Of a stretch of 64,000 nucleotides of DNA, positions 1 to 64,000 are shown in pieces. The translations under genes were made by a program, and so were the position numbers. Position 1 is the stretch's first letter, and every line of letters begins with the position of its first letter. Origin of the DNA: Pirellula sp. (GTDB taxonomy: Bacteria > Planctomycetota > Planctomycetia > Pirellulales > PNKZ01); assembly GCA_013822735.1 (NCBI GenBank), contig PNKZ01000001.1, positions 372,001 through 436,000 of the forward strand, given 5' to 3'. The notes under the pieces were generated by a model. That model did no database searches and had not been told where the DNA came from. It saw only the letters and a program-made list of their open reading frames with translations.

Positions 1-1
1 G

Positions 2-1052
2 GCGCTTAATTATGTGCCTTTGGCGTGCCTGTTGCTTCTGCAAAGTCAGGAGTACAAGGAGTTTCGCGATCCCAAAAGTCCTTGGCTCTATGCAACCGAC
101 CAGCCGGCGGTCGTTGTGGAGTACCTGAAACTTGCTTTTTGGCCCGCGAACCAATGCTTAGACGTCGCGTGCCCACAGGCGCAGAGCGTCGGCTGGGAAA
201 TTGCATTATTTGCCGTGCCGCCGTTGCTGTTTTTTTTCGCTTTATCGCCGCCGGCCGGCAATTGCTTGGTTAATCGCGGTGTTTTTCCTCCTCCTGGCAC
301 CCACGTCGAGTTTCCTGCCGGTCATCCAACCGCTGGCGGAACATCGCATGTATTTGCCGCTAGCCGTCGTGGCGTCGGCATGCGTCGTCGGAATTTACCT
401 TACCGCGACGTACGATTCGCCGGCTTCGTCGTCCGCCCGCCTACGGATTGCAAACGTTTTGGGCGCCGGGGTGCTTGTCGCGCTCGTCGTCACCACCTCG
501 CAACGAAACGAAGTCTATCGATCGCGCGTCGCCATGTGGACGGACGTCACGACGAAAAGCCCCGACAACTATCGTGCTTGGGGCAATTTGGCGAACGCCT
601 ATGATTTGCAACACGATTATCCGCGCATGTTGGAGTCGGCGCTACAAGGGCTGCAAGTCAACGAGCGTTCGGACATCGCCAACTTTCAAGCCGGCACTGC
701 GCTGATGAAGCTTAACGACCCCGCCAAGGCCTCGGCATTTCTGCAGCGCGCCATCGAGTTCGAAAACCCTTATGTACGTAAGGATCCGATATTCCGGACG
801 AACCTCGGGGCCACTTTGCGAAACGTTGATCCCGATCGTGCGATCCGTCTTTATCGCGAGGCGCTAGAGATCGATCCATATTGCGTCGAGGCGCTGGTAA
901 ATTTAGGCAACGATCGGGCTCGTCACGGCGACTTTGCCGGCGCAATCCAGGATTACCAGGCGGCTTTGGCCGTCGATCCGCAGGACCAACGCGTGGTCGC
1001 CCTGTTGCAGATGGCACGAGACGATCTGCAAGCGGCGGGCGCGGGATCTTAG
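2..1052 (+). CDS. TPR membrane protein (TMTC-like), 5'-truncated and frameshifted
   Basis: This is the C-terminal part of a polytopic TPR protein that begins before the window. Frame 2 is open from base 2 and encodes family-like sequence (SPWLYATDQPAVVVEYLKL, then WEIALFAVPPLLFF). From about base 235 the continuing homology (APTSSFLPVIQPLAEHRMYLPLA, then TPR units such as YREALEIDPYCVEALVNLG) is in frame 3. Removing one T from the T8 run at 230-237 joins the two frames exactly. The protein resembles the full-length TPR protein at 6944-9253. It ends 11 bp from the convergent HlyD gene. Whether the shift is a sequencing error, a true pseudogene or slippage cannot be told from sequence alone. 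Confidence 0.7.
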
Positions 1053-1063
1053 GCCGGAGACGT

Positions 1064-2104
1064 CTACTCGGCCGAGACAAACACGTCGAGCTGTTGACCG
1101 ACGTAAAGGCGCTCGTTCGTGGGGTCGACGGAGTAGATCACTTGTAGAACCCGCGTGTCGACCCGCTCCGTATTGTCGCCGGTGAGCGATTTTTTCGGCA
1201 CCACGTACGGCTCGACGCGCACGAACGTCAGATCGTATTGCACCTCGGGGCGCCCCTTGAGCATGGCTCGGGCTTTGGCGCCGGGGCGGAATCGAGGGAT
1301 GTCGTACTCGTCGATACTGGCGCGCACATGGAGCTTGTCGACGTTCCCTAAGACGATGAACGACGTGCCGGGGGTGCTGCCCACATATTCGCCGGGACGA
1401 ACGTTGAGCTGCAAGACTTCGCCGTCGACGAGCGCGCGGACCGTGAGGCGGTCGATGTTCGTTTGCACCTGATCAATCTGCGCTTGAGCTTGCACGATTG
1501 CTTGTTCGGAAACTTGGATATCGTAGATCCATGAGCCTGCTTCTAAGAGTTCCAGCTGAGCGCGTGCGTTCTCCGTTACGGCTTTGGCGACGAGGTAGGC
1601 CTGTTCTTTGGAGACGACCTCTTCTTGGCTGATGGCGTTCGTTTTGCGAAGTTGCACCGCTCGTTCGTAGAGCGCGATCTTGTCCTTCAGCATGGCCTCG
1701 GCTTCGGTGACTTTCGACTTGGCGACCGGTCGGTCTTCATCGCGTGGCAGCTTCTTCAATCGCGTGAGCGACGCTTGGGCCTGAGCGAGTTCGGCTTGCT
1801 TGAGCTTGAGCATCGCCATCTGGTCCCGATCGTCGAGGCGAAACAGCGGCTGCCCGGCCTTCACCTTTTGATTCACCTTCACATACACCTCGACGACGAC
1901 CCCCGGCAATTGCGAGCCGACGGCGATATTCTCCGTTTGCGGCTCGACGATGCCGGTGCCGGCCACGGTGTGCGCGAACGGCGTTTTCGGCGGGTTTGCC
2001 GGCGGGGGCGGCGCCGATTGCGGCTGCTGCGCCTTCATCACGTGGTTCACGGCCAATGCGAACAACACGAGAGCGACGACGGGAAGTAAGTAGCGGGTAA
2101 ACAT
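1064..2104 (-). CDS. HlyD/DevB-type periplasmic adaptor of ABC exporter
   Basis: A 346-residue membrane fusion protein. It has an N-terminal membrane anchor (about residues 5-20), a proline-rich linker, a biotinyl-lipoyl-like half motif (IVEPQTENIAVGSQLPGVVVEV), a long Gln/Ala/Lys-rich alpha-hairpin coiled coil (about 85-215), and a beta-barrel part containing VRPGEYV. Such adaptors link an inner-membrane ABC permease to an outer-membrane exit. It is the last gene of the TetR-permease-ATPase-adaptor series, 93 bp after the ATPase gene. The permease type (DevC/MacB class) suggests a DevBCA-like exporter of lipid or small molecule; the substrate is unknown. No TolC-like gene is in the window. 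Confidence 0.85.
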   Translation of the reverse strand: MFTRYLLPVVALVLFALAVNHVMKAQQPQSAPPPPANPPKTPFAHTVAGTGIVEPQTENIAVGSQLPGVVVEVYVKVNQKVKAGQPLFRLDDRDQMAMLKLKQAELAQAQASLTRLKKLPRDEDRPVAKSKVTEAEAMLKDKIALYERAVQLRKTNAISQEEVVSKEQAYLVAKAVTENARAQLELLEAGSWIYDIQVSEQAIVQAQAQIDQVQTNIDRLTVRALVDGEVLQLNVRPGEYVGSTPGTSFIVLGNVDKLHVRASIDEYDIPRFRPGAKARAMLKGRPEVQYDLTFVRVEPYVVPKKSLTGDNTERVDTRVLQVIYSVDPTNERLYVGQQLDVFVSAE

Positions 2105-2156
2105 GGCAAGCGAAGGGGTCAGGGAAGAGGAGTGAGGGGGCAGTAAGAACGGTCAT

Positions 2157-2186
2157 TTAGCCCCGGAGCTTGTCTCCGGGAGTTTC
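2157..2186. repeat. Dispersed 30-bp repeat with hairpin (copy 1)
   Basis: It lies between the ABC ATPase and adaptor genes. It contains a perfect 7-bp stem (CCCGGAG 2162-2168, CTCCGGG 2174-2180). It matches the copy at 15515-15544 at 26 of 30 positions, including the shared 15-mer GTCTCCGGGAGTTTC. It may affect relative expression of the two genes, but that is inference. Confidence 0.5.
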
Positions 2187-2197
2187 TTTATGCGGGA

Positions 2198-2983
2198 CTA
2201 AGACGTTTCCGCGACGGACTCTTCGACCATCGACGGCGTTTTCGGCGGCGGTCCGGGCTTCGGCGTTTGTTCTTCCACGCCGACGACCCGGCCGTCTTCC
2301 ATCGTGGCAATGCGGTCGCCGAATTCGTACACGCGCGGATCATGCGTCACGACAACCACGGCCCGACTCTGCTCGATCGAGATCTCCCGCAGCAGTTCCA
2401 TGATGGTGTGCCCCGTGCGGGCGTCGAGCGCGGAAGTCGGTTCGTCGCAGACCATCAAGCGCGGTTCGCGAATCAGGGCTCGCGCGATGGCGACGCGTTG
2501 CTGCTGACCGCCGGAAAGGTTCGACGGCGGGGCATCGGCGCGATCGCGGAGGTTGACCTTCTCAAGCATCTGGTAGGCCTTCTCCAATGCATGGCGGCGC
2601 GGAACGCCTTTGAGCAACAGCGGCACGCAAACGTTTTCGACGGCCGTGAGCGCGGGGAGCAGATTGAACTGTTGAAAGACGAAGCCGACGTTGTCGCCGC
2701 GGAAGCCGACGAGCTTGCTCGACGAGAGCTTCGTGATTTCCGTGCCGAACACGTGGATGGAGCCGGCCGTCGGGTAGAGAATGCCGCAGACCACGGAGAG
2801 CAGCGTCGTCTTGCCGCAGCCGCTCGGGCCGACAAGGAGCGAAAGCTCGCCGTTGTAGATGTCGAGATCGACGCCGCGGAGCGCGCGCACCAGCGCATTG
2901 CCGTCGCCAAACTCTTTCGTAACGCCGCGGCAAGCGACGGCTACCGTGCGATCCGACGTCGGATTGTCGTGTGTGGCAGGCAT
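2198..2983 (-). CDS. ABC transporter ATP-binding protein (DevA/LolD/MacB type)
   Basis: A 261-residue nucleotide-binding subunit with every expected motif. Walker A is GPSGCGKT (52-59), the Q-loop is in FVFQQFNLLPALTAVENV, the signature is LSGGQQQRVAIARA (156-169), Walker B is LMVCDEP (176-182), and the switch His is in VVTHD (214). Length and motifs match the LolD/MacB/DevA lipoprotein- or lipid-export class. It starts 6 bp after the permease stop and is clearly co-transcribed with it. The C-terminal 20 or so residues are proline-rich and not conserved in type. Confidence 0.92.
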   Translation of the reverse strand: MPATHDNPTSDRTVAVACRGVTKEFGDGNALVRALRGVDLDIYNGELSLLVGPSGCGKTTLLSVVCGILYPTAGSIHVFGTEITKLSSSKLVGFRGDNVGFVFQQFNLLPALTAVENVCVPLLLKGVPRRHALEKAYQMLEKVNLRDRADAPPSNLSGGQQQRVAIARALIREPRLMVCDEPTSALDARTGHTIMELLREISIEQSRAVVVVTHDPRVYEFGDRIATMEDGRVVGVEEQTPKPGPPPKTPSMVEESVAETS

Positions 2984-2989
2984 GACGGG

Positions 2990-4132
2990 CTAACCCTTGA
3001 AGACCACGGCCGGTTCAAGTCGCAATACCTTCCAAACGCTGAACAGCGCCGAGAAAATCACCATCACCAAAATTGAGCCGCCGGTGATCGCCACGACTTG
3101 CCAAGGCATGAAAAACGCGAGCTTGTCGGTGCGACGCATGATGAACTCGCCGAAGAGCATGGCCACGCTGCCGATTCCCAGGCCGAAGCCGATAAAGCCG
3201 ACCGTGAGCGCTTGCAGCATGATCATTCGCACGAGTTGCAAATTGCGGGCCCCCATCGCCTTGAGCGCGCCGAACTGTTTGAGGTTTTCCAAAGTGAACA
3301 TGTAGAACGTCTGTCCGCAAATGGCCGCGCCGACGATGAAGCCGAGCAGCACCGTCGTGAAGAAGTTGAACGGAATGCCGGTCTTGCGGAAGTAGTACCA
3401 GATCGTGGTCCACTCAAACTGCGCGCGGGTCTGGGCCTGCAGATCGGTTTGGGCTTCAATACGTCGGCAAACTTCCTCGGCCGAAACGTCCGGCTTCGGG
3501 TTCGCCAGAATGAACGAGAGCACTTTCCGCTCCATCGGCACAAACGACACCGCTTGGCTGTAGCGCGTGTAAATGATCGGGAAGGTCATGAACGTCTTGC
3601 GCGATTTGCAGACACCGACCACGACGGCGCGGCGATCGTTCATCTCGAACACCTTGCCGGCGGAGAACGGCTCGTCCGGCCAAAGTTGACGAAAGCCGGC
3701 TTCGTCCATAATTACGGCGTCGGGCCGACGCAGGTCGTCGATGGAGCCGACGATGATTTCGCGCGGCGCGCCGACCATCGTGGCGTCGTCGAGGCCGATC
3801 ATGATGATTTGCTGAAACGTTCCTTCTTCGAGCCGGGCGCGCGTAATGCCCTTGTAAAGGCGAACGGCCCAGTCGACCCCTTCCACTCCGCGGACGCGCC
3901 ATAGTTCGTTGTCGGACATCGGTTTGATGTCGTCGACGTACTGCATGTTCTTGTCCATGGCCCAGATCTCGGCGCCTTCGATATCTTTGATCTGGCTCGT
4001 CGTCAGCATCATCAGGCCGCAAAACACGGAGGCTTGCTGCGCGATGAGAAACGCGCCGAAGGTCACGCCCATGATGATGGCGAGATACTTACCGCGGTTG
4101 CCGGTGAGCATTTTCCAGGCGACCCAATTCAT
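2990..4132 (-). CDS. ABC transporter permease, DevC/FtsX type
   Basis: A 380-residue permease with one N-terminal TM (about 17-37), a roughly 220-residue extracytoplasmic domain (MacB periplasmic-core-like), then three C-terminal TMs (FNFFTTVLLGFIVGAAI, MIMLQALTVGFIGFGLGIG, ITGGSILVMVIFSALF). This is the FtsX/MacB topology. The start MNWVAWKML is chosen because its ATG overlaps the TetR TGA as ATGA (4132-4129), giving translational coupling. The longer open frame upstream is only overlap with the TetR gene. Together with the ATPase and adaptor it forms a tripartite exporter. Confidence 0.9.
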   Translation of the reverse strand: MNWVAWKMLTGNRGKYLAIIMGVTFGAFLIAQQASVFCGLMMLTTSQIKDIEGAEIWAMDKNMQYVDDIKPMSDNELWRVRGVEGVDWAVRLYKGITRARLEEGTFQQIIMIGLDDATMVGAPREIIVGSIDDLRRPDAVIMDEAGFRQLWPDEPFSAGKVFEMNDRRAVVVGVCKSRKTFMTFPIIYTRYSQAVSFVPMERKVLSFILANPKPDVSAEEVCRRIEAQTDLQAQTRAQFEWTTIWYYFRKTGIPFNFFTTVLLGFIVGAAICGQTFYMFTLENLKQFGALKAMGARNLQLVRMIMLQALTVGFIGFGLGIGSVAMLFGEFIMRRTDKLAFFMPWQVVAITGGSILVMVIFSALFSVWKVLRLEPAVVFKG

Positions 4133-4815
4133 GACGCGGCCCCCGCGGTTTGGGCGATGCGTGGAAGTTGCGGCACTTCTAGTTTTGCCGCATCGACTCC
4201 GATGCCCGAGAGTGCGGCGAGCGAGAATCGCCAGATATGCGCGGCGAGTTGTTCGGGAACGTTGAGCGCCGCTTCTTCCGGCGGCACCAGCCAACGAACG
4301 ATCGGGCCGGCGATCAGATAGTGGAGGCATTGCCCGACGATGCTGAACGCGGTGCGGTGGCGCACGACGTCGGGAGTTTCGGTCGGGAGGAGCTCGTCGA
4401 GAATGCCGAGCAACACCGTAAACTGCGGGCGGATGTACTCGCGGGCCAGCTCTTCGCAGGCGGCGGATGGTTGCGCGATTTCGCGGAGCATCAGGCGGCG
4501 CTGCCAGTTGTCGTCGCGATTGAGCACGCGGCAGAGAAACGTATAGATGAAGCCGTGCAGCTTGGCGGCGGCGGGCACACCTGCGGGCCATTGAGGCAGC
4601 GGCGTGTTCTGCAACATCTCGCGATGCGCAAGCTTCACGCTCTCGATATAGAGTCGCTCTTTGTCGCCAAAGTGGTAATTGATCGAAGCGATGTTCGACC
4701 CGGCGGCCTGGCAGATGTCGCGAACCGTTGCTTCGCGGAAACCGCGATCGGCAAACGTCCTGCCCGCAGCTTCCAGGATGCGTAGCTTTGTGTCGTCTAA
4801 GGCATTGACGGACAT
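4129..4815 (-). CDS. TetR family regulator with CecR-like C-terminal domain
   Basis: A 228-residue protein. The N-terminal helix-turn-helix (about residues 10-56: AAGRTFADRGFREATVRDI, then SNIASINYHFGDKERLY) is classic TetR. The C-terminal ligand domain (RRLMLREIAQPSAACEELAREYIRPQF) resembles the DUF1956 domain of E. coli CecR (YbiH), which controls the ybh ABC exporter operon. Here the gene heads an exporter operon and is coupled to the permease by a 4-nt overlap, so it probably represses its own operon. A perfect -10 box and an imperfect palindrome lie just upstream. Confidence 0.88.
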   Translation of the reverse strand: MSVNALDDTKLRILEAAGRTFADRGFREATVRDICQAAGSNIASINYHFGDKERLYIESVKLAHREMLQNTPLPQWPAGVPAAAKLHGFIYTFLCRVLNRDDNWQRRLMLREIAQPSAACEELAREYIRPQFTVLLGILDELLPTETPDVVRHRTAFSIVGQCLHYLIAGPIVRWLVPPEEAALNVPEQLAAHIWRFSLAALSGIGVDAAKLEVPQLPRIAQTAGAAS

Positions 4816-4837
4816 GGGCTTACGTCGCTTTTGGAGG

Positions 4838-4870
4838 TGTTAAACAGGCGTTTGAAACAATTGTATTATA
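4838..4870 (-). promoter_or_regulatory. Putative promoter and TetR operator of the exporter operon
   Basis: On the minus strand a perfect TATAAT (4870-4865) lies about 50 bp before the TetR start. Immediately downstream, over the expected transcription start, is an imperfect inverted repeat (4838-4859) with half-sites GTTTCAAAC and GTTTAAC. This layout fits autorepression by the TetR protein. No good -35 box is seen 17 bp upstream, so activity is uncertain. Confidence 0.45.
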
Positions 4871-4931
4871 GGAAGCTTGTCGACCTCGACCAGAGGGATT
4901 CTTGACGGTTTTTTGCGAACGGCCGGCCGAC

Positions 4932-6947
4932 CTAGAGCGATTGATCCAGCGCTGCGCGAAGATCCTGCGCCGTCAGGACATAGAGAAAAATCGTGTCGCC
5001 CGCGCGGGCGTCGGGCCGCCGGCCGACCAAGTAGCGGCAGAGTCGGGCGTACTCGAGATCGGCGAGATCACGCTGGAGATAACCTGCCGCGACGCGCGGG
5101 TAGCGCTGCAGCAATTCGTCGCGCCGCGCGCCGCTCGCTTTAGCAAGCGCGGCGTCGATTTGGCGCAGCCCTCGATAGGCTCGCTCGCGATCGATGGTCC
5201 AAGGTCCGCAAACGGTGCCGTACATGCGATGCAATTCCGTGACCGACACGCAGTAGATGCCGGGCTCCAACGGCGGGAGTGTTTCCGGCGCCTCGAGGCG
5301 CGCTCCGCGCGGCAAAGCAAGCGCGTCGATGCCGTGATATTTCGGCGAGGCGGTGCCAAAGTATCCGAGGTAGATGTTTTGTTTCTTTGTGGGATCGGTT
5401 TGCAGTTCGCTGATCCGAGGGGCAACGCGCGTAAGGTCCTGTCCCCAATCGAATGAACTGTCGCACAAGAAGTGCCAACCTTCGTTCGGACCGCCGACGA
5501 CCGGAGTGACGTACGACAAGTAGCCGGGCCATGCGAGGGCCGCTTCGACGGCCGCACTGCCGACGGCTACGGAGAGACAGATGCGCAGCGCGCGCCGCAT
5601 GCCGTTCGTCACCGCACCGCGTCGCACGGCATAGCGCGCTACTCCGCCGATCAGAATCATAAGCGGCGCATAGATGGGGAAGAAATAGCGATCGCCGGTG
5701 TTGAAGCGGCTCACGACGACCACGCCGGCGAACAGTAGGGCAAATACCCAAAGAGGCGCGGTGCCATAGAGTACGCGGGCCGTTTGTCGCCACGGTCGGC
5801 GGACGGCGAAGTGGACGAACAGCAGCGCCGCGAGGCCGACGATCGCCGCCTGTCCCGGCGGCGTTTTCAGCAACCAACAGTACGGCAGATACCAAGCGGT
5901 GCCCGACTCGTAATACGTGTCGCAAAGAAATCCGGGGCGATAGGTATTGCGCTGATGCATAAAGGCCGTGCCGTACAGAAACGCTTCCGGCAACAGACGA
6001 TACTCGCGACAGAGTTCGACGGTGCCGGTGACCGTGTCACGGCGCTCCAGCGCCCAATCCCAATCGGCTTGGAACTTGCCGTCGCTCGTTTGCGGCGGAA
6101 AGGCGGAGTAGCGGAAGCCGTAGGAGGCCCAAATTACGCCGATGCCGACGGCGCCTTGCAACAGCAGGAGACCAATCCCGAACCCCAACGTGTGCAAGGT
6201 ACGGCGTGTTCGACACGATGGCTCGCCGACGGCCCGCTTATGCCAAGCGTGCCACGTGCGCAGGGCCAGCAGCAGCACGAACGTCGGCAACAGCAGCAGC
6301 GCCGAGTGCTTAGAAAGGAACGCGCCCGCAAGCACGACGCCGGCGACGATTACTCCGACAATCGTCGGGCGGCGAAGCATGCGCCAGGTCGCGCCGAGGG
6401 AAAGCAGTGAGAAGAGGGTGACGCACATGTCGGATTGTGCGATCGTGGCGTGGGCGAGCATGGCGGGCGAAGTGACGAACAGGGCCAAGCTGAGAAGACC
6501 GCCCCAGCGCCCCCAGAGGCGGCGCGACCAAACATAGATCGTCGCCCCGAGGCCGACGGCGACGACGAGCAGCGCGGCGCGCGAGCGCGCGAGAACGGCG
6601 TCGGCGTCGTTCCATTCGTAACAGAAGACCTTGCCGAATCGGATCGGATTGGCGCGGCGCCATTGCTTGTAGCCCTCGGCCTGCGCGGGATCGTCGACCG
6701 GCAGCGCCGCCATGCAGGCCGGCCATGCTCCGGCGATGCGCTGAGGCCAGTTGCCCGTCTCGGGATTAAGCCGGTAGTCGTTCGTTCGCCAGTAGCTTGT
6801 GCCCGCCGCGATATAAAGCGGCTCGTCCCAGGTGGCGGCGTTCGTCTGCGCCGCGGAGTAGGATGCCGCGGCATAAACGGCGAGCAACACCGCGACGACG
6901 ATTCCTTCGGCGACGGTCGAGTTGCGCGACGTCGACGCCCTGTTCAT
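4932..6947 (-). CDS. GT39-like (PMT/ArnT-type) membrane glycosyltransferase
   Basis: A 671-residue polytopic protein. After the first TM comes the signature of dolichyl/undecaprenyl-phosphate sugar transferases (TWDEPLYIAAGTSYWRTNDY, with the acidic Asp-Glu pair on the first loop). About ten further hydrophobic segments follow, then a soluble C-terminal domain (DWGQDL, YLGYFGTASPKYHG). Such enzymes move a sugar from a lipid carrier to a protein or lipid outside the cytoplasm. The start MNRASTSRN overlaps the stop of the upstream TPR gene as ATGA (6947-6944). Acceptor and donor cannot be named. Confidence 0.75.
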   Translation of the reverse strand: MNRASTSRNSTVAEGIVVAVLLAVYAAASYSAAQTNAATWDEPLYIAAGTSYWRTNDYRLNPETGNWPQRIAGAWPACMAALPVDDPAQAEGYKQWRRANPIRFGKVFCYEWNDADAVLARSRAALLVVAVGLGATIYVWSRRLWGRWGGLLSLALFVTSPAMLAHATIAQSDMCVTLFSLLSLGATWRMLRRPTIVGVIVAGVVLAGAFLSKHSALLLLPTFVLLLALRTWHAWHKRAVGEPSCRTRRTLHTLGFGIGLLLLQGAVGIGVIWASYGFRYSAFPPQTSDGKFQADWDWALERRDTVTGTVELCREYRLLPEAFLYGTAFMHQRNTYRPGFLCDTYYESGTAWYLPYCWLLKTPPGQAAIVGLAALLFVHFAVRRPWRQTARVLYGTAPLWVFALLFAGVVVVSRFNTGDRYFFPIYAPLMILIGGVARYAVRRGAVTNGMRRALRICLSVAVGSAAVEAALAWPGYLSYVTPVVGGPNEGWHFLCDSSFDWGQDLTRVAPRISELQTDPTKKQNIYLGYFGTASPKYHGIDALALPRGARLEAPETLPPLEPGIYCVSVTELHRMYGTVCGPWTIDRERAYRGLRQIDAALAKASGARRDELLQRYPRVAAGYLQRDLADLEYARLCRYLVGRRPDARAGDTIFLYVLTAQDLRAALDQSL

Positions 6948-9253
6948 TTCGGTGCGTCCGGAAGCTTGCCGGCGGGTGCAGGCCCGAGCTGAACACGATT
7001 TGCGGAGTTCCACTGCTGCAGCAGTCGGCGCGCTCCGGCGTTGTCGGGCGACGACTGCAAGACCTCGTCGACGAGGCGTCGGGCTTCGTCTCGTTCGCCG
7101 CGCCCGTAAAGCACGGCGGCCAAGTTGACGCGCGCTTGCGGATGGTCGGGCGCAATGGCCAGCGCCCGACGGTAGGCGGCAATTGCTTCCTCCGCGAGCT
7201 TCCGGCGATAAAGGACGTTGCCCAGATTAAATTGCCAATCGGCGTGTTGCGGATCAATCTCGAGGGCATCCGTGAGCGCGCGTTGTGCGCCCGTCAGGTC
7301 TCCTTCGGCCAGCGCGATGCCGCCGAGCCCGGCTAGCGCGTCGGCCAGCGACGGATCGAGCTCGAGCGCATGCGTGAAGCAGTTGCGCGCTTCGGCGAAT
7401 TTGCCTTGGCTCCCGAAAATGGTGCCGAGATTGCACCAGGCTTGGACGTCGCTAGGATTGTCGTCGAGTGCGGCGGTGAGTTCGCGCACGCCTTGTTCCG
7501 GGCGACCGGTGCGCGCGTAGAGTAGGCCTAGGCTCGCGCGTCCCTTCGGGTAGTGGGGCTTGCGCTCGAGTGCCGCCTGGAGATGTTCGACGGCCTCGGC
7601 GTAGTGGCCGCCGGGGATGAGCGCGGCCGCCAAGTTGGCATGGGCGTCGGCAAAGCGGGGGTCGATCGCCAGCGCTGCGCGGAAGTCGCGCTGGGCCGCG
7701 TCGAGGCGCTTTTGTTTCAACGCGATCAGGCCGCGGTTGTTGACCGCTTCTTTGAACATCGGTCGAAGCTCGAGCGCTCGATCAATGCCCGCGGTGGCCG
7801 ATGTAAGGCTGCCGTCGTCGATGCGGAGCACGGCGAGATTGTGATGGGCGAGCCAGCACTCCGGGTTCTTGGCGATGGTGTCGGCCCAAACGGCGTCCGG
7901 CCGAGCGTAGAGTTGCGATTGACGATAGGTCATGCCGCCCAACACGCCCAGCACTAGGAGCGCGGCGACGAATTGTGGAATTCGACGATCGGGAACTAGA
8001 CGCACAAATGCCGCGGCGATGAGCGTCAGCGGTGCGACGGCGGAAAGATAGACCCAATGGTCGGCGACGAAACTAAAGAGTTGGCCGTAGATCGGTAGCA
8101 GGCCGAGTTGCGGCAGGAGGGTGCCGCCGAAGCACAAGGCGGCCGCGAGCGGAGCTCCGCCGACGCGCCGGCGGAAAATCCACAAGAGCGGCGGCAACGC
8201 GAGGGCCGAAAGCGGATAGAGCCACTGAGCAGCGTCGCTCGGATCGATTTGCCACCGCGGATAGATGAACGTGAGCGGGTAGGGGAGCAGAATCTTGCCG
8301 AGGTAGAACCAACACGCGCGGCCGGCGATGAGAATGCGATGCGACCAGGGCCAATCAAACTCTTCGCGTCCGGCGCCGAGTACGTTCGTTTCGATATGAA
8401 TGACGATCGCGGCGACGCCGGCGGCAATCGCCAGCATGGGGACGACGCGTAGGAAATCACGCGGCGCGAGCCGGCCCCGATTCCACGCCAGCACGACGAG
8501 GATGACGCCGGGCAGGGCGGCGGCGTTGGTCTTGCTGAGAACCGCGGCGGTAAACAGGCCGATTGATGCGAAGTACCAAGCCGTGCTGCGCGGCGAAGAC
8601 TTCGCGGCGTCAACGTCGGCCGCCGTCAGAGGCGCTTCGGTTGTAGGCGTGGTAAAACCTTCCGACCGCAAATAGGCCGCCAGCGCGGCGAGAAAGAACC
8701 CGAGCGAAAGTGTGTTCTTTCCTTCGGTGATCCACGCGACGGATTCCACGCAAATGGGATGCAAGCCGAACAGGGCGGCGGTGAACCAAGGATGCGGAAC
8801 GGCCAGCAACCGCAAGACGCGAGCCAACATGACGCAGGCGACAAAATGCAGCAGGATGTTGATGACGTGATAGCCGCGCGTCGTCTCGCCGAACGCTTGA
8901 TACTCGAACCACCAAAACGTGTGCAGCAGCGGGAAGTATTGTTGCGTGGCGCCCGGTTCGAGCCAAATGCGCCGCAGCCCGTCGACCGAACGGAGCGGCA
9001 CGTTCTCGACAATATTGTCCGCGTCGTCCCAGAGGAATTCGCCGTCGAGCGCCGGGGAGTATGCCGCGAGCAGGGCGATGAGCAATAGCGCGGGCTTCAG
9101 CCACCCCGCCGGCTTGCGCTTGTCGGTGGAATGGGGAGGGGCGGCTTCGGGACGCGGCGATGTAGATTTCGACGGTACGCCGTCGCCGAGTTCAGCGATG
9201 GCTTCGGTCGCCGTGGCATGATCGGCGGATACGCTGCTTAGGATGCTCGACAT
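6944..9253 (-). CDS. TMTC-like membrane protein with C-terminal TPR array
   Basis: About 769 residues. The N-terminal half is a multi-TM domain beginning FLWDDADNIVENVPLRSVDG, typical of TMTC-like proteins. The C-terminal half (about 440-760) is a continuous TPR array with eight or more units (for example AIDPRFADAHANLAAALIPG). Related eukaryotic TMTC proteins are O-mannosyltransferases. In planctomycetes the role is unproven, but coupling to a GT39-like gene fits protein glycosylation. The ATG at 9253 is preferred over an in-frame TTG at 9280. The gene follows the DUF1573 gene closely. Confidence 0.8.
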   Translation of the reverse strand: MSSILSSVSADHATATEAIAELGDGVPSKSTSPRPEAAPPHSTDKRKPAGWLKPALLLIALLAAYSPALDGEFLWDDADNIVENVPLRSVDGLRRIWLEPGATQQYFPLLHTFWWFEYQAFGETTRGYHVINILLHFVACVMLARVLRLLAVPHPWFTAALFGLHPICVESVAWITEGKNTLSLGFFLAALAAYLRSEGFTTPTTEAPLTAADVDAAKSSPRSTAWYFASIGLFTAAVLSKTNAAALPGVILVVLAWNRGRLAPRDFLRVVPMLAIAAGVAAIVIHIETNVLGAGREEFDWPWSHRILIAGRACWFYLGKILLPYPLTFIYPRWQIDPSDAAQWLYPLSALALPPLLWIFRRRVGGAPLAAALCFGGTLLPQLGLLPIYGQLFSFVADHWVYLSAVAPLTLIAAAFVRLVPDRRIPQFVAALLVLGVLGGMTYRQSQLYARPDAVWADTIAKNPECWLAHHNLAVLRIDDGSLTSATAGIDRALELRPMFKEAVNNRGLIALKQKRLDAAQRDFRAALAIDPRFADAHANLAAALIPGGHYAEAVEHLQAALERKPHYPKGRASLGLLYARTGRPEQGVRELTAALDDNPSDVQAWCNLGTIFGSQGKFAEARNCFTHALELDPSLADALAGLGGIALAEGDLTGAQRALTDALEIDPQHADWQFNLGNVLYRRKLAEEAIAAYRRALAIAPDHPQARVNLAAVLYGRGERDEARRLVDEVLQSSPDNAGARRLLQQWNSANRVQLGPAPAGKLPDAPK

Positions 9254-9296
9254 GCAGTACGACGCCTCAGGCAACGGCAAAAGGAACGCGCTGGCC

Positions 9297-10454
9297 TTAG
9301 GGCTCGACGATCAATGAAACATTGAGCCGAGCCCGAGGACAATCGGGATGGGTCGTCGTCAGCTCGATGCTGCCGAGATTGTCGCCGACGAAGCTGACCG
9401 ACTCGGAGCCTTTGGGGAGCAAGATCTCGACCGGAACGCGAGCGATCGAGTCGGAGAGCTGCTCCCGCTTTCCCACGGTAACTTGGAGGAACTTCGGATT
9501 CGCGTCGGTGAATTTGACGTCGAGTTCCTTCTCTTTCGGCGCGTTGCGGAAGTGGAGATACGCTTTGGTGGTTTTTTCCTCGCGTCGCGAGCGTTGACCG
9601 AGCATCAGCGTATTGCCGACCACGTGGCGCCCTTGCCAAGTGACGTCGCTGGTCGTTTCCCCGTTGAGCGGCAATTCGAACACGCCGGAGCCGCGGGTTC
9701 CGTCCGGAGCGTAACCGACGTACGGGATACGAACGACGCCGGAAAACGGGCCCTTTTTGACCTGAGGTTGTTTCAGCACGACGAATTGGCGAACCCAGCG
9801 GGCATGTTCGATCTGGAGGTCCTTGTTCGACTCTTCGAGCGACTGTTCCGGACTGAACTCGCAAGAGACGCCGGGCACATCGCATTCGAGCTTGCCGAAT
9901 TCCATGCGCTCGAAGTTTTCGGAGAAGAGCCGCAGGACGACGTAGCGCGATTCGTCGCGCGATAAATTCGGAAAGTACGCCGAAGCGGGGAGGGCTCCTA
10001 ATTCCGTCCGCACACTTCCTTCCACGGCCAACTCGAACTGCTTCGTGACCGGATCGTTTGTTTGAATCAGTGCGGCTTGGCGAAAACGGAACTGCGCTTC
10101 TTCGGCATGCCAATCGAGCTCGATTTCCGTGGAGCCGCCCGGAGGAACGCGAGCGTCGTCTAATTCGGCGAGCGTGCATTTGCACGTGGTCGACGCCAAC
10201 TTCAGCTCCAGATCGGCGGTCCCCTCATTGCGCACGACGAACTTGTGCTTGCGCTTGTCGCCCGGCTTCATATTGCCGAACTCGAACACATTGTCGACGG
10301 CCACGACGCGCGGAGCGGAAGTCGGTACGGCGGGAATATCTGCAGGCGGCGAGGCTCCGTTGCCTAACGAGTCCTTGCCGAGTCGCCAAACGCCGACGGC
10401 TCCCAGCACGAATAGCGTGACTGCCGCGGGCAGGATCAGCTTGCGCGAGACCAT
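9297..10454 (-). CDS. DUF1573 domain protein, membrane-anchored
   Basis: A 385-residue protein with one N-terminal TM (residues 6-24), followed by a DUF1573 Ig-like domain recognisable from FEFGNMKPGDKRKHKFVVRN, STTCKCTLAELDDARVPPGG and AALIQTNDPVTKQFELAVEG. The remaining 230 residues look like further beta-sandwich repeats ending in a second STTHPDCPRARLNV-type strand. DUF1573 proteins are abundant and secreted or anchored in planctomycetes, with no defined function. The gene precedes the TPR and glycosyltransferase genes on the same strand and is probably their operon leader. Confidence 0.85.
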   Translation of the reverse strand: MVSRKLILPAAVTLFVLGAVGVWRLGKDSLGNGASPPADIPAVPTSAPRVVAVDNVFEFGNMKPGDKRKHKFVVRNEGTADLELKLASTTCKCTLAELDDARVPPGGSTEIELDWHAEEAQFRFRQAALIQTNDPVTKQFELAVEGSVRTELGALPASAYFPNLSRDESRYVVLRLFSENFERMEFGKLECDVPGVSCEFSPEQSLEESNKDLQIEHARWVRQFVVLKQPQVKKGPFSGVVRIPYVGYAPDGTRGSGVFELPLNGETTSDVTWQGRHVVGNTLMLGQRSRREEKTTKAYLHFRNAPKEKELDVKFTDANPKFLQVTVGKREQLSDSIARVPVEILLPKGSESVSFVGDNLGSIELTTTHPDCPRARLNVSLIVEP

Positions 10455-10514
10455 ATCGTTCCGTTACTTAGACTGCAAAATACAAAAACCAACTCACCGC
10501 CAAGAACGACGATG

Positions 10515-10543
10515 CCCGGAGGGCTCGCGAAGAACCCTCCGGG
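10515..10543 (-). terminator. GC-rich hairpin after DUF1559 gene
   Basis: A perfect 9-bp inverted repeat (CCCGGAGGG 10515-10523, CCCTCCGGG 10535-10543) lies in the gap after the DUF1559 gene and before the DUF1573 start. There is no U-tract, so termination is only a suggestion. Confidence 0.4.
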
Positions 10544-10594
10544 ACGTCGATGTCAAACGAACATTGCCGCAGGCTCGCAAGCTTGAGCCGGCAA

Positions 10595-11779
10595 CTAGTT
10601 GTCCAAGTTACCCTTCGGCGAAGCGCCGTACGGTTCGAGGAACACACCGCTGAAAATTTCAGCTTCCGGCAATTCCACGTCGCCGCCGGTGTAACCGAAG
10701 CTCGGATCCGACGCGACCGTGGCGTTGAAGCCCGGGTTCAGGTAGGTATCGCCGTTGAGGTCTTGGAAGCTCTTTACGCTACCGTCGGCGAACAGCACGT
10801 TCGCGTTGCCGCCGTGAACCGGACCGAAGTCGCGGTAGTCTTGCAGGTAGTTGAGTTGCTTGTTGGACTTCTTAGCAATGCCCTTCTTCGGTTGCTCATC
10901 GGCCGCGGCACCGCTCGCAACGCCGGCACCCGTCACGGCGTAGATCAAGAAGTTGGCCGGATAGGCGGCCGGATCGTTGATTCCCTTCGGGCCATCCGAG
11001 CTGGTTTCCACAGCGAGCGAGCCTTGGGGCAAGTAAACTTCGCCGTCAGGCGTGACGATGTCGGCCGTGAGGAAACGGTCGGCCACGTCGCCGACGTTGG
11101 CATCGCCGGCAAGCGGAATCACATTGGCGGTGACCGGCGATTGGTCAACCATGCGGCGGGTGAGCGGGCCCTTCGAGCCTTGCAGACCTTTGCACAAGTT
11201 GATGCTCACCGTCGAAACGCCGGCAGCACCCGAACCGCTGGACTTCGGAGCCGAACGGCCCATGAACCACGTGGTCATGTGGTTGGTGCCGTAGCCCTTG
11301 GCGATGAAATCGCTGTACATACGAGCGCCGGTAACGGTCGTCGAGCAAGCGCCGGCGAATTCCTTGATCGAAGTGGTCGCTTCACCCGAGGTCGAAGCGG
11401 TCGACGAACCCATAAGATCGCGGTACTTTTCCGAGGCTTGGCCGGGATTCGACGGGCAGAGTAGTTCGGCAGGTTTGCAGACCTTGGCGTTCACCAAGTC
11501 GGCGACCCAACCGTAGGTGTCCGAGCAACCGTCGCGAGTTTGATCGAAGTTGCCGGTGCTGTAAGCGGAGCTCTTGAGGCGATCGGCCATGCCGTTGAAG
11601 CCCAAGAAGAACGAACGGAGGCTAGCGCGGCATTGGGAACCACGGGCCGACTCGCGGACGAATCCGACGGCCGGGACCAGGATGGAGATCAGGATCGCAA
11701 TGATCGTCATGACCACCATGATTTCGACGAGCGTAAAACCGCGTCGTCCCTTGCGGACATTCAAACTACGAATCTTCAT
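10595..11779 (-). CDS. DUF1559 pilin-like protein
   Basis: A 394-residue planctomycetal DUF1559 protein. It starts at MKIRSLNVRKGRR, preceded by a GAGAG ribosome site, and carries a type IV prepilin cleavage/methylation segment (RRGFTLVEIMVVMTIIAIL, with Glu at +5 of the mature protein). The C-terminal H-X9-DG motif is intact (VHGGNANVLFADGSVKSF). Several Cys residues (CRASL, CSDTYG, CKPAELLCPS) may form disulfides in the exported domain. These pseudopilins are highly multiplied in planctomycetes; their role is unclear. A paralogue lies upstream on the same strand. Confidence 0.93.
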   Translation of the reverse strand: MKIRSLNVRKGRRGFTLVEIMVVMTIIAILISILVPAVGFVRESARGSQCRASLRSFFLGFNGMADRLKSSAYSTGNFDQTRDGCSDTYGWVADLVNAKVCKPAELLCPSNPGQASEKYRDLMGSSTASTSGEATTSIKEFAGACSTTVTGARMYSDFIAKGYGTNHMTTWFMGRSAPKSSGSGAAGVSTVSINLCKGLQGSKGPLTRRMVDQSPVTANVIPLAGDANVGDVADRFLTADIVTPDGEVYLPQGSLAVETSSDGPKGINDPAAYPANFLIYAVTGAGVASGAAADEQPKKGIAKKSNKQLNYLQDYRDFGPVHGGNANVLFADGSVKSFQDLNGDTYLNPGFNATVASDPSFGYTGGDVELPEAEIFSGVFLEPYGASPKGNLDN

Positions 11780-12116
11780 TTCGACTCTCTCAAACGGGGT
11801 GACAAAAAACAAAAACGATGCGATACGAGGGATCATCCCTGGGGGCCCGCCGCTCATCTTGCGGCCGGCAACTTTACGGGTCGGCTGACGTGTGTCGCTC
11901 TCAGCGGCTGCAACTCTCAGGTGTCGTAAAGAAGAGGCACCAACTCCGACTAACACGATCGGCACTTCCTGTGTCGGCAACGAGTCAAGTTCTAGCCGCC
12001 GCGTGTCAGCTAAGAATCAGTCGGTTGTGAGAAAACGATAAAACTTGGAAACCACCTAGCAAGATTTCGTCCCCCAGCGCAACAAGCGCCGGGCAGAGGG
12101 CCGCAACGCCCCGCTT
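11780..12116. other. Intergenic gap between the two DUF1559 genes
   Basis: These 337 bp carry the upstream region of the DUF1559 gene at 10595-11779. Beyond the ribosome site next to 11779 I see no convincing promoter, terminator or RNA gene. Confidence 0.4.
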
Positions 12117-13289
12117 CTATCGAACGCGCGCCGGATCGAGCGACCACTTGCTGAAGACGAGCGCCTCCGGTAGTTCGACGGCGTCGCTCGTGAAACCAGT
12201 CTCACTCGAAGCGGGAAAGCCGTTGTTGAGGAGGCGATCTTCGTTCTGATCCATGAAGTTTTGCACGCTGCCGTCGAGAAACAGCAAGTTGCACGACGTC
12301 TCGCCGAAGTGTTGCGGCGCCCAGCCGCGGTAGTCTTGGAGAGTGTCGTTCCAGCCGGCGAACCACCGCTTCATGCCGGTGCCGGAGCCGGTAATCACCG
12401 GAGCCTTGAGCGTCGTCTTATCGCGCGGGCCGATCGTGTACGAATCGGCCAAAAACTCCCCCGATTCGTGTTCTTCAATCTTCACGGTGAGCATGTGCAG
12501 CGGGTTTTCGGCGACTCCCGCGCAACCCATGATCGGCACCATACTACTGGGCGCCTTCGAACTCGTGACCCGCGCCAACGGCAGCGGGCCGGTCGTGCAG
12601 CTACGTTCCCGCGGGCTCTTCGAACAGCCCGGCTTGGAGTTCACTAAGTCGCCGAGGTCGTCAAGAACGACGTCGCCGCGCACCAAAAACCAGCCGGCGG
12701 CGTAGTTCGTATTGTAGCCCTTCAGAAGCAGATGATCGCGAATCAGGTCGGCCTTGGCCGTATCGCTCGCTGCGGCGCCGATCGCGCGGCAGGGGTTCAC
12801 AAGGATCGACCCGTCGGGTAGCGTCTGGTCTTTGCCGCCGATACTGTCGGCGCAGGTGTTCGCCGTCGGATCCATGGTCAGCAACTCGGCGTACACCTTG
12901 CTCACGTCGAGTTTGCTCGACGGGCAGAGCAGGTCGCCGACGCGAGTTCCTTGTCGCACTAAGTCGGCGACCCAACCGACTTCGGTCACCGCTCCGTCGC
13001 GCTTCCAATCCCAAGCGCCGGACGAAAGATAATTCATCCGCGTGGAATATTGCTGAAGTCCGGTGCCGATCTGCCGGAGGTTGTTGCGGCAAATCGTGTC
13101 GCGCGCATTCTCACGAACGCGGTTGAGCACCGGCATGGCAATGGCGGCGAGGATCGCAATGATCGTCATCGTCACCAACACTTCGAGCAGCGTAAATCCG
13201 TCGCGGCGTGCAAAGTGCGGCGTCGCGGATGTTCTTGGCGAATTCAGAGGGATGTCTCCCGAGCAGATGCGGTCGTGTCCGTACTCCAT
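12117..13289 (-). CDS. DUF1559 pilin-like protein (second copy)
   Basis: A 390-residue DUF1559 protein. It has a prepilin segment (RRDGFTLLEVLVTMTIIAIL) after an unusually long, roughly 26-residue leader. It shares with its neighbour the pattern VGWVADLVRQG, LCPS and a C-terminal LLFLDGSVQNF. The His-to-DG spacing is H-X11-DG rather than the usual X9. The ATG at 13289 is preferred because GGGGGA lies 7 nt before it; in-frame starts at 13304 and 13355 are possible. It likely arose by duplication with the neighbouring DUF1559 gene, although the two are now well diverged. Confidence 0.9.
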   Translation of the reverse strand: MEYGHDRICSGDIPLNSPRTSATPHFARRDGFTLLEVLVTMTIIAILAAIAMPVLNRVRENARDTICRNNLRQIGTGLQQYSTRMNYLSSGAWDWKRDGAVTEVGWVADLVRQGTRVGDLLCPSSKLDVSKVYAELLTMDPTANTCADSIGGKDQTLPDGSILVNPCRAIGAAASDTAKADLIRDHLLLKGYNTNYAAGWFLVRGDVVLDDLGDLVNSKPGCSKSPRERSCTTGPLPLARVTSSKAPSSMVPIMGCAGVAENPLHMLTVKIEEHESGEFLADSYTIGPRDKTTLKAPVITGSGTGMKRWFAGWNDTLQDYRGWAPQHFGETSCNLLFLDGSVQNFMDQNEDRLLNNGFPASSETGFTSDAVELPEALVFSKWSLDPARVR

Positions 13290-13728
13290 GGCAAATTCCC
13301 CCATTCGAGAGACGTGCGATCTTCGAATTAGGAGGCCATCGGCCGAGATTGTCACCCTGCGCGCTTAGTAGATGATGGCGACAACGTGAGAATCTAATGA
13401 GCGCGCTTTTGGCTCAGAGTTTCGCGTCGTTTCGCAATCGGAATTCTTTTGCGAGTTCGAGAGCCCGCGACCGGCGCGCTTGTCGCCAACGTCCGGATGG
13501 AGAGCCGTGCGCCGCGCCGGTCCGATCGCGGCGATGCTCCGCAGGTGAGCGTTTCGCCGTAGTAATAAGCCCCGCTACTGGCGTAATCCGCGCGAATGCG
13601 GTATGATAAAAGGCTAAGTCTGGGAAAGCTGTTGCCGGACCCCCTCTTTGGGCCGGTTTCCGTCGAACCAGCCCGCCGAAGTTCGGCTGCCTACCTTGCG
13701 CTCGACGAAGCTCCACCGAGAGTCGCCC
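13290..13728. other. Divergent intergenic region, weak promoter candidate
   Basis: These 439 bp separate the divergent DUF1559 and basic-protein genes. A -10-like TATGAT lies at 13602-13607 on the plus strand, about 120 bp before the basic-protein start, with only a poor -35 (TGGCGT) 17 bp upstream. Nothing else is recognised. Confidence 0.3.
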
Positions 13729-14208
13729 ATGCCCAGTAAAGTGAACGGCTCCAAGAAGTTAAAGAGTCCGGCCAAGGCCGCTCGTCCGGTCAAACCCGCA
13801 GCCAAGAAGGCCAAGCCGGAAGTGAAATCCGCCAAATCCGTGAAGCCCGCCGCCAAGCCCGTCGCAGCCAAGGCTGCCGTCAAAGAGGCTCCGAAGAGCG
13901 CGGCTGCCAAGGGGAAGGAAGCCGTCAAAGCCAAAGACGCCAAGCTCAAGGACGTGAAGGCGAAAGACGCGGCCAAGGTGAAAGAGCCCAAGCCGCCGAA
14001 AGAGCCGACGAAGCGCAAACGCAAAGGGGCGGGCGTCATTCGCCTCAAGGCCTACTGGGGCGTCTTCAACCAGGGCCTGAAGCGCGTGGCCGTATTCGAA
14101 TATGCCGAGCGCAAAAACGCCGACAAAAAGGCGGCCGATCTGTCGGTCAGCTCGAAGCAGCCCCACTTCGTGCAGTTGGTCAAAGAGATCATTCGCGACG
14201 CGGAGTAG
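13729..14208 (+). CDS. Lys/Ala/Pro-rich basic protein with conserved C-terminal domain
   Basis: A 159-residue protein. Residues 1-100 are a low-complexity Lys/Ala/Pro tract with histone H1-like AAKKA/PAAK repeats and no predicted fold. Residues 105-159 form a compact domain (VIRLKAYWGVFNQGLKRVAVFEY, ending VQLVKEIIRD). The strong positive charge suggests nucleic-acid binding or compaction through the tail; this is inference. MPSKVNGSKK is taken as start because the upstream frame extension lacks the tract's composition. It is monocistronic in appearance. Confidence 0.75.
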   Translation: MPSKVNGSKKLKSPAKAARPVKPAAKKAKPEVKSAKSVKPAAKPVAAKAAVKEAPKSAAAKGKEAVKAKDAKLKDVKAKDAAKVKEPKPPKEPTKRKRKGAGVIRLKAYWGVFNQGLKRVAVFEYAERKNADKKAADLSVSSKQPHFVQLVKEIIRDAE

Positions 14209-14489
14209 CCTCTGGGCAGGCGCTAGGCGTCGGGCGCTAGGCGCTCGCGAGAAAGGCGCCGTCGCGTCGTTCTGACGCTGCACACAAGCCCCGCTTTCGC
14301 AAGCGAGGGATTTGCTTTCCCGCTCCCGTCTCCGTTCTCTCGTCTCCCGTCTTCTCTCCGCCCCGTTGATTTACCCCTGCTCCCAATCTATCGTGGCGTC
14401 GGGCCGTGCGGCGTCGGCGAGCCCCGTATCTCGCTGCGCCCGCACCCCCATCTTTCCTCCTCGTCGCCCTCGCACGTCGTTCCAGATTT

Positions 14490-15473
14490 ATGAGCACACC
14501 GACCGAAGCGAAGAAGCCGGCCAGCTACTACGAATTGATGAAGCTCAAGCCGTTTGAGCCCGACGTCAACGTGATTCGGCAGCACTTTGTGAAGATCGTC
14601 GAGCAGATCCGCGCGAAGATCGCCGCCGAGCCGACGCAGCCGCGTTGGCCGGCCATGCTCGGTGAAATGACGCACGCCATGCTCGTGCTCAGCGACGCGC
14701 GCCGCAAGAACGATTACGACGCCTCGATCGGCGGCAAGCAAGGTCGCGACGTCCGTCTGATGGACCTCGACAAGATCGTGCGCGCCCGCAAGGTGCTCGA
14801 CGAGGCGGGCCTTGAGAAGGCGCAGAAGTTCGCCGATACGGTGAATCTCGACCTGCACGAAGCGATCATCAATCAAAAGCTGGCGACGCCGGAAACGGTG
14901 ATGCCGCTCTACGCGGAATCGATCGGCCTGCCGTACGTGCAACTTTCGGCGCTGACGTTCGACGAATCGCTCATTGCGACGGTGCCCGCGGTCATGGCGC
15001 GGCAGAATTCCTTTACGCCGGTCCTCGTCGACGACGATCAAGTCGTGATCGCGGCGCCGCGCCCGTTGAAGCCGGATATCGAAGACCAGCTCCGGTTGCG
15101 TTTCGGCAAGCAATTACGGCAGGTCATCTGCTCGAAAGCGGCGATCGACGAAGCAATCAACAAATACTACCCGCGCGAAGCGGCCGCGGCGCAGATGGCC
15201 GCCGTCCCGCAAACATCATCGAGCGGCGGCGGCTCGTCCGCCGCGCCGGCGGCGGGAAGTAGCGGCGCGAAACCTCGGCTCAATAAGTCGGAGCTCGCGA
15301 AGAAGAAGCTCAAGATCGGCGGCATCGCGGGCATGATGACGGCGATGGTTCTCGTCATCGGCGGCACGCTTTTTACCGACATGCCGCTCACGTCGCCGAT
15401 GCTGCTCCGCTTAGGCGGCCTCGCCGTCGGCGCCGTAGTCTTCGCCGTCACGTATCTCGTCGTGAACGAGTAA
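14490..15473 (+). CDS. J-like / MshEN (GspE N-terminal) domain membrane protein
   Basis: A 327-residue protein with an unusual domain order. Residues 10-80 resemble a DnaJ-type or J-like fold (YYELMKLKPFEPDVNVIRQ, then MLVLSDARRKNDYDAS) but lack an HPD motif. Residues 95-225 match the MshEN/GspE N-terminal fold (INQKLATPETVMPLYAESIG, SLIATVPAVMARQNSFTPVL), a possible cyclic-di-GMP or nucleotide-binding module. A Ser/Gly/Ala linker follows, then two C-terminal TMs (about 275-297 and 305-323). No type II secretion ATPase domain is present. It may be a membrane-tethered signalling adaptor; function unknown. Confidence 0.75.
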   Translation: MSTPTEAKKPASYYELMKLKPFEPDVNVIRQHFVKIVEQIRAKIAAEPTQPRWPAMLGEMTHAMLVLSDARRKNDYDASIGGKQGRDVRLMDLDKIVRARKVLDEAGLEKAQKFADTVNLDLHEAIINQKLATPETVMPLYAESIGLPYVQLSALTFDESLIATVPAVMARQNSFTPVLVDDDQVVIAAPRPLKPDIEDQLRLRFGKQLRQVICSKAAIDEAINKYYPREAAAAQMAAVPQTSSSGGGSSAAPAAGSSGAKPRLNKSELAKKKLKIGGIAGMMTAMVLVIGGTLFTDMPLTSPMLLRLGGLAVGAVVFAVTYLVVNE

Positions 15474-15514
15474 GTCGCGACCGCCGCGCCGTTGCGTTAG
15501 TTCTCTCTCGCCCG

Positions 15515-15544
15515 TTAGCTTCGGAACGTGTCTCCGGGAGTTTC
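15515..15544. repeat. Dispersed 30-bp repeat (copy 2)
   Basis: It matches 2157-2186 at 26 of 30 positions in the same orientation, but the left arm of the hairpin is changed (TTCGGAA), so the stem is largely lost. It lies in the gap before the TerC gene. Confidence 0.45.
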
Positions 15545-15637
15545 CCGTTTCGCGTTCAGCCGGGCATCGCGGCTAACCAGCGCACTCTTAATGTTCTGCC
15601 GTCCGTAAAACCCCTTTCCGCTCTTGTTTTCCCGCTT

Positions 15638-15653
15638 CGGCGCGGCAATTGCT
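15638..15653 (+). promoter_or_regulatory. Weak sigma-54-like -24/-12 site before TerC gene
   Basis: CGGCGC-N5-TTGCT has the GG-N10-GC geometry of RpoN promoters but departs at two consensus positions. It is 115 bp before the preferred TerC start. Reported because better copies recur from 27 to 54 kb. Confidence 0.2.
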
Positions 15654-15767
15654 CAATCCGCACCTCGCTAGGTATGATGGTCGATTCCCGGTGGAACGCC
15701 CGAACGACGGGCTTCCGCCTCGTTTGCCGGCCTCGGGTCGGTTTCCCCTAACTGGAAAGTGGTTGCC

Positions 15768-16790
15768 TTGGCAGAGATTCTTCCCTGGCATTGGGCTGCG
15801 TTTAGCGCGTTTGTGATCTTGATGCTGGTGCTCGACCTGGGGGTCTTTCACCGCCATTCGCGCGAAACCACTATGCGCGAAGCCGGCATTTGGACCGCGG
15901 TCTGGTTGGCTCTGGCGCTGGTTTTCAACGTCATCGTTTGGAAGTGGCAGGGGCCGGCGGCCGGCGGCGAATTCCTCGCCGGCTATCTGACGGAGTGGGC
16001 GTTGTCGATGGACAACGTCTTCGTCTTCGCCGTGATCTTCACTTATTTCCGCGTGCCGATGAAATATCAGCACCGCGTGCTCTTTTGGGGCATTTTGGGC
16101 GCCGTCTTTTTGCGGCTTACCTTCATTCTTGTCGGCAACGTGCTGATCAAGCAATTTGAATGGCTGCTGCCGTTGTTGGGCTTGGTGCTGGTCTACACCG
16201 GCGTGAAGCTCGCGTTCAAGAGCGAAGAAGAGGTCGATCCCGAGCACAACATCATCTTGCGGATCGCGCGGAAGTTTTTTCGCGTGGCGCGCGGCGATCA
16301 CGGCAATCACTTCTTCGCACGCGAAGAAGGGAAGTTTGCCGTCACGCCGCTGTTTCTCGTGCTGCTCGTGGTCGAGAGCACCGACGTGCTCTTCGCCATC
16401 GACAGCGTGCCGACGATCTTCGGCCTCGTCACCAGTACCGCGACCTACTTCACGTTCGTCGTTTTCACGAGCAACGTCTTCGCCATTCTCGGCCTCCGCG
16501 CGCTCTACTTCCTCTTGGCCGGCATGATGGACATGTTTCGCTACTTAAGCTACGGCTTGAGCGCGATTCTCGTGTTCGTCGGCATCAAGATGTGCGTCGA
16601 GTATGCGGCCCACTATTTCCATTGGGTGGAGCCGGGAGTGAAGATCGTGCCGTGGTACGTGTCGCTCGGCATGATCATCGGCCTGCTCACCGTTTCCATC
16701 GTGGCGTCGGTGATTGCCGCGAAGCGCGATCCGAAGACGCATCACCCGCCGGTCGTATTGCCGGAAGATTCTCCCGATCACGCGTCGTAG
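15768..16790 (+). CDS. TerC/Alx family membrane protein
   Basis: A 340-residue polytopic protein of the TerC/Alx family. It has the family's acidic TM residues in the LSMDNVFVFAVIF and VESTDVLFAIDSVPTIFG segments, plus MFRYLSYGLSAILVFVGIKM. About eight TMs are visible. TerC-type proteins export or handle metal ions (Mn2+) during metal loading of secreted proteins, and Alx responds to alkaline pH. The TTG at 15768 is preferred because GGAAAG lies 8 nt upstream; the GTG at 15759 would have no spacing. It stands alone, with the sulfatase downstream. Confidence 0.9.
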   Translation: MAEILPWHWAAFSAFVILMLVLDLGVFHRHSRETTMREAGIWTAVWLALALVFNVIVWKWQGPAAGGEFLAGYLTEWALSMDNVFVFAVIFTYFRVPMKYQHRVLFWGILGAVFLRLTFILVGNVLIKQFEWLLPLLGLVLVYTGVKLAFKSEEEVDPEHNIILRIARKFFRVARGDHGNHFFAREEGKFAVTPLFLVLLVVESTDVLFAIDSVPTIFGLVTSTATYFTFVVFTSNVFAILGLRALYFLLAGMMDMFRYLSYGLSAILVFVGIKMCVEYAAHYFHWVEPGVKIVPWYVSLGMIIGLLTVSIVASVIAAKRDPKTHHPPVVLPEDSPDHAS

Positions 16791-16843
16791 GTCCGCGCGC
16801 GTCGCGGGCCGGTCGACTTCGTTAGCCCCTTGCGAGGTTTGCC

Positions 16844-18322
16844 ATGTTGGCTCGCCGCACCGGCCTGATCATCGTTGCCCTTTTCGCGCCGCTCGTCGGC
16901 GGCAGTGCCGCGCTCTTTGGAGCGGATCCGGCGCGCGACGCCAAGGCGCCGCCGCTGAACGTGCTGTTCATCGCCGTCGACGATCTGCGTCCGGAATTGG
17001 CCTGTTACGGCGCGAAGCATATGCACACGCCGCGGATCGACGCCCTCGCGGCGTCCGGCCTGCGCTTCGATCGGGCCTATTGCCAAGTGTCGGTTTGCAA
17101 TCCCTCGCGCAACAGCGTGCTGAGCGGCTTGCGACCGAAGTCGACCGGCATCTTCGCCAACAACAAGTTTCTCCGGCCGACGCTCCCCGACGTCGTGACG
17201 CTGCCGCAGCACTTCAAGAACCACGGCTATTACAGCGTTTCGCTCGGCAAGATTTTCCACCACAGCGAAAAGGAACCGGGGGACGATCCGCTCTCGTGGA
17301 GCGAGCCGGCTTGGTATCACGGCACGCCGCATCAGAGCTGGTTCGCGCCGGAATCGGCGGCGTATCTCAAGAAACTGAAATCGCTTCCCAAGGCGCAGCA
17401 GCCGCGACTCCTGCGCGCCGCGCCGTTTGAAGCTGCCGATGCTCCGGAAGAAGGCTATCCCGACGCGCAAACGGCGACGCAAGCCGTCGCGACGCTCGCG
17501 CGCTTGAAAGATCGGCCGTTCTTCCTCGGCGTCGGCTTCGTGAAGCCGCATTTGCCGTTCACCGCGCCGCGCAAGTATTGGGACCTGTACCCCGCCGAGT
17601 CGATTCGCCTACCGGAGAATTACCGGCTTGCCGCCGGTGCGCCGAAGCCGGCCCTCGACGATATCTACGAGCTCCGCAGCTACGGTACCGTCCCTGCCCA
17701 GGGGCCGGTCGACGAAGCAATGGCGTTGAATCTCATTCGCGGCTATCGGGCCTGCACGAGTCTGCTCGATACGCAAGTCGGCCGCGTGCTCGACGAACTC
17801 GATCGTCTCGGGCTGGCCGAGCGAACAATCGTCGTCCTCTGGGGCGACCACGGCTACCACCTCGGCGAGCAAGGCTACTTCACCAAGATGACGAATTTCG
17901 AAAGTGCCGTGCGCGTGCCGCTCATCGTGCGCGTGCCGGGTCAGAAAACCGCGGGTAGCGCGACGCAGGCGCTAGTCGAACTCGTCGATGTCTATCCGAC
18001 GCTCGCCGAGCTTTGCGGCTTGCCGATGTCGAGCGAGTTGCAAGGCAAAAGCTTCGTCCCGCTCCTCGACGACGCGCAACAGCCTTGGAAGCACGCCGCA
18101 TTTAGCGAGTATCTCCGCCGCGGGCCGGAAGGCTTTCACGGTCGCAGCATCCGCACGGCCGACCTTCGCTACACCGAATGGACCGACAAGCAAGGCGCCG
18201 GCGGCGGCGTGGAACTCTACGACTATCGGGTCGATCCGCGGGAAACGAAGAACGTCGCCGGAGAAGCGGAGTACGCCGACGAAGTAAAGAAGCTCGCGGC
18301 ATTGCTCAAAGCCGGACCGTAG
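16844..18322 (+). CDS. Secreted Cys-type sulfatase (iduronate-2-sulfatase-like)
   Basis: A 492-residue sulfatase with an N-terminal signal peptide (cleavage near residue 26). Metal ligands are at VDDLRPELACYG (45-56). The active-site motif C85-N-P-S-R89 carries the Cys that is converted to formylglycine. Further motifs are YYSVSLGKIFHH, FVKPHLPFTAP, WGDHGYHLGE and KMTNFESAVRVPLIV. Layout and length match iduronate-2-sulfatase-like enzymes, abundant in planctomycetes and active on sulfated polysaccharides. GAGG 7 nt before the ATG supports the start. It is convergent with the GH99-like gene, 3 bp apart. Confidence 0.93.
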   Translation: MLARRTGLIIVALFAPLVGGSAALFGADPARDAKAPPLNVLFIAVDDLRPELACYGAKHMHTPRIDALAASGLRFDRAYCQVSVCNPSRNSVLSGLRPKSTGIFANNKFLRPTLPDVVTLPQHFKNHGYYSVSLGKIFHHSEKEPGDDPLSWSEPAWYHGTPHQSWFAPESAAYLKKLKSLPKAQQPRLLRAAPFEAADAPEEGYPDAQTATQAVATLARLKDRPFFLGVGFVKPHLPFTAPRKYWDLYPAESIRLPENYRLAAGAPKPALDDIYELRSYGTVPAQGPVDEAMALNLIRGYRACTSLLDTQVGRVLDELDRLGLAERTIVVLWGDHGYHLGEQGYFTKMTNFESAVRVPLIVRVPGQKTAGSATQALVELVDVYPTLAELCGLPMSSELQGKSFVPLLDDAQQPWKHAAFSEYLRRGPEGFHGRSIRTADLRYTEWTDKQGAGGGVELYDYRVDPRETKNVAGEAEYADEVKKLAALLKAGP

Positions 18323-18325
18323 CGG

Positions 18326-19642
18326 TTACCGCCCGCTCGGCACTTCCGCCGTCGGTTCGATCTCGCCGCGCAACAGCTTGCCGCCGGCGCCCGTGAGTCG
18401 CAAGTAAAAATCGCTCGGGAGTCCTTCATAGTCGATGAACGGACTCGCTCCGACCGGCGGATCGTTCGTGCACTTGAAGATCGCGGTTCCCTCGTCGACC
18501 TCGTCGAACATCGCTTGGTAGACCATCGTCGCGCCGGCTTCGCGTGCCGCGAGGTACTGGCTCCAGAGAAACTTCCCTTTGAGTCGCGGGATCTGATTCG
18601 ACGGCGACTTCGGTTGCAAGTTGTGCCAACTGAAGCCGGGGAATGCCACGGGCAAGTAGTCGAGCCGGTGTTCACGGCACCAAGCTAAGTCGGGCTTTAA
18701 GACGTCGCGGCCGTGCCGTGCGACGTCGGCGGGCGTTGCGTAACGGCCGACCGTCCAAGGGCTCAGCACGTCGGCGAGCTTCAGCACGTCGTGCAGTGCC
18801 GGATCGCGCACGCTGTCGCGCGTGAGCGTGCGCCAGCCGGTGGGAATGCCGAGCATCACGGTTTGGCCGCCGTACGCGGGATCGTCCTTGAGAAACCGAA
18901 TGAGGTCGGCGCATTCGTCGAGCGTGTACGGCCGGTTATCGTTGAAGCCGACGCCCCACACGGCGACGACCGGCTTGCCGCGATGTCGCAAGTACGCCTG
19001 GTCGCCCTCGTCGCGTCCGACGCGCATGCGGTCGACGAGCGTCTTCCAGTCGGCTTTCACGTGCGCAATGCCGCCGGCCTTGAGCCCGCTCAGATCGTAC
19101 ATCACGGCGTAGGCCCGACCTTCGCGATTCGCACCGTCGCGGCAATGCGTCAGCACGCGATTGCAATGGTCGAGCGGGACCGGCGACGACGTTTCGACGG
19201 CGAACCGTTGCACGAAGGCGCCGTCGATACCGGACTCGCGCATCCACTGAAAGTGTCGCAGCACGGTCGCGCGATTGCGCGAGCTAAAGACCTGCGCGAC
19301 CTTTCCGTCGGCATGACGAAACGATGTCGCGTACTTTTCGTCGTCGGCGAGCTCGCTCACGTCGGGCCAGAGATCGATCGAGCATTGGCCCGGCTCGAAA
19401 CGCCCCCTTGCGCCGTAATGCCGGAAGCCGCGCTCGGAGCCGTCTCCCTCGGCGTTGAACCAGCCTTGGTAGCCGGTCATCACCTTGCGGTCGAGCGTCG
19501 CAACATCGACGCTCGGCAACGAAGGCCCTTCGTAGGGACGAAGCAGGGCTAGGGCGCTCTCCATCGTCGGCTTCGGCTCTACCGCCCGGCACGGCGCGAC
19601 GACCAGCAGTGGGAAGACGAGCAGCGAAAGAAACCGCTTCAC
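18326..19642 (-). CDS. Secreted GH71/GH99-like domain protein
   Basis: A 438-residue protein with a signal peptide (MKRFLSLLVFPLLVVAPCRA). It resembles GH71/GH99-like glycoside hydrolases: VMTGYQGWFNAEGDGSERG, GIDGAFVQRFAV, GKPVVAVWGVGF, AFPGFSWHNL and MFDEVDEGTAIFK, the last probably holding an active-site acid. The start is a GTG that overlaps the stop of the upstream esterase as GTGA (19642-19639). The large N-terminal open frame is overlap only. Glycan target unknown; GH99 enzymes act on mannosides. Confidence 0.8.
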   Translation of the reverse strand: MKRFLSLLVFPLLVVAPCRAVEPKPTMESALALLRPYEGPSLPSVDVATLDRKVMTGYQGWFNAEGDGSERGFRHYGARGRFEPGQCSIDLWPDVSELADDEKYATSFRHADGKVAQVFSSRNRATVLRHFQWMRESGIDGAFVQRFAVETSSPVPLDHCNRVLTHCRDGANREGRAYAVMYDLSGLKAGGIAHVKADWKTLVDRMRVGRDEGDQAYLRHRGKPVVAVWGVGFNDNRPYTLDECADLIRFLKDDPAYGGQTVMLGIPTGWRTLTRDSVRDPALHDVLKLADVLSPWTVGRYATPADVARHGRDVLKPDLAWCREHRLDYLPVAFPGFSWHNLQPKSPSNQIPRLKGKFLWSQYLAAREAGATMVYQAMFDEVDEGTAIFKCTNDPPVGASPFIDYEGLPSDFYLRLTGAGGKLLRGEIEPTAEVPSGR

Positions 19643-20490
19643 GGCTTCGCCTTCAGCGCGTCGTCGAGGAACTTGTCGATCGCGAGTGTCGGGGGATCGT
19701 CGGGCTTGCCGATATCGGCGCTGATCGAAGTGTGCGTCTTTCCTTTGCCCGCGAAAGCTTCGGCCGAGATGCCTGCCTTCTGGAGCACGGCGGCGAAGAG
19801 CTTCGATTGCGCCGGCGCTTCGGCGCGATCGGCACAATACAAAATGAGGAACGGCGGAATGTGTTTCCCGGCGGCAACGTGCTGCGCCGGGGAGAGAGCG
19901 CGATGCGACGCCTCTTCGTCGCCGAACGCATTGCGATACGCGGCCTTCTTGGCCTCGTCGCTCACCGCGGCCATTTGCGTCGGAATATCGTACATGGAAA
20001 CATCGATCGGGACGCACCCCTTGATCATCTCAAGGGATAGGCCGACCGACTTCAAGTAGCTCTCGTCGGTGCAAACGAGCGCGGCCAAGTGAGCGCCGGC
20101 CGAGTGGCCCATGACGATGATCCGCTTGCCGTCGCCGCCGTACTCCGCGGCATGGTCGTGCACCCAACGGATCGCGCGGGCCACGTCGCCGGTCATCTCC
20201 TTCACGCTCACGTCCGGCACGAAGCGATAGGTAGTCGACACGAACACGAAGCCGCGCTCGTTGAAGGCGGCGGGTTTCAACTGCACGCTCGCTTTATCGC
20301 CGCGCCGCCAGCCGCCGCCGTGGATCCAGACGATCACCGGCAGGTTCTTCCCCTCGGCCGGCGCGTAGACGTCGAGCATTTGCCGCGGGTTGGCAGGTTC
20401 CGCATACGGGACGTCGCGCACGATGCGCGGCTCCGCGGCATGTGTATGGGCGGCAAGGATGGCGGCGAGCAGCAGGGGGAGCGAGCGCAT
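19639..20490 (-). CDS. Secreted alpha/beta hydrolase (BD-FAE/esterase type)
   Basis: A 283-residue protein with a short signal peptide ending at THA. It has the oxyanion motif HGGGWRRGD, nucleophile elbow GHSAGAHLA and a C-terminal His context GKTHTSI, with DR as the probable acid region. This fits the hormone-sensitive-lipase-like/feruloyl-esterase class common in planctomycete polysaccharide loci. GAGGA 7 nt before the ATG supports the start. It is translationally coupled to the GH99-like gene, suggesting joint action on an acylated glycan. Confidence 0.88.
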   Translation of the reverse strand: MRSLPLLLAAILAAHTHAAEPRIVRDVPYAEPANPRQMLDVYAPAEGKNLPVIVWIHGGGWRRGDKASVQLKPAAFNERGFVFVSTTYRFVPDVSVKEMTGDVARAIRWVHDHAAEYGGDGKRIIVMGHSAGAHLAALVCTDESYLKSVGLSLEMIKGCVPIDVSMYDIPTQMAAVSDEAKKAAYRNAFGDEEASHRALSPAQHVAAGKHIPPFLILYCADRAEAPAQSKLFAAVLQKAGISAEAFAGKGKTHTSISADIGKPDDPPTLAIDKFLDDALKAKP

Positions 20491-20571
20491 CGGAGATTCC
20501 TCAAGGAACAGACGTGCGAGTGCTCGACCAATATCAACGCCCCGTCCGACAGGGTCAAGTACGTTGAGGCA

Positions 20572-23500
20572 TCAAGTAGGTTGCACCGCCGGCGGGGCCG
20601 GGCGTTCGGCCGTTTGTTCCAAGCAGTCGGTCGTCGCCGCCGGCAACAGATCGAGACGGCGGTGCTCGACGACGCGCAGCAAATTCTCCATGGCCGCCGA
20701 CAGCCGGAAGGCGGAGAACAACGCTTGCAGTTCGGCGTCGTCTTCAGGCACCAGCAACTGCCCGGCGACGCCCGTACGGTAAGGAGTGAGGAACGACGAC
20801 CAACAAGCGCTGCGCCAAGCGGCTGCGGCGGAGCGGGCCTTATCGGCGGCGTCGCCTTGGAGATGCATATGATCGATCCAGGCCTGCAAGACCTCGAACT
20901 CGACGGCCTGCAGCGAAGCGTCGAGCTGCGCGAGATCGACGAGCACGCTCCGCTTAATACGGCGCTCGGAGAAGGGCCGACGCGGATCGCCTCCCCAATC
21001 GATCAGTTGCAAGTCGTCCCCTTGCAGCAGCACTTCCTGAATGCCGAGCGCTCCGTGACAGCGAATGCGCCAGAGCAAAGCGTGCGATTCCAGAACTCCC
21101 GCAAACCGCCGCGCGACGACGGCTCCGCGACCGAGCAGCGCGCGTACGTCATCGACGTTCGGCAACGTGGTTTGCCGCGCCCATTCACGCAGCTGGTCGA
21201 GTGCTCGTTGCGAACGACTGAGATAGCCGAGATGCAAACTGCGGCGATAGTGGGTCGTGAAGACCTCGGGGGCAAACGCGGCCGGAGTTTCGAAATCGGC
21301 CAAGGCCGCGTGCATGTCGGCCAAACGCCGGCCGAGCAAGGCGAAGGTCCGTTGCGCGGACGCGAGCGGCGGCGCGGAGGTGTCGACCGTCGAAACGGGC
21401 GGAGCCGCCTGATCTCCCGGGCGTGCGGTAGAGCCGGCCGTGGCGCTTTCCAGCGCTCGGCGCAGATCTTCGCGGCACCAATCGACGAGCGTACGCTCGA
21501 AGGAGATGAAGTCGTAGATGATGCCGAGCGCCGTGCGGGTGCCGTCGGCCTGGCGGAGTTCCCAATGCCCGCGCAGGCGAGGGCAGGGGAGCGCGGCGGA
21601 TTGCGGCTCTAGGGTCGAGGTCATTTCGATTTCCGGCTGAATTCCGGACTCGACGCGCCGCAGCAGCTTGAGGAACAGTCGCTGCGCCACGGCGGCGACG
21701 GTGCCGCGCGAGTCGCTGGTGCGCCAGAGCGGCTGGATGCCGTCGGCCGTGTTGGCCTCGAGCGCGGCGGCGTCCCCGACGGTTTGTCGGAGGATGCGGC
21801 CGTTGCTGAAGCCGGGGTCGCTAATCACGGCATGCGTCACAAAGCGTTCCCAAAAACCGCGCTCGGCCGTGGCATCGCAAACGAACCACCGTGAGCCGTC
21901 GCGACGGACGCCGACCTGCAAGACGCCGGCCGTCGGGCGGTCGCGCAGGATTTCGTGGGCCCGTTGTTCGCCGACTGCGACGAGCGCAAGCTGATACAGT
22001 GCAGGTTCCCCCTCCGTGTAGAAGACGCGAACGAGCACGACGGCGTATTGAGCGCCGTCGGCATCGTGCCCCGGCAGCGGCAGGGCTTCCTGAACTTCGA
22101 TGCCGCGTACGATACGCTCGGGCGCTTGATGCCACGCTTGGCGCATGAGGTAGTTCACTACGGCGTCTTGGATTCGTCCGACCGAAGTCGGGCGGAAGGC
22201 GTCGAGCCAATCGTTCGGCATCCGCACGAGCGGGAGATCGGCCGGTGCGCGACGGGTCTCCTCGCCTTGCGGCCAATCGAGGCGAAACCAATAGAAGCCG
22301 TGCGGCCCGAGGGAGAGGAGATACGGCAGTTCGCCGATCTGCGGAAAGCGGGTCTGCCCAAAGAGCTCGACCGGCGCGCGGCCGCGGAACTCGCTGAGGT
22401 CGAGTTCGACAAACTGCGCCAGCCGTGAAAGGTTGACGACGACGAGGATCGTCTCGTCTCCAAAACGGCGCAAGAATGCCAAGATGCGCGGATTTTGCGG
22501 CAGCAGGAACTGCAGCTCGCCTCGGCTAAACGCTTGGTAGCGCGCACGCAAACGGAGCACGCGCCGGAGCCACCAAAGAAACGAGTGCGGGCTTTGCTCT
22601 TCCGTTTCGACGTTGTGCGATTGGTAGTGGAACTCCGGATCGACGATCGCCGGTAGAAACAGCCGTTGCGGGTTGGCGTGCGAAAAGCCGGCGTTGCGGT
22701 CGGGGCTCCATTGCATGGGAGTGCGTACCGAATCGCGGTCGCGCAGGTAGATGTTGTCTCCCATGCAGATCTCATCGCCGTAGTACATCACCGGCGTGCC
22801 GGGGAGCGAAAAAAGCAGAGCGTGCATCAGCTCCAGGCGGCGACGATCGTTGCGGAGCAGCGGCGCCAAGCGACGCCGCAGGCCGAGATTGACGCGCGAT
22901 TGCGGATCGGTCGCATAGAAGCGGTACATGGCATCGCGCTCCTCCTCGGTGACCATCTCGAGCGTGAGCTCATCGTGGTTGCGAAGGAAGATGGCCCATT
23001 GCGAATGCGGCGGCGGCGTCGGCGTGTGGCGGAGGATATCGACGATCGGGAATCGCTCTTCCTGTTGCACGGCCATAAATAACCGCGGCATGAGCGGAAA
23101 ATTGAAACACATCTGGCATTCGTCATCGTCGCCGAAATAAGCGGCCGTTTCGTCAGGCCATTGATTGGCTTCGGCCAGCAGCATGCGGCCCGGGAAGTGC
23201 TCGTCGATGTGCGCGCGGAGTTCCTTCAGATACGCGTGCGTTTCAGGGAGGCTTTCGCCGTTGGTGCCGTCGCGCTCGAAGAGATACGGAATCGCGTCGA
23301 GCCGGACGCCGTCGATGCCGAGGCCAAACCAGAAGTCGACGATTTCGAGCACGGCTTGCCGCACGGCCGGGTTGTCGAAGTTTAGATCGGGCTGATGCGA
23401 GTAGAAACGATGCCAATAGTACTGCTGCGCGACCGGGTCCCAGGTCCAGTTCGACGGTTCGAAGTCCTGAAAGATCACGCGCACGTCCGGGTAGCGATCG

Positions 23501-24006
23501 GATGTGTCGGACCAAACGTAGAATTCGCGCTCCGGACTTCCCTTCGGCGCTCGGCGAGCGCGCTGGAACCAGGCATGTTGGTCGGACGTGTGATTGATGA
23601 CCAGCTCGGAGATGACGCTGAGCCCGAGCTGATGTGCGGCGTCGAGAAAGTTGCGGAAGTCGTCGAGCGACCCGTACATCGGATTGACGCTCATGTAGTC
23701 GGCGATGTCGTACCCTTCGTCGCGCAGCGGCGACGGGTAGAACGGCAGGAGCCAAATGGCCGTGACGCCGAGCGAGGCGACATACTCGAGTTTGGCGGTA
23801 AGACCGGCGAAGTCGCCGATGCCGTCGCCGTTACTGTCGAAGAACGAGCGGACGTGCAGTTGATAGATTACGACGTCCTTGTACCAATCGGCGGCGCGCG
23901 GAGCGTCGGGCGAGAGGCTGTCCGGCGCAGTTGTCGACGTGGCGGGCGCCGGCTCCGGTGCGGGTTCGTTCAACGGCGAATTGTGCAGCAAGGTGTCGGG
24001 CGTCAT
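20572..24006 (-). CDS. treS: Trehalose synthase fused to maltokinase-like domain (TreS-Mak)
   Basis: A 1144-residue fusion. Residues 40-590 are GH13 trehalose synthase (maltose/trehalose isomerase) with intact catalytic residues: D237 in DGVRLDAIP, E279 in LLAEANQWP, D345 in LRNHDE. The rest matches the maltokinase (Mak/Pep2) module that makes maltose-1-phosphate. However, the catalytic loop expected as HGDYHLGQ reads HGALGIQE, placing Ala at 986, and the later IDFEGEP reads IDWGGDP. The N-terminal kinase loop is also altered. The domain may be inactive or regulatory. The ATG overlaps the treY stop (ATGA) with AGGAG 9 nt upstream. No glgE is in the window. Confidence 0.92.
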   Translation of the reverse strand: MTPDTLLHNSPLNEPAPEPAPATSTTAPDSLSPDAPRAADWYKDVVIYQLHVRSFFDSNGDGIGDFAGLTAKLEYVASLGVTAIWLLPFYPSPLRDEGYDIADYMSVNPMYGSLDDFRNFLDAAHQLGLSVISELVINHTSDQHAWFQRARRAPKGSPEREFYVWSDTSDRYPDVRVIFQDFEPSNWTWDPVAQQYYWHRFYSHQPDLNFDNPAVRQAVLEIVDFWFGLGIDGVRLDAIPYLFERDGTNGESLPETHAYLKELRAHIDEHFPGRMLLAEANQWPDETAAYFGDDDECQMCFNFPLMPRLFMAVQQEERFPIVDILRHTPTPPPHSQWAIFLRNHDELTLEMVTEEERDAMYRFYATDPQSRVNLGLRRRLAPLLRNDRRRLELMHALLFSLPGTPVMYYGDEICMGDNIYLRDRDSVRTPMQWSPDRNAGFSHANPQRLFLPAIVDPEFHYQSHNVETEEQSPHSFLWWLRRVLRLRARYQAFSRGELQFLLPQNPRILAFLRRFGDETILVVVNLSRLAQFVELDLSEFRGRAPVELFGQTRFPQIGELPYLLSLGPHGFYWFRLDWPQGEETRRAPADLPLVRMPNDWLDAFRPTSVGRIQDAVVNYLMRQAWHQAPERIVRGIEVQEALPLPGHDADGAQYAVVLVRVFYTEGEPALYQLALVAVGEQRAHEILRDRPTAGVLQVGVRRDGSRWFVCDATAERGFWERFVTHAVISDPGFSNGRILRQTVGDAAALEANTADGIQPLWRTSDSRGTVAAVAQRLFLKLLRRVESGIQPEIEMTSTLEPQSAALPCPRLRGHWELRQADGTRTALGIIYDFISFERTLVDWCREDLRRALESATAGSTARPGDQAAPPVSTVDTSAPPLASAQRTFALLGRRLADMHAALADFETPAAFAPEVFTTHYRRSLHLGYLSRSQRALDQLREWARQTTLPNVDDVRALLGRGAVVARRFAGVLESHALLWRIRCHGALGIQEVLLQGDDLQLIDWGGDPRRPFSERRIKRSVLVDLAQLDASLQAVEFEVLQAWIDHMHLQGDAADKARSAAAAWRSACWSSFLTPYRTGVAGQLLVPEDDAELQALFSAFRLSAAMENLLRVVEHRRLDLLPAATTDCLEQTAERPAPPAVQPT

Positions 24007-27000
24007 CGTTGGTCACTCCTGTCGTCCGTGAGTATCGCCACGGGGAACCGCTCCAGCAGCCAGGCGAGCGGAACATTGTCCGTGTCGAAAGCGTGTCGTT
24101 CGTCGGTGAGGGCGTGCTTGAGCGCATTGCCGGCGACGCCGGGGATTTCGACGTGGGTGTCGCCCCAAAGTAGCTCGGGCCGCGGCATCGCTTCGGCGAT
24201 GCCTTCGAACTCCGCCGTAGCCGCGAGCTTGGCCCAGAATCTGGGCACGACGACCACGATGCCGGGGCAACGTACCGTGGGTTCGCCGTCGCCGATCTCC
24301 GTCGCTTGATGGCTGCGCCAGGAAAAGGCGATGACGTGGTCCGCTGCTGCGCCCGAAACGGTGAGCGGTGTATAGTCCCCGTTGCGAAGTAGCTCGGCGA
24401 AGTCGCTACGCAACGTAAGCAACCGCCAAGTGACAAACAGCTTTAGACGCTCATCGTGCGGAGCACGGGCCAAGGCCGCGGCGAATTCGGTACGCTGCTC
24501 GGGACGCGTGTTCCACCCGGCACGTACTTGCTCGAGCAGTGCGCGGCGATGGTGATAGTCGACCGGCCGACGATTGTCGGGATCGACCAGGCTGAAGTCC
24601 CACAACTCCTGCCCTTGGTAGATATCGGGCACGCCCGGGGAGAGGAACTTCAAGACCGTTTGCGAGAGTGCAGTGTAGTAACCGGCGGCGGCGATTCTCT
24701 TATGAAACGCCGCGAAGTGGGCGAGGAACCGATTGTCGCGACCCGGCGCGAGGCACTTCGCGACGAACTGCCGCACGGCCTGATCGTACTCCGCGTTGGG
24801 GTTGATCCAGCTGGTGTTCTGCTTTGCTTCGCGCGTCGCCTTCTCCATGTAGTTCTGAAGTCGCTCGGTAAGCTGCGCGCGAGCGGCGTCGTCGACCGGG
24901 CCCCCCGGCCAGATGCCGAGCAGGTTCTGATAGAAAAGGTATTCATCTTCCGGTCGCGGAGCGGGGGCTCCATCGACGTCTTGCCGCCAGCCGCGCGTCA
25001 GCCTGTTCCAGCGGCTCACGGCCGCGGCCCATTGCTTCGGGATCTCGCTGAGCACGTGAATACGCGCACGAACGTCTTCCGTGCGTTTCGTGTCGTGCGT
25101 CGTCGTGGTGAGCAGCCCGCCGCGCTGGCGCAAGCTGCGATGCGTATTCTCCGCATGGAAGCGCGAAATGCCGCACGTCGGCGAACTCAAATCGCCGCCG
25201 ACTTCGTTCGCCGAGGCGAGCGGCGAGTAAACGTAGAACGCCGTGTCTTCGACCCCCTTGGCCATCACGGGGCTCGTCACCTGTTGGAACTTGCCGGCGA
25301 ATTCCTCGCGTGCGCGAATCGACGACTCGCTAAGGCCCGGCGGATGACGCAGCAGAAGAATCTCGCGAATGAAATCGAATGTGGTCGGGTCCATCGCTTG
25401 ATTGCGCCGCTTCGCGACGGCCACGGCGCGATTGACGAACCGCTGGTCGCGCTCGGAGACGCCGTCGGGGCCCGGATAGGTGCGATAGACGGGGAAGCTC
25501 GCCAACACTTCACGCAGCGCATACCGCAGCGCGTTCAGCGTGAAGTCGCGCGATTTGCGATGTTGCTCCGAGAGCCGATTGACCCGATGCGCGAGCATTT
25601 GTAGTTCGCTGGCCATCGAGAAGCGGACGATCATTCGCTTGCATTCGCGTACGACGTCCGGATAGCGGCGCGATTCGCCGGTGAAGCGCAGATACTGCTT
25701 CTCGACGGCGGCGTAGCCTTCGGGCGTGATGAAGAGGCTATTGAGCAAGTGCGTGAAGTCGTACCCGGTCGTGCCGGCGACGGGCCAAGACTCGGGAAGC
25801 GGCTCGTCGGGACCGAGGATCTTCTCGACCAGCACGTAGAGCGGAGCTACCGGAGCTGCGACGGCGACGGGCGCGGCGGCTTCCTGCGGCGGCTGCCATG
25901 CTTCGAGTTCGGCAACGTCCTGATGCCCGGTGCCAAAAACGGCGGCAAAGTCGGCGGGGCGCGGCGCGCGAAGGCCGAGCCGTGAACAAACGCGTCGCAG
26001 AAGCTCGGGTCCCAAGTGGTAAGCCTTCGCCGAGGTCGAAGTCGGCGCGGCCAGTGCGACGGCGGCGCCGCTTGACGCTTCGCCTTCGTGTTCCGCTTCC
26101 GCGGTCGGAGCAAGGCGAACTTCCCAGGCATTGGCTTCCGCCGCGTGGTCGGTCGCCGCTTCCCAATCGCGCCGCAAGCGCTGGGCCAGATTTACATACT
26201 GCAAGCGCCACAAATACTCTTCCGGCGCGTAGAGCCCGTCGACGTGATCGATACGCAAGCCGTCGACGAGGTCGTCAGCCAGCAGTCGGGCCACGAGCTC
26301 GTTGGCGGCGTGAAACGCTTCCGGTTTTTCGATGCAGAGTGCGGCAAGGTCGTTGATGTCGAAGAACCGGCGATAATTGATTTCGTCGGAAGCGGCCCGC
26401 CAGTGGCAAAGCCGATACGATTGCGATTGCAACAGTCGATCGAGGCGATCGTACGATTCCGGTTCGCCGGCGCGGCCGTTGAAGAGTTGCACGTTCAGTT
26501 CGATGAACGCGGCCACCGCCGGTTCGCGCGCTTCGAGCTCGCGGAGTCGACGCTTAATGATTTCCTTTTCGCGTTGTCGCTCGTTCACGGCCTTCAGCGT
26601 CGTCGCGGTCGGCGGCGGCAAATGCTCGAGCGCCGTAATGATGCTTTGATATTCGTGCACCGACTCGGACTCTGCGCCGAGTTGCGTACGTAGTTCCTCC
26701 AGCCGGTGCGAAAGCAGCGGAATCGCCGACTTGGGACCGAAGGGAAAGCTGCGGTCGAAATACTTGATGACGAACCCGCCGTCGACATGCTCAATCTGCA
26801 ATTGGCCCGACTCGAGCACCTCGCCGTATTGCGCTCCGAGCACGGGAATGAGAACCTTGTTCTCCAACTCGTCCTTTACGGGCCGCCAATCGATGTCGAA
26901 GAAGCCGGAGTACGGAGAGTTCGGACCGTTCTCCAGCACGTCACGCCACCACGGGTTGTCGGCGGTCGCCGCCATGTGGTTGGGGACCACGTCGAGCACG

Positions 27001-27326
27001 TGGCGCAGTTCGTTGTCGCGCAGGGCATCGATGAATGCCCGGTATCCCTCTTCACCACCTAGCTCCGGATTGAGTTGGTTGTGATCGCAAACGTCGTAGC
27101 CGTGCATGCTGCCGGCACGAGCCCGCGCGTAGGGGGAGGCATAGACATGCGTGATCCCGAGCTCGCGTAGATACGGAACGATTGCCGCGGCATCGCGAAA
27201 CGTAAAGCCGGCGTGGAATTGGAGCCGGTACGTTGCGCAAGGAGAGACTCGTCGCTCGGCGATGCTCTGCACGACCCGATCCACGACCTCTTCGACCGCG
27301 TGCTGATAAAAGACAACGTCGGGCAT
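24003..27326 (-). CDS. treY: Maltooligosyl trehalose synthase TreY
   Basis: A 1107-residue GH13 enzyme that converts the reducing end of maltodextrin to a trehalosyl unit; TreZ (47467-49608) then releases trehalose. Diagnostic stretches are ATYRLQFHAGFTFRDAA, YASPYARARAGSMHGYD, VLDVVPNHMA, DGLRIDHVDGLYAP (nucleophile near 360), VEKILGPDEPLPESW and TTTHDTKRTEDVRARI. An Ala-rich insertion at about 390-470 makes it longer than most family members. AGGAG precedes the ATG. It heads the treY-treS operon, with a sigma-54-like site 78 bp upstream. Confidence 0.95.
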   Translation of the reverse strand: MPDVVFYQHAVEEVVDRVVQSIAERRVSPCATYRLQFHAGFTFRDAAAIVPYLRELGITHVYASPYARARAGSMHGYDVCDHNQLNPELGGEEGYRAFIDALRDNELRHVLDVVPNHMAATADNPWWRDVLENGPNSPYSGFFDIDWRPVKDELENKVLIPVLGAQYGEVLESGQLQIEHVDGGFVIKYFDRSFPFGPKSAIPLLSHRLEELRTQLGAESESVHEYQSIITALEHLPPPTATTLKAVNERQREKEIIKRRLRELEAREPAVAAFIELNVQLFNGRAGEPESYDRLDRLLQSQSYRLCHWRAASDEINYRRFFDINDLAALCIEKPEAFHAANELVARLLADDLVDGLRIDHVDGLYAPEEYLWRLQYVNLAQRLRRDWEAATDHAAEANAWEVRLAPTAEAEHEGEASSGAAVALAAPTSTSAKAYHLGPELLRRVCSRLGLRAPRPADFAAVFGTGHQDVAELEAWQPPQEAAAPVAVAAPVAPLYVLVEKILGPDEPLPESWPVAGTTGYDFTHLLNSLFITPEGYAAVEKQYLRFTGESRRYPDVVRECKRMIVRFSMASELQMLAHRVNRLSEQHRKSRDFTLNALRYALREVLASFPVYRTYPGPDGVSERDQRFVNRAVAVAKRRNQAMDPTTFDFIREILLLRHPPGLSESSIRAREEFAGKFQQVTSPVMAKGVEDTAFYVYSPLASANEVGGDLSSPTCGISRFHAENTHRSLRQRGGLLTTTTHDTKRTEDVRARIHVLSEIPKQWAAAVSRWNRLTRGWRQDVDGAPAPRPEDEYLFYQNLLGIWPGGPVDDAARAQLTERLQNYMEKATREAKQNTSWINPNAEYDQAVRQFVAKCLAPGRDNRFLAHFAAFHKRIAAAGYYTALSQTVLKFLSPGVPDIYQGQELWDFSLVDPDNRRPVDYHHRRALLEQVRAGWNTRPEQRTEFAAALARAPHDERLKLFVTWRLLTLRSDFAELLRNGDYTPLTVSGAAADHVIAFSWRSHQATEIGDGEPTVRCPGIVVVVPRFWAKLAATAEFEGIAEAMPRPELLWGDTHVEIPGVAGNALKHALTDERHAFDTDNVPLAWLLERFPVAILTDDRSDQR

Positions 27327-27403
27327 TTCGGCTCTCTCCTCATTGCATGCGCATCAAATGGCGAGCGCGAACCGCAGCCGGATCGCGCGAGGCGAGTTGT
27401 GAA

Positions 27404-27419
27404 AGCGACCCGCGTGCCA
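27404..27419 (-). promoter_or_regulatory. Candidate sigma-54 promoter of treY-treS
   Basis: On the minus strand TGGCAC-GCGGG-TCGCT matches TGGCAC-N5-TTGCW at 10 of 11 positions and includes the preferred G after CAC. The -12 GC is about 78 bp before the treY ATG. Confidence 0.45.
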
Positions 27420-27479
27420 AACGGCCCTCGAAGCGGCAATTCGGTACGTAATTTGCCTTTACGACGAGTGATCCATTGC

Positions 27480-27496
27480 CAAAAACGCGTTTTGGT
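27480..27496. promoter_or_regulatory. Palindrome CCAAAA-N5-TTTTGG upstream of treY
   Basis: A 6-bp perfect inverted repeat around ACGCG, 61 bp upstream of the sigma-54-like site of treY. The position would suit an activator site; no factor is known. Confidence 0.3.
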
Positions 27497-27798
27497 TCCG
27501 ATGCCCGAAAATTCTCGTCCGCAGTTGCTGCGTGAATCTCGCGCACAGCCGCTCCATCTGGTTAAACGTCGACCAGGTTGGCCGGTCTGTGGTCTGCCGT
27601 CTGCGCAGCGCTGATGAATTGTCGACCACACCGCTTTGTTCCCACCGCCTTGCGTTACATTTCCCGCATGGTTGACTCACGCATTGTCGATGGTCGCGAA
27701 GCTTATCCAACCGATGAAGCCTGCCCGCCGAATGCCGAGTCGATTCTTGCCCGGCTGTTCCGTCATTTCCCCGTGCGTTCTGCTTGAAGGAGCCAAGT

Positions 27799-30700
27799 AT
27801 GTCGCTGGTCGAAGAAACACTTGCTTCGGGTCAACCGGCCGATCAGCAACATGCCATTCTCGTAGCACTTACGGCCTTACGCCGGGGCGACTTTTCCGTA
27901 CGCCTGCCGACGACCTGGACCGGGCTCAGTGGAAAAGTCGGTGACACGTTTAACGACGTGATGGACCAGCTCGAAGGCATGGCCAACGAGATGGATCGCA
28001 TCAGCCGCGTGGTCGGTAAGGAAGGAAAAATCCGCCAACGCGCCTCACAAGGAGGCCTGAGCGGCGCTTGGGGCGGCACCATTGAGTCGGTCAATGCGCT
28101 GATTAGCGACTTGGTGCACCCGACGAGCGAAATGGCCCGCGTGATCGGGGCCGTGGCGAAGGGGGACCTTTCCCAATCGATGGCGCTCGACCTCGAAGGG
28201 CGGCCGCTGGAAGGGGAATTCTTGCGCACGGCCCGCACCGTGAATCGCATGGTCGATCAGCTCGGCTCGTTTGCATCGGAAGTGACGCGCGTGGCCCGCG
28301 AAGTCGGTACCGACGGCAAGCTCGGCGGTCAGGCCGCCGTGAAAGGGGTCGCCGGCACCTGGCGCGACTTGACCGACTCCGTCAACTCGATGGCCGGTAA
28401 CCTGACGGGCCAAGTCCGCAATATCGCCGAAGTGACCATCGCCGTGGCCAACGGCGACTTGTCGAAAAAGATCACGGTCGACGTGCGCGGCGAGTTCCTC
28501 GAACTCAAAGACACCATCAATACGATGGTCGATCAGCTCCGCTCGTTCGCGTCGGAAGTGACGCGCGTGGCGCGCGAAGTCGGTACGGAAGGAAAACTCG
28601 GCGGCCAGGCACGCGTGGAAGGCGTGTCCGGGACCTGGAAAGACTTGACCGACAGCGTGAACTTCATGGCCGGTAACCTCACGGCCCAAGTCCGCAACAT
28701 CGCGGCGGTGACGACGGCGGTCGCCGGCGGCGACTTGTCGAAGAAGATTACGGTCGACGTGAAGGGAGAAATCCTCGAGCTGAAAAACACGATCAATACG
28801 ATGGTCGATCAGCTCAGCTCGTTCGCCTCCGAAGTGACACGCGTGGCCCGCGAAGTCGGTACGGAAGGAAAGCTTGGCGGACAAGCCGACGTGAAGGGGG
28901 TAGCCGGTACCTGGAAAGACTTGACCGACTCCGTGAACTCGATGGCCGGTAACCTCACCGGTCAGGTACGCAACATCGCCGACGTAACGACGGCCGTGGC
29001 TCGCGGCGACTTGTCGAAAAAGATCACGGTCGACGTGAAGGGAGAAATCCTCGAGCTGAAGAACACGATCAACACGATGGTGGATCAGCTCAGCTCGTTC
29101 GCCTCGGAAGTGACGCGCGTGGCGCGTGAAGTCGGTACGGAAGGAAAGCTTGGCGGACAAGCCGAAGTGAAAGGTGTGGCCGGCACCTGGAAAGACTTGA
29201 CCGACTCCGTGAATTCGATGGCCGGCAACCTGACGGCCCAGGTGCGCAACATCGCTCACGTGACGACGGCCGTGGCCAACGGCGACTTGTCGAAGAAGAT
29301 CGAAGTCGACGTGCGCGGCGAGATTCTCGCGCTTAAGAATACGATCAACACGATGGTCGATCAGCTCCGCGCGTTCGCCTCGGAAGTGACGCGCGTGGCT
29401 CGCGAAGTCGGTACGGAAGGGAAGCTCGGCGGCCAGGCCGATGTGCGCGACGTGGCCGGTACCTGGAAAGACCTTACCGACTCGGTGAACTTCATGGCTG
29501 GCAATCTCACCGGCCAGGTACGCAACATTGCCGACGTAACAACGGCCGTGGCCCGCGGCGACTTGTCGAAGAAGGTGTCCGTCGACGTGAAGGGGGAAAT
29601 CCTCGAGCTGAAGAACACCGTGAATACGATGGTGGATCAGCTTCGCTCTTTCGCCGCCGAAGTAACGCGCGTGGCCCGTGAAGTCGGTACGGAAGGCAAA
29701 CTGGGCGGGCAGGCCGACGTGCGCGGCGTGGAAGGGACGTGGCGCGATTTGACGGACTCCGTCAACTCGATGGCCGGTAACCTCACGGCCCAAGTGCGCA
29801 ACATCGCGGCCGTGACCAAGGCCGTGGCCGGCGGCGACTTGTCGAAGAAGATCACGGTCGACGTGCGCGGCGAAATCCTCGAGCTCAAAGATACGATCAA
29901 TACGATGGTGGATCAGCTCCGCTCCTTCGCCTCGGAAGTGACTCGCGTGGCGCGCGAAGTCGGTACGGAAGGAAAACTCGGCGGGCAGGCCGATGTGAAG
30001 GACGTCGCTGGTACTTGGAAAGATCTGACCGACTCCGTGAACTTTATGGCCGGTAATCTCACGGGCCAGGTGCGCAATATCGCCGAAGTGACGAAGGCCG
30101 TGGCCGGCGGCGATTTATCGAAGAAGATTTCCGTCGACGTGAAGGGAGAAATCCTCGAGCTCAAGAACACCGTCAATACGATGGTCGATCAGCTCAGCTC
30201 GTTCGCCTCCGAAGTGACGCGTGTGGCCCGCGAAGTCGGTACGGAAGGCAAGCTCGGCGGTCAGGCCCAGGTGAAGGGCGTGTCCGGCACCTGGAAAGAT
30301 CTTACGGACAACGTGAACTTCATGGCCGGTAACCTCACCGGTCAGGTGCGTGGTATTGCCCGCGTCGTCACGGCCGTCGCCAACGGCGACTTGAAGCAAA
30401 AGCTCACGGTGGAGGCCAAGGGAGAAATTGCGGCTCTCACCGATACGATCAACGGCATGATCGACACCCTCGCGACTTTCGCCGATCAGGTGACCACGGT
30501 GGCGCGCGAAGTGGGCGTCGAAGGAAAACTCGGCGGTCAGGCGAGCGTGCCGGGCGCGGCAGGCACCTGGAAAGATCTCACCGACAACACGAACCGGCTC
30601 GCGGCCAACCTCACGACGCAAGTCCGTGCGATCGCGGAAGTGGCCACGGCCGTGACCAAGGGAGACTTGACCCGCTCCATCAAAGTGGAAGCCCAAGGGG

Positions 30701-33537
30701 AAGTGGCTTCTCTCAAAGACAACATCAACGAAATGATCGTGAACCTGAAGGACACGACGCTCAAGAACGCCGAGCAGGATTGGCTCAAGACCAACCTCGC
30801 GAAGTTCAGCCGGATGTTGCAAGGTCAGAAAGACATGCTGACCGTCGGACGCTTGATTCTCTCGGAACTTGCGCCGGTGGTGTCGGCCCAGCATGCCGTG
30901 TTTTACACCTACGAAAAGGCGGAAAACACGCCGTACCTCACGCTCTTGGCCAGCTATGCCTACGAGCATCCCGGCGACGTCGGTAAACGGCTCGAACTCG
31001 GGCAAGGGCTCGTCGGCCAATGTGCTTTGGAGAGCACGAAGATTCTCCTCTCGAACGTGCCGAACGACTACATCCGCGTCACCTCGGGCCTCGGCGGTGC
31101 CGCGCCGGTGAACATTCTTGTCTTGCCGGTCGTGTTTGAAGGGCAAGTGAAAGCGGTGATCGAGTTGGCGTCGTTCGAGCGCTTCAGTCCGACGCACCAG
31201 GCGTTCCTCGATCAGCTCACCGAGAGTATCGGCATCGTGCTCAACACGATCGAAGCGAACATGCGCACGGAGAACCTGCTCAAGCAATCGCAATCGCTCG
31301 CCAAGGAACTGGGCAGTCGTCAGGAAGAATTGCAACAGACGAACCAAGAGCTCCAAGAAAAGGCCCGGCTTTTGGCGTTTCAAAACGTCGAAGTGGAACG
31401 GAAGAATTCCGAAGTGGAACAGGCGCGTCAGGCCTTGGAAGAAAAAGCCGAGCAGCTCGCGCTCACGTCGAAGTACAAGTCGGAATTCTTGGCGAACATG
31501 TCGCACGAATTGCGCACGCCGCTCAATAGCTTGCTCATTCTTTCCGACCAGCTTTCGAAGAATCCCGACGGCAACCTGACCCCGAAGCAGACGGAGTACG
31601 CCAAGACAATCCACTCGTCCGGCAACGATCTGCTGATGCTCATCAACGACATTCTCGATCTTTCGAAAATCGAATCGGGCACCGTGGTGCTCGACGTCGG
31701 CGAGCTCCGCTTCTCCGACCTGCACGGCTACGTGGAACGAACATTCCGGCACGTGGCGGAATCGAAGAACGTGGCGTTCGACGTCGAACTCGATCCGAGC
31801 TTGCCGCGCTCGTTTACCACCGACTCCAAGCGCTTGCAGCAGATTATCAAGAACCTGCTTTCCAACGCGTTTAAGTTCACGCATCGCGGGCAGGTACGGC
31901 TCAAGGTGCAACAAGCTCGCGGCGGCTGGCATTCCGATAACGAAACGTTGGGTTCGGCCGACGCCGTCTACGCGTTCTCGGTGCAAGATACGGGCATCGG
32001 CATTCCCTACGAGAAGCAGCAGATCATTTTCGAAGCGTTCCAACAGGCCGACGGCAGCACGAGCCGTAAGTACGGCGGCACCGGCTTAGGGTTGGCCATT
32101 AGTCGCGAAATTGCCCGCTTGCTCGGCGGCGAAATCGGGCTCACCAGTAAGCACGGCACCGGAAGCACGTTTACGTTGTACCTGCCGCAGAGTTCCGGGC
32201 AGGCCAAGAGCGCCCGTCGCATGGTTCCCTCGGCGGAATCGCTGCGAGAGACTCCCGTGGAACGTCAGAAGGCGCGTGCGGCGGCGGAATACGTACCGTC
32301 GTCCGAGCCGTTGGCGCTCGTGAATCAGATGGCCGACGATCGCGAGTCGATCCAAGGAGACGACGCTTCCTTGCTCCTGGTGGATAACGATCGCAGCTTC
32401 CTTGAGATTCAGATGGAGGCGGCGCGGCAGGCCGGATTCAAGACGATTGCGACCACCTCCGGCGCGGCCGCCATCGCGCTGGCGCATGAGTTCCAGCCGC
32501 GCGGCATTCTGCTGGATATCTCCCTGCCCGACATCGACGGCTGGCGCGTGTTGCGACGTGTGAAGAACGATCTCTCGTTGCGGCACATTCCGGTGTACGT
32601 CGTTTCTACCGTCGATCGGCCGGAGCGGGGCATGATTTTGGGCGCGCAAGGGGTGCTGCCGAAACCAATTCCGACGCAGGACGCGTTGCGACGATTCCTC
32701 GACGACATCTATCGACGCACCGAGCGGAAAGAACGACGCTTGGCGTTGTTTGAAACGGACAAAGAGATCCGCCGCAAGCTGCGCGACATGATCGGCGATC
32801 GTGACGTCAAGATTCAAGACGTGCGCAGCGGCGCGGAAGCTCTGGGGTTGTCGCGAGCCAGCGAGGTCGACTTGTTGATTCTGGCTCCGCACCTGCCGGA
32901 TATGTCGTTGGCGGCGTTTGCCGAGCAATCGGCGGCCTCGGCAGGTCCGCGCGTCAGCCCGATGTTGGTGTCGATCGCCGGTAAGGAAGCGCAGGCCGAC
33001 GTCACGCACTGGCGCCGCATTGCCCAAGAGTTCCATTTGCGGTGCGTCGACTCCGCGCCGCAGTTGATCGACGAAGCGGCGATGTTCCTCGGCAAAGCGC
33101 CAAGCGCGTTGCTGGAGCCGTGTCGTAAGCTGATACGCGACTTGCACGACCCGGCGAAGCTCTTGGTCGGCAAGAAGGTGCTGATCGTCGATGACGACAT
33201 TCGCAACATCTTCGCGCTCACCAGCGTGCTTGAGCGTTACGATGTCGACGCGGTACCCGCCGAAACGGGCAAGGAAGCGATCCATATTCTGCAGTCGGAC
33301 CCGAATATCGACATCGTGCTGATGGACATCATGATGCCCGAGATGGACGGCATCGACACGACGCGAGCCATTCGGCAGATCGCGGAGTTTAAGAATTTGC
33401 CGATCGTCGCCGTGACGGCGAAGGCAATGAAGGGGGATCGCGAGAAATGCCTCGAGGCCGGCGCTTGGGATTATCTCTCGAAGCCCGTCGATCCGGAAAC
33501 GATGTTGTCGGTCTTGTGTGCCTGGCTGGCGAGTTAG
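27799..33537 (+). CDS. Giant cytosolic hybrid histidine kinase with HAMP array
   Basis: 1912 residues, no signal peptide or TM. A divergent N-terminal HAMP-like unit is followed by nine 92-residue HAMP-type units (168-995). Then come a GAF domain (about 1000-1155), a coiled coil, HisKA (SHELRTPL, H at about 1236), HATPase (N box about 1345, DTGIGIP about 1397, GGTGLGL about 1427) and three receivers. REC1 (about 1524) keeps LLDISLP, REC2 (about 1647) has Ala at the phospho-site ([10 protein letters not shown]), and REC3 (about 1793) keeps LMDIMMP. The array recalls fungal group III (Nik1/Os-1) osmosensing kinases. AAGGAG 6 nt before the ATG fixes the start. Next gene 3 bp on. Confidence 0.95.
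28300..30783 (+). repeat. Nine tandem 276-bp HAMP-unit repeats
   Basis: In-frame repeats with exact 276-bp spacing (unit starts 28300, 28576, 28852, 29128, 29404, 29680, 29956, 30232, 30508). Each begins [11 protein letters not shown] and contains [11 protein letters not shown] and GDLSKKI. Units 4-5 and 6-7 resemble each other as pairs, suggesting a 552-bp duplication. The last two units are most diverged. Confidence 0.95.
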
Positions 33538-33540
33538 CGA

Positions 33541-35172
33541 ATGACTACGGCAGAGCCGATCCGAATTCTCCTGGTAGACGACGTACACGACAAACTATTG
33601 TCGATACGGGCGGTCTTGGAGGATTTGGGTTGTGAGATCGTGGCGGCGACCTCGGGCGAGGAAGCGCTGCGCAAGTTGCTCCATGACGACTACGCCGTGA
33701 TTTTGCTCGACGTCCACATGCCGGGGCTCGACGGCTTTGAAACGGCCGAGCTCATACGACAACGCCGCCGCAGCGAACATACGCCGATCATCTTTCTCAC
33801 GGCGTTTCCCGACGATACGTTCGCCGTGCGCGGCTACAAACTTGGCGCGGTCGACTACATTCTCACGCCGGTCATTCCCGAGGTGCTCCGTTCGAAGGTG
33901 GCGGTGTTCGTCGATCTCTATCGCTTGAACATGCAGACCCGCCGGCAAGCCGCCGAACAAGTGGCGCTGGCGGAAGAGCGCTCGGCCCGCGTCTCGGCCG
34001 AGCGAGCCAGCCGGGCAAAGAGCGAGTTTCTCGCGAACGTCAGCCACGAACTACGCACGCCGATGAATGCGATTATCGGCATGACGGAATTGGCGCTCGA
34101 CGAAGGTCTGTCGCCCGTGGTGCGCGATCATTTGGAGGTTGTGAAGCTCAATGCGCACTTGCTGCTGGAATTGCTCAACGAGATTCTCGACTTTTCGAAG
34201 CTGGAGTCGGGCAAGTTTACGCTCGACGACGCCCCTTTCGAGCTGCGCAGAGAAATCGAAGCGCTGATCGGGACTTTTGGTTATCGGGCTTCGGAGAAAG
34301 GGCTGGAGCTGCAAAGTCGGCTCGACGACGGCGTGCCCGACAGTTTGCGCGGCGACGCCTTGCGCATCCGCCAAGTGCTCATGAACCTGATTTCCAACGC
34401 CGTGAAGTTTACGGAACGCGGAAACGTCGTGCTGCACGTCGGTCTCGAATCGCGCAGCGAAGATCGCGTGCGAATTCGCTTTTCCGTGGCCGATACGGGC
34501 ATCGGCATTTCCGCGGCCGATCAGGAGCGGATCTTTGCCCCGTTCACGCAAGTCGACGCCTCGAGCACGCGGCGCCACGGCGGCACCGGCTTAGGGCTGG
34601 CCATCGCCTCCGACTTGGTGGAAGCGATGGGAGATCGACTGAGCGTGCAAAGCAGCGAGGGAGAAGGAAGCGTCTTCTCATTCGCGCTCAATCTTTCCAC
34701 CGTGGCCCCGAAGACCGACGGCGAAACGCACCTTGAGACTTCGCCCAGGAACGAGTCGACCGAAGTGCGAGTGCCGCCGCCGGGCGGCTTGCGGGTGCTC
34801 GTGGCGGAAGACACGCCGACGAATCAGAAGCTCATCTCGCACGTGTTGCAAAAGCGAGGGCATCACGTCGACATCGCGGCGACCGGAGAAGAGGCCGTCG
34901 CGGCCGTCGTGCAACGGCAGTACGACGTGATTCTGATGGACGTGCAAATGCCGAAAATGGACGGCCTTCAAGCGACCGCGGCCATCCGTGCGCTGCCGGG
35001 CCGTGAACGCGTGCCGATTATCGCACTCACGGCCCACGCCATGTCGGGCGATCGTCAAAGGTGCCTCGATGCCGGCATGGATCATTATTTGCCGAAGCCG
35101 CTGGATATTCGCAAGCTCTTGGAAGTTGTGGAAGAGCTGACGCGGCAAGGCGTCGATTCGTGCGAGGCCTAG
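33541..35172 (+). CDS. Hybrid histidine kinase, REC-HisKA-HATPase-REC
   Basis: A 543-residue soluble protein. REC1 (7-125) has phospho-Asp in [11 protein letters not shown] but Thr instead of the usual Lys before Pro (DYILTPV). A coiled coil leads to HisKA (SHELRTPM, H169), HATPase ([27 protein letters not shown]) and REC2 (416-535; [17 protein letters not shown]). It can both receive and relay phosphate. Its ATG is 3 bp after the giant kinase stop, so the two are co-expressed and probably act in one relay. No DNA-binding output domain. Confidence 0.93.
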
Positions 35173-35205
35173 CTCGTGAGCTCACGTTAGCTCCCTCACC
35201 GCGCG

Positions 35206-35246
35206 GTTGATTGAAGTTCGCGCGGATCGATTGCCTCTCAATCAAC
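35206..35246 (+). other. Inverted repeat after kinase operon
   Basis: Perfect 9-bp arms GTTGATTGA (35206-35214) and TCAATCAAC (35238-35246) with a 23-nt loop, shortly after the REC-HK-REC stop. It may be a weak terminator or a binding site. Confidence 0.3.
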
Positions 35247-35329
35247 GAAGTCGCGGAACTGCGAAAAATCGGGTTCCCGCGGCCGAATACGACGTCGCCG
35301 CTCGTTGCGCCGTCTCTTCGCCGGTAACC

Positions 35330-35345
35330 CGGTACGTCGTTTGCT
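35330..35345 (+). promoter_or_regulatory. Sigma-54-like site before DUF4142 gene 1
   Basis: CGGTAC-GTCGT-TTGCT keeps the GG and GC elements at the RpoN spacing (9 of 11 consensus positions). It is 71 bp before the ATG at 35416. Confidence 0.35.
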
Positions 35346-35415
35346 TCCTACGAGTACGCTCTGTTCGATTTGTTTGAGACGCCGACATCACCCCCGCATT
35401 CACTTGAGCTGCACC

Positions 35416-36258
35416 ATGGCTAGATTTACGACGTCGGCACGTTGGGTGACCTTTACCCTGGTTGTATGGCTTGTTCCGGCGATCGTTCAGGCACAAGCTC
35501 CTGCGAGCAACGTTGCCCCGGTGGCGGCGACGCCGACGGCGCCTGCGCCTGCGGCTACCAACGCTGCTCAGGAGGCGAAAGCCCGCCTCCGCTTCGGCGC
35601 CGATTATCAACTTGCCTCGTGGTTGCTGGCGGAACAAGAAAAATCGCAGGCCGTGGCGAAGCTCGTGCTCGACCGCGCGGAAAGAGCAGATGTCAAGAAG
35701 TTCGCTCAGCGCTCACTAGATGAGGGCGCCGAGCTCGCTAAGCGGCTGCGGCCCTTTGCCGATTTGCAAGAAGAGACCGAGCAAGCGACGGAAAAACTGC
35801 TCGCCGCACCCGCTGCCACGGTTCCCAATGCCGGACAGACGGCGAACGAACCGCCGCGCGTCACCGTCGATGTCGCCGCGGGAAACGCCGCCGTGCCGGT
35901 CGCAACGGAGGCGGCTCCCTCCGTCGCCGGCGGCGGCGATGCAGGCGCAGGCACCGTGATTATCGCCAAGATGACCGGCTCGGGTTTCGATCTCGTGAGC
36001 TTGAAGCGTAAGCTGGCGCAGCGCGAATCCGCCGCCGCGCAGAAATGGCTCGGCGAAGCGAGCGGCCCAGAACTTCAGTATCGGTATCTCACGCTGGAAA
36101 ACGACGCGCAGGCCGGCATGCTCGTCACATTGAAAGTATTCCGGCAGCACGCCTCGCCGAAACTCCAAGCCGTGCTGGAAAGCCTACCTGAAAAAGTTCA
36201 GTCGCGCCTCGACGAAGGGCGTAAGCTTGCCGACCAATTCCGCCCTGGGCGCTCCTAG
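35416..36258 (+). CDS. Secreted DUF4142-like protein (copy 1)
   Basis: 280 residues with a signal peptide (WVTFTLVVWLVPAIVQAQA). An Ala/Pro/Thr linker leads to a helical DUF4142-type domain: [54 protein letters not shown]. It shares these three blocks with the protein at 53493-54140. DUF4142 proteins are ferritin-like-fold exported proteins of unknown role, often near stress genes. It lies downstream of a hybrid kinase gene, as does its paralogue. The first ATG upstream of the signal peptide is used; a longer frame upstream lacks leader character. Confidence 0.8.
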   Translation: MARFTTSARWVTFTLVVWLVPAIVQAQAPASNVAPVAATPTAPAPAATNAAQEAKARLRFGADYQLASWLLAEQEKSQAVAKLVLDRAERADVKKFAQRSLDEGAELAKRLRPFADLQEETEQATEKLLAAPAATVPNAGQTANEPPRVTVDVAAGNAAVPVATEAAPSVAGGGDAGAGTVIIAKMTGSGFDLVSLKRKLAQRESAAAQKWLGEASGPELQYRYLTLENDAQAGMLVTLKVFRQHASPKLQAVLESLPEKVQSRLDEGRKLADQFRPGRS

Positions 36259-36329
36259 TGCATGTTGCTCCTAGTACACGTTTGACTTCTACACACCCTG
36301 ATCGACTTCTCTGAGTTATGAGGATCTAG

Positions 36330-37223
36330 ATGGATACCGTACGTCCTGCGTCCTTTCGCGCCGTGGTGCTCGTGGCCTTGGCGGCCGGCATTGTGTTTGT
36401 CCCTTCCGCATCGTTCGGCCAACCATCTCCGGCGATCGCGCCCCCGGCGACCTTGGCGCCCCAGGCCGAGGTGAAAACCCCGAGTACTACGCAAGCGCCG
36501 CCCGAGGCTGCGCCGTCGTTGTCGGGTCCCCCGGCCGTGGAACCGCTGCCGGTCCTAGCGCTCGATCGCTACTTCGTGATCGTGTTTGGTTCCGAGTCGG
36601 TACCGAAGCGGGGTAAGTACACGCATACTTGGTTCAGCATCGTGAAAGCGACGCCGAATCTCGACGCCGAAAATACATATAAGCTCGAAGTGCATACGAT
36701 CTCGTGGTTGCCCAGCTCCCTCAATATTCGCGTCCTCAAGCTGCGTCCCGATTGCGGCGTGAACCTCGACCTGCATCGCACAATTCAATTCGTCCGCTCC
36801 TGCGGCGAATGCGTAGCATTGTGGGGGCCGTACGAACTGAACCCGACGATTGCGGTGGAGCTCTATAACAAGACGCTCAAGCAGATCGCTCGGCTCAATA
36901 GCGGTCGCGTGCTTTACAAAGCGGTCGACCCCGACGCCGGCCCGCGTTCGACGTATATCTCGAATTGCATCCACGCCGTTACCGATCTCGACGGCCTCGC
37001 GCGAAGAAGCGGCTATTCGGAGATTCGCAACAACGGTTTTGACGCCAGCGCCAACTTGGCCCGGGTGATGACCGGCTCCGGGCGCGTCGATTGGACAGTG
37101 ACGCACGATTGGCTCATCGACGCGTTGGACCTCACGAAGTATCGCATTCAGCAGCGATCGTTGGTTCCGCGCGCCGTAGCAGCTCCGCTTGCGCAGCCCC
37201 AGGTCGCTCCGGCGAGTAATTAA
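36330..37223 (+). CDS. Secreted protein of unknown function
   Basis: 297 residues with a signal peptide (cut near SASFGQ), then a Pro/Ala-rich linker to residue 75, then a compact domain (YFVIVFGSESVPKRGKYTHTW, LEVHTISWLPSSLNIRV, FVRSCGECVALWGPYELNP, STYISNCIHAVTDLDG). Conserved-looking His, Asn and three Cys residues hint at a hydrolase-like or disulfide-bonded fold, but I do not recognise the family. GAGGAT 5 nt before the ATG supports the start. It follows the DUF4142 gene by 71 bp and may share its transcript. Confidence 0.6.
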   Translation: MDTVRPASFRAVVLVALAAGIVFVPSASFGQPSPAIAPPATLAPQAEVKTPSTTQAPPEAAPSLSGPPAVEPLPVLALDRYFVIVFGSESVPKRGKYTHTWFSIVKATPNLDAENTYKLEVHTISWLPSSLNIRVLKLRPDCGVNLDLHRTIQFVRSCGECVALWGPYELNPTIAVELYNKTLKQIARLNSGRVLYKAVDPDAGPRSTYISNCIHAVTDLDGLARRSGYSEIRNNGFDASANLARVMTGSGRVDWTVTHDWLIDALDLTKYRIQQRSLVPRAVAAPLAQPQVAPASN

Positions 37224-37263
37224 CACGACTCGGCGGTCGGTGTGCGAGATTCGACCGTTCGGG

Positions 37264-37279
37264 CGGCACGCTTCCTGCA
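37264..37279 (+). promoter_or_regulatory. Candidate sigma-54 promoter of DUF1269-like gene
   Basis: CGGCAC-GCTTC-CTGCA fits GGCAY-N6-TGCW with G after CAC. The -12 element is 96 bp before the ATG at 37375. Confidence 0.5.
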
Positions 37280-37374
37280 ACCGTTGCTAATGGTCGTGCG
37301 CGTCGATTGCCGTCCGCCAACCCTGGGTGCGACGGCGCGCGCACGTGCCGCCATTTAATGAAGGGGCCGCCGTT

Positions 37375-38007
37375 ATGAGTTTCAAACAGCAGCTAGATCA
37401 TCCTGCCGCCGTGCCGCCGGTAGTTGCGACGCCGTCGGCGGATGCAACGAATGAGCCTGCCCATCAACGAGGGGTTCGCGAAGAGGTCCAAGAGCGAATC
37501 GAGCGACCGTTACGAGCCGGAGTGTTCGCCGACGTCGCTGCGGCCGATCACGTCGTGAGCGAACTCGTCGCCGCCGGCTTTGCGCCGGAAGAGATCACCG
37601 TGGTCTGCTCGGAAAAGTCGGTCACCGACCATTTTCGGCAGTTTGGTCACGAGAATCCCGCCGGCACGTTTGCGCCCGCCGCCGCCGCGGCCGGTTCTGT
37701 AATCGGCGCCACGCTCGGCGGGCTGGCCGCGATTATCGGCGGCGTCACGACCGGAGGGGTCGGGTTTCTGGCCGCCGGCGGCGTCGCGCTATGGAGCGGC
37801 GGCATTGTCGGAGGACTCATCGGAGCCATGCTTACCCGCGGCGTCGAGCCGGAGCTGGCCAACTTTTATGATCAGGCCGTGACGCAAGGGAAGATCCTGG
37901 TCGCTGTCCATACGATGGAAGGGACGGCCGATCTCGGACGTCTCAATCTGGCCGATCGGATCATTCGCGAGGCCGGCGCAGAGTCGTTGCCATTGCCGCA
38001 GGGCTGA
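37375..38007 (+). CDS. DUF1269-like/general stress protein with glycine zipper
   Basis: 210 residues. An N-terminal tail leads to a ferredoxin-like half (AGVFADVAAADHVVSELVAAGFAPEEITVVC), then a long Gly/Ala-rich hydrophobic glycine-zipper (about 102-160: AAGSVIGATLGGLAAIIGG and on), then a second strand-helix (GKILVAVHTMEGTADLGRLN). This matches DUF1269/GSP17M-like stress proteins. GAAGGGG 8 nt upstream of the ATG fixes the start. A sigma-54-like site lies 96 bp upstream and a hairpin terminator follows. Confidence 0.8.
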   Translation: MSFKQQLDHPAAVPPVVATPSADATNEPAHQRGVREEVQERIERPLRAGVFADVAAADHVVSELVAAGFAPEEITVVCSEKSVTDHFRQFGHENPAGTFAPAAAAAGSVIGATLGGLAAIIGGVTTGGVGFLAAGGVALWSGGIVGGLIGAMLTRGVEPELANFYDQAVTQGKILVAVHTMEGTADLGRLNLADRIIREAGAESLPLPQG

Positions 38008-38025
38008 GGCAAGCGCCTCGCGGGC

Positions 38026-38059
38026 GGCATCGGCCGTGTGCGACACGGCCGGTGCCTTT
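38026..38059 (+). terminator. Hairpin terminator after DUF1269-like gene
   Basis: Arms GGCAtCGGCCGTGT (38026-38039) and ACACGGCCGgTGCC (38043-38056) form a 14-bp stem with one G-T pair and a GCG loop, then TTT. It sits between convergent genes and may serve both. Confidence 0.7.
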
Positions 38060-38077
38060 CAGTTGCGGAACCCGTCG

Positions 38078-38665
38078 TTAGTAACCGGCCGGATACTCGG
38101 GGTAATCGCTCGCCGCATGTCCCGCTGCGGATGAAGAAGCCCCTTCTGATGCAGGCGCTGCAGCGGCGGACGCGGCACCTCCTGTGGTGCCGTTGCTTGC
38201 CGATTGCTCCGCATTGGCGGCGGAGCGTGCTGCGTCGGCAGCCTGCATTTGGCTGAGAATCGCGGGAATCTGCATGGCCGCGGTTTGAACGAGGGAGAAC
38301 AGTCCGGTCATCCAGCCGCGCGGTTGAGCGGCCGATGCTGCCGCTTTCGCCGAGGCCGGCGCGCCCTGACGCAGGCTCTTCAAGTAGCGGGCAATGATCT
38401 TCTCTTCCCGCGGCGTCCGTAGCACTTTGGCCGCAACAAACCCGGCGGCGGCCGCCGCCCCCACGCTGGCCCAAGGATGAGTCTCGGCCCAAGCCGCCGG
38501 ATCGACGGCCTGAATCGCCGCCTGTTTGATTTTCGTCGTCGTACCGCGCATGGCAGCGAGAGCCCAATCGGCTTCTCGGCGCAGCAGCTCCTCATCCGTC
38601 AAGCGTTCCGCGGCACGCGTGGAAAAGTTATCGCCCGGAGTGCGCGGTTCGAAGTGCGTCGTCAT
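38078..38665 (-). CDS. Ala-rich membrane-associated protein of the YqjD/E/K-like trio
   Basis: 195 residues. The N-terminal part is helical (RLTDEELLRREADWALAAM). A short hydrophobic, glycine-containing segment follows (ASVGAAAAAGFVAAKVL, about 66-82). The C-terminal half is Ala/Ser-rich, with a further helix and a low-complexity tail. It is third in a minus-strand series after a DUF883 protein and a DUF1469 protein, the layout of E. coli yqjDEK. AGGAA 8 nt before the ATG supports the start. Function unknown, probably membrane stress. Confidence 0.7.
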   Translation of the reverse strand: MTTHFEPRTPGDNFSTRAAERLTDEELLRREADWALAAMRGTTTKIKQAAIQAVDPAAWAETHPWASVGAAAAAGFVAAKVLRTPREEKIIARYLKSLRQGAPASAKAAASAAQPRGWMTGLFSLVQTAAMQIPAILSQMQAADAARSAANAEQSASNGTTGGAASAAAAPASEGASSSAAGHAASDYPEYPAGY

Positions 38666-38702
38666 GTGCGGAAGTTCCTAGAAAGCGGTCGGTCAAAACG
38701 AA

Positions 38703-39221
38703 CTACGGCGTCGCGTTCGGCCCTGGGGGGTTCGCGGCGCGGCGTCGGTGCTCGTAATGTTCTTGGATGCGACGCTGCGTGAGGCTCACAAAGCGAGTAC
38801 TGCCGATTTTCAAGCAAGTGCCGAGTATCGCCAGAAACAGCCCGCCGGTGATCAAATTGCCGGCCCATTCACGATGCCCGCAGAGTTCGGCGATGCCGCC
38901 GGAGATGCCGTGTAAAACGAGAAACATGGCGTAGCCGATCGCCACATAGAGCGCGATCCGCCCGAAGAGCCAAGCCATCGCGAGCACCAGCACACGACGA
39001 ATTTTCAGCCGCACCAAGTCGCTTTGGGCCGTGAAGTAGTGCGAGGCAAAGCCGGACCACTGGCCCAGTGCGGCCAAAAGCGGCGCGAACGGCTCCTGAG
39101 GCTTGCCATGGGCCGAGCCGTTACTTGCGGAACCACCTTCGGCCTGCGTCGACGAACTATCGGGCTCTTGCGGCGGCACGTTCGCTCCGGGCGGGGTTCC
39201 AAATCTTGAGGCGGAAACCAT
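38703..39221 (-). CDS. DUF1469/holin-superfamily III-like membrane protein (YqjE-like)
   Basis: 172 residues. An N-terminal hydrophilic stretch is followed by two TMs (IRRVLVLAMAWLFGRIALYVAIGYAMFLVLHG and LITGGLFLAILGTCLKIG) and a basic C-terminus. This is the DUF1469 (YqjE) pattern. AAGGGG 6 nt before ATG 39221 fixes the start and excludes the longer frame. It is the middle gene of the YqjDEK-like trio. Confidence 0.8.
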   Translation of the reverse strand: MVSASRFGTPPGANVPPQEPDSSSTQAEGGSASNGSAHGKPQEPFAPLLAALGQWSGFASHYFTAQSDLVRLKIRRVLVLAMAWLFGRIALYVAIGYAMFLVLHGISGGIAELCGHREWAGNLITGGLFLAILGTCLKIGSTRFVSLTQRRIQEHYEHRRRAANPPGPNATP

Positions 39222-39323
39222 GATGACCCCTTGGGAAAGGCCGGAACGAAAAAAACATTCGCAGGAACGACACGGTTTGCCGAGCAAAGCCGCAATCGTC
39301 CCTGCGAGCGATGGGTCCGTCGG

Positions 39324-39701
39324 TTAGGCGTTGTTCCCGCGCGTCATGAGGAAGCCGATCGCGAAGCCGACGCCGGCCGCGATGAGCAGCGATTGCAGCG
39401 GCTTCGACTTGATCTGGTCTTCGAACGTGTGTTCGAGGTCCATCGCTTTTTCACGTCCTTGTTCGACATAGGCGCCGGCCTGCTTACGAAATTGTTCGAC
39501 GCCGTCACGAGCCGCTTTTCCGGCCTTAGTTCCGAGGTCGCGAACAGTTTCTGCCATGTGCGCCGCTTGCGAAGAACAGGCGTCGGCCATCGTGCCGATC
39601 GAAGCGCCGGCTTCATCCTTCATCTCTTCGGCGGCATCCGAAAGTTCCGACACAGTGTTACGAAGCGTACGGTTGTGGCCATGAGAATTTCCGGCAGACA
39701 T
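39324..39701 (-). CDS. DUF883 family protein (YqjD/ElaB-like)
   Basis: 125 residues. A long amphipathic helix region (about 10-95: TVSELSDAAEEMKDEAGASI, VRDLGTKAGKAARDGVEQF) is followed by the C-terminal anchor KPLQSLLIAAGVGFAIGFLMTR typical of YqjD/ElaB. The E. coli homologues sit in the inner membrane and bind ribosomes in stationary phase. GAGAGGA lies just before the ATG. First gene of the trio, with a sigma-54-like site 126 bp upstream. Confidence 0.87.
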   Translation of the reverse strand: MSAGNSHGHNRTLRNTVSELSDAAEEMKDEAGASIGTMADACSSQAAHMAETVRDLGTKAGKAARDGVEQFRKQAGAYVEQGREKAMDLEHTFEDQIKSKPLQSLLIAAGVGFAIGFLMTRGNNA

Positions 39702-39826
39702 GATACGTTCCTCTCAAAAAACGGTACAAAAAAACCAATCCGTCGATCCGTCAGGCGTGTGGTTGCCGCAGGGTCGTCGACGTAAGAAGCCCAACCGAAT
39801 TGCTTCGATGGCTGAGAGGGAGGAAT

Positions 39827-39842
39827 TGCACAGATCGTGCCG
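39827..39842 (-). promoter_or_regulatory. Candidate sigma-54 promoter of YqjDEK-like trio
   Basis: The minus strand reads CGGCAC-GATCT-GTGCA, an exact fit to GGCAY-N6-TGCW with G after CAC. The -12 element is 126 bp before the ATG at 39701. Confidence 0.5.
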
Positions 39843-39884
39843 AACCGGCCGCCGGCGAGGCCCCAATCCGTAGACGGCCGAAGA

Positions 39885-39903
39885 TTTCCAAGATTCTTGG
39901 AAA
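39885..39903. promoter_or_regulatory. Perfect 19-bp palindrome between divergent promoters
   Basis: TTTCCAAGA-T-TCTTGGAAA has perfect 9-bp arms. It lies 43 bp upstream of the minus and 84 bp upstream of the plus sigma-54-like site, where an enhancer-binding protein could act on both. The binding factor is unknown. Confidence 0.5.
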
Positions 39904-39986
39904 ACACGCGGTCTCCGATTGGTCAGGTGGCGCTCCGATCGACCGGCCGATTGTTGGATTTTGCCGAATTCGTCGGTACGTTGAAG

Positions 39987-40002
39987 CGGCATGGTAAATG
40001 CT
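39987..40002 (+). promoter_or_regulatory. Candidate sigma-54 promoter of glgX
   Basis: CGGCAT-GGTAA-ATGCT fits GGCAY-N6-TGCW. The -12 element is 98 bp before the glgX ATG. It is weaker than the CGGCACG copies. Confidence 0.35.
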
Positions 40003-40099
40003 AAACCATCCGCCACATCGATACCGGCGAGTTCGGAACTCGCCCGACGCTAGAGAGCGCGCACCTACGCAAAGCGAGCAACTTCCGAGATCAACCACC

Positions 40100-42451
<2,352 letters not shown>

Positions 42452-42633
42452 GTTCTGCTCGACCCACCCTACGAGCCGGCCAAAAGTTGCCTTGAATTCG
42501 TCGACTACCGCCTCTACGTTGCAGGGTGGTTGTTTGACAATTGGAGCGCCAACGCCGCAAGAGGATCGTATGACCGCGATCGGGCCTTGGCGATTTGGCG
42601 TAAGTTGGGTTTCGCCCGACTGCGGTCGATGGG

Positions 42634-42770
42634 ACTTACGTCCACGACGTCCGTCGCCCGTGCGCAGATAATCGGTAGCTATCTGCGCACATGTCCAAAA
42701 ACGGGGTGGGGGGCTGCGCAGATAACTCCAAGTTATGTGCGCAGGGCGGAATTCGGGAATCGACGTAAGT
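42634..42770. repeat. REPIN/MITE-like element with two related hairpins
   Basis: Outer 9-bp inverted repeats ACTTACGTC (42634-42642) and GACGTAAGT (42762-42770) enclose two hairpins. The first has perfect 11-bp arms GTGCGCAGATA (42660-42670) and TATCTGCGCAC (42680-42690). The second has 13-bp arms, 12 paired (42715-42727 and 42731-42743). All four arms share TGCGCA-G/C-ATA. No coding capacity. Confidence 0.5.
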
Positions 42771-42837
42771 GCTCGCAGCGGCGACGATCGGCGCGCCGAA
42801 TTACGTCGAGCGGCCGCACGGAAAACGTGCGCGCAAC

Positions 42838-42870
42838 AAAAAACGGCGAACGGTTTTGGCCGTTCGCCGT
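42838..42870 (-). terminator. Intrinsic terminator of the ferritin-like gene
   Basis: Perfect 11-bp arms (ACGGCGAACGG 42843-42853, CCGTTCGCCGT 42860-42870) with a 6-nt loop. On the minus strand the stem is followed by T6 (42843-42838), 36 bp beyond the stop codon. Confidence 0.85.
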
Positions 42871-42905
42871 GCGTCAGTCAGATCGTTCTCGCGTCGTCCG
42901 GAGTG

Positions 42906-43427
42906 CTAGTCGTTGTTGTGCGGCACGTCGATCCCGAGGGCCGTGGCAAGTTCGATCTGATGGTCCTGCTCTTCGACGAGAATCGAGCGGATGTGTTCTG
43001 CCATCGCATACTCGCCGATCGCTTCGCATTGACGAACGCGCGTGCGGTAGGCTGCGATGGTCGTCGTTTCGTTGTCGAGGTCGAATTTTAGCATGTCCTT
43101 CGCCTTGTCCGAGGTTTTCACCGGCATAGGCTCCGTGGCAGGTTGGCCTCCGAGGTAGTCGATTTGCTTCGAGATGATCAGCGCGTGCTTGAGCTCCTCG
43201 CCCGCGTGCTTTTCGAGCTCCGCGGCGACCTTCATGTACTCGGCTCCCTTGATTACTTGCGAGTACACGACATAGGCGATGACCGCTTGGTATTCGCGAC
43301 GGAGATCTTCGTTCAGCAGATCAATGAGTTCTTCGCGCGTGACGTGAAAGTCTCCATTAACCTTCTTCGTAGCTTCGCCGTTGGGCTCGGGGGCGGGGAT
43401 CTTCTTTTCAGTCGTGGGAGCGGGCAT
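42906..43427 (-). CDS. Ferritin-like/bacterioferritin-type protein
   Basis: 173 residues. A 27-residue polar N-terminal tail is followed by a four-helix ferritin-like domain (ELIDLLNEDLRREYQAVIAY, HAGEELKHALIISKQIDYLGG, DLDNETTTIAAYRTRVRQCE, IRSILVEEQDHQIEL). It has two E-x-x-H motifs (EELKH, EEQDH) and helix-1 and helix-3 Glu residues, so a di-iron site looks complete. Iron storage or peroxide protection is likely. A sigma-54-like site lies 59 bp upstream and a strong terminator follows. Confidence 0.88.
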   Translation of the reverse strand: MPAPTTEKKIPAPEPNGEATKKVNGDFHVTREELIDLLNEDLRREYQAVIAYVVYSQVIKGAEYMKVAAELEKHAGEELKHALIISKQIDYLGGQPATEPMPVKTSDKAKDMLKFDLDNETTTIAAYRTRVRQCEAIGEYAMAEHIRSILVEEQDHQIELATALGIDVPHNND

Positions 43428-43485
43428 TTCACACCTCGAAAACGGGGAACCTTACGGGTTGGTAACTTAGGCGGAAAGGAGATGT

Positions 43486-43501
43486 TGCAAAATGAGTGCC
43501 G
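43486..43501 (-). promoter_or_regulatory. Candidate sigma-54 promoter of ferritin-like gene
   Basis: The minus strand reads CGGCAC-TCATT-TTGCA, 10 of 11 matches to TGGCAC-N5-TTGCW. The -12 element is 59 bp before the ATG at 43427. Confidence 0.55.
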
Positions 43502-43679
43502 CATGAGTGCCGGCGCTGCAGCGGGCCAACGCAACAGGCCGAAGGAGGGCGAGTTGCTCGCCCATGATCGAACGTCGACCGGCGCGTGGCCGATCGCCAT
43601 TCATGGTCAGGCCATCGCGATGGTGTCGGCTGGGCATCTTCAAAGAATTGCTTCGTCAAGAGGAGCGAATCCTACTACT

Positions 43680-43695
43680 TGGCATCAAAGCTGCT
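43680..43695 (+). promoter_or_regulatory. Candidate sigma-54 promoter of small secreted protein gene
   Basis: TGGCAT-CAAAG-CTGCT fits GGCAY-N6-TGCW. It is 72 bp before the ATG at 43767. Confidence 0.4.
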
Positions 43696-43766
43696 TTCAA
43701 AGTACGGCAATGAATGTCGGCACCGGAGCCGGCTCGCCCAATGTTCGTTTTCAGGAGGCTGATCTC

Positions 43767-44060
43767 ATGACTCGCTTTATCGCCCTGACGCTGCTTGCGT
43801 CCATGACTTTGTTATCGTTCGTCGATACCGCCGAGGCTCGCCGATGTCGTCGTCGCTCGAGCTGCAATAGCTGTCAAACGGCTTGCGCCTCGAATGGTTG
43901 CCAACCCGGCGCCATGCAAGACCCCGGCATGATGCCCCCCGGCGGCCAACCGACGTATGCGAACCCGCCGGCCGCCCCGACGCAGCCTCCGGCTCCGCGT
44001 CCGCAACCCAACAATGCGGCCAACTTCAACGGCAACGTCGACGCGGAACTCACCAACTAG
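43767..44060 (+). CDS. Small secreted Cys/Pro-rich protein
   Basis: 97 residues with a clear signal peptide (FIALTLLASMTLLSFVDTAEA). A basic Cys cluster follows (RRCRRRSSCNSCQTACASNGC: six Cys in about 20 residues), then a Pro/Gln/Asn-rich tail. AGGAGG 9 nt before the ATG fixes the start, so the longer frame is not used. No family is recognised; small exported proteins of this kind are common in planctomycetes. An intrinsic terminator follows. Confidence 0.75.
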   Translation: MTRFIALTLLASMTLLSFVDTAEARRCRRRSSCNSCQTACASNGCQPGAMQDPGMMPPGGQPTYANPPAAPTQPPAPRPQPNNAANFNGNVDAELTN

Positions 44061-44098
44061 TTCTGCGCAGCCTGTGCCGATTGTTCGTCAATCCTGAT

Positions 44099-44138
44099 CG
44101 TCCCCCGACGCGGCTTTGAGCTCGCCGGGGGACGTTTT
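44099..44138 (+). terminator. Intrinsic terminator of the small secreted protein gene
   Basis: Perfect 9-bp arms CGTCCCCCG (44099-44107) and CGGGGGACG (44126-44134), followed by TTTT, 38 bp after the stop. Confidence 0.8.
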
Positions 44139-44191
44139 GCTGGAATATTTCATGAACCGTTGCTCCTCGTTTTTGTCGAAAGCCTGCTCCG

Positions 44192-45265
44192 ATGAATGCC
44201 GCTCCGCTTCCGCCGTCGACCCAAGTACGACGGTTTCGCATTCGCCATATCACGAAGTATCAGTACGCGCAGGCTATCGAGCGGAGCGTGCATCGGTTGC
44301 ATCTGCGGCCGATCTACGATTGGAAGCAGCGCGTGCTCGAATACAAGATGACGTTTCAGCCGGACGCCGTCGGAGTGGAGTACGAGGACGCCTTCGGCAA
44401 TTTCACGTCGCGCCATGAGTCGACGCAGCCCTACTCGCAAATGACGATCACTTCCGAAGCGACGGTGGAGTTGCTCGACATCGATCCCTTTGCCTTTGCG
44501 AATCTGCCGATGCGCCCGACGTTTCCGGTGTCGTGGATGCCGTGGGACTACAAGATGCTCTCGCCGTATCTGACGCCGATCGAACTGCCCGAAACGCAAC
44601 TGGCCGAAATCTATGACTACGCGATGTCGTTCGTGCAACGGAACAACAACGATTTGATGGAAACGCTGTTCGCGATCAACCTCGCCTTCTTCCGCGAGTA
44701 CGTTTATGCGCCCGGCACGACGAACTTGATGACGACGCCGTACGACGTGATGGTGAACAAACGGGGCGTGTGCCAAGACTTTGCCAACCTCTTCATCTGT
44801 ATGGCGCGATTGATGGGGTTGCCGGCTCGTTACGTATGCGGCTACGTATACACGGGCAATCATCTCGACGAGCAATGGGCGCAGAACTCGGCGGACGCCA
44901 CGCACGCTTGGGTGCAGCTCTACATTCCCAACGTCGGGTGGAAGGGCTTTGATCCTACAAACGGCATCTTGCCTTCGACGGAACACGTGCGGTTGGCCGT
45001 CGGCCGGCATTATCGCGATACGGCGCCGGTGTCGGGCACGCTCTACACGATGGCGCAAGAGTCGATGACTACGGCCGTCGAAATGATTGATCTTGATAAA
45101 GAAGCGGCGGATAAAGCCGCAGGCGCCACCTCGACCGCCTCGATTCCTGGAACCGCTCCGCAGCGGCAGCCCGTGCCGCCGCCGACCGAAGGCCTGTCGC
45201 CGCAGGGACTCAATACTCCTCCGGCGACGCCGAACGCTTCCGCAACCGCGGCCGCGGCAAGCTAA
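44192..45265 (+). CDS. Transglutaminase-like cysteine protease family protein
   Basis: 357 residues. An N-terminal bacterial transglutaminase-like region (FRIRHITKYQYAQAIERSVH) precedes the core domain with Cys194 (RGVCQDFANL), His238 (DATHAWVQLY) and Asp254 (GFDPTNG), a complete papain-like triad. The C-terminal 60 residues are low-complexity Ala/Pro. There is no signal peptide, so it is probably cytoplasmic. Such proteins are linked to peptide cross-linking or proteolysis, with the substrate unknown. It is convergent with the glucosidase gene, 7 bp apart. Confidence 0.88.
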   Translation: MNAAPLPPSTQVRRFRIRHITKYQYAQAIERSVHRLHLRPIYDWKQRVLEYKMTFQPDAVGVEYEDAFGNFTSRHESTQPYSQMTITSEATVELLDIDPFAFANLPMRPTFPVSWMPWDYKMLSPYLTPIELPETQLAEIYDYAMSFVQRNNNDLMETLFAINLAFFREYVYAPGTTNLMTTPYDVMVNKRGVCQDFANLFICMARLMGLPARYVCGYVYTGNHLDEQWAQNSADATHAWVQLYIPNVGWKGFDPTNGILPSTEHVRLAVGRHYRDTAPVSGTLYTMAQESMTTAVEMIDLDKEAADKAAGATSTASIPGTAPQRQPVPPPTEGLSPQGLNTPPATPNASATAAAAS

Positions 45266-45272
45266 GGCCGGG

Positions 45273-47399
45273 TTACTCCGCCGACGTTTTCCGCAAGCAA
45301 CGCAGCACTTCGGCGACGCTCCAGGCCTGGGCAATGCAGCCGCGCGGTAGGAATGGCTCTTCCGCATCGAAGATCTCGCTGATCGAGCCGACGCAAGCTT
45401 CGCTGAGGTGATGGACAAAGCCGTCGAGGGCCCGACGCGCTTCGTCGCGTTGGTCGGGGTAGACGCGTAGCAGAGCGTCGATGTACGGCCCGATGAGCCA
45501 GCCCCAGACGGTGCCTTGATGATAGGCGGCATCGCGGCAGCGGAGATCGCCGTCGTACGTCGCCTTATAATCGGGATGACCCGGCGCAAGACTGCGCAGT
45601 CCGACCGGCGTGAGCAGCGTCTCTTTCACCTTCTCCAGCACCGGCGCCCAGCGCGACTCGTCGAGAATCGGATAGTCGAGCGAGATGGCGAAGAGTTGGT
45701 TCGGTCGGAGCGCCGCGTCGTCTCCTTGCTCGCCGTCGACGACGTCGTAGAGATAGCCTCCGTCGGCGTACCAGAAGCGTCGATGGAACGATTCGGCCGC
45801 CTGATCCGCGCGAGCCGCGATGGCTTGCGAGGCGGCATCATCGCCGACTTCCTTAGTCCAGCGCTGCATCAGTCGCAGTGCGTTGTACCAGAGGGCGTTG
45901 ATCTCCACGGCCTTGCCGCGCCGCGGCGTCACGACCCAATCGGCCACCTTGGCGTCCATCCAGGTGAGCTGATAACCGTCGGCTCCTTGACTGAGCAGGC
46001 CGTCGTCCGGGTCGACGTGAATGCCGTAGTGCGTGCCGCGCACATGATGATCGACGATATCGCGCAACGTCGGCAAGAGCTGCTCCAGCGTCGCCCGATC
46101 GCCGGTCGTTTCCAGATAGCGATGCAAGGCATGAAAGTACCACAGCGTGGCGTCGGCCGTATGGTAGAGCCCTTCCTTGTGTCCTTCGGGAAACAGATTC
46201 GGGATCAAGCCGTCGCGCACGTAGCGTCCGAACGTTCGGAGCAGGTAGCCTCCCTCGGCATGACGTCCCGTGGCGAGCGTTAAACCCTCTAGGCTGATCA
46301 TCGTGTCTCGGCCCCAATCCGTGAACCAGTGGTAGCCCGCGATGACCGTGCGTGCATCGTCTCCGGAAGCTTGCGCCACGGCGCGATCCGCGGTTCGCGT
46401 ATTCGGGCGAATGATAAACTGGTCCGCCGCGTGGATGAGCTCTTGCACGAAAGGCTCGCCCTGCGAGACGCCTGCTTGGCTCAACAAACGATCCCGGCGT
46501 TGGCGTTCGGATGCGAAGATCGCGTCCGGATTTACGGCCAAGACCGTGTCCCAGTCTTCGGTAGATCCGACGAGCACGGCCTCTTCCCCTTCCGCTAAGT
46601 CGACGCGGAAGTATCCCGGCGACCACACTTCTCCTTCGAATTCGTAGCCGCGGGCCCGTTCCAACCGATAATGCAGCGTGCGCGTGCGGCCGCCGTCGAG
46701 CACCAGGCTCGACTCGTCGGCAACGACGAACATACGCAATGGGGGCGCCTTCTCGCTGCGAATCTCGACGCGACGCTCTAACGCCGCCACGGTGTAAGGC
46801 AGCGCCGAACCGTCGCTGACGGCCGCCTCGTGAGCCCGAAAGTGGAACGACGGGCGGAGCCTCAGCCGAATCGGTTCCGGGGCCGCGAGGACCTTGTATG
46901 CCACGAGCACCGTGTTTTGCAGGTGCGGTAGCACTACCCGCTTTTCGATGCGATAAGCGCCGTGCGTATAGCGCCAGACCGGCAGGCCGGATTCCATCGT
47001 GAACTCGCCGGAAGCTCCCGCTACGACGCCGAAGCGCTGATCCATGCGTGCTTCATCAATGCTCAGCGGTTCATCCCAATCGAGTCGCAGGATGCTGCGA
47101 TCGGAAAACTTGAGTTCCTCTGCCAAATGATTGAACATTACCATTCGGCCGAGCGGTGCAGGAAGCGCGGCGATGAGCAAGCTGTGATAACGGCGCGTGC
47201 ACGCGCCGGAAATGGTTCCCGAGGCGTAACCTCCCAGCCCGTTCGTGGCCAGCCATTCGCGCTCCAGCAGGAGCTCACTTTCGGTGGCCGGGGCGGAAGC
47301 CCATGTGGTTCTTCGCGGCGTGCGCGTCATCGACGTGCCATCGCGAGTTTGCCCATCGGGAATATCGAACGTCGTCGTTGTTTCCACTGGTGTCGACAT
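45273..47399 (-). CDS. Amylo-alpha-1,6-glucosidase (glycogen debranching, GDE C-type)
   Basis: 708 residues. The N-terminal glycogen-debranching beta domain (LEREWLATNGLGGYASGTISG, ACTRRYHSLLIAALPAPLGR) is followed by a GH133-like (alpha/alpha)6 catalytic domain: YHWFTDWGRDTMISLEGLTL, DATLWYFHALHRYLE, GVCV-free QGTVWGWLIGPYIDALLRVY and LPRGCIAQAWSVAEVLRCL. It removes single alpha-1,6-glucose branches. It lies 67 bp after treZ on the same strand and likely shares its transcript, giving a second debranching activity beside GlgX. Confidence 0.93.
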   Translation of the reverse strand: MSTPVETTTTFDIPDGQTRDGTSMTRTPRRTTWASAPATESELLLEREWLATNGLGGYASGTISGACTRRYHSLLIAALPAPLGRMVMFNHLAEELKFSDRSILRLDWDEPLSIDEARMDQRFGVVAGASGEFTMESGLPVWRYTHGAYRIEKRVVLPHLQNTVLVAYKVLAAPEPIRLRLRPSFHFRAHEAAVSDGSALPYTVAALERRVEIRSEKAPPLRMFVVADESSLVLDGGRTRTLHYRLERARGYEFEGEVWSPGYFRVDLAEGEEAVLVGSTEDWDTVLAVNPDAIFASERQRRDRLLSQAGVSQGEPFVQELIHAADQFIIRPNTRTADRAVAQASGDDARTVIAGYHWFTDWGRDTMISLEGLTLATGRHAEGGYLLRTFGRYVRDGLIPNLFPEGHKEGLYHTADATLWYFHALHRYLETTGDRATLEQLLPTLRDIVDHHVRGTHYGIHVDPDDGLLSQGADGYQLTWMDAKVADWVVTPRRGKAVEINALWYNALRLMQRWTKEVGDDAASQAIAARADQAAESFHRRFWYADGGYLYDVVDGEQGDDAALRPNQLFAISLDYPILDESRWAPVLEKVKETLLTPVGLRSLAPGHPDYKATYDGDLRCRDAAYHQGTVWGWLIGPYIDALLRVYPDQRDEARRALDGFVHHLSEACVGSISEIFDAEEPFLPRGCIAQAWSVAEVLRCLRKTSAE

Positions 47400-47466
47400 G
47401 ATGGCACTCTATTTCTTTATCTAGAGTTTGATTCGATGAAGATATGGTCGACTGTCGGGCGTGCGA

Positions 47467-49608
47467 CTAGTCGTTGGTCGGGTCTTCGACGTCGGCCCCG
47501 CTTTCGGCATGTGTGCGTCGGCCCGGTTCGACGGGCGCGGCGAGCTCACTGGGCACCGCTTTGAGCACGGCGGTGCACTCCCCGGGCAGTCGCCAACCGG
47601 ATGTCGTCTCCAACGGAGGACTGTAATCGGCGCCATATCTGGGATTGTCGCTCGACCAGAGGAGCTGCCAACCGCAGCCGGCAGGCGGAGCGAGCAACGG
47701 CTGCGGCGACGGGCAAATCAACAACTCGGTGCCGAAGTTCACCAGGATCAAGCGCTCTTCGGCCGCGGGTGAATCGGCCGGTGCGTCCGGCGCAGCCTTG
47801 TAACGTAAAAGGAAGGCGTCGGGGCCGAGCGTGGTGGTGTGGATCAGATCGGCGCGGTGCCGCGAGAATACCGGATCGTCTCGGCGCAGCGCCAACAGAT
47901 CGAGATGTAAGTTCCAAAGCGTTTGATTCTGTTCGCGCTCGTCATGATTCAGGCGGCAACGCTCGAAGGTGTCGCGCGACGCAGGATTCGGCAGGAGGCG
48001 TTGCTCTTCGGGCATGCGCAAGGCCGGGAATTGCGCCAAGAAAGATCGACGCCCTTCGGCGACCGCCTCGGCCGCGTCTCCGGAGAAGTCGGCGAAGAAG
48101 AGAAACGGCGAGTCGGCCCCGAACTCCTGTCCTTGAAAGAACAGTGGAGTTTGCGGAGACAACAACCATAGAGCCGTCATGGCCCGATACCGTCCCGGGC
48201 TCGTGAGAGCGTGAGCACGAAGACCGGCCCCGGAGTTCGCGACCTGGTCGTGGTTTTGCAAAAAGGTGACGAACGCCGTAGCAGGCAGGCCGGTCGTCGG
48301 AGTGCCGCGCGGCTTTCCTTGCCATTGCGAACGCTGCCCCTGGTAGAGAAAGCCGTGACGCGCGCAGCAGGCAAGTTCATCGACCGAGCCCAGGTAATCG
48401 GAGTAGTAGGCGGGATTCTTGCCGGTCATCCTTACCATCGCCGAATGATGAAAGTCGTCGTTCCAGAGCGCGTCTAGCCCGCTGCCTTTCTGATCCGAGG
48501 TCCGCAATAGCAACACGTCTTGCGGCTCATTCTCGCCGATGAAGTATGTGCGCCGGCTTCCCGCGGCGGCCCTCGCCGCATCCGTCGCCTCACCGAGAAT
48601 GTACGGGTTCGATTGATCGTAAACGCATTGCGTGGCGTCGTAGCGGTAGCCGTCGAGATGGTATTCTTCGATCCAGTAGCGTGCATTGGTGATGAATAGC
48701 TCTCGCACCGGCACCGCGGCAGGACCTTCGAAATTTAGCGCCGCTGCCCACTCGTTTTTGTAGCGGTCGGTGTAGTAGTTGTGGGAGAATTCGGAGAGGT
48801 AATTGTCGAAGTTGCCGAAGTGGTTGTAGACGACGTCGAGAATGACGCCGAGCCCTTCGGCATGTGCGCGATCGACGAAGGCGCGGAAGTCGTCAGGGTT
48901 TCCGTAGAGACGCGTCGGTGCGAAGAGCATCACGCCGTCGTACCCCCAGCCGAAGTTTCCGGGAAAATCAGCGACCGGCATGATTTCGAGAATCGTAATG
49001 CCCAATTCCCGCAAACGGCTCAAGTGTTCTGCCGCCGCGGCCCAAGTTCCTTCTTGCGTAAAGGTGCCGAGATGCATTTCGTAAATCACACGGTTGTCGT
49101 CGGGCGGACCGCGCCAGGCGTCGTCGGTCCAAGCAAACGTCGCGGGATCGACGACTTGCGACAGCCCCGCCGGTCCGTCGGGTTGAAACCGCGACGCCGG
49201 ATCGGCGTAGAGCCTTTCTCCATTGTCGAGTCGAAAGCCGTAGCGATGCCCCGTTGCGACGTCGGCGACCATTGCCGTGAAGTAGCCGTCACCGTCCGGG
49301 GCCAATTCGACAAGTCGCAACGCATCGGAGCATTCGCTCACCCGAACCGGTCCGGCATACGAACGCGCATTGCGATCGGGCACCCCCGCTTCTTCGGCCG
49401 GCGGCAGAATGCCGACGTCCACGCGTTTTCGACGCGGCGCCCAGACGCGGAAACTCGTCGCGCCGTCCGTTGTGGTTTCCGCGCCCACGGCATAGCGACG
49501 CCTCTGGACGTTCGATGGTTTTACGGTGTTCGGTTGAGGCAAAATCATGTGTTCGGCTTGTCGCAGTGAGATTAGATCGCCCATAACGCCGAGTCGTCGA
49601 GCGCTCAC
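47467..49608 (-). CDS. treZ: Malto-oligosyltrehalose trehalohydrolase TreZ
   Basis: 713 residues, GH13_10. A CBM48-like N-terminal domain (RRYAVGAETTTDGATSFRVW) is followed by [63 protein letters not shown] (nucleophile), FIGENEPQDV (acid/base) and FLQNHDQVANSGAG. It cleaves trehalose off TreY product. The usual GLRLDATQ reads GYRYDATQ. The GTG start overlaps the upstream gene stop as GTGA (49608-49605); ATG 49584 is an alternative. It is unlinked from treY but in the same island. Confidence 0.93.
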   Translation of the reverse strand: MSARRLGVMGDLISLRQAEHMILPQPNTVKPSNVQRRRYAVGAETTTDGATSFRVWAPRRKRVDVGILPPAEEAGVPDRNARSYAGPVRVSECSDALRLVELAPDGDGYFTAMVADVATGHRYGFRLDNGERLYADPASRFQPDGPAGLSQVVDPATFAWTDDAWRGPPDDNRVIYEMHLGTFTQEGTWAAAAEHLSRLRELGITILEIMPVADFPGNFGWGYDGVMLFAPTRLYGNPDDFRAFVDRAHAEGLGVILDVVYNHFGNFDNYLSEFSHNYYTDRYKNEWAAALNFEGPAAVPVRELFITNARYWIEEYHLDGYRYDATQCVYDQSNPYILGEATDAARAAAGSRRTYFIGENEPQDVLLLRTSDQKGSGLDALWNDDFHHSAMVRMTGKNPAYYSDYLGSVDELACCARHGFLYQGQRSQWQGKPRGTPTTGLPATAFVTFLQNHDQVANSGAGLRAHALTSPGRYRAMTALWLLSPQTPLFFQGQEFGADSPFLFFADFSGDAAEAVAEGRRSFLAQFPALRMPEEQRLLPNPASRDTFERCRLNHDEREQNQTLWNLHLDLLALRRDDPVFSRHRADLIHTTTLGPDAFLLRYKAAPDAPADSPAAEERLILVNFGTELLICPSPQPLLAPPAGCGWQLLWSSDNPRYGADYSPPLETTSGWRLPGECTAVLKAVPSELAAPVEPGRRTHAESGADVEDPTND

Positions 49609-50084
49609 TTGGGAAACGTAGGGAATCGTTCGTCGTGCGGATAGTCGCTAACGCTGTGAACTCCAAATTCGTTTTCAATGTGTTCGCGATAGGGGGGCAG
49701 CTCTTCGACCTCGGTTTCCGAAGGTGCGGCACGGTCGCCATGAGCGCTGTTCCAATGATCTTCCGGTTCCACAATGGTTTCCGCGGCCGCCTCTCGATCC
49801 CAGTAGTTGACGCGCGCCGTAGGGTTGGCCCGATCGCGGCCCGACAGCTTTACGAGTCGGCTATATAGCCCAAGCATGAGAAGCGGCGAAACCCACTGAC
49901 CGACGAAAAGTCCTAGGCGTCGACGGCCTGCGGTCTGCAGGCCGAGCGCCAAGCCCAGAGAACCAGCCGCCGCCAATAGGAAAGCCTGGGAAGGACACAA
50001 TGCACTTCGATTTTGCAACGCCGACTCATCGCACCTCTCTTCAGCGGATTGAGTAAGCGAATTTTCTCGTAAGGATTCCAGCAT
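49605..50084 (-). CDS. Small membrane protein of unknown function upstream of treZ
   Basis: 159 residues. A polar N-terminus precedes two hydrophobic segments (QAFLLAAAGSLGLALGL, about 32-50, and FVGQWVSPLLMLGLYSRLV). A Glu/Asp-rich C-terminal tail follows, with motifs EPEDHWNSAHGDRAAPSE and HPHDERFPTFPK-like endings (YPHDERFPTFPK). The family is not recognised. Its stop overlaps the treZ start by 4 nt, implying coupled expression. A terminator separates it from csbD upstream. Confidence 0.6.
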   Translation of the reverse strand: MLESLRENSLTQSAEERCDESALQNRSALCPSQAFLLAAAGSLGLALGLQTAGRRRLGLFVGQWVSPLLMLGLYSRLVKLSGRDRANPTARVNYWDREAAAETIVEPEDHWNSAHGDRAAPSETEVEELPPYREHIENEFGVHSVSDYPHDERFPTFPK

Positions 50085-50135
50085 GGCTTCCGTCCCCCTT
50101 ATAAACGACGCGTCCGTGTAAGCTTCGCGATCTAG

Positions 50136-50166
50136 AAAAAGTCCCGGCAGTTTTCGATGCCGGGAC
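50136..50166 (-). terminator. Intrinsic terminator of the CsbD gene
   Basis: Perfect 9-bp arms GTCCCGGCA (50141-50149) and TGCCGGGAC (50158-50166). On the minus strand T5 (50140-50136) follows the stem. Confidence 0.8.
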
Positions 50167-50227
50167 CTGTGTCGGCACTAACGAACGTTAGCTGCATGTT
50201 GCTCGTTGCTGCGATACAACATCGATG

Positions 50228-50431
50228 CTAGCACTTGCACGACGAGCAGAATTCATCGACTTCCTTTTCCGCGCGCTCTTTCGCATAGCCGTAATGCGAC
50301 TGGAGCTTTCCGGCGAGTTCTTCTCGCTTGCCGTCGATGACGTCCAATTCGTCGTCAGTCAGCTTTCCCCACTTTTGCTTCACTTGTCCCTTAAACTGTT
50401 TCCAATTTCCCTTGGCTTGATCCCAGTTCAT
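50228..50431 (-). CDS. CsbD family stress protein
   Basis: 67 residues, the typical CsbD/YjbJ pattern: MNWDQAKGNWKQFKGQVKQ, WGKLTDDELDVIDGKREELA, YAKERAEKEVDEF. It has an unusual CSSCKC tail at the C-terminus. CsbD proteins are general stress-induced, for example under sigma-B in Bacillus. GGGAG precedes the ATG at 50431. It is monocistronic, with a strong terminator. Confidence 0.9.
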   Translation of the reverse strand: MNWDQAKGNWKQFKGQVKQKWGKLTDDELDVIDGKREELAGKLQSHYGYAKERAEKEVDEFCSSCKC

Positions 50432-50516
50432 CTGATTTCTCCCACCGCAGAACGCGGTCTTGAGGATATGGAGCGGCGCGGCCACAAATAGCCGCACGAA
50501 TCGAGTAGCGATCAGT

Positions 50517-50532
50517 GGCAAACATTGCGCCG
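50517..50532 (-). promoter_or_regulatory. Weak sigma-54-like site before csbD
   Basis: The minus strand reads CGGCGC-AATGT-TTGCC. GG and GC elements are correctly spaced but three consensus positions differ. It is 86 bp before the csbD ATG. Confidence 0.25.
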
Positions 50533-50818
50533 AACGGCTGGTCGATTGCCGCACCCGACGGCCGCATAAGAGCATTTCCGTCGATTACGTTGGTCAGCGG
50601 ACAATGAGAGACAGACGTTTTACAAAGTATTCCGGCCGCCTCAGGCGTGTTTGAAGCGTCCTGGTCGATCGAGCCTCAGGCTGCTCGCGCGTTGCTCGGC
50701 CCTACATACGACCGAAAGCGCCGAACTCCTTTGCCGAAGGGGAAATAGGACGAATGACTAGGGTAAACGCCCCGACAACCGGCCCTTTTGATTCGCGATG
50801 GGACTTGTCGCACCGAAT

Positions 50819-50834
50819 TGGCACTCGGGTTGCT
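50819..50834 (+). promoter_or_regulatory. Near-perfect sigma-54 -24/-12 promoter before HPt/kinase genes
   Basis: TGGCAC-TCGGG-TTGCT matches all 11 positions of TGGCAC-N5-TTGCW. The -12 GC lies 132 bp before the HPt ATG. This is the best match in the window. Confidence 0.6.
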
Positions 50835-50965
50835 GACACTAAGGTACCGCCACGTTCAGGGGCGACGCTCGCTGTTGCGCCTTCGCGGCGCAGACAGAGC
50901 GATCGTTTCCATTGCGTCACGTCGAAATGGTCCCTTTAACTAATTTTTAAAGTCAGCGAACGATC

Positions 50966-51370
50966 ATGGCCGCGATCGACTACCAATCCACTCTGGAACG
51001 CTTCGGTTTTGATACTGAGCTCTTCGTTGAAATGGCGGCCATGTTTCAGAAAGACGCCTTAAGCAGGCTGGCGCTGCTGGAGAGGGGCGTTGCCGAGCGA
51101 AGTGTTCGCGCCGTGGCGCAAGAATCACACGCCTTGCGCGGCATCGCGGCGGCCTTCGACGCACGACGGGTCGTCGATGCTGCGGCGTCGATCGAGTCGC
51201 AGGCCCTTGTTGCGAAAGAGCTCCCCGATAGGTTGAGGATGCAGGAAATGCGAGCCGCAATTGAGGAGGTTGCCGCGGCGCTTAGTGTCTATCTGACTCG
51301 TCCCGAGCCGCTTCGGCCGCCGATAAGCTCGTTGCCTACGCCGCACGGCGTCGGGTCGGGCGTCTCCTAG
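50966..51370 (+). CDS. HPt domain phosphotransfer protein
   Basis: 134 residues. A helical HPt domain spans about 1-110, with phospho-accepting H55 in QESHALRGIAAAF (HxLxG form of the H-x-L-K-G motif). The last 25 residues are a proline-rich tail. HPt proteins carry phosphate between a hybrid kinase receiver and a final response regulator. It lies 68 bp before a hybrid kinase gene, its likely partner; no stand-alone response regulator with an output domain is in the window. Confidence 0.85.
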   Translation: MAAIDYQSTLERFGFDTELFVEMAAMFQKDALSRLALLERGVAERSVRAVAQESHALRGIAAAFDARRVVDAAASIESQALVAKELPDRLRMQEMRAAIEEVAAALSVYLTRPEPLRPPISSLPTPHGVGSGVS

Positions 51371-51438
51371 AATACGGTCGAGCTCGCAACGGACTGCTCG
51401 ACGGCCGATGCCGTGTTCTGTCGGGAATTGAGATCGTC

Positions 51439-53133
51439 ATGCGAGCAAACTCTGAAGAGCTTCGAATCGTCGAGCAGGCCTTACGCCGTTGCTCGGCGCA
51501 ACTCCAGGAGCTTGCTCAAATCGCCGCCAAACTCAATGCGGTGCATGACATTCCGACCGTGCTGAACCTGTTGACCGATGGAGCGCGCTCGATCATCGGC
51601 GCCCATCAGTGCGTGACGAATCACAAGGTCGATCGCGATTGGTCGCGCAGCGTCAACGTGGTTTCTCTCTCCGATAAGTATGCTCCTTGGTGCGACTTCG
51701 ACGCCGATATCGACGGGTCGGGCATTTATTCGTTGCCCTGCCAAACGAATCGTCCTTTACGACTTACGCAAGAGCAGTTGACTTCGCATCCCGCGTATCG
51801 CAATTTCGGCGCGCACGCCGACAATCACCCTCCGCTGCGCGGCCTGCTGATGGCGCCCCTCGTGGGACGTGATGGTCGAAACTTGGGGGTCGTTCAGCTC
51901 TCGGATAAGTACGAGGGAGACTTCACGGAAGACGACGAATCGATCCTCGTACAGCTCGCGCAAATGGCTTCGGTCGCCGTCGAGAATGCTCTGCTATATC
52001 GCGATCTCCGTGATGCAGATCATCGTAAGGATCATTTCCTGGCGACGTTGGCGCACGAACTTCGCAATCCGTTGTCGCCGCTCACGGCTGCGGCCCAATT
52101 GCTGAGTATCGAACCAGGAAACGCCGAGCAGGTCGTCGAGTTAACGGTCGTTATGTCGCGGCAGTTGGATCAATTGCGACGGCTCATTGACGATCTGTTG
52201 GATGTCTCGCGGATCTCCAGCGGCAAGCTCATGCTGCGTCGACAGCCGGTACTGTTGTCCGATGTCGTCGCTGCCGCGGTCGATGCCGCCAAACCGGCCA
52301 TGCAAGCCGCCGGGCATGCCTTTGATCTCCGCATGTCTCCCGATCGATTGGTCGTGTTCGGCGATCCCGTGCGACTAGCTCAAATCGTGGGAAACTTACT
52401 CGTCAATGCGGTGAAGTACACGCCGTCGGGCGGTAGTATCTCGCTGGATCTCGACGTCGTCGGTCGGCAGGCCCGCATTCGCGTTGAAGACAACGGCATC
52501 GGGATCGCGCCGGAAATGCTTGAGAATATCTTCGGGCTGTTTACGCAAGTCGACAGCTCCAATACGCGCGCTCAAGGCGGCCTCGGCATCGGGCTCACGC
52601 TGGCCAAGACACTTGTCGAAATGCACGGCGGTGAGATCGAGGCGGCTAGTTCCGGGCCTGCAAAAGGGAGCCTCTTCACGGTCCGTTTGCCCTTGGCGGA
52701 CGCGGCGCTATACGTGGATTCTCAGGCGTCGGCAAATGAGCTGGAAACACCGCTTCCAAATTTTCGAATTCTCGTCGTCGACGACAATCATTCTGCGGCG
52801 TATCTCCTGTCGCGACTCTTGGAGAAACTTGGGCAGAACGTTTGCGTCGCGCATTCCGTTGCCGAGGGAGCGGCGGCCACGATGACGTTCCAGCCGGACA
52901 TTTTAATCTCCGACATCGCCATGCCCGAGGAGTCGGGCTATCAGTTGCCGGAGCGGGTGCGAAAGTTACCGCTACCGAAAAAACCGGTCTTGATTGCTTT
53001 GACCGGTTACGGCCAAGAGTCGGATCGACAGGAAGCGATGGCTGCAGGCTTTGATCTGCATTTGACCAAGCCGATTGGTTTGCCCGCACTAAAGAAGCTC
53101 TTGGCAATGCTGAGCCGCGTCGAACGTTCGTAG
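51439..53133 (+). CDS. Hybrid histidine kinase, GAF-HisKA-HATPase-REC
   Basis: 564 residues, soluble. GAF domain 25-185 (LNLLTDGARSIIGAHQCV, PLVGRDGRNLGVVQLSDKY); HisKA with H206 in LAHELRNPLSPL; HATPase with NLLVNAVKYTPSGG, DNGIGIAPEMLENIFGLF and GGLGIGL; REC 442-560 with phospho-Asp in ILISDIAMPEESG and Lys in LHLTKPIG. A complete kinase plus receiver that would pass phosphate to the neighbouring HPt protein. An 8-bp hairpin follows the gene. Confidence 0.93.
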   Translation: MRANSEELRIVEQALRRCSAQLQELAQIAAKLNAVHDIPTVLNLLTDGARSIIGAHQCVTNHKVDRDWSRSVNVVSLSDKYAPWCDFDADIDGSGIYSLPCQTNRPLRLTQEQLTSHPAYRNFGAHADNHPPLRGLLMAPLVGRDGRNLGVVQLSDKYEGDFTEDDESILVQLAQMASVAVENALLYRDLRDADHRKDHFLATLAHELRNPLSPLTAAAQLLSIEPGNAEQVVELTVVMSRQLDQLRRLIDDLLDVSRISSGKLMLRRQPVLLSDVVAAAVDAAKPAMQAAGHAFDLRMSPDRLVVFGDPVRLAQIVGNLLVNAVKYTPSGGSISLDLDVVGRQARIRVEDNGIGIAPEMLENIFGLFTQVDSSNTRAQGGLGIGLTLAKTLVEMHGGEIEAASSGPAKGSLFTVRLPLADAALYVDSQASANELETPLPNFRILVVDDNHSAAYLLSRLLEKLGQNVCVAHSVAEGAAATMTFQPDILISDIAMPEESGYQLPERVRKLPLPKKPVLIALTGYGQESDRQEAMAAGFDLHLTKPIGLPALKKLLAMLSRVERS

Positions 53134-53156
53134 TTCACGCCGATCGATTCGGTCGC

Positions 53157-53172
53157 CGGCACGGTAAGTGCA
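53157..53172 (+). promoter_or_regulatory. Candidate sigma-54 promoter of DUF3309-DUF4142 genes
   Basis: CGGCAC-GGTAA-GTGCA fits GGCAY-N6-TGCW with G after CAC. It is 98 bp before the ATG at 53270. Confidence 0.5.
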
Positions 53173-53200
53173 TCGCATTCTTGCGGCTCACGCTGAGATT

Positions 53201-53221
53201 TATTCTCAGCGCTTCTCTGCT
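53201..53221 (+). other. 8-bp hairpin in the DUF3309 leader
   Basis: CGCTGAGA-TTTAT-TCTCAGCG forms a perfect 8-bp stem with no U-tract. It is located downstream of the putative promoter, so it would be in the 5' leader; alternatively it ends the kinase transcript. Confidence 0.35.
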
Positions 53222-53269
53222 CTTCGCTCCGGTGTTGACTACTCAGATTTTGCAATCAAAGGCGCGATC

Positions 53270-53422
53270 ATGAACACCATTCTGCTCATCATCCTGGTGC
53301 TGTTGTTGTTAGGCGCGTTTCCTTCGTGGCCGCATAGTCGAAATTGGGGCTACGCTCCTACGGGCTTGATCGGCACCGTACTTCTCATCTTCTTGATCTT
53401 GATGCTCATGGGTCGGATCTAG
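53270..53422 (+). CDS. DUF3309 small membrane protein
   Basis: 50 residues: two TMs (MNTILLIILVLLLLGAFP and GTVLLIFLILMLMGRI) joined by WPHSRNWGYAPTGLI, the DUF3309 signature. The family is widespread next to stress genes, with function unknown. The ATG at 53270 is chosen from family length; the frame extends upstream without membrane character. A sigma-54-like site and a hairpin lie upstream, and the DUF4142 gene follows by 70 bp. Confidence 0.85.
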   Translation: MNTILLIILVLLLLGAFPSWPHSRNWGYAPTGLIGTVLLIFLILMLMGRI

Positions 53423-53492
53423 AGCGAGATTGGTGGTCGTAAGTCTCCTACGCTCCGTGCAGCGATACATTACCACGACGGGATTAACCGGC

Positions 53493-54140
53493 ATGTCGTT
53501 CTTCATTCGCCAAGCCGTCCTAGTGCTGGCACTTGGTTGCTTGGTGTCGCAGAGGACCTTCGCTCAGAATATCGTGCCGAGCGGTGCTACCGGCACGGCG
53601 GCGCCTGCAGCCCGGCAATCGTTGAAGTTTGGGGCGGACTACCAGCTAGCTTCTTGGGTAGCCACGGATCTCTATGTCGCGCAATCGCTGGGGCAAATCG
53701 CTCTGCAAAAGGGGACGGATTCCATCCGCCCACGTGCCGAGCGAGCAATTGCTATGCGAGCGAAGCGGGTCGAGTCGCTCATACCATTTATCGGTGATAA
53801 CCAACAGGCGACTCCGTCGGCTACCTCCGCAACTGTTCCGATCACCGGCGGCACCGGCCCGATTGTTTCGACGTCGACCGGCCCGGCGTTTGATTTGGTC
53901 AGTTTGAAGCGCGCCCTCGCGGAAGAAACCCTCGCCACGATGCGCAAGCATTGGAGCGCGTTGTCGGATGAGGAATTCGATCGCACATATTCGGAGTGGG
54001 AAGCGCGCAACGAGCGTTGCGACTTCGAGACATTGAGCGTCTTTCGCGAGCATGCCTCGCCCGCACTACGGCAGGTTTTCGACGCCATATTGGCGGAAAC
54101 CTCTTCACACGCTCTGGAAGTCGCATCGCCCTTGCGGTAA
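53493..54140 (+). CDS. Secreted DUF4142-like protein (copy 2)
   Basis: 215 residues with a signal peptide ([19 protein letters not shown]). The helical domain shares three blocks with the protein at 35416-36258: [26 protein letters not shown] and [16 protein letters not shown]. The linker between them is shorter. It is exported, of unknown function. Both copies lie close behind a hybrid histidine kinase gene, suggesting a functional pairing. Probably co-transcribed with the DUF3309 gene. Confidence 0.78.
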
Positions 54141-54291
54141 TCCCGTGTGCGCAACGTCTAGCGCACTGAATAGCGAGTCAAACAAGCTCGCGATGCGTCA
54201 GGTGCCGGCATGGTTGAAGATGGCTCAGCTCTTCGGCCCCTTTCCCCGTCATTCACGTTTAAGCGCGTTGTGCATTGATTCTCAAGTCGTT

Positions 54292-54307
54292 CGGCACGCA
54301 CTTTGCT
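54292..54307 (+). promoter_or_regulatory. Candidate sigma-54 promoter of DUF1328 gene
   Basis: CGGCAC-GCACT-TTGCT matches 10 of 11 consensus positions with G after CAC. It is 93 bp before the ATG at 54400. Confidence 0.55.
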
Positions 54308-54399
54308 TCTACTGTTCTTTCGTAAACGTTTGCGAGCGATCGGCAGTTTTAACCGATTCGCTGATCGCAACTCACGTTCTCTTCGAAAGGGCTTCTATC

Positions 54400-54567
54400 A
54401 TGTTATCCTGGGCTTTGACATTTCTCGTGATCGCACTCATCGCCGCTGCTCTTGGCTTCGGCGGAATCGCCGGCACGGCCGCGGGCATTGCGAAGATCGT
54501 GTTCTTCCTGTTCTTGGTGTTCTTCGTAATCAGCTTGATCATGGGCCGTCGTGGACCCGTCGTATAG
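54400..54567 (+). CDS. DUF1328 small membrane protein (YtjA-like)
   Basis: 55 residues: two TMs ([20 protein letters not shown] and [20 protein letters not shown]) around GGIAGTAAG, the DUF1328/YtjA signature. GAAAGGG 9 nt upstream of the ATG fixes the start. A family of unknown role often found beside CsbD and other stress genes. A sigma-54-like site lies 93 bp upstream. Confidence 0.9.
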
Positions 54568-54684
54568 CCGCCATCGTCATGACATCTAATGAACCAGCGG
54601 GGCGGCGATGATTTCAATATCCGCCGCCTCGCGGTGCATAGCGACTTCCACCAATCGGTATGAATGTAGAAAGGAAGGCTTACG

Positions 54685-54984
54685 ATGAGCCGCACAACGA
54701 AATCGAATCCCGGCACCGCGCCGGGGCAGGGCAACGCGGGAATCGCCAAGCTTGTTCCGCTGGAGCGACAGGAAAGCGAGCGCGACACGGCAGGTGAAGA
54801 ACTCACGCCGAAAGCAGGGCAGAGTCCTCATGTTGCGACCGCGGTCCAGCGATCCGCCGAGGGGCAGGTGAAGCCCGAAAAATCCGTCGAGAACAGCCGC
54901 GTCGACGAAGCCGCATGGGAGTCGTTTCCGGCCAGCGATCCGCCATCGTCGAACACGGGCACGTCGACTCCTGCCGACGGTTAA
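54685..54984 (+). CDS. Small acidic protein with PASDPPS C-terminal motif
   Basis: 99 residues, polar and probably disordered in its first 70. The C-terminal segment VDEAAWESFPASDPPS is a short motif I recall from many small uncharacterised bacterial stress-associated proteins. No signal peptide or TM. AAGGAAGG 6 nt before the ATG supports the start. It follows the DUF1328 gene by 117 bp with no promoter seen, so it may share that transcript. Confidence 0.65.
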   Translation: MSRTTKSNPGTAPGQGNAGIAKLVPLERQESERDTAGEELTPKAGQSPHVATAVQRSAEGQVKPEKSVENSRVDEAAWESFPASDPPSSNTGTSTPADG

Positions 54985-55085
54985 CCTGATACATATCAGC
55001 CTGTACGCTTAGGTATGGTTTGGTCTTGTTTGTCGTCGTCGGCGAACGATACTGCTAGCTCCCCTTTCTCGCCGACGGGAGCTGC

Positions 55086-57263
55086 ATGAAAGCCGCCGAT
55101 CCGCCAGCTTACGACGACTCGCTTGAACGTCCGCTCGTCTCCGGGTCGGCGGGGCATGTACTCGCCGTCTTGAGCGGATTGCTGTTATTGGGTTTTCGCT
55201 GGGTCTCGTTCGACGTCTTAGGCACCGACGGCTCGGTGGCTTGGTCGATTCTTCTAGTCGTGTTGATGGGACGTGTTGTCGGCGGTGCCGCGAGTTGGAC
55301 GGTGCTTGTCGTCGGCGTCGTCCCCATCGTCTGGCTGCGTTGGGTTGCTGATCAGCCTAACGCCTCTTGGTTATCCGCCGACATCGTCATCCGAACCATC
55401 ACCTACTTGGGAATCGGCGGCTATGCGACATTGCAACGCGAGCGTTGGCGCTTGCGAATGCGGGCGCTGCGCATCGACGAACGAACCGCAGTCGAGGCCA
55501 ATAGTCGCTGGCAAATGGCTTCGGAGTTTGCCGAGATCGGTACGTTCGATTGGGACATTCAAGCCGATACGTCCATTTGGTCGCCGGTCATGCAGCGGCT
55601 ACATGGCTTTGCCGCCGGCGAGCACGACGGCAAGGCGGGTACGGGATTTAGCCGCGTGCATCCGGACGACGTCGCCGTGATTCAGCAAGCGGTGACGGCA
55701 GCCGCCGCGAGCGGCGAAACCACTTCACTGGTCTACCGAGTATGCCTGCCCGACGGCAGTGAGCGGTGGATCGAAGGAATCGGTCGCGTCCAGTCCGCCG
55801 ACGGCAAGCCGACGCGCGTCGTCGGCGTTTGCATCGACGTCACCGAGCGACATGAAGCGAAGCTCGCCTCCGTGCGGTTCGAAGCGCTCACGACACACGC
55901 TCCGGTCGGCATCTATCAATCTGATGTGGCCGGCCGCTGCGTCTATGTGAATCCCGCCTGGACGCGAATTCTCGGCCACACGCTTAAGGACTTGAACGAC
56001 GACAAATGGGCTCGCTGGATTCATCCCGAAGATCGCGAGCGCATCGTCGCGCTCTGGACCGACATCAACAAGAATCCGCGCCCTTTCGAAACGGAGCTAC
56101 GGTACCTTCACGTCGACGGCCGCACCATCTCCGGCATCGCCCATAACGCACCACTCGTCGACGAGCACGGGCGACACCTGGGATTCGTCGGTTCCGTAAC
56201 CGACATCACGGAACGAAAACAGGTCGAAGAATCGCTGCAATCGAGCGAGGCGCGCTTTCGTGCGCTCATCGACAACGCCGAACCGGCCGTGTTTCTCAAA
56301 GACGAGGCGGGGCGATATCAAATTGTTAACGCCACGTTCGAGCGCCTTACGAAGCTATCGGCCGAGCAAATTATCGGACGCACCGACGACGAACTGTTTC
56401 CGCCCGACGTTGCGACGTCGTTTCGCGCGACCGATCGTCGCGTTTGGGAAACCAAACAGGCGGAGCAAGTCGAGGAATCTTTGCCGCTCGCCGACGGCAT
56501 TCGTTACTACTTGTCCATCAAGTACCCGATTACCGACGGCCGTGGTCGGGTCGTCGCGCTCGGAGGATTTGCGACCGACATTACGGCCCGCAAAGAGATG
56601 GAAGACAAGCTCCGTCGCGATCGCCAACTGTTGCGCGATCTAATTGACGTTCAGGAGCAAGAGCGTCAGTACATCTGCAACGAATTGCACGACGGCACGA
56701 TTCAATATCTCGTCGGTGCGCTGATGCATTTGCAATCTCCGACGGTTCAGGCCGGCGATCGGGCCGGGCTGGAAAGGGTCGAGACGTTTCTGATTCGCGC
56801 CGCTTCCGAAGCGCGCCGCCTGATTGCGGGCGTGCGAAGTTCGCTGCTCGACGACATGGGAGTCGTCGCCGCGATCGAGGATTTGGTGGCGCAGAGTCGC
56901 GACGTAGGCGTCGAGGTGAAGGTTTACCGTGACGACGAATTTCGCGACCTCGACGACAAGATTGCCGTCACCGTTTTCCGCGTCGTGCAAGAGGCGTTAT
57001 CCAACGTCCGCAAGCATGGCGGAGTGAATCGAGCCGAAGTCGAATTGCGACGCGGCGAGAAAGAAATCATCTTCGTGGTGCGCGACGAAGGACGCGGCTT
57101 CAAGCCCGGTTCCGAGCCCGCCGAGTGTTTCGGACTGCGCGGGATGCGCGAACGGGTCCTGCTGGCAGGAGGCAAATTCTCGCTTGTGAGCGCTCCCGAG
57201 AAAGGGACGACCGTGCGGGCCGAGCTGCCGCTCACGCCGCAGCCGAGTTCTGCAAGTCGCTAG
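55086..57263 (+). CDS. Membrane PAS histidine kinase (HisKA_3, NarX/DesK type)
   Basis: 725 residues. About four N-terminal TMs (25-115), then three PAS/PAC modules (about 145-260, 270-385, 395-510; PAC ends IDVTERHEA, VTDITERKQ, ATDITARKE). HisKA_3 follows with H535 in YICNELHDGTIQYLVGAL, then HATPase (VFRVVQEALSNVRKHGG, DEGRGFKPG, FGLRGMRERVLLAGG). Such kinases normally pair with NarL-type regulators; none lies next to it, so it is an orphan here. GGGAG precedes the ATG. Confidence 0.93.
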   Translation: MKAADPPAYDDSLERPLVSGSAGHVLAVLSGLLLLGFRWVSFDVLGTDGSVAWSILLVVLMGRVVGGAASWTVLVVGVVPIVWLRWVADQPNASWLSADIVIRTITYLGIGGYATLQRERWRLRMRALRIDERTAVEANSRWQMASEFAEIGTFDWDIQADTSIWSPVMQRLHGFAAGEHDGKAGTGFSRVHPDDVAVIQQAVTAAAASGETTSLVYRVCLPDGSERWIEGIGRVQSADGKPTRVVGVCIDVTERHEAKLASVRFEALTTHAPVGIYQSDVAGRCVYVNPAWTRILGHTLKDLNDDKWARWIHPEDRERIVALWTDINKNPRPFETELRYLHVDGRTISGIAHNAPLVDEHGRHLGFVGSVTDITERKQVEESLQSSEARFRALIDNAEPAVFLKDEAGRYQIVNATFERLTKLSAEQIIGRTDDELFPPDVATSFRATDRRVWETKQAEQVEESLPLADGIRYYLSIKYPITDGRGRVVALGGFATDITARKEMEDKLRRDRQLLRDLIDVQEQERQYICNELHDGTIQYLVGALMHLQSPTVQAGDRAGLERVETFLIRAASEARRLIAGVRSSLLDDMGVVAAIEDLVAQSRDVGVEVKVYRDDEFRDLDDKIAVTVFRVVQEALSNVRKHGGVNRAEVELRRGEKEIIFVVRDEGRGFKPGSEPAECFGLRGMRERVLLAGGKFSLVSAPEKGTTVRAELPLTPQPSSASR

Positions 57264-57352
57264 TCCGTCGGAATAAAATTGCTTCCTCGACCGGCGACCA
57301 TGATAATGTCGGCCAGGATGATCATGTCACGCAGCGTTTCGAGGGGGGCGGA

Positions 57353-57838
57353 ATGGTTGCTCGACTTACCCGCCGCGAACGTTGGACTTGTACAGCTCTG
57401 TTCCTGATCTTCGCCCTGTTCGTCGGGCAACGATACATGGGCATCTTCGGCTATCGCGACTATGTGGAGTATCGCGCCGCCGGCCGTCACGAGTTCGGAC
57501 ATCGACTGTGGTTCGGCCACATGGAAGCCGGCGACGATGTCGAGTCGCTGCTCGCAGAATCGCCGCCGACGCAAATACGGCGGCTCGATGGCTGGGTGTG
57601 GGCTTCATACTTATCGTCGCCCGACGAGTTTGGCGCGAGTTCGACGCTCAACCTCACGGTACGCGACGGTAAGTTGATGGAAGCAGCGATTGATGGAGAC
57701 TCTTTCGCTCGTCCATTCGTGATCATGCCCGCGGCCGAACGTCATGATTTAGATCGAGTGGAGTTTATCATGGCGTCGAAAGTAATCGGGGAAGACCGGC
57801 GCAAGCAGGAAACCCATCAGGATGATTTCAATCCTTAG
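57353..57838 (+). CDS. Membrane-anchored protein of unknown function
   Basis: 161 residues. One N-terminal TM (CTALFLIFALFVGQRYMG) with a basic cytoplasmic start (MVARLTRRER), then an extracytoplasmic domain (HRLWFGHMEAGDDVESLLAE, LDGWVWASYLSSPDEF, STLNLTVRDGKLMEAAIDG). GAGGGGGG just before the ATG supports the start and rules out the longer frame overlapping the kinase. Family not recognised. It follows the PAS kinase by 89 bp and may be linked to it. Confidence 0.6.
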   Translation: MVARLTRRERWTCTALFLIFALFVGQRYMGIFGYRDYVEYRAAGRHEFGHRLWFGHMEAGDDVESLLAESPPTQIRRLDGWVWASYLSSPDEFGASSTLNLTVRDGKLMEAAIDGDSFARPFVIMPAAERHDLDRVEFIMASKVIGEDRRKQETHQDDFNP

Positions 57839-57859
57839 TCGCCACGCACAAAGTGCGAC

Positions 57860-58876
57860 TTACTTGCGCTGCCACGTATCCCCTTTCTCCAGCACGCCGC
57901 GCGGGCCCTCGCCGTCGAGCCATGTCTTCGCCGCGGCGTCGTCGCGGAGATACGCGTCCCAGAACGCGGTCGAAATAGCCAGAATGGCCCGATGATGGTT
58001 CGGGTTCGGCTTCGTCTTGTCGAGCGGGGAGGCCCGTTCGCTGAAAGCCGAATGTTCGGCGCCGTCGAGTACCAGTTCATACTTACCGCCGGCGGGTAAT
58101 CCGGGAAACACGCGCAACCGCGATTCCGGCGTGAGTTCACCGATCGGCGAGTCATCGAGCGTCCCCGTCATGAGCAGCCAAGGAATCTTCACGTCACCGA
58201 ACGATTCCGAAGGCTCGACGCCGTCGCGAGCACCGCTCGGGCTGTAGGCCACGGCGGCGCAAATCCGCTTGTCGGTGAGCGTGATACCGCCGCGACCGAA
58301 TTTTTGCCCGCTCACGGCTTGCGTCGTCACGGCGCCGAACGAGTGTCCCGACATGCCGAGATGCGCCAGATCGAGACGACCCGACAGCGCGTGATCGGAG
58401 GCGGCGTTCCACTTCTCCAGTTGATCGATCACGGCGGGCACGTCCTTGGCGCGGAGCAAGAAGTTCGCCGGACCTGCGGCGGAACGTAGGGATGCCATTC
58501 GTTCGCCGATGGGCTTGCCCTGCCAGACTGAAGAATCGCTGCCGGGATGCTGCATGAATACGCAAATATAACCGCGAGCCGACCAGTGCTTGCCCATGTA
58601 CGGCGACGCCTCGCGCGAGCCGCCGAGACCATGGCTAAAGAGCACAACCGGCGCAGGGTGCGATTTACCGTCGCCCGCCGACTTCGGTAGGTAGACCCGA
58701 ATGGGAATCTCACGCTTGCGCGCGGCGTCGGTAATCGTGAGGTCGACCGTTTCCGCCTTGAATCCGGACGGCACGGCCAGGGGATCGTACTCCGCACGGC
58801 AGACGCCGACGGCGAGCATTACGAACCAAGCTCCGGCAAATGCGAGGGAGCAACTCCAGATGCGGAAGCGAATCAT
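57860..58876 (-). CDS. Secreted alpha/beta hydrolase (PAF-acetylhydrolase/dienelactone type)
   Basis: 338 residues with a signal peptide (AFAGAWFVMLAVGVCRA). Oxyanion region LFSHGLGGSREASPYMG, nucleophile elbow MSGHSFGAVTTQ, a probable acid in LMTGTLDDSP and a His in LDGAEHSAF. This pattern matches platelet-activating-factor-acetylhydrolase-like enzymes of planctomycetes. Substrate unknown. It is convergent with the membrane protein gene and 10 bp after the isoaspartyl peptidase gene, suggesting one transcript. Confidence 0.85.
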   Translation of the reverse strand: MIRFRIWSCSLAFAGAWFVMLAVGVCRAEYDPLAVPSGFKAETVDLTITDAARKREIPIRVYLPKSAGDGKSHPAPVVLFSHGLGGSREASPYMGKHWSARGYICVFMQHPGSDSSVWQGKPIGERMASLRSAAGPANFLLRAKDVPAVIDQLEKWNAASDHALSGRLDLAHLGMSGHSFGAVTTQAVSGQKFGRGGITLTDKRICAAVAYSPSGARDGVEPSESFGDVKIPWLLMTGTLDDSPIGELTPESRLRVFPGLPAGGKYELVLDGAEHSAFSERASPLDKTKPNPNHHRAILAISTAFWDAYLRDDAAAKTWLDGEGPRGVLEKGDTWQRK

Positions 58877-58886
58877 TACGGCATCC

Positions 58887-59930
58887 TTATTCGTCGTAGA
58901 CTTCTACAAACATCTTCCCATCGCGCGTCAGCCGGCCGTGCCACATGCCGGGCGTATTCCAGGCGAACGTCGCGCGTCCTTCGCGGTCGAGCACGATCAC
59001 GCCGCCGGTGCCGCCCGCGGGCCCGAGTTCGTCGTGAATCACTTCCCGCGCCGCTTGCTCGATGCTTTGTTTCTCGCGGCGCACGCGTTCCACGATGCTG
59101 CGGGCCACGCCGAAGCGAATGAAATACTCGCCGTGACCGGTGCAGGAGACGCCGCAGGCGCGATCGTCGGCATAGGTGCCGGCGCCGATGATGGGAGAAT
59201 CACCGACGCGTCCGTGCCGTTTATTTGTCATACCGCCGGTCGATGTGCCGGCCACCAGATGGCCGGACTTGTCGAGCGCAACGGCTCCGACGGTGCCGAA
59301 CGTCTTGCTCGACGATTGCGGCGCCGCGCCGGAAGTCTTGCCGGCCTTTGCGGCGGCCTCTTTTTCTTCGGCTTGCACGCGACGGAGTTCTTCGAGACGT
59401 TCTTCGGTGCGGAAGTAGCTTGGATCGACAAGTTCCAGCTTCTGCTCGCGGCAGAATTTCTCGGCCCCCGGGCCGACGAGTAAGACATGTTCCGTGCGTT
59501 CCATGACGGCGCGAGCCGCGAGGATCGGATTCTTGACGATGGTGACCCCTGCGACGGCGCCGGCTTGCAGCTTAGCCCCTTCCATGATGCTCGCGTCGAG
59601 TTCGTTGCGCTCGTCGGCCGTAAATACGGCGCCTCGTCCGGCATTGAAGAGCGGGGAGTCTTCCAACACGCAAATCGCGGCTTCCACGCCGTCGATTGCT
59701 CCTGCGTTCTCACGGGCCAGCGCATCACGTCCGGCTGCGAGAGCCTCGAGCATGACGGTCCGCATCTCCTGTTCACGCTCCGGCGTCAGCGACCCTTTGG
59801 CGCGCGCCGTCCCCCCGTGGATAACCAGGACGACGTCTTGGAACTCGGCGGCGGATACCGGCATAGAAAAACCGAGGCTGACCAACAGCAACGCGGGAAC
59901 GACGTGATTTCGAAAACAGTCGAACAACAT
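58887..59930 (-). CDS. Secreted isoaspartyl peptidase / plant-type L-asparaginase
   Basis: 347 residues with a signal peptide (HVVPALLLVSLGFSMPVSA). Ntn-hydrolase fold: VLVIHGGTARAKGS, SPLFNAGRGAVFTADERNELDASIMEG, and the autocleavage site before Thr213 (FGTVGAVALD; HGTVGAV in most relatives). Later motifs are GGMTNKRHGRVGDSPIIGAGTYA and CTGHGEYFIR. It hydrolyses beta-aspartyl dipeptides or asparagine. MLFDCFRNH is chosen as start since it directly precedes the signal peptide. Confidence 0.92.
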   Translation of the reverse strand: MLFDCFRNHVVPALLLVSLGFSMPVSAAEFQDVVLVIHGGTARAKGSLTPEREQEMRTVMLEALAAGRDALARENAGAIDGVEAAICVLEDSPLFNAGRGAVFTADERNELDASIMEGAKLQAGAVAGVTIVKNPILAARAVMERTEHVLLVGPGAEKFCREQKLELVDPSYFRTEERLEELRRVQAEEKEAAAKAGKTSGAAPQSSSKTFGTVGAVALDKSGHLVAGTSTGGMTNKRHGRVGDSPIIGAGTYADDRACGVSCTGHGEYFIRFGVARSIVERVRREKQSIEQAAREVIHDELGPAGGTGGVIVLDREGRATFAWNTPGMWHGRLTRDGKMFVEVYDE

Positions 59931-59976
59931 ACCGATTCTACCCCCGAAGATGGCACAAGGTTTCGCAAGCATCGCG

Positions 59977-61671
59977 CTACTTGCCGCGGACGACCGGCGC
60001 CAGAATTCGCGAGGCGTGCATCGCATCATGATACACGGCATTTTCCGCGACAATCGTTTCCAGCGGCAATTCGATAGTCGCCGGACCGCCGGTTTGCGGA
60101 TTGATCTCGTAGAAGTCGGCGCCCGTGCTGCCGACGGTCACGCGAATGCGATGGCCTTGGTTGAACACTTGGCTCAACCAGCCGACCGGCAGCGTCAGCT
60201 TCACCGGCTTGCCGGCGGGGAGCGGCACTTCGCGTTCGTATCCTTCGCGGTAACGGGCTCGCAACACCATGTCGATGAGCAGGATGGAGCGACCGTCCGG
60301 ATAGACGTCGCTCACGCGCACAATAAAATCGGCGTCGGGTGCGGTCGAAGATACGAACATTTCCGCACGAACGAGACCGGTCCATTCCACGGGATTCGTG
60401 AGCACGTTGGAAGTGAAGGAGCGGACATCGGGGTGCGATTCGTAGGATGTCGCATCGCGGGCGCCGGGAAACGCACGACCGGGAATCGGCGCCGGATGAG
60501 CCGGATCGCTGCGATAGGTCGTGGGGGGAACTGCGTTGCTTGCCGGCGCGGACGAGAGCTTGCCGTCGGCTCGCAAGTAGAGCGACGTCTCCGCAATCTG
60601 CGGCGGAAAGTCGCGGGCCGTTTGCCACACGTTGCCCGGCGCGTTCGGTTCGCCCAATGCGCCCATCGTAAAGTAGCGAACCGTCGGTTCCCGTTCGACG
60701 CCGTTGTCGATCCCTTTCAAGTAGTGATCGAACCAGCGAATCATGTGGGCATCCATGTCGAACTTCGCCCCGTCGGGATACTCGAGTTCGCCGACCTTGT
60801 TGCCGTTCTTATTCGTGGAGCCATGCAGCCAGGGACCGATGAGAAGCTGCTGGGCGCCGCGCGATTGCGGACCACCGCGATGTTGTCGGCCGATGAAGCT
60901 TTGCACGCTCCCCGTGCACATGAAGTCGTACCAGCTGCCGACCGTAAAGCAGGGGACGTTCATGCGATCGAAGTGTTTCGTGCAATCCTCGTCGGCCCAA
61001 TAGTCGTCGTACGTCGGGTGAGCGAGCATCCGCTCCATCCAGCGGACGCCGCCGCCGGGCTCGCGCGAGGTGTTGCCCATCCCTTGGATAAGCCGCCGCG
61101 GTCGAGCGGTTCCGCCGATGCGGTACCCTTCATGAAAGAGGCTCAGGCCGGTGTCGATCATGTACTGGCAAACCAAATGCGGGGGCTGTGCGACGGCCAG
61201 GAAATTCTGCGCGTAGCCGGCCTGCGAGCCGCCGAAGGTGCCGATCTTGCCAGTCGACCATGACTGCGCGGCGAGCCATTCGACGGTGTCGTAGCCGTCT
61301 TGCAGTTTGCCCCAACCGAGGGCTCGATAGCCGTCGAACGTTCCCTCCGATTTTTGCGCGCCGCGAAAGCTCTGAACGCAGACGACGTACCCTCGGGCCG
61401 CTAAGGAAGCGTGATGTTTGCGCGACGCCGCGCCGGTGATATCGGCGTAGCGCTGCTGATAAAGAACGGGCCAAGGGCCGGCGCCGACGGGTTTGTAAAG
61501 ATACGCGGAGAGTCGCACGCCGTCGCGCATGGGGTTCATGACGTGCTCTTCCGTAACGCCGTCGGCAAACGTGAGCGGTGCAGGAGAGTCGGCGGCAGAC
61601 GATGGGCGGCAATCGATCGCGGAGATTGCGATGCATAGCACCGCAGCGGCGCGTGCAAACGAAATGGTCAT
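59977..61671 (-). CDS. Secreted CocE/NonD family hydrolase (X-Pro peptidase type)
   Basis: 564 residues with a signal peptide (ending near SSAADS). The S15/CocE alpha/beta hydrolase core has MRDGVRLSAYLYKP, RGYVVCVQSFRGAQKSEG, the nucleophile elbow GTFGGSQAGYAQ and LIGPWLHG with the catalytic His. The C-terminal jelly-roll domain has VLTNPVEWTGLVRAEMFVSS and RGRVTV-like HRIRVTVGSTGADFYEINP. Esterase or proline dipeptidyl peptidase activity is likely. Upstream of the asparaginase gene by 46 bp on the same strand. Confidence 0.9.
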   Translation of the reverse strand: MTISFARAAAVLCIAISAIDCRPSSAADSPAPLTFADGVTEEHVMNPMRDGVRLSAYLYKPVGAGPWPVLYQQRYADITGAASRKHHASLAARGYVVCVQSFRGAQKSEGTFDGYRALGWGKLQDGYDTVEWLAAQSWSTGKIGTFGGSQAGYAQNFLAVAQPPHLVCQYMIDTGLSLFHEGYRIGGTARPRRLIQGMGNTSREPGGGVRWMERMLAHPTYDDYWADEDCTKHFDRMNVPCFTVGSWYDFMCTGSVQSFIGRQHRGGPQSRGAQQLLIGPWLHGSTNKNGNKVGELEYPDGAKFDMDAHMIRWFDHYLKGIDNGVEREPTVRYFTMGALGEPNAPGNVWQTARDFPPQIAETSLYLRADGKLSSAPASNAVPPTTYRSDPAHPAPIPGRAFPGARDATSYESHPDVRSFTSNVLTNPVEWTGLVRAEMFVSSTAPDADFIVRVSDVYPDGRSILLIDMVLRARYREGYEREVPLPAGKPVKLTLPVGWLSQVFNQGHRIRVTVGSTGADFYEINPQTGGPATIELPLETIVAENAVYHDAMHASRILAPVVRGK

Positions 61672-61864
61672 GATGGTTCTACCCCAAAACTTGGATTGGC
61701 GGTGCTCATGGTATCGCGCCTATCGACGAGCGTCATCTAGCGAGATTTTGCGCGAAACGGATCGACGCTGCGCGCCTGGCGGTAGTAACATTATGGGCAT
61801 TGCCGCGCTTGGGACGATATCTTGCCGCAATGTGACTTTAGAGCGACACCAGGGAGAATTTTGC

Positions 61865-62905
61865 ATGCGTCTTAGACTGCACTGCGCAGCGTGGGTTTGT
61901 TTGATCGGCGTTTGTTTGTCGGCGTTGGGTTGCAACGCGGCGGACGACTCCCCCACGACCGAGGCTGACGAAAACGCACCCAATGCCGCGCCCGTCTCCC
62001 TCAAGGAAGCGATCGCGGCGATCGATCTCCGTACGTTTCCCGTGATGGACGGCGCCACGCGTAGAGAGAATTCTCCGGCGGGTGCACACTTCTCCGTGCC
62101 CAACGGAACCGTGGCGGACGCGACGGCATTTGCGCGCAGCAAACTCGAAGCTCTCGGTTGGAAAACTTCCGACGACCCGAAGTTGACGACCATCAACGAT
62201 CAGGGTGCGCAGATGCTGTTCACCAAGAACGGTCAGCGTCTGTATGCGGCGATCGGCGTGAGCCCGGCCGATAAGAACTTGAACTTCGCGCTGTTTCACT
62301 TAGGCAATACCGACGCTCGCAAGCTGCCGCACTTCGCCGGGGTCGAGTTTACCGATTCGATTCCCTCCCGCACGATTTGCACGACGTCTGCGAAACCCGA
62401 CGACGTGCAAAAAGCGCTACGCCCGCTATTTGCCCCGCTCGGTTGGCGCGAATATCGAGACCCGCCGATCCGCGGGATGGAAGGTTACGTGCGTGAAGAT
62501 CGTTCGCTCAAGTTTCTGCAGAACGGCACGGCGGTCGACATCATGATCATGCCCGTCAACGGCAAGACGAATATCTACACGACCGTGCGATTACTGAAAG
62601 AACAGTGGCCGATCGAGCCGAGCGCCGCAACGATCGAGTTTCAAGAAGATCCTCTGTTCTTGTTTTATCCCACGAAGCTGTCGCTGGACGAAGCCGTGGC
62701 CTTCCATCGTCGCGAGCTATCGGCGCTGGGCCTGCAAGAACGCAAAACCACCGGGGAGCCGAGCAAGACGAAGTTTAAAGCGACATTCGACGTACCCGAC
62801 GGCAAGCCGATCAAGCTCGAAGTGGTGCGAAACCAAGACCTGACCTTCGTGATGTTGCGGCCTTGGACCGAGGACGATGACAAAGCCGACGGCGACAAGA
62901 AGTAA
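61865..62905 (+). CDS. Lipoprotein of unknown function
   Basis: 346 residues. Signal peptide with lipobox LSALGC (lipidated Cys23), then an acidic linker and a repetitive alpha/beta region: similar blocks at about 60-125 (FSVPNGTVADATAFARSKLEALGW) and 250-320 (LSLDEAVAFHRRELSALGL) suggest an internal duplication. Family not recognised. GGGAG 9 nt before the ATG supports the start. Divergent from the CocE-type gene. Confidence 0.7.
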   Translation: MRLRLHCAAWVCLIGVCLSALGCNAADDSPTTEADENAPNAAPVSLKEAIAAIDLRTFPVMDGATRRENSPAGAHFSVPNGTVADATAFARSKLEALGWKTSDDPKLTTINDQGAQMLFTKNGQRLYAAIGVSPADKNLNFALFHLGNTDARKLPHFAGVEFTDSIPSRTICTTSAKPDDVQKALRPLFAPLGWREYRDPPIRGMEGYVREDRSLKFLQNGTAVDIMIMPVNGKTNIYTTVRLLKEQWPIEPSAATIEFQEDPLFLFYPTKLSLDEAVAFHRRELSALGLQERKTTGEPSKTKFKATFDVPDGKPIKLEVVRNQDLTFVMLRPWTEDDDKADGDKK

Positions 62906-62911
62906 GCGAGG

Positions 62912-63283
62912 TCAAATGCTGGGCGGTGAGGCGGGGACCGGTGCGGCCGCTTGCCGCAAACTGCGGTGGAGCAGCGGGATCGTGAGCCCCAGCACTCCGA
63001 ATACGGTGAACGCCGTGCCGAATCCGAGCAGCGCCGAAGCGATCACACGATAAATCTCATCGCGATCGCGCATCCGCGAGTCGGAGAGCGACGATTGGGA
63101 TTCGACGATCGCCATTCGCATCAGCTCGTTGAGGTGCGCAATGTTCTGCTCGTGCGCGCCGCCGCGCAACGCATGCTCCACGACCTGCATCGGGTTGGCG
63201 GGTTCCGGCGGCGCGATAGAAGTGCCGCCGACGATCATTCCCAGGCCGACGGCTGTGAGCAGCATGCAGAGGAAGCGTCGCAT
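62912..63283 (-). CDS. Small membrane protein of unknown function
   Basis: 123 residues with two hydrophobic segments (LCMLLTAVGLGMIVGGTS and VIASALLGFGTAFTVFGVLGLTIPLL) flanking a polar helical part (EHALRGGAHEQNIAHLNELM, about 36-80). GGAAAG 7 nt before ATG 63283 fixes the start. It lies 29 bp downstream of the SMP-30 gene on the same strand and is probably co-transcribed. No family recognised. Confidence 0.65.
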   Translation of the reverse strand: MRRFLCMLLTAVGLGMIVGGTSIAPPEPANPMQVVEHALRGGAHEQNIAHLNELMRMAIVESQSSLSDSRMRDRDEIYRVIASALLGFGTAFTVFGVLGLTIPLLHRSLRQAAAPVPASPPSI

Positions 63284-63312
63284 GGGATTACTTTCCAGAA
63301 GAGGTATCGAAG

Positions 63313-64000
63313 CTACGCGATGTGTGCCCCGATCGCTTCGACGTACACGGCGTAAAGCGATTGCCCGGCCGTGATAAATAGCCGGTTGCGCTTGGGGCCG
63401 CCGAAGCAAACGTTGGAGCCGATTTCGGGCAGCCGGATCTGGCCGATGCGCACGCCGTCGGGCGCGAAGACGTGCACGCCGTCGTAACCGTCGCCGACCC
63501 AACCGGCCGAGGCCCAAATATTGCCGTCGGTGTCGCAACGGATGCCGTCGGCGAAGCCGGCCTTGCCGTCGAGTTCCATCGAGGCGAACTCCTTGCCGTC
63601 GGCCAGCGACTTATCGTCCTGAATGTCCCAGACTTTGATGTTTCGGGGAGCTTCCTTGTAGTGGCTTGCGCCGGTGTCGGCGACATACAGCTTCTTGTAG
63701 TCGGGCGAGAAGCAGAGGCCGTTGGGCTTAAAAAGTTCGTCGGTAAGTTTCGTGATCCGGCCGCTCTTGCCGTCGATGCGATAGACGGCCTCCTTTAGCT
63801 CGAGCTCCCCCTTGTTGCCTTCGTAGTGCATCAGGCTTCCGTAGCCGGGATCGGTGAACCAGATATCGCCGCCCGGATGCACGACCGCGTCGTTCGGCGC
63901 ATTGAATCGCTTCCCTTCGAACTTCTCGGCGAGAATCGTCTTGGTGCCGTCGTACTCGTAGCGCACGACTTTCCGCGAACCGTGCTCGCAGGAGATCTGT
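63313..64000 (-). CDS. SMP-30/gluconolactonase-like protein, N-terminus beyond window
   Basis: The C-terminal 228 residues of a six-bladed propeller lactonase. The frame is open to the window edge (ISCEHGSRKVVRYEYDGTKT, then FNAPNDAVVHPGGDIWFTDPGYG). Metal-site landmarks are the Asn of NAPND and Asp in GIRCDTDGNIWAS; KPNGLCFSPDYKKLYVADTG is also typical. These enzymes hydrolyse sugar lactones and are frequent as secreted proteins in planctomycetes. The start lies beyond 64000. Confidence 0.9.
   Translation of the reverse strand, partial: QISCEHGSRKVVRYEYDGTKTILAEKFEGKRFNAPNDAVVHPGGDIWFTDPGYGSLMHYEGNKGELELKEAVYRIDGKSGRITKLTDELFKPNGLCFSPDYKKLYVADTGASHYKEAPRNIKVWDIQDDKSLADGKEFASMELDGKAGFADGIRCDTDGNIWASAGWVGDGYDGVHVFAPDGVRIGQIRLPEIGSNVCFGGPKRNRLFITAGQSLYAVYVEAIGAHIA

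Follow-up and report, generated by a model that had tools for sequence, protein, structure and literature searches.

What is the palindromic sequence that lies between a glgX-like and a ferritin-like gene in this Pirellula genome, and is it a repeat served by a RAYT-type transposase? The window, the 64,000-nucleotide stretch analyzed here, carries the sequence between a glgX-like gene on its left (39998-42451) and a ferritin-like gene on the opposite strand on its right (42906-43427), both named from their translations. A preliminary description had recognized two hairpins enclosed by 9-bp terminal inverted repeats, without an open reading frame. Both hairpins and the perfect 9-bp inverted pair (42634-42642 and 42762-42770) are present, and no gene was called across the element. 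The length of 137 bp given for it holds for the inner part but not for the whole. The 9-bp repeats belong to the inner members of a pair of end motifs at both ends, and decayed outer copies of these motifs each lie 28 bp from their inner partner, so that the element measures 215 bp. It is made up of two TGCGCAGATA-type palindromes flanked by four copies of TCGACGTAAGT/ACTTACGTCGA, as follows.

42595-42809, minus strand: whole element, 215 bp; the strand given is the one whose core sequence is GCCCCCCACCCCGTTTTTGGACATG when aligned to the other copies
42595-42605, plus strand: outer left end motif, decayed, TTGGCGTAAGT, two mismatches to TCGACGTAAGT
42634-42644, plus strand: inner left end motif ACTTACGTCCA, one mismatch to ACTTACGTCGA
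42661-42689, no strand: palindrome 1, arms TGCGCAGATA and TATCTGCGCA, 9-base middle
42690-42714, minus strand: core separating the palindromes, of an alternative type present in 5 of 48 copies
42715-42743, no strand: palindrome 2, arms TGCGCAGATA and TATGTGCGCA, 9-base middle
42760-42770, plus strand: inner right end motif TCGACGTAAGT, exact
42799-42809, plus strand: outer right end motif, decayed, AATTACGTCGA, one mismatch

No Rfam family reached threshold for the element, the window stretch giving a sub-threshold match only, and a search of six loci returned only a tRNA, away from the element. The weak sub-threshold match, to BSnc120, covers 42800-42884 and thus the region of a terminator-like hairpin at 42841-42872, just past the element.

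The window genome (6.88 Mb in 38 contigs) contains the exact palindrome, with a gap of 3 to 15, 82 times, compared with none in a reversed-letter control, and these palindromes form 40 exact tandem pairs. Using blastn and relaxed matching, 48 distinct element sequences were collected from about 50 places, which amounts to one every 138 kb (49 rows became 48 when a duplicate register at locus L035 was dropped). The family is about 160-240 bp long. Its left side reads TCGACGTAAGT, 17 or 28 bases, ACTTACGTCGA, 15-17 bases (once 19) and the first palindrome; the core between the palindromes spans 22 bases (23 or 25-27 in six copies); and the right side continues from the second palindrome through 15-17 bases (once 19), TCGACGTAAGT, 17 or 28 bases and ACTTACGTCGA. 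The outer end motifs are often decayed across copies. The preliminary description had proposed a genome-wide search for such pairs and had named a lack of other copies as evidence against it; the search found many. Its claim of a mobilized, non-autonomous repeat therefore stands as far as a dispersed, non-coding, compound palindromic sequence in many copies is concerned, but not in the RAYT link, which is discussed below.

A sister subfamily with the core CTTGTTGGTAAGCGCTCCGACGCGCAC occupies about 34 places in the same genome, one of them the end of contig C37. Copies were fetched from 22 of the 25 loci L249-L273, having been chosen by this core of 27 bp; 21 of the 22 have it in identical form, and the surrounding spacers vary. 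A resemblance to a tRNA D-arm was considered for the core.

Among 396 genomes of the order, the exact end-motif pair occurs in three, all in the genus of the window genome; the congener G002 is without it. Searches for the exact palindrome in 39 further genomes of the order and in viral contigs gave no match, and a general genome-contig database gave four single matches in unrelated taxa, about as many as we estimate for chance. Blastn searches with the consensus in G002 and G004-G006 returned scraps only, with E values above 0.05. The related genome G001 holds 65 exact end-motif pairs, in copies that have the ends in common with the window genome and that carry different cores and different palindromes (TGCG followed by TACT, CACT, TGCA and others). 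The element thus belongs to a genuine genus-specific repeat family with an unusual, strict geometry. One G001 copy (L117, on C176) is a deletion form with one palindrome unit fewer, its ends 119 rather than 171 bp apart. A copy in the window genome (L056, C4:108657) has an extra TTATCTGCGCA arm about 20 bp upstream of palindrome 1, a third half-site that resembles the extra half-site of G001 copies.

In G003, the orthologous gap between glgX and ferritin is an intergenic stretch of about 80 bp from which the element is absent. This assembly is listed with 8% contamination, and the copies found in it may derive from a contaminating G001-like strain. The genes on its contig C117, which carries a copy (L112), are 99.7-100% identical to G001 proteins, compared with about 87% at another locus, and C117 is probably a stray contig.

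The end motifs are spaced with unusual precision. When gaps of 3 to 70 bp and at most one mismatch per motif were allowed, 114 pairs were obtained (37 from the window genome and 77 from G001/G003); 111 of them have a spacing of precisely 17 or 28 bp, and the remaining three deviate by one base. Both pairs of the window copy have the 28-bp spacing, and none of the 80 elements scored at both ends mixes the two. Since 17 and 28 differ by 11 bp, about one helical turn, we infer from the sequences that the end motifs are sites for proteins lying along the same face of the double helix and that like ends pair. The absence of mixing may also reflect two old lineages, one for each spacing.

Sequence constraint is distributed unevenly along the element. 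Mean pairwise identity is 97.6-97.9% in the arms of the 48 copies, which were gathered mainly by arm-based queries, 95-96% in the inner end motifs and 93% in the 22-bp core. It falls to 58-69% in the palindrome middles, 36-58% in the spacers and 32-34% in the outer loops, where composition predicts 25-35%. In a nearest-neighbor test on 45 copies (3 of the 48 were dropped), 13 copies whose nearest relative matches fewer than 60% of their spacer bases had arms only about 0.5 of 40 bases off the consensus. Furthermore, 12 end-motif pairs found without use of the arms all lie in copies with at most two arm mismatches. Because the arms are conserved both in spacer-diverged copies and in copies found without them, the comparison points to selection on the arms, whether at their present positions or through ongoing use when copies move. 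In G001, the two arms of a palindrome match each other in 60 of 110 palindromes, compared with an average of 20 in shuffles, and GT and AC mismatches number 14 and 10, with no GT excess.

The copies lie mostly between genes. Of the 48, 14 are in convergent and 21 in tandem gaps, 4 overlap called open reading frames and 7 are at locus edges; only 2 lie between divergent genes, which speaks against a promoter or operator reading. As background, convergent gaps make up 1,141 of the 13,406 intergenic bases of the window. Relative to tandem genes, 14 of 21 copies are in the opposite orientation by hand count, which is not significant. Many G001 copies have one unique flank and other hairpin repeats on the other flank; the locator used in this flank survey, which required a strict spacing of 28, missed two loci (L143 and L150). 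Contig ends fall at elements 11 times in the window genome, compared with 1.1 expected. At the starts of C4, C14 and C31 and the end of C18 (L036, L039, L029 and L031), the break is just outside the element, and these four share a CCGATACCTTGATC-like flank, as if one long repeat adjoined each.

At the positions of elements, gene order is usually broken between the window genome and G001. Codon scores were used to call genes around 50 loci of the window genome and 57 of G001, and the test set was restricted to gene ends whose ortholog lies in the sampled G001 loci. Ends without an element retain their neighboring gene in 60 of 72 cases, ends with one in 4 of 20. These 20 comprise 8 ends where both genomes have an element (2 kept; one interval is counted from either side), 11 where only G001 has one (2 kept) and 1 where only the window genome does (not kept). 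Counted as intervals of the window genome, the figures are 36 of 48 without and 2 of 18 with an element. Control gaps of at least 200 bp kept the neighbor in 17 of 22 cases, and controls limited to 3′ ends and to gaps no shorter than 100 bp kept it in 9 of 12, compared with 4 of 20 at elements (P = 0.0035); against the class with an element in both genomes, the matched controls gave a P value of 0.065.

Some positions are shared. Eight of nine gene ends facing an element in the window genome face one in G001 too, a figure that presupposes that the gene lies in the G001 loci, which were themselves chosen around elements, compared with 11 of 83 control ends; in matched 3′ ends the control is 5 of 17 (P = 0.011). 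Starting from G001 instead, 12 of 56 elements lie beside a gene end that in the window genome, too, faces an element within 700 bp, so that most G001 elements either do not share a gene end or cannot be seen to do so. Three G001 elements are informative on both sides: L121 and L233 join genes that flank two different elements in the window genome, and the third (L201/L145) keeps both neighbors. The breaks may be caused by fragile or repeat-rich gaps or by draft assembly; G001 is a draft of 570 contigs, and chimeric joins at repeats are therefore possible.

An exchange confined to the interior is suggested by one pair of copies. Over 2.4 kb, L223 from G001 matches L112 from the G003 contig at 91% identity, and the element occupies the same base position in both. 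Their outer modules are nearly identical, whereas the arms, TGCG(T/C)ACT in L223 and TGCGTGCAA in L112, differ as a set together with the extra half-site, and the interior of L112 resembles the other interior class found in G001. We read this pair as a replacement of the interior by recombination between copies.

The reading we favor, and to which we give about an even chance of being right, is that of a non-autonomous compound palindromic family that is spread in trans by a transposase or recombinase and whose copies act as recombination breakpoints. At each end, the two 11-bp motifs, 17 or 28 bp apart, could seat two protein units on one face of the helix, with both ends of an element using the same spacing. 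The transposase or recombinase would bind and pair the two ends, thereby spreading the family, and the palindromes would offer a further protein site. Once fixed, copies would recombine with one another, by general or site-specific recombination, leading to interior replacement and chromosome rearrangement. Recombination between fixed copies is suggested because the copies are mostly intergenic, some of their positions are shared with the congener and gene order is usually broken there.

An unlikely alternative, though several observations suit it, is that the host co-opted an ancient repeat, kept at intervals of about 140 kb, as sites for a chromosome-organizing or segregation protein. Over-dispersion along contigs is seen for the type-A copies (P = 0.002), though not for the sister subfamily by itself (P = 0.44 over 12 gaps); some positions are common to G001, and the arms are conserved despite diverged spacers, including in the 13 copies without a close relative. 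However, the end-motif pair occurs in just 3 of 396 genomes and is absent from G002, whereas sites with a housekeeping role should be more widespread; the arms also differ between G001 and the window genome, and synteny breaks at the copies.

Rather unlikely, in our judgment, is a dispersed network of recombination sites, in which a genus-specific recombinase would use the matched, helically phased ends to pair two elements and would exchange strands at the palindromes. Chromosome segments would then be reshuffled with left flanks mostly staying left and right flanks right, and interiors would be replaced as a unit, so that new palindrome types could spread through the copies of a species.

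The preliminary description had instead proposed a REPIN mobilized by a RAYT (Y1) transposase, which would act on single-stranded hairpins. We now regard this as improbable, although the palindromes are paired, no target-site duplication was found at the borders of 40 G001/G003 copies (no matching diagonal) and Y1 genes are present in the genome. None of the eight Y1_Tnp loci of the window genome carries the motifs of the element: within about 1.5 kb on either side there is no end motif at up to one mismatch and no exact palindrome arm. Four Y1 loci of G001 have scattered, inexact end-motif matches without a matched pair. The Y1 gene flanked by the same hairpins that had been proposed as a check was not found at these loci. 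One Y1 gene (L066, C9:188361) is instead flanked on both sides by GTAG-tagged hairpins, GTAGTCCGCCGCTCCGCGGCGGA, and is a typical REP/RAYT pair, separate from the family of the window element. GTAG-tagged hairpins do occur within 200 bp of 14 of the 48 copies, compared with 0 of 400 control stretches, but these are separate hairpins, and GTAG is absent from the hairpin foot in the element copies themselves. The one-turn spacing and the lack of a GT excess also disfavor a folded single strand. As the Y1 loci lack its motifs, the element is REPIN-like in layout, but its membership in a RAYT system is not supported. No autonomous copy or candidate enzyme was found in the loci read, nor any partner with the same ends among the matches listed, which cover about 50 of the 65 G001 pairs.

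A transcribed RNA element or terminator, with hairpins at mRNA 3′ ends, is very unlikely: the single-stranded DNA fold of the window stretch is strong (z = -6.2, with 0 of 200 shuffles as good) and convergent and tandem settings prevail over divergent ones, but the stem sequence itself is fixed in the window genome while the loops vary, there is no GT bias, no Rfam family was reached at threshold and a fixed one-turn spacing has no RNA reason.

MITEs are gene-less, dispersed elements with terminal inverted repeats, and the non-autonomous family favored above has these features in common with them; it differs in being without target duplication or a visible autonomous partner and in having interior palindromes as its most conserved part. 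The 10-bp arms with an 8-9-base middle resemble tyrosine-recombinase sites; the core sites of such recombinases and integron attC sites were both considered as possible likenesses. Titles and abstract openings of the literature on REP, RAYT and TIRYT systems, intergenic and palindromic repeats, MITEs and Planctomycetes describe no such element. According to PMC3733652, REPs and REPINs are likewise short inverted-pair palindromes that are intergenic, dispersed and without target duplication; the element differs from them in lacking the GTAG tag and a flanked RAYT gene, in its longer, nested layout and in its four end motifs at fixed one-turn spacings. The terminal repeats of TIRYT transposases, as presented there, are also moderately abundant and in part self-complementary, but no tyrosine transposase is flanked by element ends in the loci examined. 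The same paper describes CGTC-tagged REPs with stems of 8-9 bp, loops of 4-5 bases and an unpaired CGTC end. These too are without a known dedicated transposase, and CGTC occurs inside the end motif of the element; its anatomy, however, does not fit, with 10-bp arms, 8-9-base middles and an end motif that pairs over 17 or 28 bases.

Were it no more than an ordinary mobile repeat, the family would still clearly show conserved spacing of its end motifs around unconserved sequence, along with end modules common to two species whose palindromes differ. If the fixed copies are recombination sites, changes in gene order within a bacterial genus would be linked to short sites distributed over the whole chromosome, and interior class, end spacing and flanking genes would provide a readable record that makes exchanges traceable.
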